From: Azorhizobium caulinodans ORS 571
Lineage (GTDB): Bacteria; Pseudomonadota; Alphaproteobacteria; Rhizobiales; Xanthobacteraceae
Reading direction: 5' to 3'
NCBI RefSeq assembly: GCF_000010525.1
Contig: NC_009937.1
Location: 186,001 to 250,000, forward strand
Length of the DNA stretch: 64,000 bases
In this document: positions 1-64,000 of the stretch, piece after piece
How the letters are laid out: each line of letters opens with the position of its first letter
Numbering within the stretch: the stretch's first letter is position 1
Position numbers and translations under genes: made by a program
The notes under the pieces: model-generated
Told to the model about the DNA's origin: nothing
The model's database searches: none
What the model saw: the letters and a program-made list of their open reading frames with translations, nothing else

Positions 1-1
1 G

Positions 2-700
2 TGTTCGACTGTCACCAGCCAGCCGACGCTCCGGTTGCCGCGCGCCGCTGACAAGCTGGCGAAGACCAAGCAGCTCACCATCGTGGTGCTCGGCTCGTCC
101 TCCACGGCAGGAGTCGGCGCCTCCGGTCCGGACCGCACCTATCCGGCGCGCCTCCAGCAGGAACTGGCGGCGCGCTTTCCCGGCACCACCATCACCGTGC
201 TCAACCGCGGCGTGAACGGCGAGGACGCGCCCGAGAACGTGCGCCGCATGGACCGGGACGTCGCTCCGGCGCAGCCGGATGTGGTGATCTGGCAGGTGGG
301 CACGAACGCCCTTCTGCGGCAGTTCGGCCTTGGCAACATCGGCGAAACCATCCGGACCGGCATCACCCAGCTTCGGGGCTATGGCGCGGAAGTGGTGCTG
401 ATGGACCCGCAGTACGCCCCCTGGGTGGTGGCGGACCCGGATTCCAAGCCGATGGTGAAGCTGATCGACGACGTGGGGCGCGAGATGAACGTGCCGGTCT
501 TTCATCGCTTCGCGATGATGCAGGTGTGGCATGACCGGGACAAGATCAGCTTCCCGCAGATGAGCGCCTTCGACGGCTTGCACGGCAACGACTTTGCCTA
601 TGACTGCCTCGGCCGTTCGCTGGCCTACAGCGTGGCGATGGGCCTCAAGGCCCCGTCCCAGCCGGCGGTGGCCTCCACCGCCGTGCCGCGCCCGCGCTGA
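2..700 (+). CDS. SGNH/GDSL-family hydrolase, 5'-truncated by window edge
   Basis: The reading frame is open to the first base, so the N-terminus lies outside the window; a TTG at 35 is the only internal candidate start near it and is probably not the real one. The visible part has the SGNH blocks in order: block I GSSSTAG with the nucleophile Ser, a block-II-like NRGVNGE, block III GTNALL with the oxyanion Asn, and block V DGLHGND carrying the Asp-x-x-His pair. These enzymes hydrolyse ester or acetyl groups, and many act on envelope polysaccharides in the periplasm. Any signal peptide would be in the missing part. The substrate cannot be told from sequence. Confidence 0.85.
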   Translation, partial: CSTVTSQPTLRLPRAADKLAKTKQLTIVVLGSSSTAGVGASGPDRTYPARLQQELAARFPGTTITVLNRGVNGEDAPENVRRMDRDVAPAQPDVVIWQVGTNALLRQFGLGNIGETIRTGITQLRGYGAEVVLMDPQYAPWVVADPDSKPMVKLIDDVGREMNVPVFHRFAMMQVWHDRDKISFPQMSAFDGLHGNDFAYDCLGRSLAYSVAMGLKAPSQPAVASTAVPRPR

Positions 701-706
701 CGCAAT

Positions 707-732
707 AAAAAGGGGCCGGTCGCGCCGGCCCC
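707..732 (-). terminator. Rho-independent terminator for gpmA
   Basis: GGGGCCGG (712-719), a 5-base loop, and CCGGCCCC (725-732) form a perfect 8-bp stem. Read on the minus strand it is followed by TTTTTATT, a good U-tract directly downstream of the gpmA stop. On the plus strand no T-run follows, so it serves gpmA rather than the hydrolase. Confidence 0.85.
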
Positions 733-763
733 GTTCCATGCTCCGACCGATCGTCGGAAACGC

Positions 764-1384
764 TCAGATCAGGATGTCCCGCTTCTCGCTCACGGTCGCA
801 TCGGCGCCGAGGCGGTAGAGGATGGGCGCGCCGGTGGCGAGCTCGCGCTTCATGATGCCTTCCGGCGACAGACGCTCCAGCACCATCACCAGCGCGCGCA
901 GGGAATTACCGTGCGCCGCCACCAGCGTGCGCTCGCCGCGCAGCACGCTCGGCAGGATCTCCTGCACGAAATAGGGCAGCACGCGGGCGACCGTGTCGCG
1001 CAGGCTCTCGCCGCCGGGCGGGGAGATGTCATAGGAACGGCGCCACACATGCACCTGCTCCTCGCCGAACTTGGCGCGGGCATCGTCCTTGTTGAGGCCG
1101 GAGAGATCGCCGTAATCGCGCTCGTTCAGCGCTTGGTCGGCGATGGTCCTGAGGCCGGTGAGGCCCATTTCCTCCAGCACCAGCTGGCAGGTGCGCTGGG
1201 CGCGGGTGAGGGCCGAGGTATAGGCCACGTCGAAGCTCAGGCCCTCGGCGGCGAGCAGCGCGCCGGCGCGGCGGGCTTCGCTGACGCCCTGATCGGTCAG
1301 GTTCGGGTCACGCCAGCCGGTGAAGAGGTTCTTGAGATTCCACTCGCTCTGTCCATGACGGACGAGGACGAGAAGCCGGTCCAT
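764..1384 (-). CDS. gpmA: 2,3-bisphosphoglycerate-dependent phosphoglycerate mutase
   Basis: 206 residues, the short form usual in Alphaproteobacteria. It interconverts 3- and 2-phosphoglycerate in glycolysis and gluconeogenesis in the cytosol. The phosphohistidine motif [10 protein letters not shown] (His10) is followed by [12 protein letters not shown], the ERDYGDLSG segment and the second catalytic His in [11 protein letters not shown]. The ATG start has AAGGA seven bases upstream. It is the last gene of a leftward run that begins upstream at dapB or beyond, with about 130 bp to dapB, and it is followed by a strong terminator. Identification is secure. Confidence 0.95.
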
Positions 1385-1514
1385 AGGAATGTCCTTGCGT
1401 GGCTGGCGGGTCCGCGGCGGCTGAGGCCGCCGGGCCGCGATCGGAATGCACGCGAGACATATAGGACGCCGCCGGAAAACTCAAAGACGGCCCACCTTCC
1501 ACCCCGCGCGCGGG

Positions 1515-2327
1515 TCAGCCGGCGAGGCCCAGCACATCGACCATGGAATAGAGGCCGGGCTCGCGGCCCTTGGCCCAGCGGGCGGCCGTGAGGGCGCCAT
1601 TGGCGAAGATGGTGCGGCTCTCGGCCTTGTGCACCAGTTCGACGCGTTCGGAGGGGCCAGCGAAGATCACCGCATGCTCGCCCACCACGGAGCCGCCGCG
1701 CAGGCTGGCAAAGCCGATGTCGCCGGGGCGGCGGGGGCCGGTGACGCCATCGCGGGCCTTGGCGGTCCAGTCCGGCAGGTGGATACCGCGACCCTCGGCC
1801 GCAGCCTCGCCCAGCAGCAGGGCCGTGCCCGAGGGCGCGTCGACCTTGCGGGCGTGGTGCATCTCGACGATCTCGATGTCGAATTCGATGCCGAGGGCGG
1901 CGGCGGCCTGGCGGGTGAGGGCCGCCAGCATGTTCACGCCGAGGCTCATGTTGCCGGACTTCACCACGACGGTGCGGCGGGCGGCCGCCTCGATGGCTGC
2001 ATTCTCCGCCGCCGAGAAGCCGGTGGTGCCGATGACGATGGCGATGCCGGCCTCGGCGAGGCGCTCCGCGAGACGCACGGACGATGCCGGGGTGGAGAAG
2101 TCGATCACCACGTCGGTGCCGTTGAGGGTGGCGGCGGCGTCGCTCTCGATGGTCACGCCGGCCGGCTTCAGGCCGGCGAGCACGCCGGCATCCTCGCCCA
2201 GATGGCCGCTGGTGCTGTGCTCCAGCGCGCCGGCAAGCGACAGTCCCTCGCCATTCAGGACCGCGCGCAGCAATTCCTGGCCCATGCGGCCGCCGGCCCC
2301 GTTGATCACCACCCGCAGATCGGACAC
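1515..2327 (-). CDS. dapB: 4-hydroxy-tetrahydrodipicolinate reductase
   Basis: About 270 residues. It reduces 4-hydroxy-tetrahydrodipicolinate with NAD(P)H in the diaminopimelate/lysine pathway, supplying the cell wall. The N-terminal nucleotide-binding motif reads VVINGAGGRMGQ, followed by the catalytic EMHHARKVDAPSGTA segment that holds the family's His-His and the substrate-binding Lys. The frame is open further upstream to 2405, but homology to the family begins at GTG 2327 (SDLRVVING), which has a GGAG nine bases upstream, so I chose that start. It sits between gpmA and the tandem DUF1330 gene on the same strand. Confidence 0.93.
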   Translation of the reverse strand: MSDLRVVINGAGGRMGQELLRAVLNGEGLSLAGALEHSTSGHLGEDAGVLAGLKPAGVTIESDAAATLNGTDVVIDFSTPASSVRLAERLAEAGIAIVIGTTGFSAAENAAIEAAARRTVVVKSGNMSLGVNMLAALTRQAAAALGIEFDIEIVEMHHARKVDAPSGTALLLGEAAAEGRGIHLPDWTAKARDGVTGPRRPGDIGFASLRGGSVVGEHAVIFAGPSERVELVHKAESRTIFANGALTAARWAKGREPGLYSMVDVLGLAG

Positions 2328-2408
2328 GTCGCTTCGCTCCCTGAAACGGATACGTGCCCGGTCCGAAGGGCGGCGGGTCAGCCGTGGCAGGTGACCCGCC
2401 CGCACGAC

Positions 2409-3044
2409 TCAGCCGGGCTGGGGACCGTCATAGCCCGAAATGATGATGAAGTCCGTTTCCGCCACGGCCTGCCGCAGCGGGATCGCCTGCTGGTAGGCGG
2501 GCGAGTGATAGCATTCCACCGCCGCATGGACGTCCGGGAAGCGGATGATGACATTGCGCCCGCGCGCCGTGCCCTCGACGATGGCGATGCGCCCGCCGCG
2601 GGCCACCGGCACACCGCCGAAGGCCGCCACCCGGTCACCCACCATCTCCGCATGGGCACGGTAGCCCTGCGGGTTGCGCAGCGAGATGCGCATGATCCAG
2701 TAGCCGGGAACGCCCGGCGGCTCGAGCGGCGGGAGGTCTTCGCTCACGCCTTCAAGGATGACGAGATCGGCCTGGGAATAGGGGCGGCGCAGATCGATGG
2801 CGGCCTGATAGGCCGGATCGTAATAGGCGGCCTGGGCGGCGTCGAAGCTCGGAAACTCGACGACGACGTTGCGGGCGCGGGAATCGCCCTCCATCGTCTT
2901 GAAGTTGCCTGCCCGGACCAGGAAGCGCCCGCCGTGGGCGGCGATCACCGGTCCGTTGGCCAAGGTATAAGGATGGTAGCCTTCGGGATCGTGGACATCG
3001 ACCCGCGCGACCCAGTAACCCTTCGGCGTCCCCAACTCGCTCAT
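2409..3044 (-). CDS. Tandem DUF1330 protein
   Basis: 211 residues made of two copies of the roughly 95-residue DUF1330 fold (dimeric alpha-beta barrel class). Repeat 1 runs from GYWVARVDVHDPEGY to about residue 100; repeat 2 from GYWIMRISLRNPQGY to the end. Both copies keep the R-N-V-x-x-x-F-P block (RNVVVEFPSF and RNVIIRFPDV) and the acidic-Y-x-Pro/Ser-A-Y-Q region (YDPAYQAA, YHSPAYQQA). Single-domain members normally dimerise, so this looks like a covalent dimer. No enzymatic function is established for the family. It lies 30 bp downstream of pyrF, probably cotranscribed. Confidence 0.85.
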   Translation of the reverse strand: MSELGTPKGYWVARVDVHDPEGYHPYTLANGPVIAAHGGRFLVRAGNFKTMEGDSRARNVVVEFPSFDAAQAAYYDPAYQAAIDLRRPYSQADLVILEGVSEDLPPLEPPGVPGYWIMRISLRNPQGYRAHAEMVGDRVAAFGGVPVARGGRIAIVEGTARGRNVIIRFPDVHAAVECYHSPAYQQAIPLRQAVAETDFIIISGYDGPQPG

Positions 3045-3074
3045 GTGCGCCTCGCCCCATTGCGCGGCGCGGGA

Positions 3075-3785
3075 TCACCCGGCCGCTTTTGCCAGTTCCT
3101 CCAGGATGCTCCGGGCTGCTGCGGACGGGTCCGCCGCGCCGGTGATCGGTCGTCCCACGACGATGCGGTTCGCCCCCGCCGCCATGGCATCGGCGGGCGT
3201 GGCAAACCGCTTCTGGTCGCCGGCCGCGCTGCCAGCGGGGCGAACGCCCGGGGTCACGATCTGGAAATCCGGGCTGGTCGCCGCGCGGACCATGGCCGCG
3301 TCGGTGGGCGCGCAGATCACGCCTGCAATGCCCGCCTCCTGGGCCTGGATGGCCCGGCGCCGCACGGTTTCCGTCACACCCTGAGCATAGCCTGCCGCAG
3401 CGAGATCCGCCTCATCATAGGACGTCAGCACCGTAACACCTAAAACTTGCAGGGCGCTGCCCTTCGCGCCGCGGGCGGCGGCGGCCATGGTCTGCGGGTA
3501 GGCGTGCACGGTCAGCAGCGAAACGCCCCGTTCGGCGGCGGCGGCGGTCGCCTTTTCCACCGTGTTGCCGATGTCGTGCATCTTGAGGTCCAGGAAGACC
3601 TTCTTGCCGGCGTCGATGAGGTCCGCCGCCAGGTCGAGGCCGCCGCCCACGGTAAGCTCCAGACCGACCTTGTAGAAACTCACCGCATCGCCGAGTTGCC
3701 AGACGAGCGCTTCGGCAGCACCCACGTTGGGATAATCGAGAGCGACGATGAGACGGTCGCGGATGTCCGGGGAGACGTCGGTCAA
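3075..3785 (-). CDS. pyrF: Orotidine 5'-phosphate decarboxylase
   Basis: 236 residues with the chosen TTG start. It catalyses the last step of UMP synthesis. The family hallmarks are present: VALDYPN at the N-terminus, the catalytic Asp-x-Lys-x-x-Asp motif in [12 protein letters not shown], and the phosphate-binding VTPGVRPAG and IVVGRPIT segments. The frame remains open to 3944, but that extension overlaps the upstream phosphatase gene. The TTG at 3785 begins one base after that gene's stop and has AGAGG nine bases upstream, so translational coupling is likely. The start is an inference; the identity is secure. Confidence 0.94.
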
Positions 3786-3786
3786 G

Positions 3787-4362
3787 TCAGGCAGCCTCTT
3801 CGATCGGGCGCCACCGGTCGGGCGCCGTGGTGTGCGTAGAGCGGAACCAGCATCCACCCCCCACCGGTGGCTGGTCGTGGGAACGGGAAATCGCATAGCT
3901 GGCGTGGTGGCACAACAAAAGCGTGCCGACGCCGCCATGGCCAACGAAGACGGTGGGTACGTCAGGGGCCTCCGCCAGCGCCGAAGCGACGGCCGCGACG
4001 ATGCGGCTTTGCGCGTCGATGGCCCGCTCCCAGCCGCGGATGCTCTCGTCCGGCGCCGCGAAAAAGGCGTTGGCCACCTGCTGGAATTCCGCTTCCGGCA
4101 GATAGCCCGTGGCCGAGCGGTCGTTCTCGTGCATGGCGTCGCGCACCTCGACCGTCAGCCCGAGGGCGCCGGCCAGGATGGCCGCGGTCTCGCGGGCCTT
4201 GGTCTCGGTGGACGAGATGATGCGGCGGAAGCCGGTCAGGACCGGGCTTGCGGCGAAGGCGGCGGCGCGAGCGCGGCCGACCGCGGACAGGCCCCAGTCC
4301 GGCACCGGAACGGCTGGGTTCACCTCGACCTGCGGATGGCTCACATACAGGAATGAGGTCAT
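3787..4362 (-). CDS. SixA-like histidine phosphatase superfamily protein
   Basis: 191 residues. The branch-2-like architecture shows [11 protein letters not shown] at the N-terminus, where SHP stands in place of the usual RHG, then [11 protein letters not shown] with the conserved Glu-Thr-Ala, and [11 protein letters not shown] with the second His. The first catalytic His is retained, but the neighbouring Arg that binds phosphate is missing at its normal place. The family removes phosphate from small molecules or phosphohistidine proteins; the substrate here is unknown. It is immediately upstream of pyrF and overlaps its regulatory space, so the two are probably one transcript. Confidence 0.8.
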
Positions 4363-4434
4363 TGCCGCCCCGGAAATGCGGGCGCGGGGAGGTTCCCCGC
4401 GCGGCAGGCTTCGGACCTGAGGCTCGGGCCTGGG

Positions 4435-5043
4435 TCAGGCGCTCGGGCGGCGGTAGGCCCACACGCGCGCCGGCGGCAGGTTGCGCCATACGCGGGGGGA
4501 GCGCTCGCCGTGGATCTCGCCCGGCTTCAGCGGCACCGGGGAGACCACCGCATAGGTGAACTGCACGAAGGGCGCGCCGGGACGGGAGAGGTCGAAGGCC
4601 TCGTTCACCATGCGGTCGCGCTCCTGCGGCGGCTTGGTGAACAGCGGCAGGGACGAGATGGTGCCGACCGCCGGGGCATCGAGCCGGTCCTTCAAGATTT
4701 CGTACATGGCGTACGCATCGCCCTGGATGACCGTGACGCCGGGGTGGCGCTTGCGCAACAGGGCGCAGAATTCGGGATTGTATTCGATCAGGAACAGGCG
4801 TTCCGGCGCGAATCCGCGGGCGATGAGCGCGCGGGTCACGGGACCGGTGCCCGGCCCGAGCTCGATGACGGGGCCATCGATGGCAGGATCGAGATAGCTC
4901 GCCATCATCTTGGCGAGCGCCCGTCCGGACGGGGACACGGCGCCGGTCTTGAGCGGGTTCTGGAACCAGGACTGGAGGAAGCGCATCTCATCGTTGAGAC
5001 GGGGCTTCACGGACACTTCGCGACGCGGCGGAGTATGGAGCAT
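4435..5043 (-). CDS. pmtA: Phosphatidylethanolamine N-methyltransferase, Sinorhizobium type
   Basis: 202 residues. A class I SAM-dependent methyltransferase that methylates phosphatidylethanolamine stepwise toward phosphatidylcholine at the inner membrane. The N-terminus NDEMRFLQSWFQNPLKTGAV is typical of the rhizobial PmtA family; motif I is VIELGPGTGPVT, and the later SSLPLF segment is also conserved. The ATG at 5043 has GGAG eight bases upstream. A GTG ten codons in is an alternative start. The presence of this enzyme supports an alphaproteobacterial host with a phosphatidylcholine-containing membrane. Confidence 0.88.
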   Translation of the reverse strand: MLHTPPRREVSVKPRLNDEMRFLQSWFQNPLKTGAVSPSGRALAKMMASYLDPAIDGPVIELGPGTGPVTRALIARGFAPERLFLIEYNPEFCALLRKRHPGVTVIQGDAYAMYEILKDRLDAPAVGTISSLPLFTKPPQERDRMVNEAFDLSRPGAPFVQFTYAVVSPVPLKPGEIHGERSPRVWRNLPPARVWAYRRPSA

Positions 5044-5158
5044 TCGGTCGGCTCCGGCAGGAACGAGCGCAGAATTCTCTGGCGATTAGACGGGAAAGCA
5101 CACCGGGTCAAGGCGCCCGAGCCATGCTTGGCACAGGCACCTTGACGCTGACGCTGTG

Positions 5159-6046
5159 TCAATTGCCGAGGAAGTGACCGAGTTCCGTCCGGAATTCCGG
5201 CGCGATGTCGGGCCGCGACAGGGCATAGGCGACGTTCGCCATGAGGAAGCCGATCTTCGAGCCGCAGTCATAGACCGAGCCGTCGAAGCGGACGGAGAAG
5301 AAGCGCTCGCGCTCCATCAGCTTCAGCATCGAGTCGGTGAGCTGGATCTCGTTGCCCGCGCCCTGCTCCTGCTTGGCGAGCAGGTCGAAGATGGTGGGCT
5401 GGAGGATGTAGCGGCCGGAGATGGCGAGGTTGCTCGGCGCCGTGCCGGCCGCCGGCTTCTCGACCATCTGGGTGATCTCGTGCGCCTTGGCGCTGGTTTC
5501 CTTGCCGAGGCCGACGATGCCGTACTGGTTCGTCTGGTCGTCGGGAACCTCATAGACCGAGATCACGTTGCCGCCGGTCTTGTTGTAGGTCTCCACCATC
5601 TCGGTGAGGCAGCCCTTGCCGTTGCCGTTGGGCAGATGGAGCATGTCGGGCAGGAGAAGCGCGAAGGGTTCGTCGCCGATCAGGTCCCGGGCGCACCAGA
5701 CCGCATGGCCAAGGCCGAGAGGCAGCTGCTGGCGGGTGAAGGAGGTGGTGCCGGCCTTCGGTGTGTCGCGGTCGAGCTGCGCGAGTTCCTTGGTCTTGCC
5801 GCGGTCGGCAAGGGTCTTCTCGAGCTCGAACTGGCGATCGAAATGGTCCTCGATCACCGCCTTGTTGCGGCCGGTGACGAAGACGATGTGCTCGATGCCG
5901 GCGGCGACCGCCTCGTCCACGACGTGCTGCACCACGGGACGGTCCACCACCGTCAGCATCTCCTTCGGCACCGCCTTGGTGGCCGGAAGGAAGCGCGTTC
6001 CCAGACCCGCGACCGGCAGGATGGCTTTGCGAAGTGGCTTTGGCAT
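5159..6046 (-). CDS. galU: UTP--glucose-1-phosphate uridylyltransferase
   Basis: 295 residues. It makes UDP-glucose from UTP and glucose-1-phosphate for exopolysaccharide, LPS and glycogen-type metabolism. The nucleotidyltransferase signature [24 protein letters not shown] is at the N-terminus, and VEKP and the terminal [11 protein letters not shown] region also match. The frame is open to 6157, but ATG 6046 immediately precedes the conserved start. It is divergent from galE, and the shared roughly 200-bp intergenic region presumably holds both promoters. Its product is the substrate of galE. Confidence 0.95.
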
Positions 6047-6243
6047 GACGCCCCGTTCCTTATTTCCCAAAATGGAAAAGCCCGGCTTCCTAACACAGGA
6101 AACTGGGTGTTCGCAAAGCAACGCTATGGCCCGGAATTGGTTGCAAAACTTGAGCATTTTGCGGCCGAACAGCGACTACTCCTTTTAATTGACGCAGAAG
6201 GAGCGCTGCATCACCTTCACCTTGAACATGCAAGGAGGACGGC

Positions 6244-7236
6244 ATGGCGGTTCTGGTCACCGGTGGTGCGGGCTATATCGGCAGCCACATGGTTCTCGCC
6301 CTCGTGGATGCCGGCGAGCCCGTGGTGGTGCTGGACAATCTCTCCACCGGCTTCCGCTGGGCCGTCCACCCGAGCGCCACCTTCATCGAGGGCGACGTGG
6401 CCGATGCCGACCTTGTCGCCCGCATCGTCGCCGAGCATGACATCAGCGCGGTGGTGCATTTCGCCGCGCGCATCGTGGTGCCGGAATCGGTCGCCGATCC
6501 GCTCGGCTACTATCTCGCCAACACGGTGAAGACCCGCGCGCTCCTCGACGCGCTGGTGAAGGCCGACGTGCCGCACATGATCTTCTCCTCCACCGCCGCC
6601 GTGTACGGCATGGTGGGCAACGATCCGGTGGCGGAAGACGCGCTGCTCTCGCCCATCTCGCCCTATGGCCGCTCCAAGCTCATGAGCGAGTGGATGCTGG
6701 AGGACACGGCGGTGGCGACCCCGCTGCGATACGTGGCGCTGCGCTATTTCAACGTGGCGGGCGCCGATCCGGCCGGCCGATCGGGTCAATCCACGGCGGG
6801 GGCGACCCATCTCATCAAGGTCGCCTGCGAGACGGCGCTCGGCAAGCGCGCCGCCATGTCCGTCTTCGGTACCGACTATCCGACGCCGGACGGCACCTGT
6901 CTGCGCGACTATATCCATGTGAGCGACCTCGTCGCCGCCCATCTCGACGCGCTCAACCACCTGCGGCGGGGCGGGGCGAGCGGCGTCTACAATTGCGGCT
7001 ATGGCCGGGGCTATTCGGTGCTGGAGGTGATCGAGACCGTGAAGGCGGTCTCCGGCGTCGATTTCACCGTGAACTACGCCCCCCGCCGTCCGGGCGACCC
7101 TGCGGCCATCGTCGCCAAGGCGGACCGGATCCGGGCCGCCATCGGCTGGACTCCGCGCCTCGACGATCTGGAGACCATCGTGCGCCATGCGCTCGACTGG
7201 GAACGGAGCCTGGAAGCCCGCAAATCCGCCGCCTGA
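6244..7236 (+). CDS. galE: UDP-glucose 4-epimerase
   Basis: 330 residues of the extended SDR family. It interconverts UDP-glucose and UDP-galactose. The NAD-binding motif GGAGYIGSH (Gly7 to Gly13), the SSTAAVYG segment and the catalytic Tyr141-x-x-x-Lys145 (PYGRSK) are all visible, followed by RYFNVAGADP. A strong Shine-Dalgarno AGGAGG lies at 6233-6238. It is paired divergently with galU, giving a small UDP-hexose supply unit. No glycosyltransferase or polymer export gene follows. Confidence 0.95.
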   Translation: MAVLVTGGAGYIGSHMVLALVDAGEPVVVLDNLSTGFRWAVHPSATFIEGDVADADLVARIVAEHDISAVVHFAARIVVPESVADPLGYYLANTVKTRALLDALVKADVPHMIFSSTAAVYGMVGNDPVAEDALLSPISPYGRSKLMSEWMLEDTAVATPLRYVALRYFNVAGADPAGRSGQSTAGATHLIKVACETALGKRAAMSVFGTDYPTPDGTCLRDYIHVSDLVAAHLDALNHLRRGGASGVYNCGYGRGYSVLEVIETVKAVSGVDFTVNYAPRRPGDPAAIVAKADRIRAAIGWTPRLDDLETIVRHALDWERSLEARKSAA

Positions 7237-7412
7237 GGCCCCGTCCCACGCCCTTGTGAGCCGGAAGACGCCATGGCGCGGGCATAAACTTGCCCTGCGT
7301 TAACCGTGGCGCAACCATATTCGCTGCCCATTAGCTCTCATGGGACGCTCGGCCTGCCGCGTGTCCCTCGAGGTTCAGGGCCGCGCCGGCTGCGTGGCGG
7401 AAAGGCGGAGTG

Positions 7413-8771
7413 ATGGCGGTGAAGACGACCCGATCGACCCGGATGGCGGCGCGGACCGGCAGGACCACTGCGCGCGGCCTCGCGGCGGCCTTCGCGGCCG
7501 CCGTCTCGCTGGTGGCGGTGGCGCCCGCCGGCGCGCAGGCGCAGGTGACGGGCTCCATCTTCTCGGGCTTCCAGCCGCAGCAGCCTCCGGCCCCCGAGCG
7601 CGCCGGCCACCCGCTGATGCAGCCCGAGGCCATCGCGCAGGCGCAGGCCAATTTCCCCAACTGCATCGCCGCGCTGCAGCCTTTGGCGCAGTCCAAGGGC
7701 GTCTCGCCGGCGAGCTTCCAGCGTCTGACCGCCGGGCTCGAGCCCGACATGAAGATCATGGACTATCTCGACAGCCAGCCGGAGTTCTCCAAGACGCTCG
7801 GCGACTACGTGACCATGCTGGTGAGCCAGACCCGGATCACCAAGGGTCGCGAGATGCTGGAGAAGTACAAGCCCATCTTCGAGAAGGTGGAGAAGGCTTA
7901 CGGTGTCGACCGCTATGTGGTGGCGGCCATCTGGGGCATCGAGACCAGCTATGGCGACCCCAAGGGCATCGGCACCCGCTCGGTGCTGCGCTCCACGGCG
8001 ACGCTCGCCTGCATCGGCCGGCGGCAGGATTATTTCCGCGACGAATTCATCGCCACGCTCCAGATCATCGACCGGGGCGACGTGCCGGCGGATCATATGA
8101 AGGGATCGTGGGCGGGCGCCTTCGGCCCCACCCAGTTCATGCCCACCTCGTTCCTGCGCTATGCGGTGGACTTCGACGGCGACGGCCACCGCAACGTGGT
8201 GGATTCCATCCCGGACGTGATCGCCTCCACCGCCAACAACCTCAAACTCGACGGCTGGCAGTTCGGCCAGACCTGGGGCTATGAGGTGGTGCTGCCGCAG
8301 AACTTCGACTACCGCTACGTGGATCGGACCAAGCGCTACTCCATGGCCCAGTGGGCGTCGCTCGGCATCCGCCGGGCCAATGGGCAGGCCTTCCCGCGTC
8401 CCAGCGACACGGGTTTCCTGTTGCTGCCCTCCGGTGCCAAGGGCCCGGCCTTCATCATGCTTCCGAACTTCGGCGCCATCCTGCGCTACAATCCGGCGGA
8501 CGCCTACGCCCTGGCCATCGGCCACCTCGCGGACCGGCTGCGCGGCGGCGGCGACTTCGTGCAGGCTTGGCCGAAGGAGGAGCGGGCGCTCTCGCGCACC
8601 GAGCGCCTCGAACTCCAGACCCGCCTGTCGCAGATGGGCTACGACATCGGCAATATCGACGGCATCCTCGGGCAGAAGACCCGCGTGGCCGTGCAGGACT
8701 TCCAGACCCGCGCGGGCATGATCCCGGACGGCTACCCGAACCTCGACGTGCTGGCGCGCATGCGCCAGTGA
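7413..8771 (+). CDS. Lytic murein transglycosylase (MltB type) with C-terminal peptidoglycan-binding domain
   Basis: About 452 residues. A basic, Ala-rich signal peptide ending near AGAQAQ directs it to the periplasm. The SLT_2 transglycosylase domain covers about residues 70-360, with the catalytic Glu in AIWGIETSYGDPKG, GSWAGAFGPTQFMPTSF and the downstream NNLKLDGW motif. A PG_binding_1 domain occupies the last 60 residues (LSQMGYDIGNIDGILGQKT). It cleaves glycan strands to 1,6-anhydro products. GTG 7410 directly precedes ATG 7413; I prefer the ATG, with AAAGG seven bases upstream. It is convergent with the histidine kinase gene. Confidence 0.9.
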   Translation: MAVKTTRSTRMAARTGRTTARGLAAAFAAAVSLVAVAPAGAQAQVTGSIFSGFQPQQPPAPERAGHPLMQPEAIAQAQANFPNCIAALQPLAQSKGVSPASFQRLTAGLEPDMKIMDYLDSQPEFSKTLGDYVTMLVSQTRITKGREMLEKYKPIFEKVEKAYGVDRYVVAAIWGIETSYGDPKGIGTRSVLRSTATLACIGRRQDYFRDEFIATLQIIDRGDVPADHMKGSWAGAFGPTQFMPTSFLRYAVDFDGDGHRNVVDSIPDVIASTANNLKLDGWQFGQTWGYEVVLPQNFDYRYVDRTKRYSMAQWASLGIRRANGQAFPRPSDTGFLLLPSGAKGPAFIMLPNFGAILRYNPADAYALAIGHLADRLRGGGDFVQAWPKEERALSRTERLELQTRLSQMGYDIGNIDGILGQKTRVAVQDFQTRAGMIPDGYPNLDVLARMRQ

Positions 8772-8783
8772 TCCCCCGCGGGG

Positions 8784-10136
8784 TCAATCCGCCACCAGAG
8801 GCAGGCGCGCCGTCACGCGCGCGCCGCCGCCGGGACGGTCCGCGATCCCGACGGTGCCGCCGATGCTGTCGGTGATCTGCCGCACGATGGTGAGCCCCAG
8901 CCCCGCGCCGCCGGTCTCGCGGCTGCGGGAGGCATCGAGCCGGTAGAAGGGCTCGAACACCCGCTCACGCTCGGCCTCGGGGACGCCGGGCCCACGATCC
9001 TCCACCACCAGATCCACCGCATCCCCGTCCCTCATGAGGGAGACGTCCGCCCGCCCGCCATAGGCGATGGCATTGCCGATGAGGTTCGCCGCCAGACGCT
9101 TCAGAGCCGAGGGCGCCGCCGCGACGCGGCAGGGAACGGACGGCGCGCTGAAATGGACAGGGGCCCCTTCCGCCTCTCGCCCCGCGCATTCCTCCGCCAC
9201 CAGCGCCGCAAAGTCGGTGCTCGCGCCGTCGCGCCCCGTGAAGCTGCCGCGCGCGAAATCGAGCGTGTCGGCGAGCAGCGCCTGCATCTCCTCGAGGTCG
9301 CGCTGGGCGCGGGCCGTCTGCGGACCCTCCGGCAGGAGCGCGATGCGCAGGCGCAGCCGCGTGACATAGGTGGCGAGGTCATGGCTCATGGCCCCGAGCA
9401 CGAGGCTGCGGTTGCGCACCAGTTCGACGATGCGCCGCTGCATGGCGTCGAAGGTCTCAGCCAGCCGCCGCACGTCCGGCGCGCCGCGGGGCTCCACACG
9501 CTGGGGCTCAAGGCTGGTGCCGAAGCGGTCCAGCGCGGCCGAAAGCTCGGAAATCGGCCGGGTTTCCCGCCGCACCGCGAGGACTGTGGCGAGCGCCACC
9601 GCGATGCCCAGCAGCCCGGCCACGAGGCCGACGGGAACGCCGAAAAGCCGCGCGGTCAGTTCCCCCCGGGCGCGCACCAGCAGGAAGCGGCCATCGGCCA
9701 GCCCGACGGTCATGCGCAATTCCCGTGCGGGCCAGGACAGCATCATCGGAATCCAGCGCCCGCCGAAGGCCGTGTCGAGGACGACGGTCACCTCGCGCGG
9801 ATCGTTCTTCCCCAGTTGCGCCCGGATGAGGCGCTCGAGCAGGGGCACACGCTCCAGCAGCGGCGGGCGCTTCGTCTCTCCTGTCTCGGGCTGCGGCGCG
9901 ATGCGGGCGCGAAAGCCGGGGCCGCTGACGGCATCGAGCGCAAGCGCGCGGTCCGGCTCCGGCAGCCGGTCCAGCAGTTGCGCGAGGGCTCCCACCTGCG
10001 TCGCCATGGAGCCGGCGACACCTTCGCCGTTCAGACGCCGATCCGTGAAATAGGCCGCCGTCATGAGCATCTGGGCGATGACGAGGCCGCCCGCGATGAT
10101 GAGCGCGAGCCGCAGCGGCAGCTTGAAGCGCGTCAA
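8784..10136 (-). CDS. EnvZ-type sensor histidine kinase
   Basis: 450 residues. Transmembrane helix near residues 7-28, a periplasmic domain to about 165, a second helix at about 170-192, HAMP to about 245, HisKA with His252, and an HATPase_c domain with N, G1 (DRGPGVPEAE) and G2 (GGAGLGL) boxes. The H-box reads SHDLATYVTRLRLR, whereas the usual sequence is SHDLRTPLTRLRLR. The missing Pro and Arg may alter the kinase/phosphatase balance. The TTG start overlaps the response regulator stop (TTGA), so expression is coupled. The signal is unknown; the nearby transglycosylase suggests an envelope role. Confidence 0.9.
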   Translation of the reverse strand: MTRFKLPLRLALIIAGGLVIAQMLMTAAYFTDRRLNGEGVAGSMATQVGALAQLLDRLPEPDRALALDAVSGPGFRARIAPQPETGETKRPPLLERVPLLERLIRAQLGKNDPREVTVVLDTAFGGRWIPMMLSWPARELRMTVGLADGRFLLVRARGELTARLFGVPVGLVAGLLGIAVALATVLAVRRETRPISELSAALDRFGTSLEPQRVEPRGAPDVRRLAETFDAMQRRIVELVRNRSLVLGAMSHDLATYVTRLRLRIALLPEGPQTARAQRDLEEMQALLADTLDFARGSFTGRDGASTDFAALVAEECAGREAEGAPVHFSAPSVPCRVAAAPSALKRLAANLIGNAIAYGGRADVSLMRDGDAVDLVVEDRGPGVPEAERERVFEPFYRLDASRSRETGGAGLGLTIVRQITDSIGGTVGIADRPGGGARVTARLPLVAD

Positions 10137-10870
10137 TTGCCTTTGCCTCCGGGAGGAAGGGCGAAGATGTAGCCGCCGTTGCGTACGGTCTTGATGAGTT
10201 GTGCGGCCTCCGGCGCGACCAAGGACAGGCGGCGGCGCAGGCGGCTGACGGCCACATCGATGGTGCGGTCGAACGGGTCCGCGCTGCGCCCGCGCGTCCA
10301 GTCGAGCAACTGGTCGCGCGACAGCACGCGGCGCGGCCGCTCGAGGAAGCAGGCGAGGAGGTCGAACTCCGCGGAGGTGAGATCGAGTGCGATCCCATCC
10401 GGGGTCCGGACGCTGCGGGCATCAAGATCGGCGATCAGCCCGCCGAAGGCGATGTCCTGCCGCCGCGGGTCCTCGCCCACCCGTGCCGCCGCCTGCACCC
10501 GCCGCAATATCGCGCGGATGCGGGCGAGCAACTCCCTGGGATTGAAGGGCTTGACCAGATAGTCGTCGGCGCCGACCTCCAGCCCCACGATCCGGTCCAC
10601 CTCGTCGCCTTTGGCGGTGAGCATGAGCACCGGCACATCCCCCTGCGCCCGCAGGCGGCGGCAGAGCGAAAGCCCGTCCTCGCCCGGCAACATGATGTCG
10701 AGGATGACGAGATCGGGACGGATGCCGGCAAGGATCGCATCCATGGCGCGGCCGTCGGCGGCGAGGCGGGTGTCATAGCCTTCGCGGCCGAGGAAATCCG
10801 CCAGCAGGGAGCGGATCTCCCGGTCGTCTTCGACGATGAGAAGGGTGGTAGCGGAAGCGCCCTGCGACAT
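10133..10870 (-). CDS. OmpR/PhoB-family response regulator
   Basis: 245 residues. A receiver domain at residues 8-122 has the acidic pair Glu14-Asp15-Asp16, the phospho-acceptor Asp58 (LVILDIMLPGEDG), Thr in MLTAK and Lys in YLVKPF. A winged-helix domain follows from about residue 140 (SAEFDLLACFLERPRRVLSRDQLLD, RTIDVAVSRLRRRL). It is the partner of the overlapping histidine kinase. A direct repeat at 10921-10940 in its own upstream region is a candidate binding site, suggesting autoregulation and control of the divergent Cys-rich gene. Confidence 0.93.
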   Translation of the reverse strand: MSQGASATTLLIVEDDREIRSLLADFLGREGYDTRLAADGRAMDAILAGIRPDLVILDIMLPGEDGLSLCRRLRAQGDVPVLMLTAKGDEVDRIVGLEVGADDYLVKPFNPRELLARIRAILRRVQAAARVGEDPRRQDIAFGGLIADLDARSVRTPDGIALDLTSAEFDLLACFLERPRRVLSRDQLLDWTRGRSADPFDRTIDVAVSRLRRRLSLVAPEAAQLIKTVRNGGYIFALPPGGKGN

Positions 10871-10920
10871 GGCGCAACTCTATTCGGCCGCCTGCCGCCC
10901 GCAAGCGGCGCTGGAGCACG

Positions 10921-10940
10921 CGTTACAAATCGTTACGAAA
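10921..10940. promoter_or_regulatory. Direct repeat, candidate OmpR-type regulator site
   Basis: CGTTACAAAT is followed directly by CGTTACGAAA: two 10-base units with identical CGTTAC cores and eight of ten bases shared. Direct hexamers at about one helical turn are the normal target of PhoB/OmpR winged-helix dimers. The site lies 51 bp upstream of the response regulator start and about 140 bp upstream of the divergent Cys-rich gene. Confidence 0.55.
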
Positions 10941-11080
10941 CGGCGTTGGCCTGCAATCTTGCTGCGAAGCGACGCAGCGATGGTCTTTTCTGAAGGCGGC
11001 ACGTTTCTCCGCTTTCGGTCGGGCCGGGCGGAACCGCCCCCTTCGCTCCGGCCCGGCCCTCGTCCATGTGGAGGATGAAG

Positions 11081-11362
11081 ATGCGTTCCAACACCCGTGC
11101 GCTGCGTCTGCGCGACCTGTTGCTGCCGGCCGTGCTGCTGGTGCCCGTTGCCGTCTCTGCCATTTCGGCGCCCGCGGCAGCCCAGAATGCGCAGGCCCAG
11201 CAGATGTTCCAGAAGGCCTGCGGCAGCGACGTGAAGAAATACTGTTCCGATGTTCAGCCCGGCGGCGGCCGTATCATTCAGTGCATCAAGGCCAATGAGG
11301 CGAGCCTCTCGGACACCTGCAAGAGCGCGCTCGTGCAGATCAAGGCGCAGTCGGGCCGATAG
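11081..11362 (+). CDS. Small secreted Cys-rich repeat protein
   Basis: 93 residues. An Arg-rich n-region, hydrophobic core and cleavage site near SAPAAAQ make a clear signal peptide. The mature part contains one copy of the cysteine-rich repeat (FGFR/GLG1-like family): CGSDVKKYC, then QCIKANEASLSDTC and the SAL ending, with four Cys able to form two disulphides. The function of bacterial members is unknown. The ATG at 11081 has GGAGG six bases upstream; an in-frame ATG at 11075 overlaps the Shine-Dalgarno and is less likely. It is divergent from the response regulator, which may control it. Confidence 0.8.
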   Translation: MRSNTRALRLRDLLLPAVLLVPVAVSAISAPAAAQNAQAQQMFQKACGSDVKKYCSDVQPGGGRIIQCIKANEASLSDTCKSALVQIKAQSGR

Positions 11363-11418
11363 GCCGCTTCCGGTCATCCGCCCTCGAAGGCTGTTCGGTA
11401 CTGCACTCTCTGCATGGG

Positions 11419-11615
11419 TTTTGGAGGCCGAGGGACCATCCGGTTTGAACCAGTCCGGACGGCGCGGCCTCTGAAGCACGCCCTGGTGTTGGCTGCCCTT
11501 GTCCGGCCGGCGCTTCAGAACCGGGGTGACCTCCAACCGCCCCGGAAAGCCCCGGCCGTCCTGCGGTACCCGGCGGTCCGGTGGCGTGGCGGCCCGAGAC
11601 ATCGGGCCGCCTTTT
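11419..11615 (+). ncRNA. Candidate structured RNA ending in an intrinsic terminator
   Basis: The stretch between the Cys-rich gene and the 5-oxoprolinase gene has no convincing ORF but contains nested complementary segments. TTGGAGG (11421-11427) pairs with CCTCCAA (11530-11536). Inside it, TCCGG (11439-11443) pairs with CCGGA (11455-11459), and TCTGAAGC (11470-11477) pairs with GCTTCAGA (11512-11519). This gives a three-way-junction layout, and the stretch finishes at the terminator at 11588. It could be an independent small RNA or a long structured 3' UTR of the Cys-rich gene. I could not match it to a known RNA family. Confidence 0.45.
11588..11615 (+). terminator. Rho-independent terminator
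   Basis: GGCGGCCCGA (11588-11597), loop GACA, TCGGGCCGCC (11602-11611), then TTTT. A perfect 10-bp stem reading rightward, 12 bp before the stop of the convergent 5-oxoprolinase gene. It ends transcription from the Cys-rich gene or the candidate RNA. Confidence 0.9.
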
Positions 11616-11626
11616 CGCGTTTGGAC

Positions 11627-15271
<3,645 letters not shown>

Positions 15272-15382
15272 ATGCTGTTCCTTGTATGGCATGCAATTTG
15301 CTGCGCATCGGAGCCCGCCAGGGCGAGCGGAGGACAGCAGCGACGCTTCGCCGACGAGCAAAGACATGGCGGGAAAGACACG

Positions 15383-15399
15383 TCAACGATTTGTTGACA
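15383..15399. promoter_or_regulatory. Inverted repeat in the 5-oxoprolinase/TRAP divergent promoter region
   Basis: GTCAAC (15383-15388), five-base spacer, GTTGAC (15394-15399): a perfect dyad. Its right arm forms a TTGACA hexamer (15395-15400), matching the sigma70 -35 consensus for rightward transcription. A regulator bound here would cover promoter elements. The MarR-type gene at 18553 is the nearest candidate regulator. Confidence 0.55.
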
Positions 15400-15556
15400 T
15401 GACATAAAAAGAACACAAAATGGCGCGGATTGTGCCTTTTTCTCTTCCGCAGGGGAGCTTCATGACGGCGGACGAACATCAATGGCCCCCGTGCCTCAGG
15501 GCACCGGTACCGGGGCGCCCTGCGCCTTCCCCATCTTCCGGCCGGGGAGCAGGGGC

Positions 15557-16105
15557 ATGATCCGCCGCCTTCTCGACGGCCTCTATCTCCTCTCCGGCGT
15601 GCTCGCCGCCATCTTCCTCCTCGTCATCTTTCTCCTGATGATCGGCCTCTCATCCGGCCGCGATATCGGTTTCGACATTCCCGCCGGTGACGATTTCGCG
15701 TCCTGGTCCATGGTCGCCATGTCCTTCCTCGGGCTGGCCCACACCTTCAAGAAGGGCGAGATGATCCGCGTCGGGCTGCTGCTGGAGCGTCTGACGGGCC
15801 GCAAGCGCCAGGTGATGGAGCTGTTCGCCCTCACCGTCGGCATCGTCTTCCTGGCCTATTTCACCAAGAATGCGATCCAGCTCACCTACGATTCCTATCG
15901 CTTCGACGACATGTCCCAGGGCGTGATCGCGGTGCCGCTCTGGATCCCGCAGACGGGCTACGCGCTGGGCATCACCATCCTGCTGATTGCGATGATCGAC
16001 GAGTTCGTCCACGTCGCCAGCGGCCATCACCCCCGCTACGAGAAAGAACCTCCCAAGACGCCCGAAGAACTCATCGAGCGCGTGGCGTCCGGCGGGGGCG
16101 TGTGA
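15557..16105 (+). CDS. TRAP transporter small permease (DctQ type)
   Basis: 182 residues with four predicted membrane helices (about residues 8-33, 50-68, 88-108 and 132-155), the DctQ fold. It pairs with the large permease encoded next. The ATG at 15557 follows GGGGAGCAGGGGC; the frame runs upstream to 15482 without a hydrophobic match. It is the first gene of a dctQ-dctM-dctP operon divergent from the 5-oxoprolinase gene. Confidence 0.9.
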   Translation: MIRRLLDGLYLLSGVLAAIFLLVIFLLMIGLSSGRDIGFDIPAGDDFASWSMVAMSFLGLAHTFKKGEMIRVGLLLERLTGRKRQVMELFALTVGIVFLAYFTKNAIQLTYDSYRFDDMSQGVIAVPLWIPQTGYALGITILLIAMIDEFVHVASGHHPRYEKEPPKTPEELIERVASGGGV

Positions 16106-16107
16106 GC

Positions 16108-17424
16108 ATGGTCGAACATCTCGGGCTGGTGCCCCTCTCCATCATCCTGCTCATGCTGCTGGTCGCCGTTCTGGCGAGCGGCGTCTGGATCGCCATCGGC
16201 CTTGCCATCGTCGGCTATGCGGCGATGGTGCTCACCACCGACATCCCCATCGGACAGGTGCTCGCCACCACGGTCTGGGCTTCTTCCGCCTCCTGGACGC
16301 TGGCGGCCCTGCCGCTGTTCATCTGGATGGGCGAGATCCTGTTCCGTACCCGCCTGTCGGAGGAAATGTTCCGCGGCCTTGCCCCGTGGCTGCAATGGCT
16401 GCCGGGGCGCCTGCTGCACGTGAACATCGTCGGCTGCGGCATCTTCGCCGCCGTTTCCGGCTCTTCCGCCGCCACCTGCGCGACGGTGGGAAAGATCGCT
16501 TTGCCGGAACTGGAAAAGCGCGGCTACGACCAGCAGATGGCGCTCGGCACGCTGGCCGGCTCCGGCACGCTGGGCCTGCTCATCCCGCCCTCCATTCCCA
16601 TGGTGGTCTATGCGGTGACGGCCAACGTCTCCGTGCTGCAGGTCTTCCTCGCCGGCTTCCTGCCCGGCCTGCTGGTGATGGGGCTTTACAGCGGCTACGT
16701 CATCCTCTGGTCGCTGCTCAATCCCGGCAAGACGCCGCCCCGCGATCCGCCCATGTCGTTCCGTCGCAAGATGCAGGAATCGGCGAAGCTGATCCCTTGC
16801 CTGCTGCTGATCCTCGGGGTCTTCCTGTCGCTCGTCACCGGCCTTGCCACGGCCACCGAATGCGCTGCCTGGGGCGTGCTCGGCGCCCTGGCGCTGGCGC
16901 TCTGGAGCCGCACGCTCACCTGGCGGCTGTTCATCGAAAGCCTCATGGGCGCCACGCGTCTCACCTGCATGATCATGCTCATCATCGCCGGTGCGGCCTT
17001 CACCACCGCCGCCATGGCCTATACGGGCATTCCGGTGGCGCTGGCGGAATGGGTGCAGGGGCTCAACCTGACACCCGGCAAGCTCGCCCTCGCGCTGACC
17101 GTCATGTACATCATCCTGGGATGCCTCATCGATGGCATCTCCATGATCGTGCTCACGGCGGTCATCGTGCTGCCCATGATCAAGCAGGCGGGGTTCGATC
17201 TCGTGTGGTTCGGCGTCTATCTCGTGATCCATGTGGAGATGGCGCAGATCACGCCTCCGGTGGGCTTCAACCTGTTCGTGCTTCAGAACATGAGCGGGCG
17301 CGACACCTGGGCCGTGGCCAAGGCCGCGTTCCCGTTCTTCATTCTTCTCAACGTCGCCGTTCTCATCATCACCGCGTTTCCAGAGATCGTCCTGGTGGTC
17401 CCGCGCTGGGTCTTCCCGGGCTGA
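16108..17424 (+). CDS. TRAP transporter large permease (DctM type)
   Basis: About 438 residues and about a dozen hydrophobic segments. Family motifs include the early GxxIAIGLAIVGYAAM region, AVSGSSAATCATVGKIALPEL, and the LAGSGTLGLLIPPSIPMVVYA segment typical of DctM, and EMAQITPPVGFNLFVLQ near the C-terminus. It drives Na+- or H+-coupled uptake of an organic acid delivered by the binding protein. GTG 16102 overlaps the dctQ stop; ATG 16108 is the alternative adopted here. Confidence 0.93.
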   Translation: MVEHLGLVPLSIILLMLLVAVLASGVWIAIGLAIVGYAAMVLTTDIPIGQVLATTVWASSASWTLAALPLFIWMGEILFRTRLSEEMFRGLAPWLQWLPGRLLHVNIVGCGIFAAVSGSSAATCATVGKIALPELEKRGYDQQMALGTLAGSGTLGLLIPPSIPMVVYAVTANVSVLQVFLAGFLPGLLVMGLYSGYVILWSLLNPGKTPPRDPPMSFRRKMQESAKLIPCLLLILGVFLSLVTGLATATECAAWGVLGALALALWSRTLTWRLFIESLMGATRLTCMIMLIIAGAAFTTAAMAYTGIPVALAEWVQGLNLTPGKLALALTVMYIILGCLIDGISMIVLTAVIVLPMIKQAGFDLVWFGVYLVIHVEMAQITPPVGFNLFVLQNMSGRDTWAVAKAAFPFFILLNVAVLIITAFPEIVLVVPRWVFPG

Positions 17425-17457
17425 TGCCCCACCTGTTTCAAGTCTAGAGAGGATGAC

Positions 17458-18447
17458 ATGACGCGACTTCGTACGATTGCCGCCGCGCTCATTGCCGGCG
17501 GTCTTGCGGCCCTCTCGGCGGGCACCGCCTCGGCGCAGACCAAGTGGAACCTGCCGACCGGCTATCCGCAGGACAATTTCCACACCGAGAACATCGCGCA
17601 GTTCGCCAAGGAGGTGGACAGCGCCTCCGGCGGGAAGCTGCTCATCACTGTCCATCCCGGCGCCTCGCTGTTCAAGGTGCCGGAGATCAAGCGCGCGGTC
17701 ATGACCGGGCAGGCGCAGGCGGGTGAGGTTCTCATGTCCGTGCATGAGAATGAGGACCCGATCTTCGGCATCGACACGGTGCCCTTCCTCGCCACTTCCT
17801 ATCCGGCGGCCAAGAAGCTGTGGGACGCCTCCCGCCCGGCGGTGGAGAAGAAGCTCGACAGCCAGGGCTTGAAGCTTCTCTTCGCCGTGCCATGGCCGCC
17901 GCAGGGCCTGTTTTCCAAGACTGCCGTCACCAAGGTGGAGGATTTGAAGGGCGTGAAGTGGCGGGCCTACAATCCCGGCACCTCACGCATCGCCGCCCTC
18001 GTCGGCGCCCAGCCGGTCACGGTGCAGCAGGCCGAGCTGGCCCAGGCGCTGGCCACCGGCGTCGTCGCCGCGCTCATAACCTCGGGCGCCACCGGCTATG
18101 ACGTGAAGATCTGGGAAAGCGTGCCCTATTTCTATGACATCCAGGCCTGGTTGCCGAAGAACATGGTGTTCGTGAACAAGGCGGCCTTCGAGGCGCTCGA
18201 CAAGCCGACGCAGGAGGCCGTGCTGAAAGCCGCGGCTGCCGCCGAGGCCCGCGGCTGGAAGACCTCGGAGGAAAAGAGCACCTGGTTCCTCAAGGAACTG
18301 GCGGCCAAGGGCATGACCGTCGCTCCGCCGAGCCCGGAACTGAAGGCCGGCTTCGAGAAGGTGGGCAAGGATCTCACCGCCGACTGGGAGAAGAAGGCGG
18401 GCGAGAATGGCGTCGCCATCATCAAGGCGTATGAAGCCGCCAAGTGA
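17458..18447 (+). CDS. TRAP transporter substrate-binding protein (DctP family)
   Basis: 329 residues. A signal peptide ends at SAGTASAQ, sending it to the periplasm. DctP-family features include WNLPTGYPQDNFHTENIAQFAKEV, then LKGVKWRAYNPGTSRIAALVGAQPV, where the conserved Arg that clamps the substrate carboxylate sits, and a C-terminal helical region. The RBS AGAGGAT lies just upstream of the ATG. Genome context suggests a ligand processed by the divergent 5-oxoprolinase, for example 5-oxoproline, but this is inference. Confidence 0.9.
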   Translation: MTRLRTIAAALIAGGLAALSAGTASAQTKWNLPTGYPQDNFHTENIAQFAKEVDSASGGKLLITVHPGASLFKVPEIKRAVMTGQAQAGEVLMSVHENEDPIFGIDTVPFLATSYPAAKKLWDASRPAVEKKLDSQGLKLLFAVPWPPQGLFSKTAVTKVEDLKGVKWRAYNPGTSRIAALVGAQPVTVQQAELAQALATGVVAALITSGATGYDVKIWESVPYFYDIQAWLPKNMVFVNKAAFEALDKPTQEAVLKAAAAAEARGWKTSEEKSTWFLKELAAKGMTVAPPSPELKAGFEKVGKDLTADWEKKAGENGVAIIKAYEAAK

Positions 18448-18510
18448 GCGGTGGCGCGGGGCGGAGGCCATGGCTTCCGGCCCCTTCCGCCCTGTGCAAT
18501 GAAGCGGGTG

Positions 18511-18529
18511 GCCCCGGCCTCGGCCGGGG
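18511..18529 (+). other. GC-rich hairpin between dctP and the MarR-type gene
   Basis: GCCCCGGCC and GGCCGGGGC form a 9-bp perfect dyad with almost no spacer and no T-run. It may cause a pause or protect the upstream mRNA end rather than terminate. Confidence 0.4.
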
Positions 18530-18552
18530 CTCCCGGACGGAGAGGAGAGATC

Positions 18553-19122
18553 ATGACCCGGCGCCCGGCTGATGACAGCCCGTCCGCACCCTCCGGTGGA
18601 CCGCTTGCGACGCCCGCCGTGGGCTCGATCGTCTCTTCCGCGCATCTGGCCGAGGGCGGTGCCCTTCCGGCCCTGTCCGAGGTCGAATTCGGCCTCAACA
18701 TGATCTCCCACGCTTATTCGCGCTGGATGGTGCGCTGCATGTCGGCGGCCGGCGTTCCGGACCTGTCCGCCCTCGACGTGCAGGTGCTGCACCATGTGGT
18801 GCATCGCGACCGGCCTAAGACCATTGCCGACCTCTGCCTCGTGCTCGACGTGGAAGACACCCACCTCGTCACCTATGCTGCCAAGAAGCTCCAGGCGCTG
18901 GGGCTGGTCTCTGGCGGCCGGCGCGGCAAGGAGAAGACGCTGACCGCCACCCCCGCCGGCAAGAGGGCCTGCGCCCGCTATCGGGAGGTGCGCGAGGCGC
19001 TCCTCTCCTCGGCCGTGGCGGCGACCGGCATCGCTCCGGAAAAGCTCTCGGAAATCGCTGCCGTCCTGCGCGCGCTCTCAGGTCATTACGACCAGGCCGC
19101 ACGCTCCGCCGCCAGCCTGTAA
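18553..19122 (+). CDS. MarR-type winged-helix transcriptional regulator
   Basis: 189 residues. After a Pro/Ser/Ala-rich N-terminal tail of about 45 residues comes the winged-helix domain: ALDVQVLHHVVHRDRPKTIADLCLVLDVEDTHLVTYAAKKLQALGLV, then the wing GGRRGKEKTLTATPAGKRAC. ATG 18553 has GGAGAGGAGAG upstream. It closes the TRAP operon and is the obvious local regulator; the dyad at 15383-15399 is its most likely target. The effector is probably the transported compound. Confidence 0.85.
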   Translation: MTRRPADDSPSAPSGGPLATPAVGSIVSSAHLAEGGALPALSEVEFGLNMISHAYSRWMVRCMSAAGVPDLSALDVQVLHHVVHRDRPKTIADLCLVLDVEDTHLVTYAAKKLQALGLVSGGRRGKEKTLTATPAGKRACARYREVREALLSSAVAATGIAPEKLSEIAAVLRALSGHYDQAARSAASL

Positions 19123-19285
19123 GCGCGGCATTTCGGGCCTTTACCTTCGCGCGGATCCCCCATTCCGGAGGGATTGTCGGCTGCGGTGCCTTTGCTCTCT
19201 CCAAAGTGGAGCGGTCGATGGCTTGCAATTAAGCATACGCAATCGCACAACCGGAGGATTATCGCGTTCCGAGGTTCGTCGCCAG

Positions 19286-19699
19286 ATGGCAAAGTTGGTT
19301 CTGCTTCCGCGCCCGTATGTTTCCGCCGTCATTCTTGCCCTGACGGGCGGTGTGGCGACCGCGGGGGCGCCTGCGCTGGCCCAGCAGGCCGGTGATACCG
19401 GATCCTATGTCGACGTTACCATCGAGACCGCCTGTCAGGTGCTGGAGCCGGTCATCGAACGCGGCCTCGCCGCCCGGGGGGTGAAGGTCGTGAAGGCCGT
19501 GCAACTGTGTCCAAGCCGCACGGGCGTTCTGGTCCATCAGCCGGAAAAGAACATGTTCTTCCTGCGGGATGCGGTCAGGGTCGCCTCGGCTTCCGGCGAG
19601 CGGATCGTGCCCTTCTCCGCCGAGGTCCGTTACACGGTGAATGCGCAGGGGCGACCGGACTGGACGCAGGTGGAATTCCGCTGCGAGGACAAGCGCTGA
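19286..19699 (+). CDS. Exported protein of unknown function
   Basis: 137 residues with a signal peptide (ILALTGGVATAGAPALAQQ). The mature part of about 100 residues has three Cys (TACQVLE, VQLCPS, EFRCED) and looks like a small beta-rich domain. I do not recognise a family. A TTG start at 19223 would add 21 residues before the signal peptide; ATG 19286 gives a normal signal sequence and was chosen. It is transcribed alone, between the MarR gene and the acid-sugar operon. Confidence 0.6.
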   Translation: MAKLVLLPRPYVSAVILALTGGVATAGAPALAQQAGDTGSYVDVTIETACQVLEPVIERGLAARGVKVVKAVQLCPSRTGVLVHQPEKNMFFLRDAVRVASASGERIVPFSAEVRYTVNAQGRPDWTQVEFRCEDKR

Positions 19700-19955
19700 G
19701 ACTTGTCTGGAATTTGTCCAGATGTCAGGCCTTTCGACCGTTCTGCTGAAGCGTGAGCGCCGGACACTTGGTCGCAGACGAGGCGAGCGTCTTCGCGGCG
19801 TGGAGGGGTCAGCCGCGCACACGCGTCCCATCCCGACCTGATCTGACAACCTTCTAACAACAAAAGAAGAATAGCGGCTCTGTGCGATCCTGGGCATGGA
19901 CGCCGCCGTGGCGGCACCGTTTTGGCCCTTCGATTTGCTGCGACGCCGAATATTA

Positions 19956-19991
19956 CAACATGTTGACATCATCGCAGCCGGAACCTATTCC
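19956..19991 (+). promoter_or_regulatory. Palindrome and sigma70-like promoter upstream of the acid-sugar operon
   Basis: CAACATGTTG (19956-19965) is a perfect 10-base palindrome overlapping TTGACA (19963-19968), an exact -35 hexamer. After a 17-base spacer, TATTCC (19986-19991) is a weak -10. The start codon of the DUF1537 kinase is about 100 bases downstream. Overlap of dyad and -35 fits repression. The rest of the 393-bp gap (19700-20092) shows nothing recognisable, and no regulator gene is adjacent. Confidence 0.5.
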
Positions 19992-20092
19992 ACTCCTCAA
20001 ACAAGCGGCGCCTGAAGCCGCAGGGTGTGGAGGACAACGTTGTCGGCCGGCCTCAGGATCACACGTCAGCTCTCGATCGCGGGACGCCGCCC

Positions 20093-21199
20093 ATGACGGG
20101 TCTGCGCCTCGTTGCCGACGATCTGACCGGTGCCCTCGACGCCGCCATCGCCTTCGTCACGCCCGGCCAGCACGTGCCCGTCTATTGGAATGCGCCGCCG
20201 TCCGTGGCACCCAGCCGGCTGTCCATCGACAGCGGCACCCGCGAGACCGACGCCGCGTCCGCCCGCGCCCGCGTCGCCGCGCTTCTCAGGAACATCACGC
20301 CCGACGCCGATACGCTCTTCTTTGCCAAGCTCGACAGTCTGCTGCGCGGGCAGGCGGCAGCGGAGATCGCGGCCTGGATGGAGGCGCTCCAGCCCCGCCG
20401 GTGCATCATCGCCCCGGCTTTCCCCAGGCAGGGGCGGGTGACGCGCGGTGGCATCCAGTATCTGTGCCGGGATGGCGCGGAACGGCCCGTGGGCGCTGAC
20501 CTGCGTGCGACGCTTGAGGCGGAAGGTCACCCGGTGCACCTGCGCCGGCCCGGCGAAGCCATGCCCGAGGGCGTCAGCCTCTGGGACAGCGAGACCGATA
20601 CCGATCTCGCACAGATCGTCGCCGCGGGCCGGCCGGCCGATGGGACGACCCTGTGGTGCGGGAGCGGGGGGCTCGCCGCGGCTCTGACGGGGCACCCCTC
20701 CGGCATCGACGTGGCGCCCCGCACGCTCCCCCGTCCGATCCTCGGCCTGTTCGGGACCAATCATCCCGTCACCGTGGCGCAGCTCGCCGCTTGTGGAGAC
20801 GCGGTTCTGGCCCTTTCCGCCGATGGCCCAGACAACGCTGCCGCGCTCGGGAACAAGCTCGCAGCGGATGGCGTGGCGCTCGCCCGCCTCGCGCTGCCGG
20901 AAGGCACGCCGCGCCCTGTCGCGGCGGCGCGCATCGCAGAGGCTTTCTCAAGCCTCGTGGCGCAGCTTGATCCGCCGGGCACGCTCATCGTTTCGGGTGG
21001 CGAGACCTTGCGCAGCCTCTGTGCCGCGCTCGGGGCAGAACGGCTCGACCTCTACGGCCAGATCGAATCCGGCGTGCCGTGCTCGATCCTGCGTGGTGGC
21101 CGCTTCGACGGCGTTCACATCATATCCAAATCGGGTGCCTTCGGCGCCCCATCGCTGCTGCGGCGGCTGACCGAGACCTCCGAGGGAGATGACGCATGA
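20093..21199 (+). CDS. Four-carbon acid sugar kinase (DUF1537 family)
   Basis: 368 residues with the chosen ATG. N-terminal substrate-binding domain: LRLVADDLTGALDAA (DDLTG is the family hallmark), then FFAKLDSLLRGQAAAEI and the APAFPRQGRVTRGG segment. C-terminal nucleotide-binding domain: LIVSGGETLRSLCAALG and ISKSGAFG. Characterised members phosphorylate D-threonate, D-erythronate or L-threonate at O4. Its stop overlaps the start of PdxA2 (ATGA), the classical partner. Lack of an adjacent racemase or tautomerase favours a threonate- or erythronate-type substrate; which one cannot be decided here. An upstream in-frame ATG at 20027 gives 22 extra non-conserved residues. Confidence 0.9.
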   Translation: MTGLRLVADDLTGALDAAIAFVTPGQHVPVYWNAPPSVAPSRLSIDSGTRETDAASARARVAALLRNITPDADTLFFAKLDSLLRGQAAAEIAAWMEALQPRRCIIAPAFPRQGRVTRGGIQYLCRDGAERPVGADLRATLEAEGHPVHLRRPGEAMPEGVSLWDSETDTDLAQIVAAGRPADGTTLWCGSGGLAAALTGHPSGIDVAPRTLPRPILGLFGTNHPVTVAQLAACGDAVLALSADGPDNAAALGNKLAADGVALARLALPEGTPRPVAAARIAEAFSSLVAQLDPPGTLIVSGGETLRSLCAALGAERLDLYGQIESGVPCSILRGGRFDGVHIISKSGAFGAPSLLRRLTETSEGDDA

Positions 21200-22221
21200 C
21201 ACCCCATCTGGCCATCACCATGGGCGATCCCGCCGGCATCGGCCCGGAGATCATCGCCAAGGCCTGCGAGCGCCTGAAGGACCGCCTCGCCTCCGGCCAT
21301 CTGCGGCTGCTGGTGATCGGCAGCAACGCGGCGCTGCACGGCGCGCAGAAGGCGCTGGGTTCTACGGTCGCCATTCCCGAAGTCTCGGCGGATGACGCCG
21401 AATGGCCGGCGCTCGCCTGCCTTCAGGCCTGCCCGGAAGGCGAGCCCATCTTGCCCGGCGTGGCCTCGGTGGATGGCGGGCGCTTTGCCTATCATGCGGT
21501 GGAGCGCGGCGTGCGCCTCGCGCAGGCCGGGCGCATCCAGGGCATCGTCACCGGCCCGCTCAACAAGGAAACGCTGAACCGCGCCGGCTTCCATTATGCC
21601 GGCCACACCGAGATGCTGGCGGAGCTGACCGGCGCGCGTGGCTCGGTGATGCTGCTCGCCCATGGCAACATGCGCGTCAGCCATGTCACCACCCATGTGG
21701 CGCTGAAGGACGTGCCCAAGCGCCTGACCCCCGAGCGCCTGCGCTATGTGATCGAGCGCACGGACGAAGCCCTGCGCGGTCTCGGCCTTGAGCGCCGGCG
21801 GATCGCGGTGGCCGCCCTCAATCCTCATGCGGGCGAAGGCGGCCTCTTCGGCACGGAAGACATGGATGTCAGCGAGCCGACGATCGCCAAGGCGGTGGCC
21901 GACGGCTTTGACGTGGTGGGCCCGGTGCCGGGCGACACGGTGTTCGTGAAGCTGCGCGGCGGCCAGTTCGATGCGGTGATCGCCATGTATCACGATCAGG
22001 GCCACATCCCGGTGAAGCTGCTGGGCTTCAACGTGAACCCCGAGACCGGCAAGTGGGACGCGCTCTCCGGCGTCAACATCACCCTCGGCCTGCCCATCAT
22101 CCGCACCTCCGTGGACCATGGCACCGCCTTCGACATCGCCGGCAAGGGCATCGCCAATGAGCTGAGCCTCATCGAAGCGATCGAATACGCCGAAAAGCTC
22201 GCCGCCAGCCGCGGCGCCTAG
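21196..22221 (+). CDS. 4-phospho-acid-sugar dehydrogenase (PdxA2-type)
   Basis: 341 residues of the PdxA family. It starts AITMGDPAGIGPEI and keeps the metal-binding His residues in VTTHVALKDVP, MYHDQGHIPVKLL and RTSVDHGTAFDIAG. Genuine PdxA oxidises 4-phosphohydroxythreonine in pyridoxal phosphate synthesis. PdxA2 paralogues next to DUF1537 kinases instead oxidise and decarboxylate 4-phospho-threonate or -erythronate to dihydroxyacetone phosphate. The overlap with the kinase gene supports the catabolic role. Confidence 0.9.
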   Translation: MTPHLAITMGDPAGIGPEIIAKACERLKDRLASGHLRLLVIGSNAALHGAQKALGSTVAIPEVSADDAEWPALACLQACPEGEPILPGVASVDGGRFAYHAVERGVRLAQAGRIQGIVTGPLNKETLNRAGFHYAGHTEMLAELTGARGSVMLLAHGNMRVSHVTTHVALKDVPKRLTPERLRYVIERTDEALRGLGLERRRIAVAALNPHAGEGGLFGTEDMDVSEPTIAKAVADGFDVVGPVPGDTVFVKLRGGQFDAVIAMYHDQGHIPVKLLGFNVNPETGKWDALSGVNITLGLPIIRTSVDHGTAFDIAGKGIANELSLIEAIEYAEKLAASRGA

Positions 22222-22302
22222 GGCGCGATCCATCGGCCAACTTATTGAAAAGAGACGGGTTCGCGCGTCCCGCCGGGCCCGTCTCCGAAGGATACCGTAC
22301 AC

Positions 22303-23433
22303 ATGACCCTCGCGTTTTCCCCCATTGACCTCGTCCGGCCGCCGCGCATCGCGTTCGGCTCCGGCACCCTCTCCGCCGTGCGCGAATGGCTGGCGGCGAG
22401 GGGGCTGAAGCGCGCTCTCGTGGTGGCGGATGGGTTCAACGCCGGCCGCATTGAACTGCTCGGCCTGGAGGGCGCCGTGGAGGTGTTCGGCGAGGTGAAG
22501 CCCGAACCGGACCTGCCCAACCTCGAAGCCCTGCTCGCCAAGGCGGAGAGCTTCGGACCGGACGTGGTAATCGGCTTCGGCGGCGGCAGCGCCATGGATC
22601 TCGCCAAGCTCGCCGCCGTGCTGCCCGGCTCCGGCCAGTCGCTGCATGATGTGGTGGGGCCGGAGAAGGTGGCCGGCAAGCGCGCCGCCCTTATTCAGGT
22701 GCCCACCACCGCCGGCACCGGCAGCGAGGCGGGCACACGTGCGCTCGTCACCGATCCCGTGACGCAGAACAAGCTCGCGGTGCAGAGCCTGCACATGCTA
22801 GCAGATCTCGCGGTGGTCGATCCTGATCTTACGCTCACCGTGCCGCCCGCCGTCACCGCCGCCACCGGCGTCGATGCCATGGCCCATTGCGTGGAAGCCT
22901 TCACCAGCCGCAAGGCGCACCCGACCATTGATCTCTATGCGCTGGAAGGCGCGCGACTGGTCGGCCGTTTCCTGCCCCGCGCCATCAAGGACGGCAGCGA
23001 CCGTGAGGCCCGCGCCGGCCTTGCGCTGGCCTCCCTCTATGGTGGCTTCTGCCTCGGCCCGGTGAACACCACGGCGGGCCACGCGGTGGCCTATCCGCTC
23101 GGCACGCGCCACCACATCGCCCATGGCGCGGCCAATGCCCTGATCTTCCCGCACGTGCTGGCCTTCAATGCCCCCGCTGTGCCGGAGAAGACTGCGCAGG
23201 TGCTCGCCGCCCTCGGCTTCCCGGCCTCGAGCGATCCGGCCGTGGTGCTGAAAGCCACCCGCGAGTGGTGCGCGGCGCTTGGCTGCGAGATGCGCCTCTC
23301 CGCCTACAAGGTACCGGCTGATGATCTGCCGATCATGGCCACCGAGGCCCATGCCATCCGGCGCCTGCTCGACAACAACCCGCGCGACATGAGCCGCGAG
23401 GACATTCTGGCCATCTATCAGGCCGCTCTCTGA
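22303..23433 (+). CDS. Iron-containing alcohol dehydrogenase
   Basis: 376 residues of the group III Fe-ADH/maleylacetate reductase superfamily. Coenzyme motif GFGGGSAMDLAK; metal ligands in VVDPDLT, DAMAHCVEAF, NTTAGHAVAYPLG and THH-type TRHHIAHG. Members oxidise primary or secondary alcohols or reduce hydroxy-keto acids with NAD(P). In this operon it could oxidise a hydroxy acid feeding the pathway. It begins about 80 bp after PdxA2, with an untranslated gap but no terminator seen. Confidence 0.9.
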   Translation: MTLAFSPIDLVRPPRIAFGSGTLSAVREWLAARGLKRALVVADGFNAGRIELLGLEGAVEVFGEVKPEPDLPNLEALLAKAESFGPDVVIGFGGGSAMDLAKLAAVLPGSGQSLHDVVGPEKVAGKRAALIQVPTTAGTGSEAGTRALVTDPVTQNKLAVQSLHMLADLAVVDPDLTLTVPPAVTAATGVDAMAHCVEAFTSRKAHPTIDLYALEGARLVGRFLPRAIKDGSDREARAGLALASLYGGFCLGPVNTTAGHAVAYPLGTRHHIAHGAANALIFPHVLAFNAPAVPEKTAQVLAALGFPASSDPAVVLKATREWCAALGCEMRLSAYKVPADDLPIMATEAHAIRRLLDNNPRDMSREDILAIYQAAL

Positions 23434-23468
23434 CCTCTTCCCTCGATCCCGCACAAAGGCCACGCATC

Positions 23469-24359
23469 ATGAGCAAGATCTCCGGCTGCTTCGTCGCCAT
23501 CGTCACGCCGTTCGATGAGAACGAGAACCTCAACGAGCAGGCCCTGCGCCGCCAGGTGGAGCGTCAGGTCTCCTGCGGCAACGGCGTGTTCTGCGCCGGC
23601 ACCAACGGCGAGTTCTACACCCTGTCCTTCGCCGAGAAGGTGCGCGTGGCCGAGATCTGCGTCGAGCAGGCGGCGGGCCGCGTGCCCGTGCTCGCCCATA
23701 TCGGCGAAATCTCCACCCACCAGACCATCGCGCTGGGCAAGGAAATCCAGAAGCTCGGCGTCGCGGCTGTCTCGGCCATCACGCCGTCCTTCATCGCCTG
23801 CTCGCAGGACGAGCTGATCGCCCATTACCGTCGCGTGGCCGACGCGCTCGACGTTCGTCTCTACCTCTACAACATCCCTGCCCGCACCGGGAACACGCTG
23901 CAGCCCGAGACCGTGCGTACGCTCGCCTCCCACCCCTCCATCATCGGCATCAAGGACAGCGAGGGCACGCAGGCGAGCATCGACGGCTTCCTCACCATCG
24001 CCCGCGAGCGGGATGATTTCGACGTGCTCGTCGGCCCGGACTCCCTCGTGCTGCACGGTCTGAAGAACGGCGCGCAGGGCTCCATCTCCGGTCTCGGCAA
24101 CATCGCCCCCCAGACGCTGAACCGCATCTGGACCTCCTTCTCCAAGGGCGATCTGGCCGACGCCGAGGCTGCGCAGGAGCGCTACAGCGCGCTGCGCAAG
24201 GAACTGTATGCGCACGGCTTCCCGCCCTCCATGGTCAAGCGCGCCCTGCGCCTCGCCATGCCGGAAGTGGGCGCGAGCCGTGGCCCGGCGCTCGTCTCCG
24301 ATGCCGCCAACGACGCCATCCTCCCCATCTCGAAGGCCTATGCGGAGGCGGTGGGCTGA
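23469..24359 (+). CDS. DapA-family aldolase/lyase
   Basis: 296 residues of the dihydrodipicolinate synthase/N-acetylneuraminate lyase superfamily. The GTNGE motif (44-48), catalytic Tyr134 (YNIPARTG) and Schiff-base Lys162 (GIKDSEG) are intact, so it should form an imine with a 2-keto acid. Context argues against lysine synthesis: it lies inside a sugar-acid operon and is more likely a 2-keto-3-deoxy acid or 4-hydroxy-2-keto acid aldolase. The substrate is not determined. Confidence 0.88.
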   Translation: MSKISGCFVAIVTPFDENENLNEQALRRQVERQVSCGNGVFCAGTNGEFYTLSFAEKVRVAEICVEQAAGRVPVLAHIGEISTHQTIALGKEIQKLGVAAVSAITPSFIACSQDELIAHYRRVADALDVRLYLYNIPARTGNTLQPETVRTLASHPSIIGIKDSEGTQASIDGFLTIARERDDFDVLVGPDSLVLHGLKNGAQGSISGLGNIAPQTLNRIWTSFSKGDLADAEAAQERYSALRKELYAHGFPPSMVKRALRLAMPEVGASRGPALVSDAANDAILPISKAYAEAVG

Positions 24360-24408
24360 TCTCGAGCCCACCAGCCGCACGCGAACAGTGAATGCAGGGA
24401 AAACGCCC

Positions 24409-25725
24409 GTGAACCAACAGCCTCACCCCGCCGCGTTGAGCGGTGCAACAGCGAAGCCCGCCACCCGCATTCGCTGGTTCGTCGTCGCCCTCATGTGGCT
24501 GGCGATCGCCATCAACTATATCGACCGCACCGTGCTCTCGGCGGCGGCGCCGCACCTGAGCAAGGAGTTCAACATTCCTCCGGACCAGATGGGGCTGATC
24601 CTCTCGGCCTTCTTCTGGTCCTACGCTCTGCTGCAGATCCCCGCCGGCTGGTTCTCGGACCGCTTCGGCCAGAAGATCGGTCTTGGCGCCTCGGTGGCCT
24701 GGTGGTCCATCGCCACGGCGGCGACGGGACTCGCCAGCGGCTTCAACTCGCTGTTCGCCATGCGCGTCGCGCTCGGCGTGGGTGAGGCGGGGGCTTATCC
24801 GGCCAATGCCGGCATCGCCTCCAAATGGTTCCCGGACAAGGAGCGGGCCACCGTCTCCGGTCTGTTCGACAGCGCCTCCAAGTTCGGCGGCGCGGTTGCC
24901 ATGCCGCTGATCATCTGGATGATCGCGATGGTGGACTGGCGCTGGACCTTCGGCATCATAGGCCTTGTGGGCGTGGTGTGGAGCGTCGTCTGGTGGTGGT
25001 TCTACACCGAGACGCCGGAGCAGCACCCGCGCATCAGCCCGAGCGAGGTGGCCTATATCCGTGAGGGCCAGACCCGCCAGCACGGCAAGGACGCCACCCT
25101 GGGCATGAAGTGGTATCAGTTGCTGCGCTATCGCAACATCTGGGCCATGTGCCTCGGCTTCTTCACCATCAACTACATCTCCTACTTCTTCATCACCTGG
25201 CTGCCGACCTATCTGGTGAAGGAGAAGGGCATGGGGATGCTGGCGGTGGGTTTCGTCGCCGCGCTGCCGCTGATCAGCGGTCTCGTGTTCGAGATCTTCG
25301 CGGGCTGGCTCTCCGACCACATCGTGAAGAAGAAGCTGCTTTCGCTCACCGCCACCCGCAAGCTGTTCCTCATCATCGGCCTCACGATGGCGCTCTGCAT
25401 CGGCCTTGCCGCCTTCACCGAGTCGGTGGTGCTCACCATCCTGCTGCTGTGCATCGCCAAGTCCGGCACCACCATCTCCGCCTCGCAGGTCTGGGCGCTG
25501 CCGGGTGACGTGGCGCCCAAGAACATGGCGGGCACGGTCGCCGGGCTCCAGAACATGGTGTCGAACTTCGGCGGCGTGGTCGGTCCCATCGTCACCGGCT
25601 TCATCGTCGCCGCCACCGGCTCCTTCGCCATGGCGCTCCTGTTTTCCGCCGGCCTCGGCCTGCTGGGCATCCTCAACTACGCCTTCCTGCTCGGAAAGGT
25701 CGTGCCCATCGAGAGCCGGTCCTGA
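24409..25725 (+). CDS. MFS transporter, anion:cation symporter family
   Basis: 438 residues from a GTG start with AGGGA eight bases upstream. Twelve transmembrane helices expected. The N-terminal WLAIAINYIDRTVLSAAAPHLSKEF and SDRFGQKIGLG segments are typical of the hexuronate/glucarate/phthalate (ACS) branch. It should bring in the anionic sugar acid by H+ symport at the inner membrane. It is located between the aldolase and dehydrogenase genes. GTG 24388 is an alternative start. Confidence 0.9.
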   Translation: MNQQPHPAALSGATAKPATRIRWFVVALMWLAIAINYIDRTVLSAAAPHLSKEFNIPPDQMGLILSAFFWSYALLQIPAGWFSDRFGQKIGLGASVAWWSIATAATGLASGFNSLFAMRVALGVGEAGAYPANAGIASKWFPDKERATVSGLFDSASKFGGAVAMPLIIWMIAMVDWRWTFGIIGLVGVVWSVVWWWFYTETPEQHPRISPSEVAYIREGQTRQHGKDATLGMKWYQLLRYRNIWAMCLGFFTINYISYFFITWLPTYLVKEKGMGMLAVGFVAALPLISGLVFEIFAGWLSDHIVKKKLLSLTATRKLFLIIGLTMALCIGLAAFTESVVLTILLLCIAKSGTTISASQVWALPGDVAPKNMAGTVAGLQNMVSNFGGVVGPIVTGFIVAATGSFAMALLFSAGLGLLGILNYAFLLGKVVPIESRS

Positions 25726-25748
25726 CCGGTCCTACCCCTGAGGGTTCC

Positions 25749-26726
25749 ATGAGTTTCACCGTTGTATCCGTGGGCGGCCCGCTGGCGCCCGAGGGCGAGG
25801 CGCTCATCGTCAAGGCCGGGGGGCGGGTGGTTTCCACAGCCCCCTATCCGGCCCGCGCGGACCTCATCGCCCTGCTGGCGAGCGAGCAGCCCGACGCCAT
25901 CGTGGTGCGCGTGGTCGAGAAGATCGACGCGGACGTGATGCGCGCCTCGCCGCGCCTGAAGCTGATCGCCAAGCATGGCGCCGGCACCAATGACATCGAT
26001 GTCGAAGCGGCGGCGGCCCTCGGTCTGCCGGTCATCGCGGCGGTGGGCGCCAACGCCCACTCCGTTGCCGAGCACGCTCTGGCGCTCCTGCTGGCGCTCG
26101 CCAAAGACATCCGCACGCAGGACGCCTTCGTGCGCGGCGGCGGCTGGGAGAAGCGGGTCTACAAGGGCTTCGAACTGCGCGGCCGCACGCTCGGCCTCGT
26201 GGGCCTCGGCATGATCGGCCGCAGCTTCGCCGCCATGGTGCAGCCGCTCGGCATGACCGTGTTCGGCTACGATCCATTCGCGGCGCCGGAGGCTTTCGGG
26301 CCGCACGTGGAGCGCGTCGCCGATCTTGACGACATGCTGGGCCGCTGCGACGTCATCAGCCTGCACTGCCCGCTGACGCCGCAGACGGAAGGGCTCATCA
26401 ACGCCCGCGCGCTCGGCCTCATGAAGCCGGGCAGCTTGCTCATCAACACCGCGCGCGGCGAGGTGGTGGACGAGGAGGCTCTGGTGGCCGCGCTCAAGAA
26501 CGGCCCGCTTGGGGGTGCCGGCCTCGACAGCTTCGCCCACGAGCCGCCCTCGCCGACCCATCCCCTCTGGTCGCTGCCCAACGTGATCCTCTCGCCCCAC
26601 ATCGGCGGCGTGACCGAGGATGCGCGCCGGCAGGTCTCCACCATGACGGCCACCAACGTGGCGGCCCTGATGACGGGCGAGACCATCTCCCCCCGTTTCT
26701 ATGTCAAGCCGAAGCCCAAGGCCTGA
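25749..26726 (+). CDS. D-isomer-specific 2-hydroxyacid dehydrogenase
   Basis: 325 residues. Rossmann motif GLVGLGMIGRSFAA, catalytic Arg in NTARGEVVDEEAL, the Glu in the following segment and His in LSPHIGGVTEDA. The closest general class is 3-phosphoglycerate dehydrogenase-like or hydroxypyruvate/glyoxylate reductase. It is the last gene of the acid-sugar operon, 23 bp after the transporter and followed by a terminator. It may interconvert a 2-hydroxy and a 2-keto acid intermediate. Confidence 0.9.
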   Translation: MSFTVVSVGGPLAPEGEALIVKAGGRVVSTAPYPARADLIALLASEQPDAIVVRVVEKIDADVMRASPRLKLIAKHGAGTNDIDVEAAAALGLPVIAAVGANAHSVAEHALALLLALAKDIRTQDAFVRGGGWEKRVYKGFELRGRTLGLVGLGMIGRSFAAMVQPLGMTVFGYDPFAAPEAFGPHVERVADLDDMLGRCDVISLHCPLTPQTEGLINARALGLMKPGSLLINTARGEVVDEEALVAALKNGPLGGAGLDSFAHEPPSPTHPLWSLPNVILSPHIGGVTEDARRQVSTMTATNVAALMTGETISPRFYVKPKPKA

Positions 26727-26767
26727 ACGACGTCATCCCTCGGGTTGCCGTCTCGAGGGCTGATCGG

Positions 26768-26798
26768 AAGGGGCGGTGTCCGCGCGACACCGCCCCTT
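26768..26798 (+). terminator. Rho-independent terminator of the acid-sugar operon
   Basis: GGGGCGGTGTC (26770-26780), five-base loop, GACACCGCCCC (26786-26796), extended by AA/TT on the outside and followed by TTTCGTGTTT. Eleven perfect GC-rich base pairs just after the last operon gene. Confidence 0.92.
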
Positions 26799-27010
26799 TC
26801 GTGTTTGCGGGGGCGCGCGGTCAAGCGCTCCTCTTCAATCGCAAGGCCAGCCCCCTCCTGCCGCCTGAGTGGCAAGTGATCGAGAGGCAGGGATTGAGGA
26901 GATGCAGCAGTTCGGTGCGGGGGAGAAGGACGGGAGCCAACACGTGCCGACCGGCTCTCGCTCCCAAGCGGACCGCGTTTCGACACGTCTTCTGCCTTGC
27001 TTCTGCGTGC

Positions 27011-27448
27011 TCACGTCTTGTCGGTTCCGTGCGTTCGGTCGAACGCCGCGCGCGCCGCGCGAAAGCTATCCGCGTTCTCGACGATCCACGTCCACAGAGG
27101 CACCATTCGGACGAGTAACTCCAGGCCCGTCTCGGACAGCGCATATTCGACGTGCGGAACGGTCTCTTCAAAGTCGTGGCGGATCACCAGCCCGTCTCGC
27201 TCCAAGTGGCGGAGGGTACGTGTCAGCATCCGTTGCGTAACGCCGTGCATGCGCCTGGCGATCTCGGCATGGCGCAACTGGCCATATACGCCAAGAGTAT
27301 GAATCACACCGAGAGACCAGCGATTGCCGGCATGCGCCAACACCTCTCGACGTACCCCGTCGTCATCGTCCCTAAGGCCATCGCAGACGGTCTGGGAATA
27401 TTTGAGGACGTCTTCGCGGCTCAGAGAGTTCACCCCGGTATCACGCAT
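27011..27448 (-). CDS. HxlR-family transcriptional regulator
   Basis: 145 residues. A winged-helix HxlR domain covers about 25-125: GNRWSLGVIHTLGVYGQLRHAEIARRMHGVTQRMLTRTLRHLERDGLVIRHDFEETVPHVEYALSETG. Cys residues typical of redox-sensing members are not near the domain start, apart from a Cys in the N-terminal TVCDGL. The frame is open far upstream to 28603 because it shadows the divergent gene; the ATG at 27448 with GAAGG upstream is the realistic start. It is divergent from an NmrA-type reductase that it probably represses. Confidence 0.88.
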   Translation of the reverse strand: MRDTGVNSLSREDVLKYSQTVCDGLRDDDDGVRREVLAHAGNRWSLGVIHTLGVYGQLRHAEIARRMHGVTQRMLTRTLRHLERDGLVIRHDFEETVPHVEYALSETGLELLVRMVPLWTWIVENADSFRAARAAFDRTHGTDKT

Positions 27449-27475
27449 GTACCCTTCTTTCGCACTCGCCGATGA

Positions 27476-27497
27476 GTTGCCAGATGGACGCGGCAAC
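27476..27497. promoter_or_regulatory. Dyad in the HxlR/NmrA divergent promoter region
   Basis: GTTGCC (27476-27481), ten-base spacer, GGCAAC (27492-27497): a perfect 6-10-6 inverted repeat in a 69-bp intergenic region. It is suitably placed for HxlR to control both genes. Confidence 0.45.
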
Positions 27498-27517
27498 CGA
27501 ACGGAGCGGGTCCGAAT

Positions 27518-28474
27518 ATGAACGATGCAGTTTCCACCGTGAAGTCGCGGAATATCCTCGTATTGGGGGCCGGCGAGCTTGGGATGCCGGTGCTGCGCAA
27601 TCTCGCGCGCCGCGCGAAGACCATTGACGGCGCCAAGATCAGCGTCCTGCTGCGCCAAAGCGCCGTCGCATCCGGCGACCCCGCCAAGCAGCGCGACATC
27701 TCCGAAATTCGCGGGTCGGGCATCGAGATCGTTCTTGGAGATCTCGTAAGCAACTCGATCGACCAACTGGCTGCTCTGTTTTCTTGTTATGACACCGTGA
27801 TCGGATGTGCCGGTTACGCGGCGGGCATCAACACGCCCATGAAGCTCGCCAAGGCCGCGCTTCGGTCCGGCATTCCGCGTTACTTCCCCTGGCAGTTCGG
27901 CGTCGATTTCGAGGCGATTGGTCGGGGCGGTCCGCAAGATATCTTCGATGCGCAACTCGACGTGCGCGAGCTGTTGCGTTCGCAGGACAAGACAGAGTGG
28001 GTCATCATCTCCACCGGCATGTTCATGAGCTATCTCTTCGAGCCGGAGTTCGGCGTCGTCGACCTCGAGAACAGCGAGGTCCATGCGCTCGGCAGCCTCG
28101 ACACCGCCGTAACGCTGACCACGCCCGACGATATCGGCGTGCTGACGGCCGAGATCGTGTTCTTCGAGCCCACAATCCGGAATGAGATTGTGTTCCTGGC
28201 CGGCGACACCGTCACCTACGCCCAGGTGGCGGACAAGCTCGAGGCCGCGCTGGCTCGCCCATTCAAGCGGTCGGTTTGGAGCGTTCCCTTCCTGATGGAA
28301 CAACTGGCGCGCGATCCGAAGAACATGATGCGGAAGTATCGCGCCGCCTTCGCGATCGGTCGCGGAGTGTCTTGGGACAAGGCAGGCACGTTCAACGATC
28401 GCCAGTGCATCCCGGTCACCGACGTCTCTGCTCTCATCGATTCGGGTCTGCGCATCGGTCGGCGTAGCGAATAA
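27518..28474 (+). CDS. NmrA-family (isoflavone-reductase-like) oxidoreductase
   Basis: 318 residues. An N-terminal NADPH-binding motif ILVLGAGELGMPVLRNL is followed by a region like fungal and plant isoflavone/phenylcoumaran benzylic ether reductases: GIPRYFPWQFGVDFEAIGRG and VIISTGMFMSYLFEPEFGVVD. Such proteins reduce aromatic alcohols or act as redox sensors. It has a canonical dinucleotide motif, so catalysis is plausible. Divergence from an HxlR regulator suggests induction by a reactive aromatic or aldehyde. Confidence 0.82.
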   Translation: MNDAVSTVKSRNILVLGAGELGMPVLRNLARRAKTIDGAKISVLLRQSAVASGDPAKQRDISEIRGSGIEIVLGDLVSNSIDQLAALFSCYDTVIGCAGYAAGINTPMKLAKAALRSGIPRYFPWQFGVDFEAIGRGGPQDIFDAQLDVRELLRSQDKTEWVIISTGMFMSYLFEPEFGVVDLENSEVHALGSLDTAVTLTTPDDIGVLTAEIVFFEPTIRNEIVFLAGDTVTYAQVADKLEAALARPFKRSVWSVPFLMEQLARDPKNMMRKYRAAFAIGRGVSWDKAGTFNDRQCIPVTDVSALIDSGLRIGRRSE

Positions 28475-28995
28475 GCCCCGCTGCGGGGGGGCGTGGTGAG
28501 GCGCGCCAAGGAGCATGGTGCTCGCACTGGCGTGGATTGCGCTCGTGAGGCAGCGTCTTGTTCCTGGGCTGATGGGCGGGCCTGAACTGGAGGCTTGAGC
28601 CACGCACGGCCTCTTTCAGCATAGGCTGGCATCTGTCGCAATGATGGAGGCGAAACCGGATGCAGGGTTATCGGCTTGGCGACGCCGGCCTTCTGATAAC
28701 GATCCGAGGTCCGAAAGCGGCGCCAGGTTGAGCGGCGACCACGGCCCGGATAGGTGCCAGCCTTTGCCATCCTCTGGCCAGCGGACGCTACCAGGCCGGC
28801 GACAGACGTCGCCCGTGCCCCCGCACCCTTTCCAGCACACTCCAGCCCCCGAAGCCGGCCGTCAATCGCGTTGCAAGAGGGGCTTCATGTCTGGCAGCAC
28901 GCTTTGAAGAACTTGGCCCATAGTGCGGCGCTCTCAGCATTGGGCTCAACCGTACCACCACACTGCGGGAGCAAACACTTAACTCCTCGCAGCTT
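28475..28995. other. Gene-free 520-bp stretch
   Basis: Short frames exist on both strands but none has a convincing start, codon pattern or recognisable domain. It separates the convergent ends of the NmrA-type gene and the TonB-receptor gene and may be a remnant of lost DNA. Confidence 0.5.
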
Positions 28996-31191
28996 CTAGA
29001 AGGCAAGGCGGGCCGAGAGCAGTGCCTGGAGGGGGTCACCCACTGCCACACCGAGATTGCTGCCCTGTGTGGACGTGTAATAGGTGGTATTGAAGATGTT
29101 TTTCACATTGAGCTGGACGGTAATGGGCTTGGCGCTGCCGATGGTATAAGCGGCAAAGGCATCGAACACCGTATAGCCCGGCAGCCAGAAGCTGTTGGCG
29201 GCATCGCCCGCCGCCCGGCTGCGGCCATTGAGGCCGCCGCCCACCTTCAGGCTGTTGTCGCCCCATATCCGGCCGAAGTCATAGGTGGCGAAGAGCGAAT
29301 AGGTGGTGGCTGCCGAATTGGCGAGGGTGTTGCCGGCATATTGGGGATCCTGCAGCACCGTCACGTCGGCATAGCCGTAGCTGGCGATGATGTTGGTCCG
29401 GTCGGTCAATGCACCCGCCACATCGAACTCGAAGCCCCGCGAGCGGACCTTGCCGGCGGTGCGCGCGACGCTCTCGCCATCGACCAGTTCCGAATAGAGA
29501 ACGTTCTTCTTCTCGATGTCGAACACCGCGGCCGTGCCCGTCAGCCCCTTCATGATCTCGAACTTGAGACCGCCTTCGTAGGAGACGCTGGTCTCGGGCG
29601 GCAGCGTGCCGATGTAGCTGGCGATGGACACCTGTGGCACGAAGCCGGTGGCGTAGTTCACATAGAAGGACAGCCAATCGGTGGCCTTATAGACGAGGCC
29701 GGCGCGGGGCATGAACTCACCGCCGTCGGCGCTGGTGTTCAGATTGAAGGGACGGCCCTTGCCGGCGGTCTGCTCGTAATATTGCAGGCTGGCACCGGCG
29801 ACGAGGATCCACTGGTCGGTCAGATAGAAGGCATCCTGCGCATAGGCATTATAGACGCTCTGCTGGGCGCTCTGGTCGCTGTCGGCCGCCGAGACCGTGG
29901 TGCAGGAGGCGAGCTGGCCATAGACCGGATTGTAGATGTTGAAGCCGGTCCTGTTGGCGCAGCGCATCATGTCGGTGCGCAGCACGTCGTAATAATTGTA
30001 GGACGCGCCGAACAGCACCTCGTTCTTGAAGCCGGCGAGGTTCACCGTGCCCGACAGATCCGCCCGCAGGTTATGGTCATATTGGGTGGAATCCTGCGTC
30101 GCATCCGACCGGCGGGTCAGTGCGCCGGTCGAGGCATTGTAGGAGACCACACGGGCCTGATTGTCCGAATAGACGTCGCGGCTGTAGCTATAGTTTAGCT
30201 TCAGCTTCCAGCTGTCGTTGAGCTGGTGAACGGCATTGGCCTGGAACAGGTCCGAGGCGCCCTGGGTGATGTTGTAGGGTTCGTCGAACCGCGTGCGGCG
30301 GGGGACGTTCACCGCCTGGCCCGTGGTCAGGTTGAAGATGGTGCCGCGGTCGAAGGGCTCGGTATAGTCGCGGTGGTTATAGGCCAGGGTGACGGTGGTC
30401 TTGTCGCCATACCAGGCAAGGGAAGGGGCGAGAATGGTCTGGCGTGTGGTGCCATAGCTGCGCCAGTAGTCTTCATCCTGATATTCCGCCATGAAACGGT
30501 AAGCGAGGTTGGTGCCGGCGATGGGGCCGGTGATGTCGAGATCCGTATAGCCGCCGCCGAAGCTCGAGGCGGTGGCGGACAGCGAACCGCCGAAGGTCTG
30601 TTGCGGCGTCTTGGTGATGAGATTGATCACGCCGCCGGGCTCCTGAATGCCATAGAGCGTGGAAGCGGGCCCCTTCAACACCTCCACCCGGTCCGTGGTC
30701 AGATTGAAGCTGCGCGGCAGCACCGTGCGCATGCCGTTGGTGAGGATGGAGCCGTCGCGATTGTCGCCGAAGCCCCGCCGGGTGACGGCATCCTGCGTGG
30801 CACCCAGCGTGTTGGCGATGGTGACGTTGCTCACATTGGCGAGCACGTCGTCCAGCGAATGGGCAGCCTGATCGACGATCACCTCATTTGTGACGACATT
30901 CACCGCCTGCGGAATGTCGAGGATCGGCATCTCCGTCAGCGTGGCGCTGGAACTGGAGAGCGGCTGGTAGCCGTGCGTCTGCCCGCCCTGATCCTCGGCC
31001 TGCACGGTCAGCGTGGTCAGCAGGATTTCCGTGTCGCCATTGACGATGGTCTGTGTGGACGCGGAGGGAGCCGGACCACCCGACGTTTGCGCATGAACGC
31101 TGCTCGCAAGCGCCGCCTGAGCCAGAAGGAAGGCGGGAAGGGAAGCCTGTCGCAGCAGGCCGCGTGCAGTCGCGGAACGGATCATTGCCAA
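28996..31191 (-). CDS. TonB-dependent ferric-siderophore receptor
   Basis: 731 residues. A signal peptide (LPAFLLAQAALASSVHAQ) is followed by a short linker, a plug domain at about 80-190 (DIPQAVNVVTNEVI, RGFGDNRDGSILTNGM, VEVLKGPASTLYGIQEPGGVINLITKTP) and a 22-strand beta-barrel ending in the aromatic LSARLAF. The plug motifs are those of the FhuA/FoxA-type siderophore class. There is no N-terminal STN signalling domain, so no sigma/anti-sigma transduction is expected. It is divergent from the ABC importer genes, which should carry the ligand across the inner membrane. The ligand is unknown. Confidence 0.92.
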   Translation of the reverse strand: MAMIRSATARGLLRQASLPAFLLAQAALASSVHAQTSGGPAPSASTQTIVNGDTEILLTTLTVQAEDQGGQTHGYQPLSSSSATLTEMPILDIPQAVNVVTNEVIVDQAAHSLDDVLANVSNVTIANTLGATQDAVTRRGFGDNRDGSILTNGMRTVLPRSFNLTTDRVEVLKGPASTLYGIQEPGGVINLITKTPQQTFGGSLSATASSFGGGYTDLDITGPIAGTNLAYRFMAEYQDEDYWRSYGTTRQTILAPSLAWYGDKTTVTLAYNHRDYTEPFDRGTIFNLTTGQAVNVPRRTRFDEPYNITQGASDLFQANAVHQLNDSWKLKLNYSYSRDVYSDNQARVVSYNASTGALTRRSDATQDSTQYDHNLRADLSGTVNLAGFKNEVLFGASYNYYDVLRTDMMRCANRTGFNIYNPVYGQLASCTTVSAADSDQSAQQSVYNAYAQDAFYLTDQWILVAGASLQYYEQTAGKGRPFNLNTSADGGEFMPRAGLVYKATDWLSFYVNYATGFVPQVSIASYIGTLPPETSVSYEGGLKFEIMKGLTGTAAVFDIEKKNVLYSELVDGESVARTAGKVRSRGFEFDVAGALTDRTNIIASYGYADVTVLQDPQYAGNTLANSAATTYSLFATYDFGRIWGDNSLKVGGGLNGRSRAAGDAANSFWLPGYTVFDAFAAYTIGSAKPITVQLNVKNIFNTTYYTSTQGSNLGVAVGDPLQALLSARLAF

Positions 31192-31666
31192 TGCCTCAAA
31201 CTCGCGTCCCGCTGCTCACGGCGGCAAGGCCGCGCGGAAGCGACGGAACGCACCCCGTGAGAGGCAGGTCTTTCAAACGCGGATGTAGTAGTAAAATCTG
31301 GAAACAATCCAACATGCTTGCCGCTTTGGCGTCGGGCGCGACGCTGCCCGCGGCGCGCTGGACGCATTTCTACGCCACACGCGCCCAAAAGCACTGTTCT
31401 TGGCGCGGTTAGCTCCGGACTTTTTGTTTGGAATAAATCGAAAAAGACTTCGGTATCGCGAGCCGCGCCGGTGCATTTTTGCATCACGATTGTCCCGTCC
31501 GGGCCTTGTTTTCAGGGTGAAGTCCCCGCTGCAATTGACTACTACAATTGGCTACCGGACAGCTTGAGCGTGATGCCGCTTGAGCTATTGGCCGTTGCGG
31601 CCGATCCGCCGCCGCAGCGCGCGGAAGGCCGGGAGCGGCGGCGCCGCGGGCATGAGGAGTGTGGGC
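31192..31666. promoter_or_regulatory. Divergent promoter region of the iron-uptake locus
   Basis: 475 bp between the receptor and ABC ATPase genes. It contains two CAATTG palindromes 13 bp apart (31532-31537 and 31545-31550) and a TTGACT hexamer within the same stretch. I did not find a clear Fur, RirA or Irr motif. Regulation by iron is expected from the genes rather than seen in the sequence. Confidence 0.4.
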
Positions 31667-32509
31667 GTGGAAACGGCGGTGGGTGCGGCGGGGGCGGAGG
31701 GGGAGCCGGGCGATGATGGCCTGCGCACCCGATGCCTTCAGGTCGCCTATGGCCGCCGGCTGGTGATCGACGGCGTCTCGCTGTCGGTCCCCTCAGGCCG
31801 CCTCACGGCTCTCATCGGCCCCAACGGTTCGGGCAAGTCCACCTTGCTCGGCGCCATGGCCCGCCTGCTGGCACCGCGCGCGGGCGCGGTGCTGCTCGAC
31901 GGCCGCAGCGTACATCACATGCCGACGCGCGCCCTCGCCCGCGCGCTGGGCATCTTGCCCCAGAGCCCCGTCGTGCCGGAAAGTCTGACGGCCTACGAAC
32001 TGGTCTCGCGCGGGCGCTATCCCCATCAGGGGGCGCTGAAGCGCTGGAGCGAATCTGACGAGCAGGCGGTCGTGCGGGCGATGCGTCTCACCGGCACGCT
32101 GGATTTCGCCGATGTCCCGGTGGATCGCCTGTCGGGCGGCCAGCGCCAGCGCTGCTGGATCGCCATGACCATGGCGCAGGAAACGCCTGTGATCCTGCTC
32201 GACGAGCCTACCACCTTCCTCGATCTGCGTTATCAGGTGGAGGTGCTCGAGCTGTTGCGCACGCTCGCCCATGCGCATGGACGTACGGTCGTCGCAGTCC
32301 TGCACGACCTCAATCTGGCGCTCGCTTATGCCGATTGCGTGGTCTGCCTGAAGGAAGGCCGAATCCATGCGGTGGCGCAGGAGGGGGAACCGCTCACCAG
32401 TGAGACCGTGCGCGAGGTCTATGGTCTTGCCGTCACGCGTGTCTCGCACCCGATCACCGGCGCGCCGGTGTTTCTGCCGCTGCCCTCTACGGTGGGAGGC
32501 GCCCCGTGA
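31667..32509 (+). CDS. Iron-chelate ABC transporter ATP-binding protein (FecE/FhuC type)
   Basis: About 280 residues. Walker A GPNGSGKST, Q-loop at ILPQSPVVPESL, signature LSGGQRQRCWIAM, Walker B VILLDEPTTFLD and the switch His in VLHDLNLALAY. This profile is typical of siderophore and B12 importers. I chose GTG 31667 because AGGAG sits seven bases upstream; ATG 31652 and an earlier frame opening to 31580 are alternatives. Its stop overlaps the first permease start. Confidence 0.9.
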   Translation: METAVGAAGAEGEPGDDGLRTRCLQVAYGRRLVIDGVSLSVPSGRLTALIGPNGSGKSTLLGAMARLLAPRAGAVLLDGRSVHHMPTRALARALGILPQSPVVPESLTAYELVSRGRYPHQGALKRWSESDEQAVVRAMRLTGTLDFADVPVDRLSGGQRQRCWIAMTMAQETPVILLDEPTTFLDLRYQVEVLELLRTLAHAHGRTVVAVLHDLNLALAYADCVVCLKEGRIHAVAQEGEPLTSETVREVYGLAVTRVSHPITGAPVFLPLPSTVGGAP

Positions 32510-33558
32510 CGCTGGTGCTTTCCGCGCCCCGGCTGGCGCAACCACTGCGGCTCGCCGGTCTGGTGGGCGTCGTCGCCTTGCTGTTTGTGGTGTCGCTGTT
32601 GCATCTCGGCTTCGGCGCGCGGCCCATTGCGCCGCGTGTGGTGCTTGAAGCGTTCCTAGCATTCGACCCGGCAAGCTTCGACCACAGGGTGGTGCGGGAT
32701 CTGCGCCTGCCGCGCCTGTGCGCCGGCCTCATGGTGGGGGCGGCCCTCGGCGTGTGCGGCGCGCTGTTGCAGGCCGTGACCCGCAATCCTTTGGGCGAAC
32801 CGCACGTGCTCGGGCTCAATGCCGGGGCGACGTTCGCCGTCGTCACCACCCTCACGCTTGGCCCCTGGTTGGGGCGCGCCGGCGTGCCCGTGCCGGCGCC
32901 GGCGACGCTGCTCGCCGCCCGTCCGCTGGTGGCGGCGCTGGGGGCGGGGGTCATGTTCGCCGCGGTCATGACGATCGGCGCGGCTGGGCGCCTCGGTGCG
33001 ACGCCGCTCAAGATGACCCTGTGCGGGGTGGCCCTGTCCGGCTTTGCGGCAGCGCTCACCTCGGCCCAGCTGATCCTCGACGATCAGACGCTGGCGACGC
33101 TCCGGCTCTGGCTGGCGGGCGATCTCTCCGGCGTGTCGCGCACCGCAGTTTGGGGCGTGCTGCCCTGGTTCGCGGCCGGTCTCGGCCTCGCCTTCGCTTT
33201 GTCCGGACGGCTGAACGTGCTTGGGCTCGGCGACGACGTGGCGCGTGGGCTCGGGGTGAACCTCACCCGCACGCGCGGGGCGGCGCTGGTGGCGGCCGGC
33301 GTGCTCTGCGGGGCGGCGGTCTCGCTGGCCGGTCCCGTGGGCTTCGTCGGTCTCCTTGTCCCGCACGTGGCGCGCACCCTGTTCTCGCGCGATCACCGCC
33401 TGCTGCTGCCGCTGTGCGCGATGCTTGGGGCGAGCCTGCTTCTGGCCGCCGACCTGGCTGCGCGGGCGCTGGCGGCGCCGCGCGAATTCGCCACCGGCGT
33501 CGTCACCGCGCTGATCGGCGTGCCGGTGTTTCTCCTGCTTGCGGCGCGGAGCCGGTGA
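32506..33558 (+). CDS. Iron-chelate ABC transporter permease (FecCD family) 1
   Basis: 350 residues, GTG start overlapping the ATPase stop (GTGA). About ten hydrophobic helices. FecCD hallmarks: DLRLPRLCAGLMVGAALGVCGALLQAVTRNPLGEPHVLGLNAGA and the coupling region GPVGFVGLLVPHVARTLF. It forms the membrane channel with the second permease. Ends at 33558 within the start of the next gene. Confidence 0.93.
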   Translation: MTLVLSAPRLAQPLRLAGLVGVVALLFVVSLLHLGFGARPIAPRVVLEAFLAFDPASFDHRVVRDLRLPRLCAGLMVGAALGVCGALLQAVTRNPLGEPHVLGLNAGATFAVVTTLTLGPWLGRAGVPVPAPATLLAARPLVAALGAGVMFAAVMTIGAAGRLGATPLKMTLCGVALSGFAAALTSAQLILDDQTLATLRLWLAGDLSGVSRTAVWGVLPWFAAGLGLAFALSGRLNVLGLGDDVARGLGVNLTRTRGAALVAAGVLCGAAVSLAGPVGFVGLLVPHVARTLFSRDHRLLLPLCAMLGASLLLAADLAARALAAPREFATGVVTALIGVPVFLLLAARSR

Positions 33559-34598
33559 TGGTCGGGCTCGCCGGCTATCGGCACGTCCGGCTCGGGCCGC
33601 TGGCGGTGCGGGTGCGGCCGCGCGCGGTGAGCGTCGGCCTCGGGCTTCTGCTGCTCCTGCTGGCCACGGCGGCCTTCGCTCTGGCGCGGGGCAGCCTTGT
33701 GCTGCCCACGCGAGAGGTGATCGCCGTTCTGCTGGGACAGGACGCGCCCAAGGCAGTCCTGCATATCGTCGCCGATGTCCGCCTGCCGCGTGTGCTGCTG
33801 GCGCTGCTGGCGGGCGGCATGCTGGGGCTGGCGGGCGCCACCATGCAGTCCCTGACGCGCAACGGACTTGCCGATCCCGGCCTGATCGGCGTCAAGGAGG
33901 GGGCGAGCATCGGCGTCCTGGCGGTGCTGTTCTTCGCGCCCGACGTCGATCCTGCCTGGCGGCCGCTGGCAGGCCTCGCCGGAGGGCTTGTCACGGCTTT
34001 GATCGTCTGTGCCCTGGCGCGCGATCTCTCCGGGCTGCGCTTCGTCCTGCTCGGCATCGGTATGTCCTGGCTGCTCTCGGCGGGGCTTCTGGTCTTTCTC
34101 ACCACGGCGGACGTGAACGACGTGGAGACGGCGCTGGTCTGGCTCGCCGGCAGCCTGCACGGTGCCGCTTGGCCGACGCTGCCTGGCGCCGCCCTTTGGG
34201 AAGGGGTCGGCCTTGTGGTGCTCGCAGCCACCGCCCGTGGCGCCGACGCTTCGCTGCTGGGGCGCGGGGCGGCCATCGGCCTCGGGGTTCGGCCGGGGAT
34301 GCTCGACACCGTGCGACTGGCCGTCGCGGTCCTGATGACCGCCGCTGCCGTCTCCGCCGTCGGCAGCCTCGGCTTTGTCGGCCTGATGGCGCCCCATGCG
34401 GCCCGCCTCTTGCTCGGCGGCGGGCAGGCGGGGCTGCTGGCCGGAAGCGCGCTCGTGGGCGCGCTCATGGTGCTGGCCGCTGACACGCTCGGGCGGCTCG
34501 CCTTCGCGCCGCTCCAGATCCCCGCCGGCATCGTCATGGCGGTGTGCGGCGTGCCCGTCTTCCTCTTCATGCTCTGGCTGCGCCGAGACCGGCTCTGA
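33558..34598 (+). CDS. Iron-chelate ABC transporter permease (FecCD family) 2
   Basis: 346 residues, ATG sharing its first base with the last base of the previous stop. Family motifs ADVRLPRVLLALLAGGMLGLAGATMQSLTRNGLADPGLIGVKEGA and GSLGFVGLMAPHAARLLLGG parallel those of permease 1, so the two arose by duplication and form a heterodimer. The same frame stays open through permease 1, but that part is an antisense-like shadow. Confidence 0.92.
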   Translation: MVGLAGYRHVRLGPLAVRVRPRAVSVGLGLLLLLLATAAFALARGSLVLPTREVIAVLLGQDAPKAVLHIVADVRLPRVLLALLAGGMLGLAGATMQSLTRNGLADPGLIGVKEGASIGVLAVLFFAPDVDPAWRPLAGLAGGLVTALIVCALARDLSGLRFVLLGIGMSWLLSAGLLVFLTTADVNDVETALVWLAGSLHGAAWPTLPGAALWEGVGLVVLAATARGADASLLGRGAAIGLGVRPGMLDTVRLAVAVLMTAAAVSAVGSLGFVGLMAPHAARLLLGGGQAGLLAGSALVGALMVLAADTLGRLAFAPLQIPAGIVMAVCGVPVFLFMLWLRRDRL

Positions 34599-34612
34599 AG
34601 GATGTGTGCCCG

Positions 34613-35587
34613 ATGCTTGCGATCTTTCTCCGCCGTGCCCTGGCGCCCTGTGTTCTGGCGGCGCTGATGCTGACCGGCGCCATCGCAGATGCGGGCGCCC
34701 AGACACGGGCCTTCAGCGATGACCTCGGGCGCACGGTGCAGGTCCCCGTGCACCCCTTGCGGATCGTGTCGCTGCACGACCTCGACATCACCTTGCCGCT
34801 GATCGAACTCGGGGCGCCCCCGGTGGCGAGCCACGGCCGCGTCGCGCCCGACGGCAGCCGTTTCCTGCGGGCGGGCAAGCTTCTGGCTGGGGTGGACTTC
34901 GACAGCGGTGGCATCGCCTTCATCGGCGCCAATGCCATCGACCTTGAGGCGGTGGCAGCCGCCAAGCCCGATCTCATCATCACGCTGACCACCCGCGACA
35001 CGCCGGTGGCGCAGCTGGAGCGGATCGCCCCCACCGTGAGCCTCGATCATCTCAAGGGCGGACCCGAGGGGCTCTATGGCAAGCTCGCCGAACTGACCGG
35101 CACCAAGCCCCGGCTGGCGCAGCTCGAAGCCCGCTACCGGGCGCAGATCGCCCAGCTCCGGGCGGTGGTCGATACAGGCAAGGTCACGGTGGCGACGCTT
35201 CAGGCGAACCAGGGCAAGATCACCGTCTTCCACACCGACCGGGCGCTGGGGCGCGTGTTGCGGGATGCCGGCTTCCGCTTTCCGGCGCTCCTCAATTCCA
35301 TACCGGAGGGCGGGCGTCTCGACGTGAGCGCCGAGCGCCTGCCGGATCTCGATGCCGATCTCGTCTTCGATACCTTCCGCTCTGATCGCGGCGGCGGCCC
35401 GGCGGAGGAGTGGGCGGCGATGGAGACCGTCTTCCCCGGCTTCTGCGACGTGCTCCTAGCCTGCCGGGGCGGGCGCTTCCTGCTGTTGCCGCGGGATGAG
35501 ACCATCTCCAACACCTACGCGGCGCTCAGCCTTCTGGTGCCGGTCGTGCAGGCGCAGGCGCTGCGACTGCGGCCAGCCTGGCGCTGA
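34613..35587 (+). CDS. Iron-chelate ABC transporter substrate-binding protein (FecB/FhuD type)
   Basis: 324 residues. A signal peptide (ALAPCVLAALMLTGAIADAGAQ) precedes a class III periplasmic binding fold: FSDDLGRTVQVPVHPLRIVSL, then IGANAIDLEAVAAAKPDLIITL with the helical backbone, and the C-terminal lobe. The ATG at 34613 has AAGGA ten bases upstream. It completes the receptor, binding protein, two-permease and ATPase set needed for uptake of a siderophore- or heme-like chelate. Confidence 0.88.
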   Translation: MLAIFLRRALAPCVLAALMLTGAIADAGAQTRAFSDDLGRTVQVPVHPLRIVSLHDLDITLPLIELGAPPVASHGRVAPDGSRFLRAGKLLAGVDFDSGGIAFIGANAIDLEAVAAAKPDLIITLTTRDTPVAQLERIAPTVSLDHLKGGPEGLYGKLAELTGTKPRLAQLEARYRAQIAQLRAVVDTGKVTVATLQANQGKITVFHTDRALGRVLRDAGFRFPALLNSIPEGGRLDVSAERLPDLDADLVFDTFRSDRGGGPAEEWAAMETVFPGFCDVLLACRGGRFLLLPRDETISNTYAALSLLVPVVQAQALRLRPAWR

Positions 35588-35683
35588 AGTTGGAGGCCGC
35601 AAGTGCCTGTGTCAGCATAACCGCAAAGCGCGCCGGCGGCCGAGCGCCGGAACAGCCCTCCGGGGCAGGAGCAGAAGGGGCGC

Positions 35684-36574
35684 ATGTCGACGCCGTCGGG
35701 AAATCGCAAGGTGAAGGTGGACCGCCTCGGGGAGCGCCTGCGCACGCGGGGGGCCTCCCTCTCGCCCAGCCTCAAAGCGGTAGCCGACTATATTGATGAG
35801 AACCGCCGCCTCGTCCTCAGCAAGTCCGCTTTGGACATTGCCGCTGAAACCGGGACGTCGGACGCGACCGTCATCCGCGCCATTCAGGCGCTGGGGTTTT
35901 CCGGCCTGCGGGAACTGAAGCGCACGCTCTCCGCCCATCTGGGCGGGGTGATCCCCTCGGTGGACAAGATGTCCTCCACGACGGAGCAGCTTCAGCGCAG
36001 CGTCGATACTTCCATCGATTTCGTGCGGGACGGGCACCTCGCGGGCATCGAGAAGATCACCGCGCCCGAGAACCGGGTGGCCATGGCCGCCGCCGTCGAA
36101 CTGCTGCGCGGGGCGCAGGGCATCGGACTGTTCGGCATCGGCGCCTCGGCCATTCTCGCCGATTACGCTGCCCGTCTGCTGATCCGCAACGGCCGCCATG
36201 CTTATGCACTGAACCGCACCGGCATCGGCCTTGGCGAGCAACTCCTCGCCATGCGCCGGGGGGACGTGCTCATCATGATGGGTCAGTCGAGCGCCCACCG
36301 GGAGGGTACGGCGGCGCTGGAAGAGGCGCGGCGCCTCGGCGTGCGCATGATCCTGCTGACGGGGGCCGCCGCGCCGGCCTTCGGCAAGCAGGCGGACGTG
36401 ATCATCCGCGTGCCGCGCGGCCGCTCCGAGCTGGTGCCCCTGCACGGGCTCGTGCTGATGGCGCTGGAGATGCTGGTGATAGGCCTTGCCGCCGTGGAGC
36501 CCGAGCGCTCCACCCAGTCGCTGGAGCGTCTGCACACCCTCTATGAGGACATCCGCAAGCCGCCGCGGGGGTGA
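35684..36574 (+). CDS. RpiR-family transcriptional regulator
   Basis: 296 residues. An N-terminal HTH_6 domain at about 14-90 (SLKAVADYIDENRRLVLSKSALDIAAETGTSDATVIRAIQALGFSGLRELKRTL) is followed by a SIS sugar-phosphate-binding domain at about 125-260 (GIGLFGIGASAILADYAARLL, VLIMMGQSSAHREG, MILLTGAAAPAF). It lies 96 bp after the iron binding protein in the same direction. RpiR proteins usually control sugar catabolism, so the link to iron uptake is not obvious. It may belong to a locus whose rest was lost. Confidence 0.9.
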   Translation: MSTPSGNRKVKVDRLGERLRTRGASLSPSLKAVADYIDENRRLVLSKSALDIAAETGTSDATVIRAIQALGFSGLRELKRTLSAHLGGVIPSVDKMSSTTEQLQRSVDTSIDFVRDGHLAGIEKITAPENRVAMAAAVELLRGAQGIGLFGIGASAILADYAARLLIRNGRHAYALNRTGIGLGEQLLAMRRGDVLIMMGQSSAHREGTAALEEARRLGVRMILLTGAAAPAFGKQADVIIRVPRGRSELVPLHGLVLMALEMLVIGLAAVEPERSTQSLERLHTLYEDIRKPPRG

Positions 36575-36637
36575 CCCCGGCCGGGTATCCGGCCCAGGCT
36601 TGCGGCTCATGATGAGCTCGCTGTGTGAAGAGGTGTC

Positions 36638-36658
36638 TATCGCCGCGATAACAATTGT
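36638..36658. repeat. Adjacent palindromes downstream of rpiR
   Basis: TATCGC-C-GCGATA (36638-36650) is followed directly by ACAATTGT (36651-36658). The two palindromes lie at the edge of the degraded region and may be an operator left behind or a site of no present use. Confidence 0.35.
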
Positions 36659-36824
36659 CAGCGATATGAAATGCGCTTGTTCGTCGGCGCCGATGCGGCA
36701 GCCATGCTGAAAATTTGCAGGCGCCAAAAAAGCCGGGAGTTATGCGAGCGCAGCGGAAGGTTGGCGGCTTATGGCCAGCGTCACTTCCAAACCACATCAC
36801 AGATCGCGATCGAGATGAGGTTTT

Positions 36825-37052
36825 CTAGCCCGTTGCCCCTCGCACGTCATCGAGAAATTCGGATCCTGGCGACACACCGGAGAGCATCAGCCGGTCGCGG
36901 GCGCGCGTGGCGGCGACGTAAAGCAAATGGCGCCCCGTTTCCTGTACGGCTTCAAGATCCGCCAAATCTCCCACTTCACCGAGCCTCACGGGATCGGGAA
37001 GCACATCTTCGTCCAATGCTATGACGGCCACAGCGCACTTTCGTCGTCTCCT
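36825..37052 (-). pseudogene. C-terminal remnant of a UvrD-family helicase
   Basis: The frame translates to KCAVAVIALDEDVLPDP followed by ETGRHLLYVAATRARDRLML, ending in SGVSPGSEFLDDVR. These match the region before and through motif VI of superfamily 1 helicases (YVAATRAR is motif VI). Everything upstream is missing: a TGA at about 37053 closes the frame and no helicase motifs are seen beyond it. About 75 residues remain of a protein that is normally 600 or more. The preserved tail resembles helicases often found in accessory or defence islands, though this is recalled rather than searched. Confidence 0.75.
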
Positions 37053-37336
37053 TCACGACCGTCATGGTGTCGGAGATGTCCCATCAGGTGAGGCACAGGT
37101 ATCTGAGCTGGTTCCGGTTTTTTTCAGACCGGATACCGATGGAGAACTCCAGTTCAATAGCTTGGGCGAAGAGTGATTTTTCCAGCATGAAGAAGTCGAA
37201 TGTGACGAAAGCGCAGGTGGCCTTCATCCCGAAAGCTGGCTGAAGGATGGAATGCCAATTCCGCAAGGTTAGCGCAAGGCCGAGATCAGCGAAGCTACGT
37301 TCATTAATTGACGCAGGACGCATGCAGCACTGCTTC
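37053..37336. other. Degraded, AT-richer DNA without a convincing gene
   Basis: Lower GC than neighbours. One 88-codon minus-strand frame (37084-37350) has codon use and composition unlike the rest and no recognised domain. Together with the helicase remnant this marks a former insertion or deletion junction. Confidence 0.45.
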
Positions 37337-37350
37337 TTGATCTGGAGCAA
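37337..37350. promoter_or_regulatory. FNR/FixK-like box upstream of the DUF3141 operon
   Basis: TTGATCTGGAGCAA fits TTG(A/C)-N6-(T/G)CAA, the FixK2 consensus, and matches nine of the ten bases of the FNR TTGAT-N4-ATCAA form. It is about 150 bp upstream of the DUF3141 start. A class II position would put the start site near 37385, but the -10 there (TAGGAA) is weak. Confidence 0.5.
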
Positions 37351-37491
37351 GGCAGTAGCACGGAACCCCGACTAGGAAATCTGGAGCGACTGCAGTCTGG
37401 CACGTGAGACGTGGAGTAAATCGGGTCGCTGTGTTGGTTTGGCGTAGCGCCGATGCGTCCGTGATGCCCTGCAAACATCCGGGAGTTTCCC

Positions 37492-39831
37492 ATGGCCGGC
37501 GAATCCGCAACTCCTGCTCCGCTCCAGCCCGGAACGTGGGGCCAGCCAGGACATCAGGCCGCGCCGTGGAGCGGCGTCTTCGCCGAGGCGTGGAGCCGGG
37601 CTTTCACCGGCACGGCGCCGCTGCCGCCGGGGATCGGGACGCTGCCCGCGGGGCCGCTCGTGGACTATCTCGTGGACGCTGCGCAGCGCTCGGTCCTGTT
37701 CATCGACCTGATGCGTCGGCGCGGCAATGAGCAGCAGGACATCACCTCGCGCCCCATGGCGACCGTGCTCTCCTTCGATCATGACGTGCTGGTGAGCGGG
37801 CGGGCGCTGCCGCGGCCCATCAACTATTTCCTGTCCCGCATCGTGCCGCCGCCCGGCGCGAAGGTGGATCCCGACAAGCGTCCGGTGGTGGTGGTGGATC
37901 CCCGCGCCGGCCAGGGGCCGGGTATTGGCGGGTTCAAGACCCAGAGCGAAATCGGCGAGGCGCTGGCCAACGGCCATCCCGTCTATTTCATCGGTTTCTC
38001 GGCCCAGCCGGAGCCCGGCCAGACCTTCCTCGACGTGGTGGAGGGGCAGGTCTCCTTCTTCGAGCGCATCGTGGCCATGCACCCCGATGCCCCCCGGCCG
38101 TTTGCCATCGGCAACTGTCAGGCCGGCTACCAGACACTCATGGTGGCCATGCTGCGGCCCGACCTGTTCGGCCCCTGCATGGTGGCCGGCTCGCCCATGT
38201 CCTATTGGCAGGGCGTCCACGGCAAGAATCCCATGCGCTATTCCGGCGGCCTGCTGGGCGGCTCGTGGCTCACCGCGCTGGTGAGCGATCTTGGGCGCGG
38301 CAAGTTCGACGGCACCTGGCTGATCCTCAACTTCGACAGCCTCAATCCGGCCAACTGGCTGTGGGGTAAGCAATACGATCTCTATGCGGCGGTCGATACC
38401 GAGGCACAGCGCTATCTGGGTTTCGAAAAGTGGTGGGGCGACTTCATCACCCTCAACGGCGACGAGATCCAGTTCCTGGTGGACGAACTGTTCATCGGCG
38501 ACGGGCTCACGCGCAACGAGATGCGCTCCAGCGACGGGACGGTGTTCGACCTGCGCAACATCGCCTCGCCGCTGATCGTGTTCACGTCCCTCGGCGACAA
38601 TATCAGCCCGCCGCCCCAGACGCTTGGCTGGATCCTCGACCTCTACAAGGACGTGGACGCCATCCACGCGGAGGGGCGCACCATCGTTTACTGCCTGAAC
38701 CAGACGGTCGGCCATCTCGCCATCTTCGTGTCTGCCAAGGTGGGGGCGAAGGAGGACGAGGAGATGGTCCGATTGATGGACCTCATCGACTGCCTGCCGC
38801 CGGGCCTCTATGAACTTGTCATCTCGCCTGCCTCCGAAGAGGAGGTGAAGGCTGGCGGCCATCCCTGGCACAGCCGCTTCGAAGCGCGCAGCCTTGAGGA
38901 CATCCGTGCCTTCGGCCGCAACAGCGTGGAGGACGACCGGGCCTTCGCAGCGGTGCGTCGGGTCTCGGAGATCAACCTGTCCCTTTATCGCACCTTCCTC
39001 CAGCCGGCGGTGCGGGCGCTGGCCAATCCGCACATGGCCGAACTGCTGTTCGCCACCAATCCGCTGCGCCTCAGCTACAGCCTTTTTGCGGACTCGAACC
39101 CGTTCATGAAGCCGGTTGCCAAAGCTGCGGCCGAGGTGACGGCAGCGCGCAAGCCGGTGCCGCCGGACAATCCCTTTCTCGCCGTCCAGAAGCTGTGGTC
39201 CGACCAGATCAGTGCCGGGCTCGATGCTTTCCGGGACTTGCGCGACCGCGCGGTCGAGCAGGCCTTCTTCGGCATTTACGGCTCGCCGGTGCTTCAGGGC
39301 ATGCTGGGCTTGAACCTTGACGAGAAGGTGCGCGAGCTGCCGCCGACCAGCCCGCAAAAGCGCGCCTTCCTCACGCAGAAGATGGCCGAGTTCCGCGACC
39401 GCGTGGACGAGGGCGGGTTCAACGAAGCCCTGGTGCGGTCCGTCCTGTTCGTCATCGCCGCCGACCGGCAGTTGGACGAACGCTGTGCCGCGGCGCTGAA
39501 AGAAACGTGCCTGCGGCTGACGCAGCTTTCCATCTCGGATTTCAAGAGCCTGGTGCGCCGGCAGTTCTACATCCTGCTGCTCGAGGGCATCGCTGCGGTC
39601 GAAGCCATCGCGACCCTCGTGCCCGACGGCGCCGCGCGACAGAGCCTCCTGAACGACGCTGCCGCAGTGGCGGGGGCCAACGGCACGCTCACCATCGGCG
39701 AGCAACAGAACATCGAGAAGCTGGCCGAGGTGCTGGGCGTTGCCGCGCCACACTCCCCCGCGCCGGTGCTGCCGGCCGACACGCACCGGTCCGCCCCCTC
39801 GACGCTTCAGATCGCGCCCGCCGGCGCCTGA
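37492..39831 (+). CDS. DUF3141 protein: PHA-synthase-like alpha/beta hydrolase with TerB-like C-terminal region
   Basis: 779 residues. The middle region has an alpha/beta hydrolase fold with the nucleophile elbow IGNCQAG: Cys209 in G-x-C-x-G, as in polyhydroxyalkanoate synthases rather than the Ser of lipases. Asp369 (TSLGDNISPP) and His408 (TVGHLAIF) complete a plausible triad. The C-terminal quarter (MAEFRDRVDEGGFNEALVRSVLFVIAADRQLDERCAAALKE and TIGEQQNIEKLAEVLG) resembles TerB-type helical domains. The ATG has GGGAG six bases upstream. It is first in a run with phosphotransacetylase and acetate kinase. A role in acyl-CoA or polyester metabolism is inferred; none is proven for the family. 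Confidence 0.85.
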   Translation: MAGESATPAPLQPGTWGQPGHQAAPWSGVFAEAWSRAFTGTAPLPPGIGTLPAGPLVDYLVDAAQRSVLFIDLMRRRGNEQQDITSRPMATVLSFDHDVLVSGRALPRPINYFLSRIVPPPGAKVDPDKRPVVVVDPRAGQGPGIGGFKTQSEIGEALANGHPVYFIGFSAQPEPGQTFLDVVEGQVSFFERIVAMHPDAPRPFAIGNCQAGYQTLMVAMLRPDLFGPCMVAGSPMSYWQGVHGKNPMRYSGGLLGGSWLTALVSDLGRGKFDGTWLILNFDSLNPANWLWGKQYDLYAAVDTEAQRYLGFEKWWGDFITLNGDEIQFLVDELFIGDGLTRNEMRSSDGTVFDLRNIASPLIVFTSLGDNISPPPQTLGWILDLYKDVDAIHAEGRTIVYCLNQTVGHLAIFVSAKVGAKEDEEMVRLMDLIDCLPPGLYELVISPASEEEVKAGGHPWHSRFEARSLEDIRAFGRNSVEDDRAFAAVRRVSEINLSLYRTFLQPAVRALANPHMAELLFATNPLRLSYSLFADSNPFMKPVAKAAAEVTAARKPVPPDNPFLAVQKLWSDQISAGLDAFRDLRDRAVEQAFFGIYGSPVLQGMLGLNLDEKVRELPPTSPQKRAFLTQKMAEFRDRVDEGGFNEALVRSVLFVIAADRQLDERCAAALKETCLRLTQLSISDFKSLVRRQFYILLLEGIAAVEAIATLVPDGAARQSLLNDAAAVAGANGTLTIGEQQNIEKLAEVLGVAAPHSPAPVLPADTHRSAPSTLQIAPAGA

Positions 39832-39968
39832 AACGCAGGCCCGAACCGTCTTCTCCGGAGGCGCCACCGCCCGCACCCGCCACCGGCTGTCCAGTCCCGC
39901 GCCTGATCGAGGTCGGCCTCCGCCGTCCGCCCGCCAGCGCGTCCTGTTCGTCCCGAGGAGGCACGTCC

Positions 39969-41330
39969 ATGCCGATCATCACGAACCGCGCGTTCGAGGA
40001 CATCCGTCCCGGTGACGCCGCCTCCGTGTCGCGCACACTCACCCCCGGTGATCTCAGGGCCTGGGCAACCGCCTTCGGCGATGCCGGTTTGGTCGCAGGC
40101 ATCGGTCCCGGACAGGCGGCAACGGGCATCGCCTCATCCCTTTTCGCCGCGCTGGCCGGCTCGGCCCTGCCCGGGCCGGGCGCGATCATCCGGTCGGCGG
40201 CAGTGACGGTGCATGGGCCGCTGCCCGCCGACCATCTCTTGAACGTCGACCTCACGGTGCGCGAGGCCCGCGCCGCCGACAAGGTTCTGATCCTCGACGC
40301 CCGGCTCGCCGACCGCGATGGCGTGGCGATCGCCACCGGGGTGCTCGAAGTGGCGGCGCCCCAGGCATCCGTGCGGGTCGAGATTCCGGAGCACCGCCTG
40401 GACTGCCTGCTGGACCAGTGCCGGACCCTCGAGCCCATGCCCACCGCCGTCGTGCATCCTCTGAGCCTTGATGCCCTCGCAGGGGCCATCGATGCGGCAG
40501 CCGCCGGGCTGATCGTACCGGTGCTGTATGGACCCGAAAGCGGCATCCGCAGCCTTGCCGAGACCGGCAAGTTCGACCTCTCCGGTTGCCGCATCATCGC
40601 CACCAGCGGCGAGGAGGACTCGGCCGCGAGGGCTGCCGCAGCGGCCGGCGCCGGCGAGGTGCAGGCACTCATGAAAGGCAGCCTGCATACCGACGTTCTG
40701 CTCCATGCGGTGATGCAGAAAGAGGCGGGGCTGCGCACGGGGCGGCTGCTGAGCCATTGCGCCCTCATCGCCATGCCCACCTATGCCCGGCGGGTGGTCG
40801 TGACCGATGCGGCGCTCAACATCGCGCCCGACACCGACCAGAAGCGCGACATCTGCCAGAACGCCATCGGGTTCGCCCGGGCGCTCGGCGTGGCGGTCCC
40901 GAAGGTGGCCGTGCTCGCCGCCGTGGAGATGGTCCGCACCAAGATGACGGCCACGCTGGACGGCGCCATCCTCGCCAAGATGGCCGATCGCCGCCAGATC
41001 GTGGGCGGCATCGTCGATGGCCCCCTCGATCTCGACGCCGCCGTGGACGCCGAGGCGGCCCGCGTAAAGCACATCGTCTCGCCGGTGGCCGGCGCGGCGG
41101 ATGTGCTGCTGGCGCCCAACATCGAGGCTGGCAACATGGTCTACAAGAACGTCTCCTTCATGGCGGACGCGCAGACCGCCGGCCTGGTTGTGGGCGCCAG
41201 GGTGCCGGTGATGCTGACCAGCCGCGCCGACACGGCCGCTGCGCGCCTGTTCTCGGCCGCCACCGCCGCTCTCTATGCCGACGCTTTGGCCCGCGAGCCC
41301 GAGGCCATCCTGCCGGCAACCGCAGACTGA
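39969..41330 (+). CDS. Bifunctional MaoC-like hydratase / phosphate acetyl(butyryl)transferase
   Basis: 453 residues. The N-terminal 140 residues are a MaoC/hot-dog-type domain (RAFEDIRPGDAASVSRTLTPGDLRAWATAFGD). From about 150 follows a PTA_PTB domain: ALMKGSLHTDVLLHAVM, NIAPDTDQKRDICQNAIGFARALG, VLLAPNIEAGNMVYKNVSFMADAQTAG. It would convert acyl-CoA to acyl phosphate and may hydrate enoyl-CoA in the same chain. A strong AGGAGG (39956-39961) lies seven bases before the ATG. It is flanked by DUF3141 and acetate kinase, giving the acyl-CoA to acyl-P to ATP route. Confidence 0.9.
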   Translation: MPIITNRAFEDIRPGDAASVSRTLTPGDLRAWATAFGDAGLVAGIGPGQAATGIASSLFAALAGSALPGPGAIIRSAAVTVHGPLPADHLLNVDLTVREARAADKVLILDARLADRDGVAIATGVLEVAAPQASVRVEIPEHRLDCLLDQCRTLEPMPTAVVHPLSLDALAGAIDAAAAGLIVPVLYGPESGIRSLAETGKFDLSGCRIIATSGEEDSAARAAAAAGAGEVQALMKGSLHTDVLLHAVMQKEAGLRTGRLLSHCALIAMPTYARRVVVTDAALNIAPDTDQKRDICQNAIGFARALGVAVPKVAVLAAVEMVRTKMTATLDGAILAKMADRRQIVGGIVDGPLDLDAAVDAEAARVKHIVSPVAGAADVLLAPNIEAGNMVYKNVSFMADAQTAGLVVGARVPVMLTSRADTAAARLFSAATAALYADALAREPEAILPATAD

Positions 41331-41369
41331 ACGCCGCGGCCCGTCCTTCCCCCGATGAGGAGCAAGCTC

Positions 41370-42551
41370 ATGACCGATGCTGTCCTGGTGGTGAATTCCG
41401 GCTCGACAAGTCTCAAGTTCGCGGCTTATGCGGCGGGCGCCGACGCTGTGCCGCCGCTGCTCTGCCGCGGCGTGGTGGACAGCATGACGAGCGATCCCCA
41501 CTTCATCGCCAAGGCGCCGGACGGCACACCGATCGATGCCCATGAATGGGGGGAAGGCCAAAACCTCGGCCATGGTCGGGCGTTGTCCTTCATCATCCAA
41601 TGGCTGGAGCAGCACGAGGCCAACATCAAGGTGGTGGCGGCCGGGCACCGGGTGGTGCTGGGCGGCACCCGCTTCGAGGGGCCGGTGCGCATCACCCCGG
41701 AGGTGCTTGACTATCTGGACGGGCTTTCCGCCATGGAGCCGTCCCACCAAGCCTATAACGTGCGGGGCGCACGTGAACTGGCGCAGGACTTCCCCGGCCT
41801 GCCGCAGGTGGCGATGTTCGACACATCGTTCCACCGTTCCATGCCGGAGGTGGCGCAGGTCTATGCCCTGCCCGCCGAGCTCCGCGACACCGGCGTGCGC
41901 CACTGGGGCTATCATGGCATCTCGTACGACTACATCAGTCGGCAGGTTCCCAAATACGTGCCGGACGCACGGCGGGTGATCGTCGCCCATCTCGGCGGCG
42001 GAGCCTCCATGTGCGCCATGCTGGATGGTCGCAGCATGGAGACCACCATGGCCTTCGCCGGCCTCACCGGCCTGCCCATGGCCACGCGCTCGGGCGACGT
42101 GCCCGCCGACGTCCTCTTTTATCTTCTCAAGACGCAGGGCCATGACGTCGCAAGCCTCGAGAAGCTGCTGTACGGCAAGTCCGGCCTCCTCGGCCTGTCC
42201 GGTGTCACCGGCGACATGCGCCAGCTTCAGGACAGCAAGGATCCTGCGGCGGTGCTGGCGGTGGATGCCTTCGTCTATGCCATGACCAAATTCACGGGCG
42301 CCTATGCGGCGGTGCTGGGCGGCCTCGACGCCCTCGTCTTCACCGCGGGCATCGGCGAGAACTCGCCCATCGTGCGCGCCGCTCTCTGCGCCCGGCTGGA
42401 GTGGCTGGGCGTGAAGCTCGACCCGGCAGCCAACACCGCGAACGGGCCGCGCATCTCGGCGACCGACAGCCGGGTGGGGGTCTTCGTCATCCCCACGAAT
42501 GAGGAGCTGATGATCGCGCAACACACGCTGGCTCTGTTGCAGACCGCCTGA
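41370..42551 (+). CDS. ackA: Acetate kinase-family enzyme
   Basis: 393 residues. VVNSGSTSLKF with Asn9 and Ser12 at the N-terminus, GHRVVLGG (Arg retained, where most have GHRVVHGG), MEPSHQAYN in place of the usual LAPLHNPAN, YHGISYDY in place of FHGTSH, GLPMATRSGDV with the key Arg, and IPTNEELMIA with the Glu. The catalytic residues are present but the surrounding motifs are divergent, so the acyl specificity may differ (propionate or butyrate). It makes ATP from acyl phosphate. GAGGAG precedes ATG 41370 by about six bases; an in-frame ATG at 41355 overlaps this RBS. Confidence 0.88.
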   Translation: MTDAVLVVNSGSTSLKFAAYAAGADAVPPLLCRGVVDSMTSDPHFIAKAPDGTPIDAHEWGEGQNLGHGRALSFIIQWLEQHEANIKVVAAGHRVVLGGTRFEGPVRITPEVLDYLDGLSAMEPSHQAYNVRGARELAQDFPGLPQVAMFDTSFHRSMPEVAQVYALPAELRDTGVRHWGYHGISYDYISRQVPKYVPDARRVIVAHLGGGASMCAMLDGRSMETTMAFAGLTGLPMATRSGDVPADVLFYLLKTQGHDVASLEKLLYGKSGLLGLSGVTGDMRQLQDSKDPAAVLAVDAFVYAMTKFTGAYAAVLGGLDALVFTAGIGENSPIVRAALCARLEWLGVKLDPAANTANGPRISATDSRVGVFVIPTNEELMIAQHTLALLQTA

Positions 42552-42579
42552 GCCAGGCCGCGCTGCCCGCCCGCGCGAA

Positions 42580-42593
42580 TTGCCGCAAATCAA
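42580..42593. promoter_or_regulatory. FNR/FixK-like box upstream of the proton ATPase
   Basis: TTGCCGCAAATCAA fits TTG(A/C)-N6-(T/G)CAA exactly, and it lies within a longer dyad with arms GAATTG and CAATTC (42577-42596 region). The centre is 87 bp before the ATG. A class II position would place transcription start near 42628 with a plausible but weak -10 (CACGAT). Confidence 0.55.
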
Positions 42594-42673
42594 TTCGGGT
42601 GCGGGTGACACTGTTCACGATGACGCGCCGCGTGCGCCGCCGGAGCGGCGAGATCGGCGTTAGGGGATTGGCC

Positions 42674-45274
42674 ATGTCACAGAGCGTTGCCGCCGCACCC
42701 GCCATCTCGGGACGCACCCCACCGGCAAAAGCGAAGCCCGCGGACGGCGGATCTTCGCGGCTCGATGCCGATGCCATCGCCGCCAAATTCGCAGAACTCA
42801 GTTCCTCGCCGCAGGGACTGAGTTCCGCCGACGCTGCCCGACTGCATCAGACATACGGCCCCAACACCATCGCCGCACATGAGGAGAGCCGCTGGAGCAA
42901 GCTGCTCGGCTATTTCTGGGGTCCCATTCCCTGGATGATCGAAGCGGCGGCGCTGCTCTCGCTGATCCGGCTCGACTGGCCCGACTTTATCGTCGTGATG
43001 GGCCTGTTGCTCTACAACGCCGTCGTCGGCTTCTGGCAGGACAGCAAGGCCGCAAGTGCGCTTGCAGCGCTGAAGAAGGGCCTCGCGCTGAAGGCCCGCG
43101 TGCTGCGGGATGGCAACTGGATCACGGTCGACACCAGCGATCTGGTACCCGGCGATGTGGTGAGCATCTCCGGCGGTGAGACGCTGCCGGCCGATCTGAT
43201 CCTGACCGAAGGCAAGTATCTCTCCGTCGATCAGGCCGCGCTGACGGGCGAATCGCTGCCGGTTTCCAAGTCGGTCGGCGATAGCGGCTATTCCGGCTCC
43301 ATCGTGCGTCAGGGCGCGATGACCGCGCTCATCACCGCGACCGGCAACGCCACCTTCTTCGGCCGCACCGCGAAGCTCGTCGCCTCCGCCGGCGCCAAGT
43401 CGCATGCGGAGAAGGCGGTCATCCAGATGGGTGACTTCCTGATCATCCTCTCGGCGGCGCTGGCGCTGCTGCTCGTCGTCGCGCAGGTCCACCGCGACAT
43501 CGTCGCCGAAGGGCACTGGGAATGGGCCCATGCGGGCGCCATCGTCCAGCTCGTTCTCGTCCTGCTGGTCGCCTCGGTGCCGGTGGCGACGCCGGCGGTG
43601 ATGTCCGTCACCATGGCGCTGGGTGCGCTGGCCCTGTCGAAGCAGCAGGCCATCGTCTCCCGTCTATCCGCGATCGAGGAACTGGCTGGCGTCGACGTGC
43701 TGTGCTCGGACAAGACCGGCACGCTGACCATGAACCAGCTCACGCTCCAGCCCCCGATCCCCTGGGGGTCGGCGGCACCGGACGAACTGATCCTGGGCGC
43801 GGCTCTCGCCTCGCAGAAGCAGAGCGCCGACGCCATCGACAAGGCGGTGCTGGCGGGCCTCAAGGACCCGAAGGTGCTCGACCAATATCGACAGGTCGAC
43901 TTCACGCCCTTCGACCCCGTCAGCAAGAAGACCGCTGCCGCCGTGGCCGGACCGGACGGGAAGACCGTGCATTATGCGAAGGGAGCGCCGCAGGTCATCG
44001 CGGCGCTGTGCGGGCTCGGCCCCGATGGCGGAAACGCCTATTTCGATGCAGTCGCGAAGTTGGCCCACGATGGCACGCGCGCGCTCGGCGTGGCGCGCTC
44101 CGACGACGGCACGCACTGGACCCTGCTCGGCCTGCTGCCGATGCTCGATCCGCCGCGCCCCGATGCTGCGGCGACCATTGCACATGCGCAGAAACTCGGC
44201 ATCGCCGTGAAGATGGTGACCGGGGACGATGTGGCCATCGGCAGCGAGATTTCCCGCCAGCTCGGCCTCGGCGACCACTTGCTGGTCGCCGGCGAAGTGT
44301 TTGGAGAGGACGCCAATCCCGAGCACATCGCCATCGACGCGGTCCGGGCGGTGGAAGTGGCGGATGGCTTCGGCCGCGTCTTCCCGGCGCACAAGTTCGA
44401 GATCGTGAAGGCGCTGCAGGAAGGTGGCCACATCGTCGCCATGACGGGCGACGGCGTCAACGACGCACCGGCACTGAAGCAGGCCGATTGCGGCGTGGCG
44501 GTATCGGGCGCCACGGATGCGGCACGCAGCGCGGCGGCGCTGATCCTCACGGCGCCGGGCCTGTCGACCATCATCGCGGCGATCATGGAGGCGCGCGCCA
44601 TCTTCGAGCGCATCACCAGCTACATTTACTACCGCATCGCGATGACGCTCAACATCATGCTCGTCGTGGTGCTGACCTATCTCGTCTATAATTTCATGCC
44701 GCTTACCGCGATCATGATCGTCGTCATGGCGTTGCTGGACGACATCCCGATCATGACGATCGCCTATGACAACGTGAAGGTTCAGGATCGGCCGGTGCGC
44801 TGGAACATGCACCGGATCATCTCCTTCTCCACTGTCATGGGCATCATGGCTCTGGTGCAGAGCTTCGGCATCGTCATGCTCGGCATGTTCTGGATGAAGA
44901 GCCCGGGACTGACCGCCATCCTGCCCATGGACCAGGCGCATGTGCAGACTATGCTGTTCCTTCAGTTGGCGGCGGGGGGCCACCTCCTGTTCTTCGTCTC
45001 GCGGGTGCAGGGCACGCTGTTCAAGCCGCCCTATCCGAGCCTGCCGGTGATGGGCGCGGTGATGGGCACACAGGTGTTCGCCATCTTCATGTGCGCGTTC
45101 GGCTGGTTCATGCCGGCGCTGCCGTGGCTGCTGATCGGCATCGTTTGGGTCTACTGCCTGGTGTGGACGCTCATCATGGATCTGGTGAAGCTGCTCTATT
45201 TCCACATGGTCGACCGGCGAGACCGGCAACGCAGCATCATCGACAGCTCGATCGGCCCGGCCATGCCGCATTGA
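42674..45274 (+). CDS. P3A-type (plasma-membrane proton-pumping) P-type ATPase
   Basis: 866 residues. Actuator TGES (ALTGESLPVSK), transmembrane PVATPAVMSVTMALG, phosphorylation site Asp346 (CSDKTGTLTMNQ), nucleotide-binding KGAPQ, MVTGDD and GDGVNDAPALKQAD. The helix-6 motif LLDDIPIMTIAYDNV is the P3A type, resembling yeast and plant H+-ATPases and their archaeal/bacterial relatives. It lacks the eukaryotic C-terminal autoinhibitory tail. It should expel H+ from the cytosol at the cost of ATP. ATG 42674 has AGGGGA upstream. About 120 bp separate it from ackA, with its own FNR/FixK-like box. Confidence 0.92.
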   Translation: MSQSVAAAPAISGRTPPAKAKPADGGSSRLDADAIAAKFAELSSSPQGLSSADAARLHQTYGPNTIAAHEESRWSKLLGYFWGPIPWMIEAAALLSLIRLDWPDFIVVMGLLLYNAVVGFWQDSKAASALAALKKGLALKARVLRDGNWITVDTSDLVPGDVVSISGGETLPADLILTEGKYLSVDQAALTGESLPVSKSVGDSGYSGSIVRQGAMTALITATGNATFFGRTAKLVASAGAKSHAEKAVIQMGDFLIILSAALALLLVVAQVHRDIVAEGHWEWAHAGAIVQLVLVLLVASVPVATPAVMSVTMALGALALSKQQAIVSRLSAIEELAGVDVLCSDKTGTLTMNQLTLQPPIPWGSAAPDELILGAALASQKQSADAIDKAVLAGLKDPKVLDQYRQVDFTPFDPVSKKTAAAVAGPDGKTVHYAKGAPQVIAALCGLGPDGGNAYFDAVAKLAHDGTRALGVARSDDGTHWTLLGLLPMLDPPRPDAAATIAHAQKLGIAVKMVTGDDVAIGSEISRQLGLGDHLLVAGEVFGEDANPEHIAIDAVRAVEVADGFGRVFPAHKFEIVKALQEGGHIVAMTGDGVNDAPALKQADCGVAVSGATDAARSAAALILTAPGLSTIIAAIMEARAIFERITSYIYYRIAMTLNIMLVVVLTYLVYNFMPLTAIMIVVMALLDDIPIMTIAYDNVKVQDRPVRWNMHRIISFSTVMGIMALVQSFGIVMLGMFWMKSPGLTAILPMDQAHVQTMLFLQLAAGGHLLFFVSRVQGTLFKPPYPSLPVMGAVMGTQVFAIFMCAFGWFMPALPWLLIGIVWVYCLVWTLIMDLVKLLYFHMVDRRDRQRSIIDSSIGPAMPH

Positions 45275-45353
45275 GCCACACCGGCCCATGCCGGCAGACC
45301 GGAGTTTTCCAACAATAACTTCTTCAAAATAATGTTGAGCGTCTTGTCATGGA

Positions 45354-45390
45354 GAGAGCAGGCCGGGCGAAAGGCGGCCGACCTGCTCTC
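45354..45390 (+). terminator. Candidate terminator after the proton ATPase
   Basis: GAGAGCAGG (45354-45362) pairs with CCTGCTCTC (45382-45390). The inner GGCCG and CGGCC can also pair. The stem is followed by TTATCCTG, a short U-tract only, so termination may be partial. Confidence 0.5.
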
Positions 45391-45478
45391 TTATCCTGCT
45401 CTTCAATCGCGTACGCGGGGGGCTAGCATGCGCAGTCGCGAGCCATAGGCCGCTATGCGCAGCTCGTGCACGCGATTA

Positions 45479-45610
45479 TCAGCAGCAGCCCTTGAGGTGT
45501 ACGCACCCACAACAATTGCCCTGGCCGCAGCCCGCATGAGCATTGACGGCAAAAATCGGCGAGGAAACGAGCAGAGCCGCAGCAAACAGAGATGCCGTGA
45601 ACTTCTTCAT
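45479..45610 (-). CDS. Small secreted Cys-rich peptide, 43 residues
   Basis: Translation begins MKKFTASLFAAALLV, continues SSPIFAVNAHAG and ends CGQGNCCGCVHLKGCC. It has a full signal peptide (Lys-Lys n-region, 12-15 residue hydrophobic core, cleavage near AHA|G). The mature part of about 18 residues contains six Cys, arranged C-x4-CC-x-C-x5-CC, plus a His. The RBS AGGAGGG is six bases before the ATG, which strongly supports translation. Six Cys and one His suggest metal binding or disulphide cross-linking, for example metallothionein-like. I do not recognise a named family. It is convergent with the proton ATPase gene. Confidence 0.75.
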   Translation of the reverse strand: MKKFTASLFAAALLVSSPIFAVNAHAGCGQGNCCGCVHLKGCC

Positions 45611-45848
45611 GATGATCCCTCCTGAAAGGAGGCCCTACGCAACCTGCCTGATCGCGATTTCTACGTGGACCTCACGCGAAAATTACTAATGGGCGCGCTA
45701 TTCCGGAGTCAATATCGCGCAAAAGCTCGATAGCCGTGAAGCTGGGGGCGTGCCACCAGAACGCTTAAGCCATTACAAAGTCGATTTTTTCTCGTCGATT
45801 TTGCACTCTTAACGCCTCTCCATCACGGGGGTGCGCATCTGCGATGCC

Positions 45849-45881
45849 ATATCGGGATATACGTTCGTATATGCCTGATAT
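45849..45881. promoter_or_regulatory. Long inverted repeat, candidate operator
   Basis: ATATCGGGATATACG (45849-45863), TT, CGTATATGCCTGATAT (45866-45881): a 15/16-base dyad with one mismatch and one single-base bulge. The AT-rich ATATAC/GTATAT core resembles ArsR/CsoR-type operators or a hairpin. It lies between the Cys-rich peptide gene (leftward) and a small unknown gene (rightward). Confidence 0.45.
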
Positions 45882-46099
45882 TCTATTTATACTTAGAAAA
45901 TCTGATTTCGGCGTGGACCGTGCCTAGTCAGGTTGCTATGTGACGCATGCATTCGATGACATTGTGCTCCGGATGCCAGATCGGAACCTTGAAATGCCCA
46001 GCGACAGTAGTCGAAGAAACGTGCCGCGCGGCCTATCCGGTCGGGTCTGAGAAATCGGTCTCGCCCTGACGGCCCGCGCGGCGCGTCCAGGAGTGAGAC

Positions 46100-46417
46100 A
46101 TGAACCGAGTCTTCTTCGCTTCGCGCGGCGTCTTCGCGCGCCTCTTTGCTCGCCTTTTCTGTGCGGGCGCCTACAAGCCTCAAATCCCGGTCGCGGTCGC
46201 AGCACCCTTTTTCTCGCCCGTCCACGCCAACGCGCCGTCTGAGCGGCGGAGGCCGCACGCCGTGTGGTCCGTCAATGCGGACACCGGCCGCATAGAATGC
46301 AGGTGGACCACCGACGGCGACGAGATCGCCGAATGGCTCTGTCGGCCCTTGATTGAACGGGCAGGCCTGATCCTTGCTGCCACTCAGCCTTCACTCGGGA
46401 CAGGGTCATTCAGATGA
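46100..46417 (+). CDS. Small hypothetical protein
   Basis: 105 residues. ATG with AGGAG six bases upstream. The N-terminal third is hydrophobic and basic (VFFASRGVFARLFARLFCAGAY); the middle part RPHAVWSVNADTGRIECRWT looks like a conserved block, and a short helical tail follows. No family is recognised with certainty. It ends about 270 bp before mgtA and could be on the same transcript. Confidence 0.45.
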   Translation: MNRVFFASRGVFARLFARLFCAGAYKPQIPVAVAAPFFSPVHANAPSERRRPHAVWSVNADTGRIECRWTTDGDEIAEWLCRPLIERAGLILAATQPSLGTGSFR

Positions 46418-46690
46418 CCTTCGCCAGGCCCTCGCGGCTACCTCGATCCTCCCGCTGAAGCCTGCCTCGGCCCCCTGCGCCCCGCCTTCCGGTTCGGGCG
46501 CGGGGCGTCGAGCCGTTGCTGAAGCTGCGTGACCGGGCTCCAGCAGCGCCGCCCCAGCAGCGCTGGCCCGCCGAGGCGGCCCCCCTTCCTCCAGGAAACC
46601 CTCCATGACGCCCCAGCGCATCATGGCTGCGCTTCCGTCTTCCGGTCGGAGGCGGCATGCAGTCATGATACGCGACAGGAGACTGAGCAG
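46418..46690 (+). other. Long leader of mgtA
   Basis: 273 bp without a clear gene, rich in short complementary runs such as CAGCAGCGCCGCC and CCAGCAGCGCTGG. A frame from 46529 in phase with mgtA is rich in Pro and Arg (PRRPPFL). Leaders of mgtA in enterobacteria sense Mg2+ through RNA structure and a Pro-rich peptide. Whether this leader is regulatory cannot be shown by reading; no M-box core was recognised. Confidence 0.3.
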
Positions 46691-49405
46691 ATGAATACTG
46701 TCGTGAAACCCGCCTCGCTGAAGGCCGAGAGGCTGGACAGCCGCAAGCTGTCGATGCGGGCGGTCGTCGAGGCCCGGAACGACGTCGACATGACGCTGGC
46801 CAATATGAACGCACGCCTCGACGGCCTGACCTTTGCTGAGGCGGAGCGACGGCTGGCCGCGTCCGGACCGAACGAGGTGGCGCGTGATCGGCGGCCGCCC
46901 GCGGTCATCCAGTTCCTGCTGGCGTTCAAGAACCCTTTCATCGCGGTTTTGATCCTGCTGGCCGCGATCAATTCGGTGACCGACATCATCTTGCCGCTCC
47001 GCAAGGGCGAAGATCCAGATTACACCACGGTGACGATCATTCTCACCATGGTGATGCTGAGTGCTCTCCTTCGCTTCTGGCAGGAATACCGGTCCGGCAA
47101 CGCTGCCGATGCGCTGAAGGCGATGGTGCGGACCACGGCGACCGTGATACGCCGCGCGAGTCCCACGTCGGGACCCGAAATCCGCGAAATCCCGATGGCG
47201 CAGATCGTCACGGGCGACATCATTCGACTGTCGGCTGGCGACATGATCCCGGCCGACATCCGGCTCGTCGAGTCGCGAGACCTGTTCGTCAGCCAGGCGG
47301 CGTTGACCGGCGAGGCGCTGCCGGTCGAGAAGTACGATACGCTGGGCGCCGTCGCCAAGAAATCAGCCGGGGCCGCCGCCGGCGAACAGACCGGGCTGCT
47401 CGATCTGCCGAGCATCTGCTTCATGGGCACGAACGTGGTCTCGGGAACGGCCACCGCCGTCGTCGTGGCGACCGGTACGCACACCTATTTCGGTTCGCTC
47501 GCGAAGACGATCGTCGGATCGCGGGCGGAGACGGCGTTCGACCGCGGCGTCAACAGCGTCAGCTGGCTGTTGATCCGCTTCATGCTGGTGATGGCGCCCG
47601 TCGTTTTTCTGATCAACGGCCTGACCAAGGGCGACTGGATGGAGGCGTTTCTTTTCGCCCTGGCCGTCGCAGTCGGTCTGACGCCGGAAATGCTGCCGAT
47701 GATCGTCTCGTCCAACCTCGCCAAGGGTGCCGTCGCGATGGCGCGGCACAAGGTGGTGGTGAAGCGCCTCAACGCCATCCAGAATTTCGGCGCGATGGAC
47801 GTGCTGTGCACCGACAAGACCGGCACGCTGACACAAGATAAAATCATCCTGGAGCACCACGTCGACATCGAGGGCAAGCCGGACGACGACGTGCTTCGCT
47901 TTGCGTGGCTGAACAGCCACCACCAGAGCGGCGTCAGGAACCTCATGGACCAGGCCGTTGTCCATTTTGCCGAGCGTGCGCCCGAGGTCCTGCACTCGGT
48001 GATGTCCTACGGCAAGGTCGAAGAACTGCCTTTCGATTTCGTTCGGCGGCGACTGTCAGTCATCCTTGAGGACCGGTGGGGACGCCAGCTGCTGATCTGC
48101 AAGGGTTCGGTCGAGGAGATGCTGGCGATCTCGACACGCGTCCGGGACGGCGAGACGACACGGGTCCTCGCAGAGCCCGAACGCGATCGCCTGCTGGCCC
48201 TCGCCCGGGCCTACAACGCAGACGGTTTTCGCGTTCTTGTCGTCGCCACGCGCGAGATTCCGGACGGCGCATCCAAATCCCATTACACCATCGACGATGA
48301 GAGGGATCTCGTCGTCCAGGGCTTCCTCACCTTCCTCGATCCGCCGAAGGAGACGGCCGGGCCGGCCCTCGCCGCCCTCGCCGCCCATGGCGTGACGGTC
48401 AAGGTGCTGACCGGCGACAATGAGGTCGTCACCGCAAAGATCTGCCGCGAGGTCGGGCTGGATCCCGGTCTCCCGCTTCTGGGGCGGGAGATCGAGCAAC
48501 TCGACGACGCCGCGCTGCGTCTTGCGGTCGAGCAGCGGACGATCTTCGCGAAGCTGACCCCGTTGCAGAAATCGCGCGTCCTGACCGCGCTGCAGGCCAA
48601 CGGCCATACGGTGGGATTCCTGGGCGACGGCATCAATGACGCGCCTGCACTGCGCGACGCCGATGTCGGCATCTCGGTCGACAGCGGTACGGATATCGCC
48701 AAGGAATCCGCTGATATCATCCTTCTCGAGAAAAGCCTCATGGTCCTGGAGGAAGGCGTCGTCAGGGGGCGTGAGACCTTCGGAAATATCATCAAATATC
48801 TGAACATGACCGCCAGCTCGAACTTCGGCAACGTATTCTCGGTGCTGGTGGCGAGCGCCTTCCTTCCCTTCCTGCCGATGCTTGCGATCCATCTCCTGAT
48901 CCAGAATCTGATGTACGATATCTCGCAACTGTCGTTGCCTTGGGATCGGATGGACGAGGAATTCCTCCGCAAGCCCCGCAAATGGGACGCCAGGAACATC
49001 GGGCGCTTCATGATCTGGATGGGACCGACGTCATCGATCTTTGACATCACGACCTTCGCGCTCATGTGGTTCGTCTTTGCAGCCAACACGCCGGAGCAAC
49101 AGTCGCTGTTCCAGTCGGGCTGGTTCATCGAGGGCTTGCTGTCTCAAACACTGGTGGTGCACATGCTGCGCACGCAGAAGATCCCGTTCATCCAGACCCG
49201 TGCGGCGTTGCCGGTAATGCTCATGACGGGGCTCGTCTGCGCCCTTGGCATCTACATTCCGTTCTCGCCGCTCGGCGCCATGGTTGGGCTGCAGCCGCTG
49301 CCCTGGCAGTATTTCCCCTGGCTGGCCGCAACGCTGCTGAGCTACTGTCTTCTCGCCCAAGGCATGAAGACGTTCTACATCCGCCGCTTTCGCCAGTGGC
49401 TGTGA
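46691..49405 (+). CDS. mgtA: Mg2+-importing P-type ATPase
   Basis: 904 residues, P3B type. Actuator ALTGEALPVEK, transmembrane motif VGLTPEMLPMIVSSNLAKGAVAMARHKVVVKRL, phosphorylation Asp375 (CTDKTGTLTQDK), KGSVEEML in the nucleotide-binding domain, FLGDGINDAPALRDADVGISVDSG in the hinge, and the MgtA-type LNMTASSNFGNVFSVL and NLMYDISQLSLPWDRMD in the C-terminal membrane domain. It moves Mg2+ into the cytosol. ATG 46691 has AGGAG nine bases upstream; the frame runs upstream to 46529. It follows the proton ATPase in the same direction after a 1.4-kb region with small genes. Confidence 0.95.
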   Translation: MNTVVKPASLKAERLDSRKLSMRAVVEARNDVDMTLANMNARLDGLTFAEAERRLAASGPNEVARDRRPPAVIQFLLAFKNPFIAVLILLAAINSVTDIILPLRKGEDPDYTTVTIILTMVMLSALLRFWQEYRSGNAADALKAMVRTTATVIRRASPTSGPEIREIPMAQIVTGDIIRLSAGDMIPADIRLVESRDLFVSQAALTGEALPVEKYDTLGAVAKKSAGAAAGEQTGLLDLPSICFMGTNVVSGTATAVVVATGTHTYFGSLAKTIVGSRAETAFDRGVNSVSWLLIRFMLVMAPVVFLINGLTKGDWMEAFLFALAVAVGLTPEMLPMIVSSNLAKGAVAMARHKVVVKRLNAIQNFGAMDVLCTDKTGTLTQDKIILEHHVDIEGKPDDDVLRFAWLNSHHQSGVRNLMDQAVVHFAERAPEVLHSVMSYGKVEELPFDFVRRRLSVILEDRWGRQLLICKGSVEEMLAISTRVRDGETTRVLAEPERDRLLALARAYNADGFRVLVVATREIPDGASKSHYTIDDERDLVVQGFLTFLDPPKETAGPALAALAAHGVTVKVLTGDNEVVTAKICREVGLDPGLPLLGREIEQLDDAALRLAVEQRTIFAKLTPLQKSRVLTALQANGHTVGFLGDGINDAPALRDADVGISVDSGTDIAKESADIILLEKSLMVLEEGVVRGRETFGNIIKYLNMTASSNFGNVFSVLVASAFLPFLPMLAIHLLIQNLMYDISQLSLPWDRMDEEFLRKPRKWDARNIGRFMIWMGPTSSIFDITTFALMWFVFAANTPEQQSLFQSGWFIEGLLSQTLVVHMLRTQKIPFIQTRAALPVMLMTGLVCALGIYIPFSPLGAMVGLQPLPWQYFPWLAATLLSYCLLAQGMKTFYIRRFRQWL

Positions 49406-49428
49406 CCGGCTGAGCGAAAAGGGCATAA

Positions 49429-49453
49429 CGGCGGGCGAGAATGTCGCCCGCCG
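49429..49453 (+). other. Strong hairpin after mgtA
   Basis: CGGCGGGCGA (49429-49438), five-base loop GAATG, TCGCCCGCCG (49444-49453): perfect 10-bp stem, no T-run after it. It may stabilise the mgtA 3' end or act as a weak terminator before the histidine kinase gene. Confidence 0.5.
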
Positions 49454-49605
49454 ACCCATTCCACGACCAGCCTGCATGCCGGGCGGCCATGCCCCCCTGA
49501 AGGGAGCGAGGAACGGCTACCATTTGGCGCAGTTCGCCGAACGTAGTGGTGAAGGTAAAGCTGGCGCGGACAGGCGTCTGGGCGGACGCATGAAAAGGAG
49601 GGACC

Positions 49606-50682
49606 ATGCTGGGTGCGACGCTATCACGGACCGTTTCTGTTTCCCGGTCCTGGGTCGTGCTCGCAATGCTGATCGCGCTGATGACCGCCATCTTCGTGGT
49701 CGACACGGTGACCAATTACGCCGTCGCGGCGGCCGTCCTCTATACGGCAGTCCAACTCATCGCCACGCGTTTCCTTTCGGTCCGAACGGTCATTATCCTG
49801 ACGGGCGCCAGCATCGTTCTGACCCTCCTCAGTTTCGAACTCACCCGCTCCGGCGCCTATGAAGTCGGCGTCGTCAACACCGCCATCAGCGTGGTCGTCA
49901 TCGGCGTGACGGCCTATCTGGGCCTGAAGCTCAAATCCGCGCAACAGTCGGCGGACGAAACGCGGGAGCGGCTGTTGCGCATGGCGCGCCTGATGACCCT
50001 CAGCCAGTTGACCACCTCCATCGCACATGAGGTCAGCCAGCCGCTTGCCGGGATCGCCACCAGCGCCAGCGCCTCGCGCCGCTGGCTGACCCAGCAGCCC
50101 CCGAACGTGGAAAGAGCCCTCGCTGCGATCGAACGGGTCGCAAGCGACGCCTGCCGCGCGAACGATGTCCTCGCTCGCGTGCGCGGCATGGCCCGGAGGG
50201 AGGCGACGAGCAAGGCCTCGTTTGATTTCAACGAGGCTGTTCGCGAGGTTCTGGATCTCGCTGGCGGGGATATGCTTCGCACGGGGGCGCAAGTCTCCCT
50301 GTCACTGGCCGAGAATCTGCCGGCAGCCTTCGCGGATCGCGTCCAGATCCAGCAGGTCATCGGCAATCTGGTTCTGAACGCCATGGAGGCCGTGTCGGCG
50401 CTTCCCAACCGGCTGCCCAGATTGACCATTTCGACCGCGCTTGAACCGGCGGGGATGATCAGCTTCTCGATCTCCGACAATGGCCCCGGGGTGTCCCCCG
50501 ACACCGCGCAGCATCTATTCGATGCCTTCTGGACGACAAAGGAGCAAGGCTTTGGCCTCGGCCTGACCATCTGCCAGACGATCGTGGAGGCGAACGGCGG
50601 GCGCATCTGGATGCTTCCGGCCCCGCCAGAGGCGGGCGCAACGTTCGTCTTCAACCTTCCGACAGCGGGTTCAGCGGCGTGA
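49606..50682 (+). CDS. FixL/NtrB-type membrane sensor histidine kinase
   Basis: 358 residues. Four hydrophobic segments up to residue 110 (WVVLAMLIALMTAIFVVDTVTNY, AAAVLYTAVQLIA, VIILTGASIVLTLLSFE, AISVVVIGVTAYLGL), then the H-box SIAHEVSQPLAGI with His141, N-box NLVLNAMEAV, DNGPGVSPDTAQHLFDAFWTTKEQGFGLGL. No PAS or heme domain is visible, so unlike FixL it does not sense O2 through heme. Signals could be membrane state or redox. The RBS AAAAGGAGG is strong. Its end overlaps the FixJ-like gene. Confidence 0.92.
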   Translation: MLGATLSRTVSVSRSWVVLAMLIALMTAIFVVDTVTNYAVAAAVLYTAVQLIATRFLSVRTVIILTGASIVLTLLSFELTRSGAYEVGVVNTAISVVVIGVTAYLGLKLKSAQQSADETRERLLRMARLMTLSQLTTSIAHEVSQPLAGIATSASASRRWLTQQPPNVERALAAIERVASDACRANDVLARVRGMARREATSKASFDFNEAVREVLDLAGGDMLRTGAQVSLSLAENLPAAFADRVQIQQVIGNLVLNAMEAVSALPNRLPRLTISTALEPAGMISFSISDNGPGVSPDTAQHLFDAFWTTKEQGFGLGLTICQTIVEANGGRIWMLPAPPEAGATFVFNLPTAGSAA

Positions 50683-51323
50683 CCTCGTCAAACGATCCAA
50701 AGCCGGTCGTCTATATCGTTGACGACGATCACTCGGTACGAGCGGCGCTACAGGATCTGTTCGCCTCGGTGACACTCGATGCCATGGCCTTTTCGTCGAT
50801 CCGTGAATTCCTGGAGCACCCGCGCACGGCGGGTCCGGCCTGTCTCGTGCTCGATGTCAGGATGCCCGCCCAGAGCGGGATGGATTTCTACCTGCAGATG
50901 GACAGCCTGGGCCTTCGCATGCCCGTCATCTTCATCACGGGCCATGGCGATATCGCGATGGGCGTGAGGGCCATCAAGGACGGCGCCGTCGACTTTCTGA
51001 CGAAGCCGTTCCGCGACCACGACCTGCTCGACGCCGTACACACCGCCATCGCGCGCGATCAGCAGAGGCTCCACCAGGAGGAGATCCTCTCGGAGCTTCA
51101 GCGCCGATGGGAAAGCCTCAACACGGGCGAGCGCGATGTTCTCCGCCTGGTCGTCAGAGGGCTCCTGAACAAGCAGATCGCGGCCGAACTTTCCGTCAAG
51201 GAGATCACGGTCAAGGTCCGGCGGGCCCGCGTGATGCAGAAGATGCGGGCCGCGTCGTTTGCCGATCTCGTCCGCATGGCCGATCAACTTGAGCTCGGTG
51301 CTGAGACGCGTCGGAATTCCTGA
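50679..51323 (+). CDS. FixJ-type response regulator
   Basis: 214 residues, GTG start overlapping the kinase stop (GTGA). A receiver domain with DDDHS, phospho-acceptor Asp59 (LVLDVRMPAQSG), Thr in FITGHGDIAMG and Lys in FLTKPF is followed by a LuxR-type HTH (GERDVLRLVVRGLLNKQIAAELSVKEITVKVRRARVMQKM). FixJ family members activate fixK-like genes in rhizobia. It probably works with the overlapping kinase. Since FixK-like boxes lie upstream in this cluster, it may control an anaerobic regulator outside the window. Confidence 0.93.
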   Translation: MTSSNDPKPVVYIVDDDHSVRAALQDLFASVTLDAMAFSSIREFLEHPRTAGPACLVLDVRMPAQSGMDFYLQMDSLGLRMPVIFITGHGDIAMGVRAIKDGAVDFLTKPFRDHDLLDAVHTAIARDQQRLHQEEILSELQRRWESLNTGERDVLRLVVRGLLNKQIAAELSVKEITVKVRRARVMQKMRAASFADLVRMADQLELGAETRRNS

Positions 51324-51508
51324 TCCGAGCCGAACAAGCCCCACCGCCGGGCGTTCGTCGCCCCTCCGTTCTGCTCACCGGCAACGCGAGGCAGCCGTCA
51401 CGGGGCGATCGCTCAGCGCATGCGAAAGCGCGATGCGGCCGGAGCCGCTTCCGCCTGAAAGACGGAGCGGTCCGGCCGCATTGATGGGGCGCGTTTCGAT
51501 GTCTGCCG

Positions 51509-52828
51509 TCAGGCCGGGGCGACTTCGGCGATCGCGTGGGGAGCGGTCGCGTCCGGGGCTGCACCCGCGGCGGCGTGATAGGCTATGTAGGAGCGCTGGA
51601 TCACGATCTGGTCGGCAATGTACTTGGCATCGTGCCACACGCCCCAGATGAAGCTGGAGCCGCGCCGGGACTGCCAGGGCAGGCCGAGGAAATAGACGCC
51701 CGCCTCGGTCGAGACGCCGCGCTGGTGGCGCGGGCGCCCGTTGGCGTCGAAGGCGTTCACCTTCATCCAGCTGTAGTCCGAAACGAAGCCGGTGGCCCAG
51801 ATGATGGTCCCGACGCCGGCTGCCTTCAGATCCAGCGTGGCGAGCGGATCGGTGATGCAGGCGGCATCCGGCACGCGGATGCGGGCCTCGGGCTCCTCGG
51901 GGAGGTCGAGGCCGTTGCGCGCCACATAGGCGTCCGCCTCATCCAGCAGGGCTCGGTAGTTGGCATCGCCATTATCGAGGTTCTCGGCCAGATCCGGGGC
52001 GAAGGAGAGCACTCCGTCCTTGAAGGACTCCGTGCGACCCACGAGCACCATGCCTTCGCTCGCGAGGCGGCGGAAATCGATGGTGTGGCCGCCGCGAGCG
52101 CCGCTGACCGCAATCGTCACGTGCTCCTTGCCGGGCTCCTGCGCGGCGGCGTCCCATTTGCCGAGAACACCGAGCCACCAGCAGAAATCGCGGCCGCGAT
52201 AGGCACGCGGCGGGCGGTCGTGGGGCCCGACGGAGAGATAGACGGTGCGGCCGGCCCGCATCAGTTCCTCGGCGATCTGCACACCGGAGGAACCCGCGCC
52301 CACCACCAGAACCGCGCCGTCCGGCAGTTGGTCGGGGTTGCGATAGGCCGTGGAATGCATCTGCCGGAGCGGCGCGTCCTCCGGCACCAAAGCGGGAATG
52401 CTGGGGCGCTGGAACGGGCCGGTGGCCGCCACCACGCGCTGGGCCTCGATGGTGCCGAGCGAGGTCTCCACCCGGAATCCGGTGCGCCCCTCGAGGCGCT
52501 CGACCTTCAGCACGTCCACACCGCACCGCACGGGGGCCGCGATCTTCTGGGCGAAGGCGACGAAATAATCCGCGACGGTTTCCTTGTGCGGGAAGTCGTC
52601 GGGGCGGACAGCCGTGTCCACGTCGGAGAACTGGAGATCGGGAAAGCGGTCGTGCCAGGCCGGGCCGTTCGCCACCAGCGAGTCCCAGCGTTCCGAACGC
52701 CAGCGCTCGGCGATGCGGGCGCGTTCCAGCACCAGATGAGGCACGCCGGCCCTGTTGAGATGGGCGCTCATGGCGAGCCCGGCCTGTCCGGCGCCGATGA
52801 CCAGCGTGTCGATCTTTTCCACTGACAT
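51509..52828 (-). CDS. Flavin-containing monooxygenase (FMO/BVMO-like)
   Basis: 439 residues. Two dinucleotide-binding motifs: FAD GAGQAG near residue 12 and NADPH GAGSSG at about residue 178. ERWRSERWDSLVANGPAWHDRFPD near residue 41 and ATGF in the C-terminal region (IIWATGFVSDYS) are as in FMO and CzcO-type enzymes. It oxygenates N, S or carbonyl compounds using NADPH and O2. It is leftward, ending 185 bp from the FixJ-like gene, with 177 bp to the liv-type binding protein upstream in the same direction. It may belong to that catabolic system. Confidence 0.86.
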   Translation of the reverse strand: MSVEKIDTLVIGAGQAGLAMSAHLNRAGVPHLVLERARIAERWRSERWDSLVANGPAWHDRFPDLQFSDVDTAVRPDDFPHKETVADYFVAFAQKIAAPVRCGVDVLKVERLEGRTGFRVETSLGTIEAQRVVAATGPFQRPSIPALVPEDAPLRQMHSTAYRNPDQLPDGAVLVVGAGSSGVQIAEELMRAGRTVYLSVGPHDRPPRAYRGRDFCWWLGVLGKWDAAAQEPGKEHVTIAVSGARGGHTIDFRRLASEGMVLVGRTESFKDGVLSFAPDLAENLDNGDANYRALLDEADAYVARNGLDLPEEPEARIRVPDAACITDPLATLDLKAAGVGTIIWATGFVSDYSWMKVNAFDANGRPRHQRGVSTEAGVYFLGLPWQSRRGSSFIWGVWHDAKYIADQIVIQRSYIAYHAAAGAAPDATAPHAIAEVAPA

Positions 52829-53005
52829 TTCAGTCCTCTCCGGCGTTGCGAGATGCCATCGGCAGACGTTTCAGGAGCGATCTCGTCGAACGAGCCAGAT
52901 CATTGACGGTCGTGCGGAGGCAGCCGATGGAGATCGCCTGCATCGTTCTGGTTGCGGGATCGGGATGGAGATGGGGTGCGCGAGGGCACGCCATCATGCA
53001 TGACC

Positions 53006-54154
53006 TCAGGGACGGGTGACCCAGGCGCCGTCCTTGACTTCGCGCAGCTCGAGGACGACGGCACGCTTGGTCTGGCCGTTCTCGTCGAAGCTCGTGCGGC
53101 CCATGGCACCGTCATAGTCGATGGCGCGGATGGCCTTGGCGATGGCCGCCTTGTCCTTGGTGCCGGCGGTCTTCAGCGCCTCGATGATGATGTTGGTCGC
53201 GTCATAGGCGTTCTTCGTGTAGGAGCCCACCGGCTCGGCGAAGTTGGCGCCCTTGTAGGCTTCCGTCATGGCATCGAGCTTCGGGTTGCCGACTTCCTTC
53301 GCGATGCCGACGATGGTGCCCGTGGCAGCCGGGCCGGCGATCTTGATGAACTCCTGATCATAGAAGCCGTCCACGCCGATCATCGGCTGGGTCATGCCGA
53401 GCTGCGCCATCTGCTGGCGCACGAGGCCGGCTTCCGCCACCACGCCGCCGAAATAGATGGCGTCGGGATTGGCAGCCTTGATCTTGGTGAGCAGGGCGCG
53501 GAAATCGGTGGTGCCCACGGGCGCGCTCTCGGCGGCGATGATGGTGCCGCCGTCGGCCTCGAAGAACTTCTTGAAGTTGTCGAGATTGGCCGCGCCGTAG
53601 TCGCTGGTGTCGGAGACGATGGCGATGCGCTTGCCGATGTTGGCGGCCGCCCACTTGGCGAGCGGCGCATTGGTGTTCACCAGCGTGGTCACCACGCGCG
53701 ACACCATGGGATTGTTCTTCTCGGTGATCTTCGGGCTGATGGCGCCCCAGATCACGAAGGGCACGCCGGCGCGGCTGAAGACGGGAATGGTGGCGAGGGC
53801 GACGCCGCTGTTCCAGTGGCCGGTGGCCGCCACGACCTTCGGATCATTGGTGAGCTTCAGCGCTGCGGAAACGCCGGTCTGCGGGTTGGCGGCATCGTCG
53901 AGGATGACCGGTTCGATCTTGAAGGGCAGGCCGGCGGCATTGGCCTGATCCACCGCGAGCTGGAAGCCGTTGCGGGCCGCAAGGCCCTGCTGCGCATTGC
54001 CGCCGCTGAGCGGGCCGATGAAGCCGAGCTTCACCGTCTCCTGCGCCTTGGCGGGGGCGCCGAAGCCGAGGAGCGCGGTCGCCGCGAGCGCGACAGCTCC
54101 GAGGGACAGGCGACGGCGGGAAAGCGCACGCGGCGCGCCGGAAATGGGGGCCAT
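53006..54154 (-). CDS. Branched-chain-type ABC transporter substrate-binding protein
   Basis: 382 residues with ATG 54154 (AGAGGAAAAGAAG upstream; the frame opens to 54178). A Tat- or Sec-type signal with a twin-Arg element (SRRRLSLGAVALAATALLGFGAPAKAQ) is followed by the type I periplasmic binding fold: VKLGFIGPLSGGNAQQG, NDPKVVAATGHWNSGVALATIPVF, SDTSDYGAANLDNFKKFF. The family binds amino acids and many small amides or aromatics. It is divergent from livH and supplies the transporter encoded there. Confidence 0.92.
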   Translation of the reverse strand: MAPISGAPRALSRRRLSLGAVALAATALLGFGAPAKAQETVKLGFIGPLSGGNAQQGLAARNGFQLAVDQANAAGLPFKIEPVILDDAANPQTGVSAALKLTNDPKVVAATGHWNSGVALATIPVFSRAGVPFVIWGAISPKITEKNNPMVSRVVTTLVNTNAPLAKWAAANIGKRIAIVSDTSDYGAANLDNFKKFFEADGGTIIAAESAPVGTTDFRALLTKIKAANPDAIYFGGVVAEAGLVRQQMAQLGMTQPMIGVDGFYDQEFIKIAGPAATGTIVGIAKEVGNPKLDAMTEAYKGANFAEPVGSYTKNAYDATNIIIEALKTAGTKDKAAIAKAIRAIDYDGAMGRTSFDENGQTKRAVVLELREVKDGAWVTRP

Positions 54155-54383
54155 GGTCTTCTTTTCCTCTGGAAGCAAATCGCGGGGGGCCTTGGCACGG
54201 GGCGGATGGTATGGCCTCTCCCTGACCCGTGAAGTGTGGCCTCAGCCGGTGCGGAAGAAAAATCGGAACTTTTGAAGCCTTGGCATCAGTTTTCCCGAAC
54301 CAGTCGGTACGGCATGCCGGTCTGCGCGGCGCCGCCGCCCCCCAACTTCAAAACATCAGACCCATTGGTTTGGAAAAAACTAT

Positions 54384-54410
54384 TCTGCCCTAGCGTTGCT
54401 TTAGGGCAGA
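54384..54410. promoter_or_regulatory. Perfect 9-bp inverted repeat in the liv divergent promoter region
   Basis: TCTGCCCTA (54384-54392), nine-base spacer, TAGGGCAGA (54402-54410): perfect dyad with an 18-base centre-to-centre distance. It lies in the 364-bp gap between the binding protein gene and livH, which is otherwise unmarked. The spacing fits a dimeric regulator such as the LysR-type protein at 60528. Confidence 0.6.
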
Positions 54411-54518
54411 TTTGATCCAGCGCATTGACGGGGACGCGCCTCGCACATCCCCCGCTCCTCGTGCTTTTCCGGACAAGACGCAGGCATGCCGCGCGCCGCA
54501 TCGCCCAAGGGAGGGGCC

Positions 54519-55436
54519 ATGGATGACATCGTCTTCCAGCAGATCGTCAACTGGATCACCCTTGGCAGCATCTACGCCCTTATCGCGCTCGGCTTCAGCC
54601 TGCTGTTCGGCGTTCTGAACATCATCCATTTCTCCCACGGCGACGTGTCGCTGCTGGCGCCCTTCCTCGCGCTCGCGGCGGTATCGGCCGTGGGATCGGC
54701 GCTGGGAGATGCCGCCTCCCCGGCCGTCTTCCTGCTGGCGCTCGCCATTGCCATCGGCCTCACCGGCGTCATCGGCGTGCTGCTGGATATCGTCGTCATC
54801 CAGCGCTTCCGGAAAGCGCCGGCGATGATGGCGCTGGTGGCGACCGTGGCGCTGGGCATCGTCCTGCGCGAGCTGATCCGTCACCTGTTTCCCAATGGCA
54901 GCAACCCGCACGCCTTTCCGCGCCTCGTCTCGGGCGATATCACGCTCGGCCGGTTCAACGTGCCGGTCTTCAGCCTGATGGTGGTCGCGGTGTCGGTCGC
55001 CTGCGTGTGCGCGCTGTTCCTGATGCTGAACGGCACGCGCCTCGGTCTGCACATCAAGGCCGTCTCGCAGGACCGTGACGCCGCCCGGCTCATGGCCATC
55101 GATCCCGGCCGCATCTTCCGCGCCACCTTCTTCGTCGCGTCGGCCATCGGTGCCGTGGGCGGCCTGTTCTTCTCCAGCTATGCGGGCATGGCGCGCTTCG
55201 ATTTCAGCGTGGACGTGGGCCTCATCGGCTTCTCCGCCGCTGTGGTGGGCGGTCTCGGCTCCATGCCCGGCGCCATCATCGGCAGCCTGCTGATCGCCGG
55301 GCTCGACACGCTGGTGCAGGCGGTGGTGCCGAACGGGGCGTCCTACCGCCTCGTCTTCGTCTTCCTGCTTGTCATCGCCGTGCTGGTGTTCCGGCCGTCC
55401 GGCCTCATGGGCCGCACCCTCGTGGAGAAAGTGTGA
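54519..55436 (+). CDS. livH: Branched-chain-type ABC transporter permease 1
   Basis: 305 residues from ATG 54519 with AAGGGAGG upstream. Around eight helices; LivH signatures: GSIYALIALGFSLLFGVLNIIHFSHGDV near the N-terminus and AASFVLIGLxG-like FSAAVVGGLGSMPGAIIGSLLIAGLDTLVQ near the C-terminus. It pairs with livM. First gene of the seven-gene rightward operon. The symbol is by family; the substrate need not be a branched-chain amino acid. Confidence 0.92.
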   Translation: MDDIVFQQIVNWITLGSIYALIALGFSLLFGVLNIIHFSHGDVSLLAPFLALAAVSAVGSALGDAASPAVFLLALAIAIGLTGVIGVLLDIVVIQRFRKAPAMMALVATVALGIVLRELIRHLFPNGSNPHAFPRLVSGDITLGRFNVPVFSLMVVAVSVACVCALFLMLNGTRLGLHIKAVSQDRDAARLMAIDPGRIFRATFFVASAIGAVGGLFFSSYAGMARFDFSVDVGLIGFSAAVVGGLGSMPGAIIGSLLIAGLDTLVQAVVPNGASYRLVFVFLLVIAVLVFRPSGLMGRTLVEKV

Positions 55437-56611
55437 TGACGGACAGCCTCGCCATGCGACGCTCCGCCTCCGCCCGCGTGGGCGACGCACTCACCGTCGT
55501 CGCGGTGGAACTGGTCGGCGCGCTCTATCTGCGCCAGTTCCTGCTCACCGATGACTGGCGCCTCGTCATCGCCCTGCTGGCGGCCTTCGCGGGCGCGCTC
55601 GTGCTGATGGAGCGGCAGCCGGCGCTGGAGGCGCGGATCGAAGGGGCGTTCGCGGCCCAGTCGCGCCTCGCCATGCTGCTCGGCATCGCCATCGTGCTAG
55701 CCTTCCCGTTCGCGCTGGAAGGCAACACCTATGCGCTGCATCTGTGCGTCATCTCCATGCTCTATGCCGTGCTGGCGCTCGCGCTCAATTTCCAGCTCGG
55801 CAGCGCCAATATCCCGAACTTCGCCACCGGCGCGTCCTATGGCATCGGAGCCTATGCCTCGGCCCTGCTGGCGCTGAATTTCGGCGTCAGCTTCTGGCTG
55901 GCGCTGCCGGCCGCCGCCATTGTAGCCACCGTGTTCGGCTTCCTGCTCGGCATCCCGTCCATGCGCACCCGCGACAGCTATCTGGCGCTGGTGACCATCG
56001 CGTTCGGGGTCGTGGTCAACCAGCTTCTCAACAATCTGGATTTCACCGGCGGCCCGAACGGCCTCGTGGGCATTCCGGTGCCCGAGCTGTTCGGCCACTC
56101 CTTCGCCTCGCCGCTCGTGATCCTCGGCGCCGAGCTGCCGCCGCAGGCGAATTTCTACTACCTCTCCGCGCTGCTGGTCCTGGTCTCCATCCTGTTCGCC
56201 GAGCGGCTGCACGATTCCCGCGTAGGCCTTGCCTGGAATGCGCTGCGGGCGGATGAGCTCGCCGCCCGCTGCCAGGGCATCAACGTCACCTGGTACAAGG
56301 TGCTGGCCTTCGCGGTGGATGCCTTCCTCGCCGGCTTTGCAGGCACGATCTACGCCTTCTATGTGGGCTTCATCTCGCCGGACAACTTCACCTTCCTCGT
56401 CTCGGTGACGATCATGACCATGGTGATCGCAGGCGGCATGGACAACATCCTCGGCGTGATCGTCGGCGCCTTCCTGCTCACGCTGCTGCCGGAAAAGCTG
56501 CGTGCCTTCTCGGACTACCGCATCCTGTTCTTCGGCGTCACCGTCATCGCCTTCCTCATGATCCGCCCCCAGGGGCTCTTTCCCCAGCGCCTGCGGCGCT
56601 ACGGAGACTGA
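55436..56611 (+). CDS. livM: Branched-chain-type ABC transporter permease 2
   Basis: About 391 residues. The ATG overlaps the livH stop (TGATG); a GTG one codon earlier is an alternative. Hydrophobic throughout after a 60-residue N-terminal part; LivM motifs LNFQLGSANIPNFATGASYGIGAYA, RTRDSYLALVTIAFGVVVNQLLNN and AGGMDNILGVIVGAFLLTLLPEKLR. It forms the second half of the permease dimer. Confidence 0.92.
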   Translation: MTDSLAMRRSASARVGDALTVVAVELVGALYLRQFLLTDDWRLVIALLAAFAGALVLMERQPALEARIEGAFAAQSRLAMLLGIAIVLAFPFALEGNTYALHLCVISMLYAVLALALNFQLGSANIPNFATGASYGIGAYASALLALNFGVSFWLALPAAAIVATVFGFLLGIPSMRTRDSYLALVTIAFGVVVNQLLNNLDFTGGPNGLVGIPVPELFGHSFASPLVILGAELPPQANFYYLSALLVLVSILFAERLHDSRVGLAWNALRADELAARCQGINVTWYKVLAFAVDAFLAGFAGTIYAFYVGFISPDNFTFLVSVTIMTMVIAGGMDNILGVIVGAFLLTLLPEKLRAFSDYRILFFGVTVIAFLMIRPQGLFPQRLRRYGD

Positions 56612-56614
56612 CCG

Positions 56615-57413
56615 ATGGGCTTCGACGCTTCTTCTCCCGTCGTTCTCGAGGGCGAGAACCTCACCATGCGCTTCGGCGGCATCGTCGCCATGGCGCAGGT
56701 GGAGTTCAGCCTGCGGCGGGGCGAGATCCTCGGGATCATCGGCCCCAACGGCGCGGGCAAATCCACGCTGCTCAACATCATCACCGGCATCTACATCCCC
56801 TCCTCGGGTGAGGTGCGGCTGGAGGGCCAGAAGCTCAACGGCGTGCCGGCGCACCGCATCGTCGCGCGCGGCATTGCCCGCACCTTCCAGTCCAGCCGGC
56901 TGTTCGGTGATCTGAGCGTGCTCGACAACGTTATCATCGGCCGCCACACCCACACGAAGAGCGGCGTGTTCGACGCCATCTTCCGGAGAGGCAAGGCGAA
57001 GGCGGAGCTGGCGACCTCCGCCGCCCATGCCGAACGGTTGCTGAAGAGCGTCTCGCGCAGCCTTTATGACCAGCGCCACCGCCCGGCCGGTGAACTGGCG
57101 CAGGCCGACCGGCGCCGGCTGGAGATCGCCCGCGCCCTCGCCACCGAGCCGAAGGTGCTGCTGCTCGACGAGCCGTCCTCCGGCATGGACGACGCCGACA
57201 CCGATGCGCTGATGGACGACATCCGCAGCGTCTGCGCCGAGCAGCCGGACCTCGCACTGATGATCATCGAGCACGACATGCGCCTCGTGGCGAGCCTGCC
57301 CCATCGCGTCATGGTGCTGGACTACGGGCAGAAGCTGGCCGACGGGCCGTATGAGGAGATCCGCAAGATCCCGCGGGTCCAGGAAGCCTATCTCGGACGC
57401 AAGGCGGGGCAGC

Positions 57414-57427
<14 letters not shown>
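56615..57427 (+). CDS. livG: Branched-chain-type ABC transporter ATPase 1
   Basis: 270 residues. Walker A GPNGAGKSTLL, family segment GIARTFQSSRLF, and a Walker B VLLLDEPSSGMDD. The signature reads GELAQADRRRLEIARAL, where most LivG have L-[AS]-[FY]-G-x-[QL]-R-R-L-E, so the usual LSGGQ-like Gly pair is weakened; this is a known LivG trait. ATG three bases after the livM stop with GGAG eight bases upstream. Confidence 0.92.
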
Positions 57428-58108
<681 letters not shown>

Positions 58109-58112
<4 letters not shown>

Positions 58113-59257
58113 GCACGCTCGATCTCCTCGATCGGCTGATCGCCTTTCCGACGGTGAGCCGCGATCCCAACCGCGAGCTGATCGCCTTCGTGCAGGCCTT
58201 CCTCGGCCAGCACGGCATCGCCAGCGAGATCATTGCAACGCCGGACGGAAGGAAGGCGAATCTCTTCGCCACCATCGGCCCCACCGACCGGCCCGGCATC
58301 ATGCTCTCCGGCCATACGGACGTGGTGCCCGTGGAGGGGCAGGCCTGGACGGCTGATCCGTTCCGCCTGCGCGTCGCGGACGGACGCGCCTATGGGCGCG
58401 GGGCGGCGGACATGAAGGGCTTCCTCGCCGCAGCGCTCGCCCTCGCGGCACGGGCAGCGGCACGGCCGCTCGAAACGCCGCTGCACCTCGCCCTCAGTCA
58501 TGACGAGGAGGTGGGCTGCGTCGGTGTGCGCTCGCTCATCGAACGCCTGTCCACGGCTTCCGTGCGCCCGCGCCTGTGCATTATCGGCGAGCCGACCTCG
58601 CTGCGTGTCGCCACCGGCCACAAGGGCAAGCTCGCGGCGCGCGCCACCTGCTGCGGCGTGGAAGGCCATTCCGCTCTGGCGCCGAAGGCGCTCAACGCCA
58701 TCCATCTGGCGTGCGATTTCGTGGGCCTCCTGCGCACCCATCAGGACCGCATCGCCGAGAGCGGCGCACGGGACGCGGATTACGACATCCCCTACACGAC
58801 GCTGCACGCTGGCGTTATCGCCGGTGGCACGGCGCTCAACATCGTGCCGAACCGCTGCACGGTGGATTTCGAGATCCGCAACATCGCGCAGGACGACGCC
58901 TCGGAGGTGCTCACCCGCCTGCTGGACGACGCCGCGCGACTGGTCGCCGAACGCCGCGCGGCCTTTCCCGCCGCCGACATCGCGGTGGAGGTGGTGAACG
59001 ACTATCCCGGACTTGCCACGCCCAAGGAGGCGGAGGTGGTGGCCTTCGTGCAGGCGCTGGTGGACGACGCCTCCACCTTCAAGGTGGCGTTCGGCACGGA
59101 AGGTGGACTGTTCGATGCCCGCCTGTCCATTCCCACCGTCATCTGCGGCCCCGGCTCCATGGACCAGGGCCATAAGCCGGACGAATTCATCGCCCTCGAC
59201 CAGTTGGAGGCCTGCGACCGGATGATGGACCGGCTTCTCCATCGGCTCGCGGCCTGA
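58109..59257 (+). CDS. M20-family amidohydrolase (ArgE/acetylornithine-deacetylase-like)
   Basis: 382 residues. Metal ligands in SGHTDVVPVEG, GRGAADMKGF, SHDEEVGCVG with the general-base Glu, GEPTSLRVATGHKG, and the C-terminal His in GPGSMDQGHKPDEFI. The dimerisation domain sits at about 180-290. ArgE-type enzymes remove N-acyl groups from amino acids. Its location behind a liv transporter suggests a catabolic N-acyl amino acid or related amide rather than arginine synthesis. A 9-bp dyad at 59258-59304 follows the stop. Confidence 0.9.
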
Positions 59258-59304
59258 GGCCGGAGCAGACCCGCTTTCCGCATCGCCGCCGGGCGGCTCC
59301 GGCC
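59258..59304 (+). other. Intra-operon inverted repeat
   Basis: GGCCGGAGC (59258-59266) pairs with GCTCCGGCC (59296-59304), 29-base loop, no T-run. It may tune expression or decay between the M20 gene and the Rid gene. Confidence 0.4.
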
Positions 59305-59339
59305 GGCACCTTTATCGATCGAAGACGTGAGGCACGCCC

Positions 59340-59753
59340 ATGATTCACCGCCGCATCCGCCCCTTCAACACCGCCAAGACCTATCCCGAGCAGCGTCTCG
59401 ACAACGACCTCGCGCAGGCCGTGGTCGCGCGCGGCACCACCATCTTCCTGCGTGGCCAGTGCCCGCAGGATCTCGACACCGCCGAGGATGTCGGCATCGG
59501 TGATCCGGTGGCCCAGACCCACAAGGTGATGCAGAACATCCGCCAGTTGGTGGAAGAGTCCGGCGGCACCATGGAGCACGTGTGCAAGCTCGTGGTCTAT
59601 CTGACCGACGTGCGCCACCGCGAGGCGGTCTATCGCACCATGGGCGAGTATATCCGCGGCGTGCATCCCGTCTGCACCGGCCTCGTCGTGGTGGCGCTGG
59701 CCCGCCCCAGCTGGCTGGTGGAGATCGACGCCACCGCCGTCATTCCCGACTGA
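59340..59753 (+). CDS. Rid-family protein lacking the canonical catalytic Arg
   Basis: 137 residues of the YjgF/YER057c/UK114 fold. In archetypal RidA the Arg of the PAR(S/T) motif (Arg105 in E. coli) binds the imine's carboxylate; here the corresponding segment reads HPVCTGLVVV, with Cys in place of Arg, while the later E in LVEIDATAV is kept. It is therefore not a standard 2-imino-acid deaminase and fits one of the Arg-less Rid subfamilies. It may act on a pathway-specific intermediate. Located between the M20 and DUF1028 genes. Confidence 0.85.
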   Translation: MIHRRIRPFNTAKTYPEQRLDNDLAQAVVARGTTIFLRGQCPQDLDTAEDVGIGDPVAQTHKVMQNIRQLVEESGGTMEHVCKLVVYLTDVRHREAVYRTMGEYIRGVHPVCTGLVVVALARPSWLVEIDATAVIPD

Positions 59754-59763
59754 GGCTGGCGTC

Positions 59764-60438
59764 ATGACCTTCTCCATCGCCGCGCGCTGTGCGCGGACGG
59801 GGCGCTTCGGCGTTGCCATCTCCTCGTCCTCTCCGGCGGTCGCCGCCCGCTGCGCCCATGTGCGGGCGGGCGTGGGGGCGGTCTGCTCCCAGAACGTCAC
59901 CGATCCGCGCCTCGGCCCGGCGGCGCTCGACCTGATGGCGCTCGGGGCCTCCGCCACGGGAGCCGTGGAGGCGCTCGCCGGCTCGCGCCCCTACATGGCC
60001 TTCCGGCAGGTGACGGCGGTCGATGCCAAGGGCCGCGTCGCGGTGTTCTCCGGTGACAAGGCGCTGGGCACGGTGGCCGTGGCCGAGGGGACGGATTGTG
60101 TGGCGGCAGGCAACCTGCTCGCCACCGACCGCGTGCCGGCCGCCATGGTCGCGGCCTTCGAGGCGGCGCCGGGGGATCTGGGCGACCGCCTCATCGCGGC
60201 GCTTACCGCCGGTCTGCGTGAGGGCGGCGAGGCGGGCCCGGTGCATTCCGCCGGCCTGCTGATGGCGGGCGAGGAAGCCTGGCCGGTCGCAGACCTGCGC
60301 GTGGACTGGGACGAGACCCGCCCCATCGCCGCGCTGGCCGATCTCTGGCAGCTCTGGAAGCCGCAGATGGAGGCCTATGTGCAGCGTGCGCTGGTGCCGG
60401 ACGCCGCCCCGAGCTTCGGCGTCCCCGGCGACGCCTGA
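59764..60438 (+). CDS. DUF1028-family protein
   Basis: 224 residues. FSIAARCARTGRFGVAISSSSPAVAARCAHVRAGVGAVCSQNVTDPRLGPAALDLM is the typical N-terminus; the family is predicted to have an Ntn-hydrolase-like fold. No chemistry is established. It recurs near Rid proteins, M20 hydrolases and liv transporters, consistent with amide or peptide-like substrate turnover. It starts ten bases after the rid stop. Confidence 0.87.
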   Translation: MTFSIAARCARTGRFGVAISSSSPAVAARCAHVRAGVGAVCSQNVTDPRLGPAALDLMALGASATGAVEALAGSRPYMAFRQVTAVDAKGRVAVFSGDKALGTVAVAEGTDCVAAGNLLATDRVPAAMVAAFEAAPGDLGDRLIAALTAGLREGGEAGPVHSAGLLMAGEEAWPVADLRVDWDETRPIAALADLWQLWKPQMEAYVQRALVPDAAPSFGVPGDA

Positions 60439-60527
60439 GGCCGACGTGCCGCTCCGCGTGCGACGGACCCTCCGACATTCTCCGGCGGCGCTCTCGCAAG
60501 GCGCCGCCGGACGGGGTATGGATCGGC

Positions 60528-61478
60528 ATGCGCTACACGTTGCGGCAGCTCGAATATTTCATCGCGGCGGGTGAGACGGGATCGATCACCCTCGCCTCCG
60601 AGCGCATCAGCATTTCCCAGCCGTCCATCTCCACGGCCATCAGCCATCTGGAGCAGGAACTGGGCGTGCAGCTCTTCGTGCGCCATCACGCGCAGGGCCT
60701 CTCGCTGACCCCCGTGGGCCGCAAGCTTCTCGCCGAGGCCAAGCACCTCATCGAGCAGGCGGAAGGGCTCTATGCCGTCGCCTCGGAAGCGACCGACCAG
60801 GTGCGCGGACAATTGTCCGTGGGCTGCATGGTGACGCTGGCGCCCATGATCCTGCCCGAACTCTCCCACGGCTTCACCACCGCCTATCCCGGCGCGCAGA
60901 TCCGCCATGTGGAGGCCAATCAGGAACGCCTTCTGGACGGCCTGCGCCGCGCCGAGATCGACATTGCCGTCACCTACGATCTCCAGATCCCCGACGGCGT
61001 CACCTTCACGCCGCTGGCCAGCCTGCCGCCCCATGTGGTGGTGAGCGAGGCCCACCCTTTCGCCCGCCTGTCCGCGGTGAGCCTGAAGGATCTGGCGGAC
61101 GAGCCGCTGATCCTCCTCGATCTGCCCATCAGCTCCGAATATTTCCTCGCGCTGTTCCTGCAGGAAGGGATCCAGCCGCGCATCCATTCCCGCTCCGCCT
61201 ATCAGGAGGTGGTGCGGACCATGGTGGCGAACGGCTATGGCTACACGCTGGCCAACGTCCGGCCGCGCTCCGACATCGCGCTGGACGGGAGGCGGGTGGT
61301 GCGGGTGCGCATCGCCGGCGAGCACCGGCCCATGGTGGTCGGGACCGCCACCGTCTCGCAGTTCAAGAAATCCCGCCTGCTGCAGAGCTTCGAGGCCCAC
61401 TGCCGGTCCTTCATCTCGGACGCCTACATTCCCGGCATGGTCGCCCCGGCCATTGACCGCCGGACGCGCAGAACCTGA
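60528..61478 (+). CDS. LysR-family transcriptional regulator
   Basis: 316 residues. N-terminal winged HTH at residues 1-62 (LRQLEYFIAAGETGSITLASERISISQPSISTAISHLEQELGVQLF), then the effector-binding domain with VGCMVTLAPMILPEL and EILLAL-type strands. It is rightward, at the end of the liv/M20/rid/DUF1028 operon. Its probable site is the divergent region 54155-54518, including the dyad at 54384-54410, rather than its own immediate upstream, because the operon lies between. Effector unknown. Confidence 0.9.
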   Translation: MRYTLRQLEYFIAAGETGSITLASERISISQPSISTAISHLEQELGVQLFVRHHAQGLSLTPVGRKLLAEAKHLIEQAEGLYAVASEATDQVRGQLSVGCMVTLAPMILPELSHGFTTAYPGAQIRHVEANQERLLDGLRRAEIDIAVTYDLQIPDGVTFTPLASLPPHVVVSEAHPFARLSAVSLKDLADEPLILLDLPISSEYFLALFLQEGIQPRIHSRSAYQEVVRTMVANGYGYTLANVRPRSDIALDGRRVVRVRIAGEHRPMVVGTATVSQFKKSRLLQSFEAHCRSFISDAYIPGMVAPAIDRRTRRT

Positions 61479-61501
61479 ACCCGCGGTTTGCCTGAGACGC
61501 C

Positions 61502-61927
61502 TCAGGTCGCCCGGCTCGTCCTCGCGCCCCAGCTGGCGCGCTCCGCATAGACCCGCGTTACGTCTTCCATATTCTCCGTGCCCCACTGGCACAGGGGCAC
61601 GAGAGCCTGCGCCAGGCTCTGGCCCAGCGGTGTCAGGGCATAGTCGACGCGCGGCGGGACTTCCTTGTAATCGGTGCGCTTCACAAGCTGGTCGGCCTCC
61701 AGCTCCTTGAGCTGCTGGATCAGCATCTTGTCGCTGACATCCCGCACCGCCCGGCGCAGCTCGCCATAGCGGGTGGGCCCACCTTGGGCGAGGAAATAGA
61801 GGATCAGCGGCTTCCACTTGCCCGCGATTACCCGAAGCGTCGCATCGAGGCCGCAGGTGAAGCCCGGCAGCGTGGGCGTGCAGGTGCCGACCTGCGGCTC
61901 GTCCGTCTCTGGCCTGTCTGTCGTCAT
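61502..61927 (-). CDS. HxlR-family transcriptional regulator
   Basis: 141 residues from ATG 61927 (the frame is open to 61981). HxlR domain: CGLDATLRVIAGKWKPLILYFLAQGGPTRYGELRRAVRDVSDKMLIQQLKELEADQLVKRTDYKEVPPRVDYALTPLGQSL. The Cys before the domain (TCGLDA) is the position used by redox- or aldehyde-sensing HxlR proteins. Divergent from an SDR gene; convergent with LysR. Confidence 0.9.
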   Translation of the reverse strand: MTTDRPETDEPQVGTCTPTLPGFTCGLDATLRVIAGKWKPLILYFLAQGGPTRYGELRRAVRDVSDKMLIQQLKELEADQLVKRTDYKEVPPRVDYALTPLGQSLAQALVPLCQWGTENMEDVTRVYAERASWGARTSRAT

Positions 61928-61933
61928 GCACGG

Positions 61934-61955
61934 GTACTTACCAAAAGGTGCATAC
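61934..61955. promoter_or_regulatory. Imperfect dyad in the HxlR/SDR promoter region
   Basis: GTACTTACC (61934-61942), AAAA, GGTGCATAC (61947-61955): six of nine paired positions. An AT-flanked dyad with adjacent TTG/ACA-like bases, directly upstream of the regulator start. Reasonable HxlR operator. Confidence 0.45.
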
Positions 61956-62011
61956 TTGTCAATTTGTGCGTTCCCAGCCAACTGAGAGCCACCTCATTGA
62001 AGGAGCACGTC

Positions 62012-62746
62012 ATGGACAGGCTTAAGGGTAAGACCGCCGTAGTGACCGGCGGCGGGAGCGGCATCGGACTGGGCGCCGCGCGACGGTTCGTGGAGGAAGG
62101 CGCGTTCGTCTATCTGTTCGGCCGGCGCGCCGACGTTCTGGAAGCCGCCGCGAAGGAACTCGGCTCCTCCGCACGCGCCGTGCCGGGCTCGGTGACGGAT
62201 CTCGCCGACCTCGACCGGCTCTATGCGGCGGTGAAGAGCGAACGCGGCGGGCTCGACATCGTGTTCGCCAACGCCGGCACCGGCAATTTCGCCGCGCTCG
62301 GGGCGATCACGCCGGACCAGTACGAGCAGACCTTCGACGTCAATGTGAAGGGTGTTCTCTTCACCGTACAGAAGGCCCTGCCGCTGATGCGGGCGGGCGG
62401 CTCGATCATCCTGACCGGCTCCACGACCGGCACGATGGGCACGCCGCAATTCAGCATCTACAGCGCCAGCAAGGCTGCGGTGCGGAACTTCGCGCGCAGC
62501 TGGGCCGAGGATCTGCGGGGCACCGGCATCCGGGTCAACGTCCTCTCGCCCGGACCGACCCTCACGGATCTCGCCCTTGAGGTGGTGGGCAAGGAGGCGT
62601 TCGAAGCCCTTGGCGCCACGACCCCGCTCGGCCGCATCGGCGATCCCTCAGAGACAGGCGCTGTAGCGGCCTTCCTCGCCTCCTCCGACAGCAGCTTCAT
62701 GACCGGCGGAGAGGTGTTCGTGGACGGCGGCTTCGCCCAGGTGTGA
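62012..62746 (+). CDS. SDR-family oxidoreductase
   Basis: 244 residues, classical SDR. NAD(P) motif TGGGSGIGLG at 12-21, NAG region FANAGTGNF, catalytic Tyr150-x-x-x-Lys154 (IYSASK), SPGPTLTDL after the catalytic Ser region. AAGGAG six bases before ATG 62012; the longer frame to 61784 overlaps the regulator and is not real. Substrate unknown, but control by HxlR suggests detoxification of an aldehyde or quinone. Confidence 0.9.
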   Translation: MDRLKGKTAVVTGGGSGIGLGAARRFVEEGAFVYLFGRRADVLEAAAKELGSSARAVPGSVTDLADLDRLYAAVKSERGGLDIVFANAGTGNFAALGAITPDQYEQTFDVNVKGVLFTVQKALPLMRAGGSIILTGSTTGTMGTPQFSIYSASKAAVRNFARSWAEDLRGTGIRVNVLSPGPTLTDLALEVVGKEAFEALGATTPLGRIGDPSETGAVAAFLASSDSSFMTGGEVFVDGGFAQV

Positions 62747-62760
62747 GGCTTGACGCCACT

Positions 62761-62788
62761 GGGGCTCCGCTCTCCGGAGCGGGGCCCC
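62761..62788. other. Hairpin between convergent SDR and HxlR genes
   Basis: GGGGCTCCGCTC (62761-62772), loop TCCG, GAGCGGGGCCCC (62777-62788) with one T-G wobble. No T-run on either side. It can act as a bidirectional barrier. Confidence 0.5.
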
Positions 62789-63175
62789 TCAGGGCGCTGG
62801 AGGCGACAGCGGCGCGCCCTCTGCCGCCAGCGGCTTGCCATAGAGGCCGATGTTGGCATCACCCCAGGTTTTCAGGGCGAGCAGCACCGGCTCCATGCTG
62901 CGGCCGAGGGGAGAGAGGCTGTACTCCACCTTGGGCGGCACCTGCGCATAGACCTTGCGGGTGATGAGGCCGTCCTCCTCCAGTTCCCGCAACTGGTTGG
63001 TGAGCGTCCGCGGCGTCACGTTCTGTACATGACGGCGGATCTCGTTGAAGCGCAGCGTGCCCGCCAGCAGATGGAACAGGATGACCGACTTCCACTTGCC
63101 TTCGATGAGCCCCACCGCCGCCTCCACGGCGCATCCGGGGCTGCAGTCGATGCGGGAATGACGGACCTTGGCCAT
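62789..63175 (-). CDS. HxlR-family transcriptional regulator
   Basis: 128 residues. HxlR domain: DCSPGCAVEAAVGLIEGKWKSVILFHLLAGTLRFNEIRRHVQNVTPRTLTNQLRELEEDGLITRKVYAQVPPKVEYSLSPLGRSM. Two N-terminal Cys (DCSPGCAVEAA) fit a thiol-based sensor such as the aldehyde- or quinone-sensing YodB/HypR types. Divergent from the alcohol dehydrogenase gene. Confidence 0.9.
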   Translation of the reverse strand: MAKVRHSRIDCSPGCAVEAAVGLIEGKWKSVILFHLLAGTLRFNEIRRHVQNVTPRTLTNQLRELEEDGLITRKVYAQVPPKVEYSLSPLGRSMEPVLLALKTWGDANIGLYGKPLAAEGAPLSPPAP

Positions 63176-63294
63176 GGCCGGCTCCTCAGCTCACAGTATC
63201 AAAAAGGATACTATGTGCTTTCCTTGTACGTATTGCCTTTGAAGGAGCGTAGGGCAACATCCCCGCCATATCAACGTGGCTATGGAGCTTGAGC

Positions 63295-64000
63295 ATGAAG
63301 GCGATCGGATACCGGCAGTCCGGCCCCATCGACCGGGACGACGCTTTGGTGGACATCGAGATCGACCGCCCGGCGGCACGCGGGCGCGATCTCCTGGTCG
63401 AGGTGGCGGCCATCTCCGTCAATCCCGTGGACACCAAGGTGCGCAAGCGGGCGGCACCGCCCGAGGGGGAGTGGAAGATCCTCGGCTGGGATGCGGTGGG
63501 ACGTGTCGTCGAGGTGGGCGAGGGCGTCACCCGCTTCCGGCCGGGTGATGAGGTCTATTATGCCGGCTCCCTCACCCGTCCCGGCGCCAACAGCGCCTTC
63601 CATCTGGTGGACGAGCGCATCGTGGGGCGCAAGCCTGCGACCCTGTCCAACCCGGAGGCGGCAGCCCTGCCGCTGACTGCCATCACCGCCTGGGAGATGC
63701 TGTTCGACCGGCTCGACATCGTGAAGAGCGTGCCGGGCGCGGCCAACGCCATCCTCATCGTCGGCGGTGCCGGCGGGGTGGGCTCCATCGCCATCCAGCT
63801 GGTGCGGGCGCTCACCGACCTCACTGTCATCGCCACCGCCTCGCGCCCGGAGACGCAGGACTGGGTGAGGGCGCTCGGCGCCCATCACGTGGTGGACCAC
63901 AGCGCGCCCATCGCGGCGCAGGTGGCGGCCCTCGGGCTCGGCGCACCGGCCTTCGTCTTCTCGACCACAGAAACCCACCGGCATCTGGCGGAAATCGCCG
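63295..64000 (+). CDS. Zinc-type alcohol dehydrogenase / quinone oxidoreductase, 3'-truncated by window edge
   Basis: The visible 235 residues start MKAIGYRQSGPIDRDDALVDIEIDRPAARG and include the N-terminal GroES-like part (VAAISVNPVDTKVRKRA, LGWDAVGRVVEVGEGV) and nucleotide-binding motif ILIVGGAGGVGSIAIQLVRAL. The missing catalytic-zinc Cys suggests the zinc-free QOR/ZADH subgroup, so an NADPH-dependent quinone or enone reductase. ATG 63295 has GGAG seven bases upstream. The 120-bp region shared with the HxlR gene presumably holds its operator. Confidence 0.9.
   Translation, partial: MKAIGYRQSGPIDRDDALVDIEIDRPAARGRDLLVEVAAISVNPVDTKVRKRAAPPEGEWKILGWDAVGRVVEVGEGVTRFRPGDEVYYAGSLTRPGANSAFHLVDERIVGRKPATLSNPEAAALPLTAITAWEMLFDRLDIVKSVPGAANAILIVGGAGGVGSIAIQLVRALTDLTVIATASRPETQDWVRALGAHHVVDHSAPIAAQVAALGLGAPAFVFSTTETHRHLAEIA

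Follow-up and report, generated by a model that had tools for sequence, protein, structure and literature searches.

A candidate Sec-exported small peptide with six cysteines, encoded between two P-type ATPase genes of Azorhizobium caulinodans ORS571

A 43-codon open reading frame lying between two P-type ATPase genes of Azorhizobium caulinodans ORS571 may encode a lineage-specific thiol peptide with six cysteines, which would be exported by Sec and either bind a soft metal or be oxidised to disulphides, with a hairpin lying over its Shine-Dalgarno (SD) sequence. We place this preferred reading at slightly less than an even chance. The small ORF was found in a window of 64,000 nucleotides (the whole stretch of DNA analysed) and maps to 231,479-231,610 on the minus strand of the 5,369,772-base chromosome (PMC2443382). 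An initial annotation of the window had proposed a real, secreted, Cys-dense small ORF here; its existence and coordinates stood, and the strand, which that annotation left out, is minus, since the plus strand reads differently. Window coordinates of the features discussed below are as follows.

45479-45610, minus strand: small ORF, 43 aa, MKKFTASLFAAALLVSSPIFAVNAHAGCGQGNCCGCVHLKGCC; the only one of its kind in 2.46 Mb
45533-45610, minus strand: predicted Sec/signal peptidase I signal peptide, residues 1-26, cut AHA/G (heuristic)
45482-45532, minus strand: predicted mature peptide, GCGQGNCCGCVHLKGCC, 17 residues of which six are Cys
45618-45632, minus strand: perfect 6-bp hairpin CCTCCT-TTC-AGGAGG with the whole SD inside, -8.7 kcal/mol (computed fold)
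45405-45477, minus strand: stem-loop directly after the stop codon of the small ORF, 13-nt arms, 85%
45353-45391, no strand assigned: long dyad, rich in GC, in the gap that separates the small ORF from the convergent ATPase gene, 17-nt arms, 88%
45854-45875, no strand assigned: imperfect palindrome GGGATATACG-TT-CGTATATGCC upstream of the small ORF, seen in sequence only

The 43 codons contain every element of the textbook signal peptide that had been claimed for them, namely a KK n-region, a hydrophobic core and an AxA site. Signal peptidase would cut after AHA, and an alternative cut after residue 24 (VNA/H) is possible. The mature part had been described as 18 residues with six Cys; the six cysteines are there, but 17 residues follow the predicted AHA/G cut. 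They are arranged as C-x4-CC-x-C-x5-CC, so that the predicted mature peptide is 35% Cys, with CCxC and CC motifs, one His and no Asp, Glu or aromatic residue. This make-up is metallothionein-like, and suits soft-metal binding and disulphide formation alike. A lipobox for signal peptidase II ([LVI][ASTVI][GAS]C) is absent at the first Cys, where the local sequence is AHAGC; because a His occupies position -3 from this Cys, we dropped the lipoprotein reading. With its SD, Sec signal and short, Cys-dense mature part, the predicted product fits the broad kind of a small exported Cys-rich peptide.

Upstream of the ATG, a full AGGAGG SD (45618-45623) lies at a distance of 7 nt. The ribosome-binding site had been called very strong, which holds for its sequence and ideal spacing but not for its accessibility: AGGAGG is the 3' arm of the 6-bp hairpin and is fully base-paired in the static fold, so the site may be closed unless the hairpin is opened. 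The small ORF has non-coding flanks of its own on both the 5' and 3' sides, and a scan for a promoter-like site found none. The palindrome at 45854-45875 is a possible operator.

To judge chance, we scanned for ORFs of 30-80 aa with an SD, signal-peptide features, an AxA site and four or more Cys beyond the cut. The small ORF was the sole match in the 2.46 Mb of its genome that were scanned, under thresholds that were fixed only after it had been seen. The same scan of 12.5 Mb of first-order Markov sequence returned two ORFs, which had four or five Cys; no six-Cys ORF turned up. A sole match in the genome, together with the absence of a six-Cys ORF from the Markov sequence, puts the combination of features well beyond chance. 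Sequence statistics thus support a real, exported, Cys-dense small ORF, and conservation does not, so that the proposal of the initial annotation is borne out in part.

Relatives were sought at several distances. The two other Azorhizobium species gave no match. Across 297 genomes of the family only sub-threshold matches appeared, each of which, on inspection by eye, proved to be a piece of some other frame or protein, and 397 genomes of the order yielded only weak matches. A tblastn search against plasmids and phages (E up to 10) returned no match, although low-complexity filtering may have masked some of the query. Pfam, NCBIfam, PADLOC and PDB searches with the product gave nothing usable; PHROGs returned PHROG_2656 (E 0.0047) and phrog_25504 (E 0.066), both weak and starting inside the signal peptide. 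A degenerate Cys-spacing pattern run across the order recovered only CTG-repeat style matches, about as frequent in a reversed control. Pattern searches were run with GCGxGxCCGC on GTDB contigs and with CGxGxCCGC on IMG/VR; none of the matches listed was a short ORF encoding a signal peptide. At the DNA level, the intergenic region gave only short chance matches in plasmids, phages and its own genome, and a literature search through guessed locus tags found nothing on the small ORF.

Synteny gave the same answer. The small ORF is missing beside the H+-ATPase gene in eight relatives with matches (seven being orthologues at 87-91% identity), and where the H+-ATPase is 87-91% identical other genes occupy its place; it is also missing in seven relatives carrying the MgtA-type gene. 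The initial annotation had set, as a test of its proposal, whether relatives keep the Cys pattern; in every collection searched the outcome was negative. Since no homologue was found in any of them, purifying selection cannot be shown. By that criterion the missing conservation counts against a conserved function, but it leaves room for a gene that is young or evolving fast, and we regard the small ORF as a credible small gene of the unannotated type, an orphan.

The strongest competing explanation is that the small ORF is a recent or chance ORF without function, arising de novo or decaying, perhaps transcribed but giving no useful peptide. We consider this unlikely, though less so than the other alternatives. 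It agrees with the orphan status in all searches, with the occlusion of the SD by the hairpin and with base composition: GC3 is 64%, a weak point for a real gene in a genome with an overall GC3 of 85% (PMC2443382), and the intergenic region is 55% GC against 67% for the window. What it does not account for is the combination of a full SD, a signal peptide and six Cys, unmatched in both the Markov sequence and the 2.46 Mb of genome.

Under our preferred reading of a lineage-specific exported thiol peptide, this orphan gene of A. caulinodans ORS571 would be translated, with the hairpin over the SD possibly holding translation down. Sec would export the product, signal peptidase I would cleave it behind AHA, and a peptide of about 17 residues with six Cys would be released to the periplasm or outside. 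Its thiols might then bind a soft metal ion in the manner of a metallothionein, or oxidise to disulphides. If translated, it would rank with the smallest Cys-rich peptides that a Gram-negative bacterium exports. Its gene, in an accessory region of a model stem-nodulating symbiont, would then exemplify those that annotation pipelines miss for being both too short and too restricted to one lineage. For now, as an orphan, the small ORF is of modest weight.

A second alternative is a secreted disulphide-rich peptide that acts outside the cell, in bacterial competition or in signalling to the plant host. The Sec signal agrees with such a role, and six Cys in 17 residues would permit three disulphides. 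Species-restricted genes are common among secreted competition and signalling factors, which also counts in its favour. Against it, no immunity, processing or dedicated export gene adjoins the small ORF, and the peptide resembles no known peptide in PDB or the family libraries. We rate this role as rather improbable.

A more specific version of the metal-binding side would be a species-specific, 17-residue Sec-exported mini-metallothionein, gated by the SD hairpin, that buffers a periplasmic soft metal such as copper in this nitrogen-fixing symbiont. This is a speculative proposal to which we give a low probability. Bacterial metallothioneins such as SmtA/BmtA and MymT have a high Cys share, CC and CxC-type clusters and few aromatic residues, all of which recur here. 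However, those proteins are cytosolic and at least 50 aa long, whereas the small ORF product has a Sec signal and a predicted mature part of 17 aa, and it matched no metallothionein family profile in the Pfam or NCBIfam scans. The oxidising periplasm would also favour disulphides over metal thiolates, which counts against metal binding. Bufferins and other MNIO-modified copper-binding RiPPs are likewise exported Cys-containing peptides, but a RiPP of this type is unsupported because the sole MNIO gene (PF05114) of the genome lies at 4,002,060, 3.8 Mb in chromosome coordinates from the small ORF at 231,479.

The neighbourhood does not point to soft metals either. That the small ORF sits between two cation ATPases is correct: the P-type ATPase gene at 42599-45274 (plus strand) is convergent and that at 46529-49405 is divergent. 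The metal handling read from this position fared less well. Both flanking ATPases have Cation_ATPase_N and E1-E2 domains and no match to a heavy-metal-associated domain, and the CPx motif is absent from both. The first carries the membrane motif PVATP and the second GLTPEMLP, which we take to mark H+ (P3A-type) and Mg-type (MgtA/P3B-type) pumps, as against the CPx of soft-metal pumps. With flanking pumps of H+ and Mg type, soft-metal handling is hardly supported. Other genes in the neighbourhood encode a DUF3141 protein, acetate kinase, a histidine kinase and a response regulator; a TonB receptor, a FecCD permease and a periplasmic binding protein are at least about 10 kb distant. We also observed that neither ATPase gene (42599-49405) is closely matched in the two other species of Azorhizobium, while both have orthologues in other genera of the family, at 87-91% identity for the first and 74% for the second. 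By this distribution, the stretch is an accessory block, possibly a transferred one.

The long dyad at 45353-45391 had also been read as a hint at metal handling. It does lie on the 3' side of the small ORF, but it is most simply, and probably, where transcription of the convergent ATPase gene terminates. The region 45345-45478 folds far better than its shuffles (z -4.8), whereas the whole small-ORF mRNA folds only slightly better (z -1.7). These values bear on the idea of a type I toxin-like small membrane peptide whose mRNA is kept inert by structure. A short hydrophobic peptide, an SD locked in a hairpin and a strongly structured 3' region would all suit a toxin of this kind; a signal-peptidase site followed by a Cys-rich hydrophilic tail is atypical of one, and the whole mRNA fold is barely beyond its shuffles. 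We judge a toxin very improbable.

It is more doubtful still that the Cys-rich nascent peptide is a copper-responsive leader, like the exported nascent peptides CutF (DUF2946) of Rhodobacter capsulatus (PMC9973294) and CruR of Bordetella (PMC9426467). The likeness is of a small ORF with a Sec signal and closely spaced Cys, followed, as in CutF (PMC9973294), by a 3' stem-loop. Here, however, there are six Cys rather than one CxxxC (the spacing is Cx4CCxC, with no exact CxxxC), no proline-rich stall motif at the C-terminus and no DUF2946 match in Pfam. Moreover, the next gene downstream is the convergent ATPase gene at 42599-45274 (plus strand). With no same-direction gene following and the stall motif absent, a CutF- or CruR-like leader is unsupported, and the orientation of the genes largely refutes it.

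Least probable of all is that the locus is a non-coding RNA gene, for an ar35-like sRNA, and that the ORF ahead of it arose by chance: 45352-45477 matches Rfam ar35 (RF02346) over its full length and shares its two-hairpin layout and strong fold, but at 25.9 bits (E 0.018) it falls below the gathering score of 45. Comparably strong matches are common across the order, with weak ones in about half of its genomes, and occur in two control genomes as well. The locus also lacks the conserved CCACGGATGTACTGG stretch found in the strongest ar35 locus and several others, and strong ar35 loci have no Cys peptide in front. We rejected ar35 for 45352-45477 on the widespread weak matches, controls included, and the missing conserved stretch.

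Two side observations concern the Rfam model and its matches. First, a second and better ar35-like match in the same genome, at 1590140-1590265 on the minus strand, scores 40.7 bits, still below 45. Second, in one family of the order the model gives up to seven matches per genome (Rhizobiaceae-like loci L061-L063 among them), some of which lie near a common GACCACGGATGTACTGG-like stretch. As it matches at several places per genome, some of them near this stretch, the model may span more than one kind of element.

A separate observation concerns the other side of the intergenic region, where a conserved non-coding leader of about 110 nt (45993-46103, plus strand) directly precedes a 105-aa ORF (46100-46417, plus strand) that has no Pfam match. 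Its core, AGCGACAGTAGTCGA...TGCCGC, is invariant in three lineages. The leader is 78% identical at loci L288-L291, ahead of the same ORF and an MgtA-type ATPase, and 75% identical on the Haematobacter plasmid NZ_CP035512 (269340-269448), ahead of the hypothetical protein WP_131389770. Searched against Rfam with E up to 5, it gave no match. It is a candidate undescribed regulatory RNA, and may merit more attention. Two features recur in the relatives of the 105-aa ORF that lie behind the same leader: the motif W-x-V-x(3)-TGR-x-EC-x-W, and a C-terminal part of IERAGL-like sequence that is less marked in Haematobacter. These common motifs suggest that the 105-aa ORF and its relatives are probably a real, uncharacterised family of small proteins.
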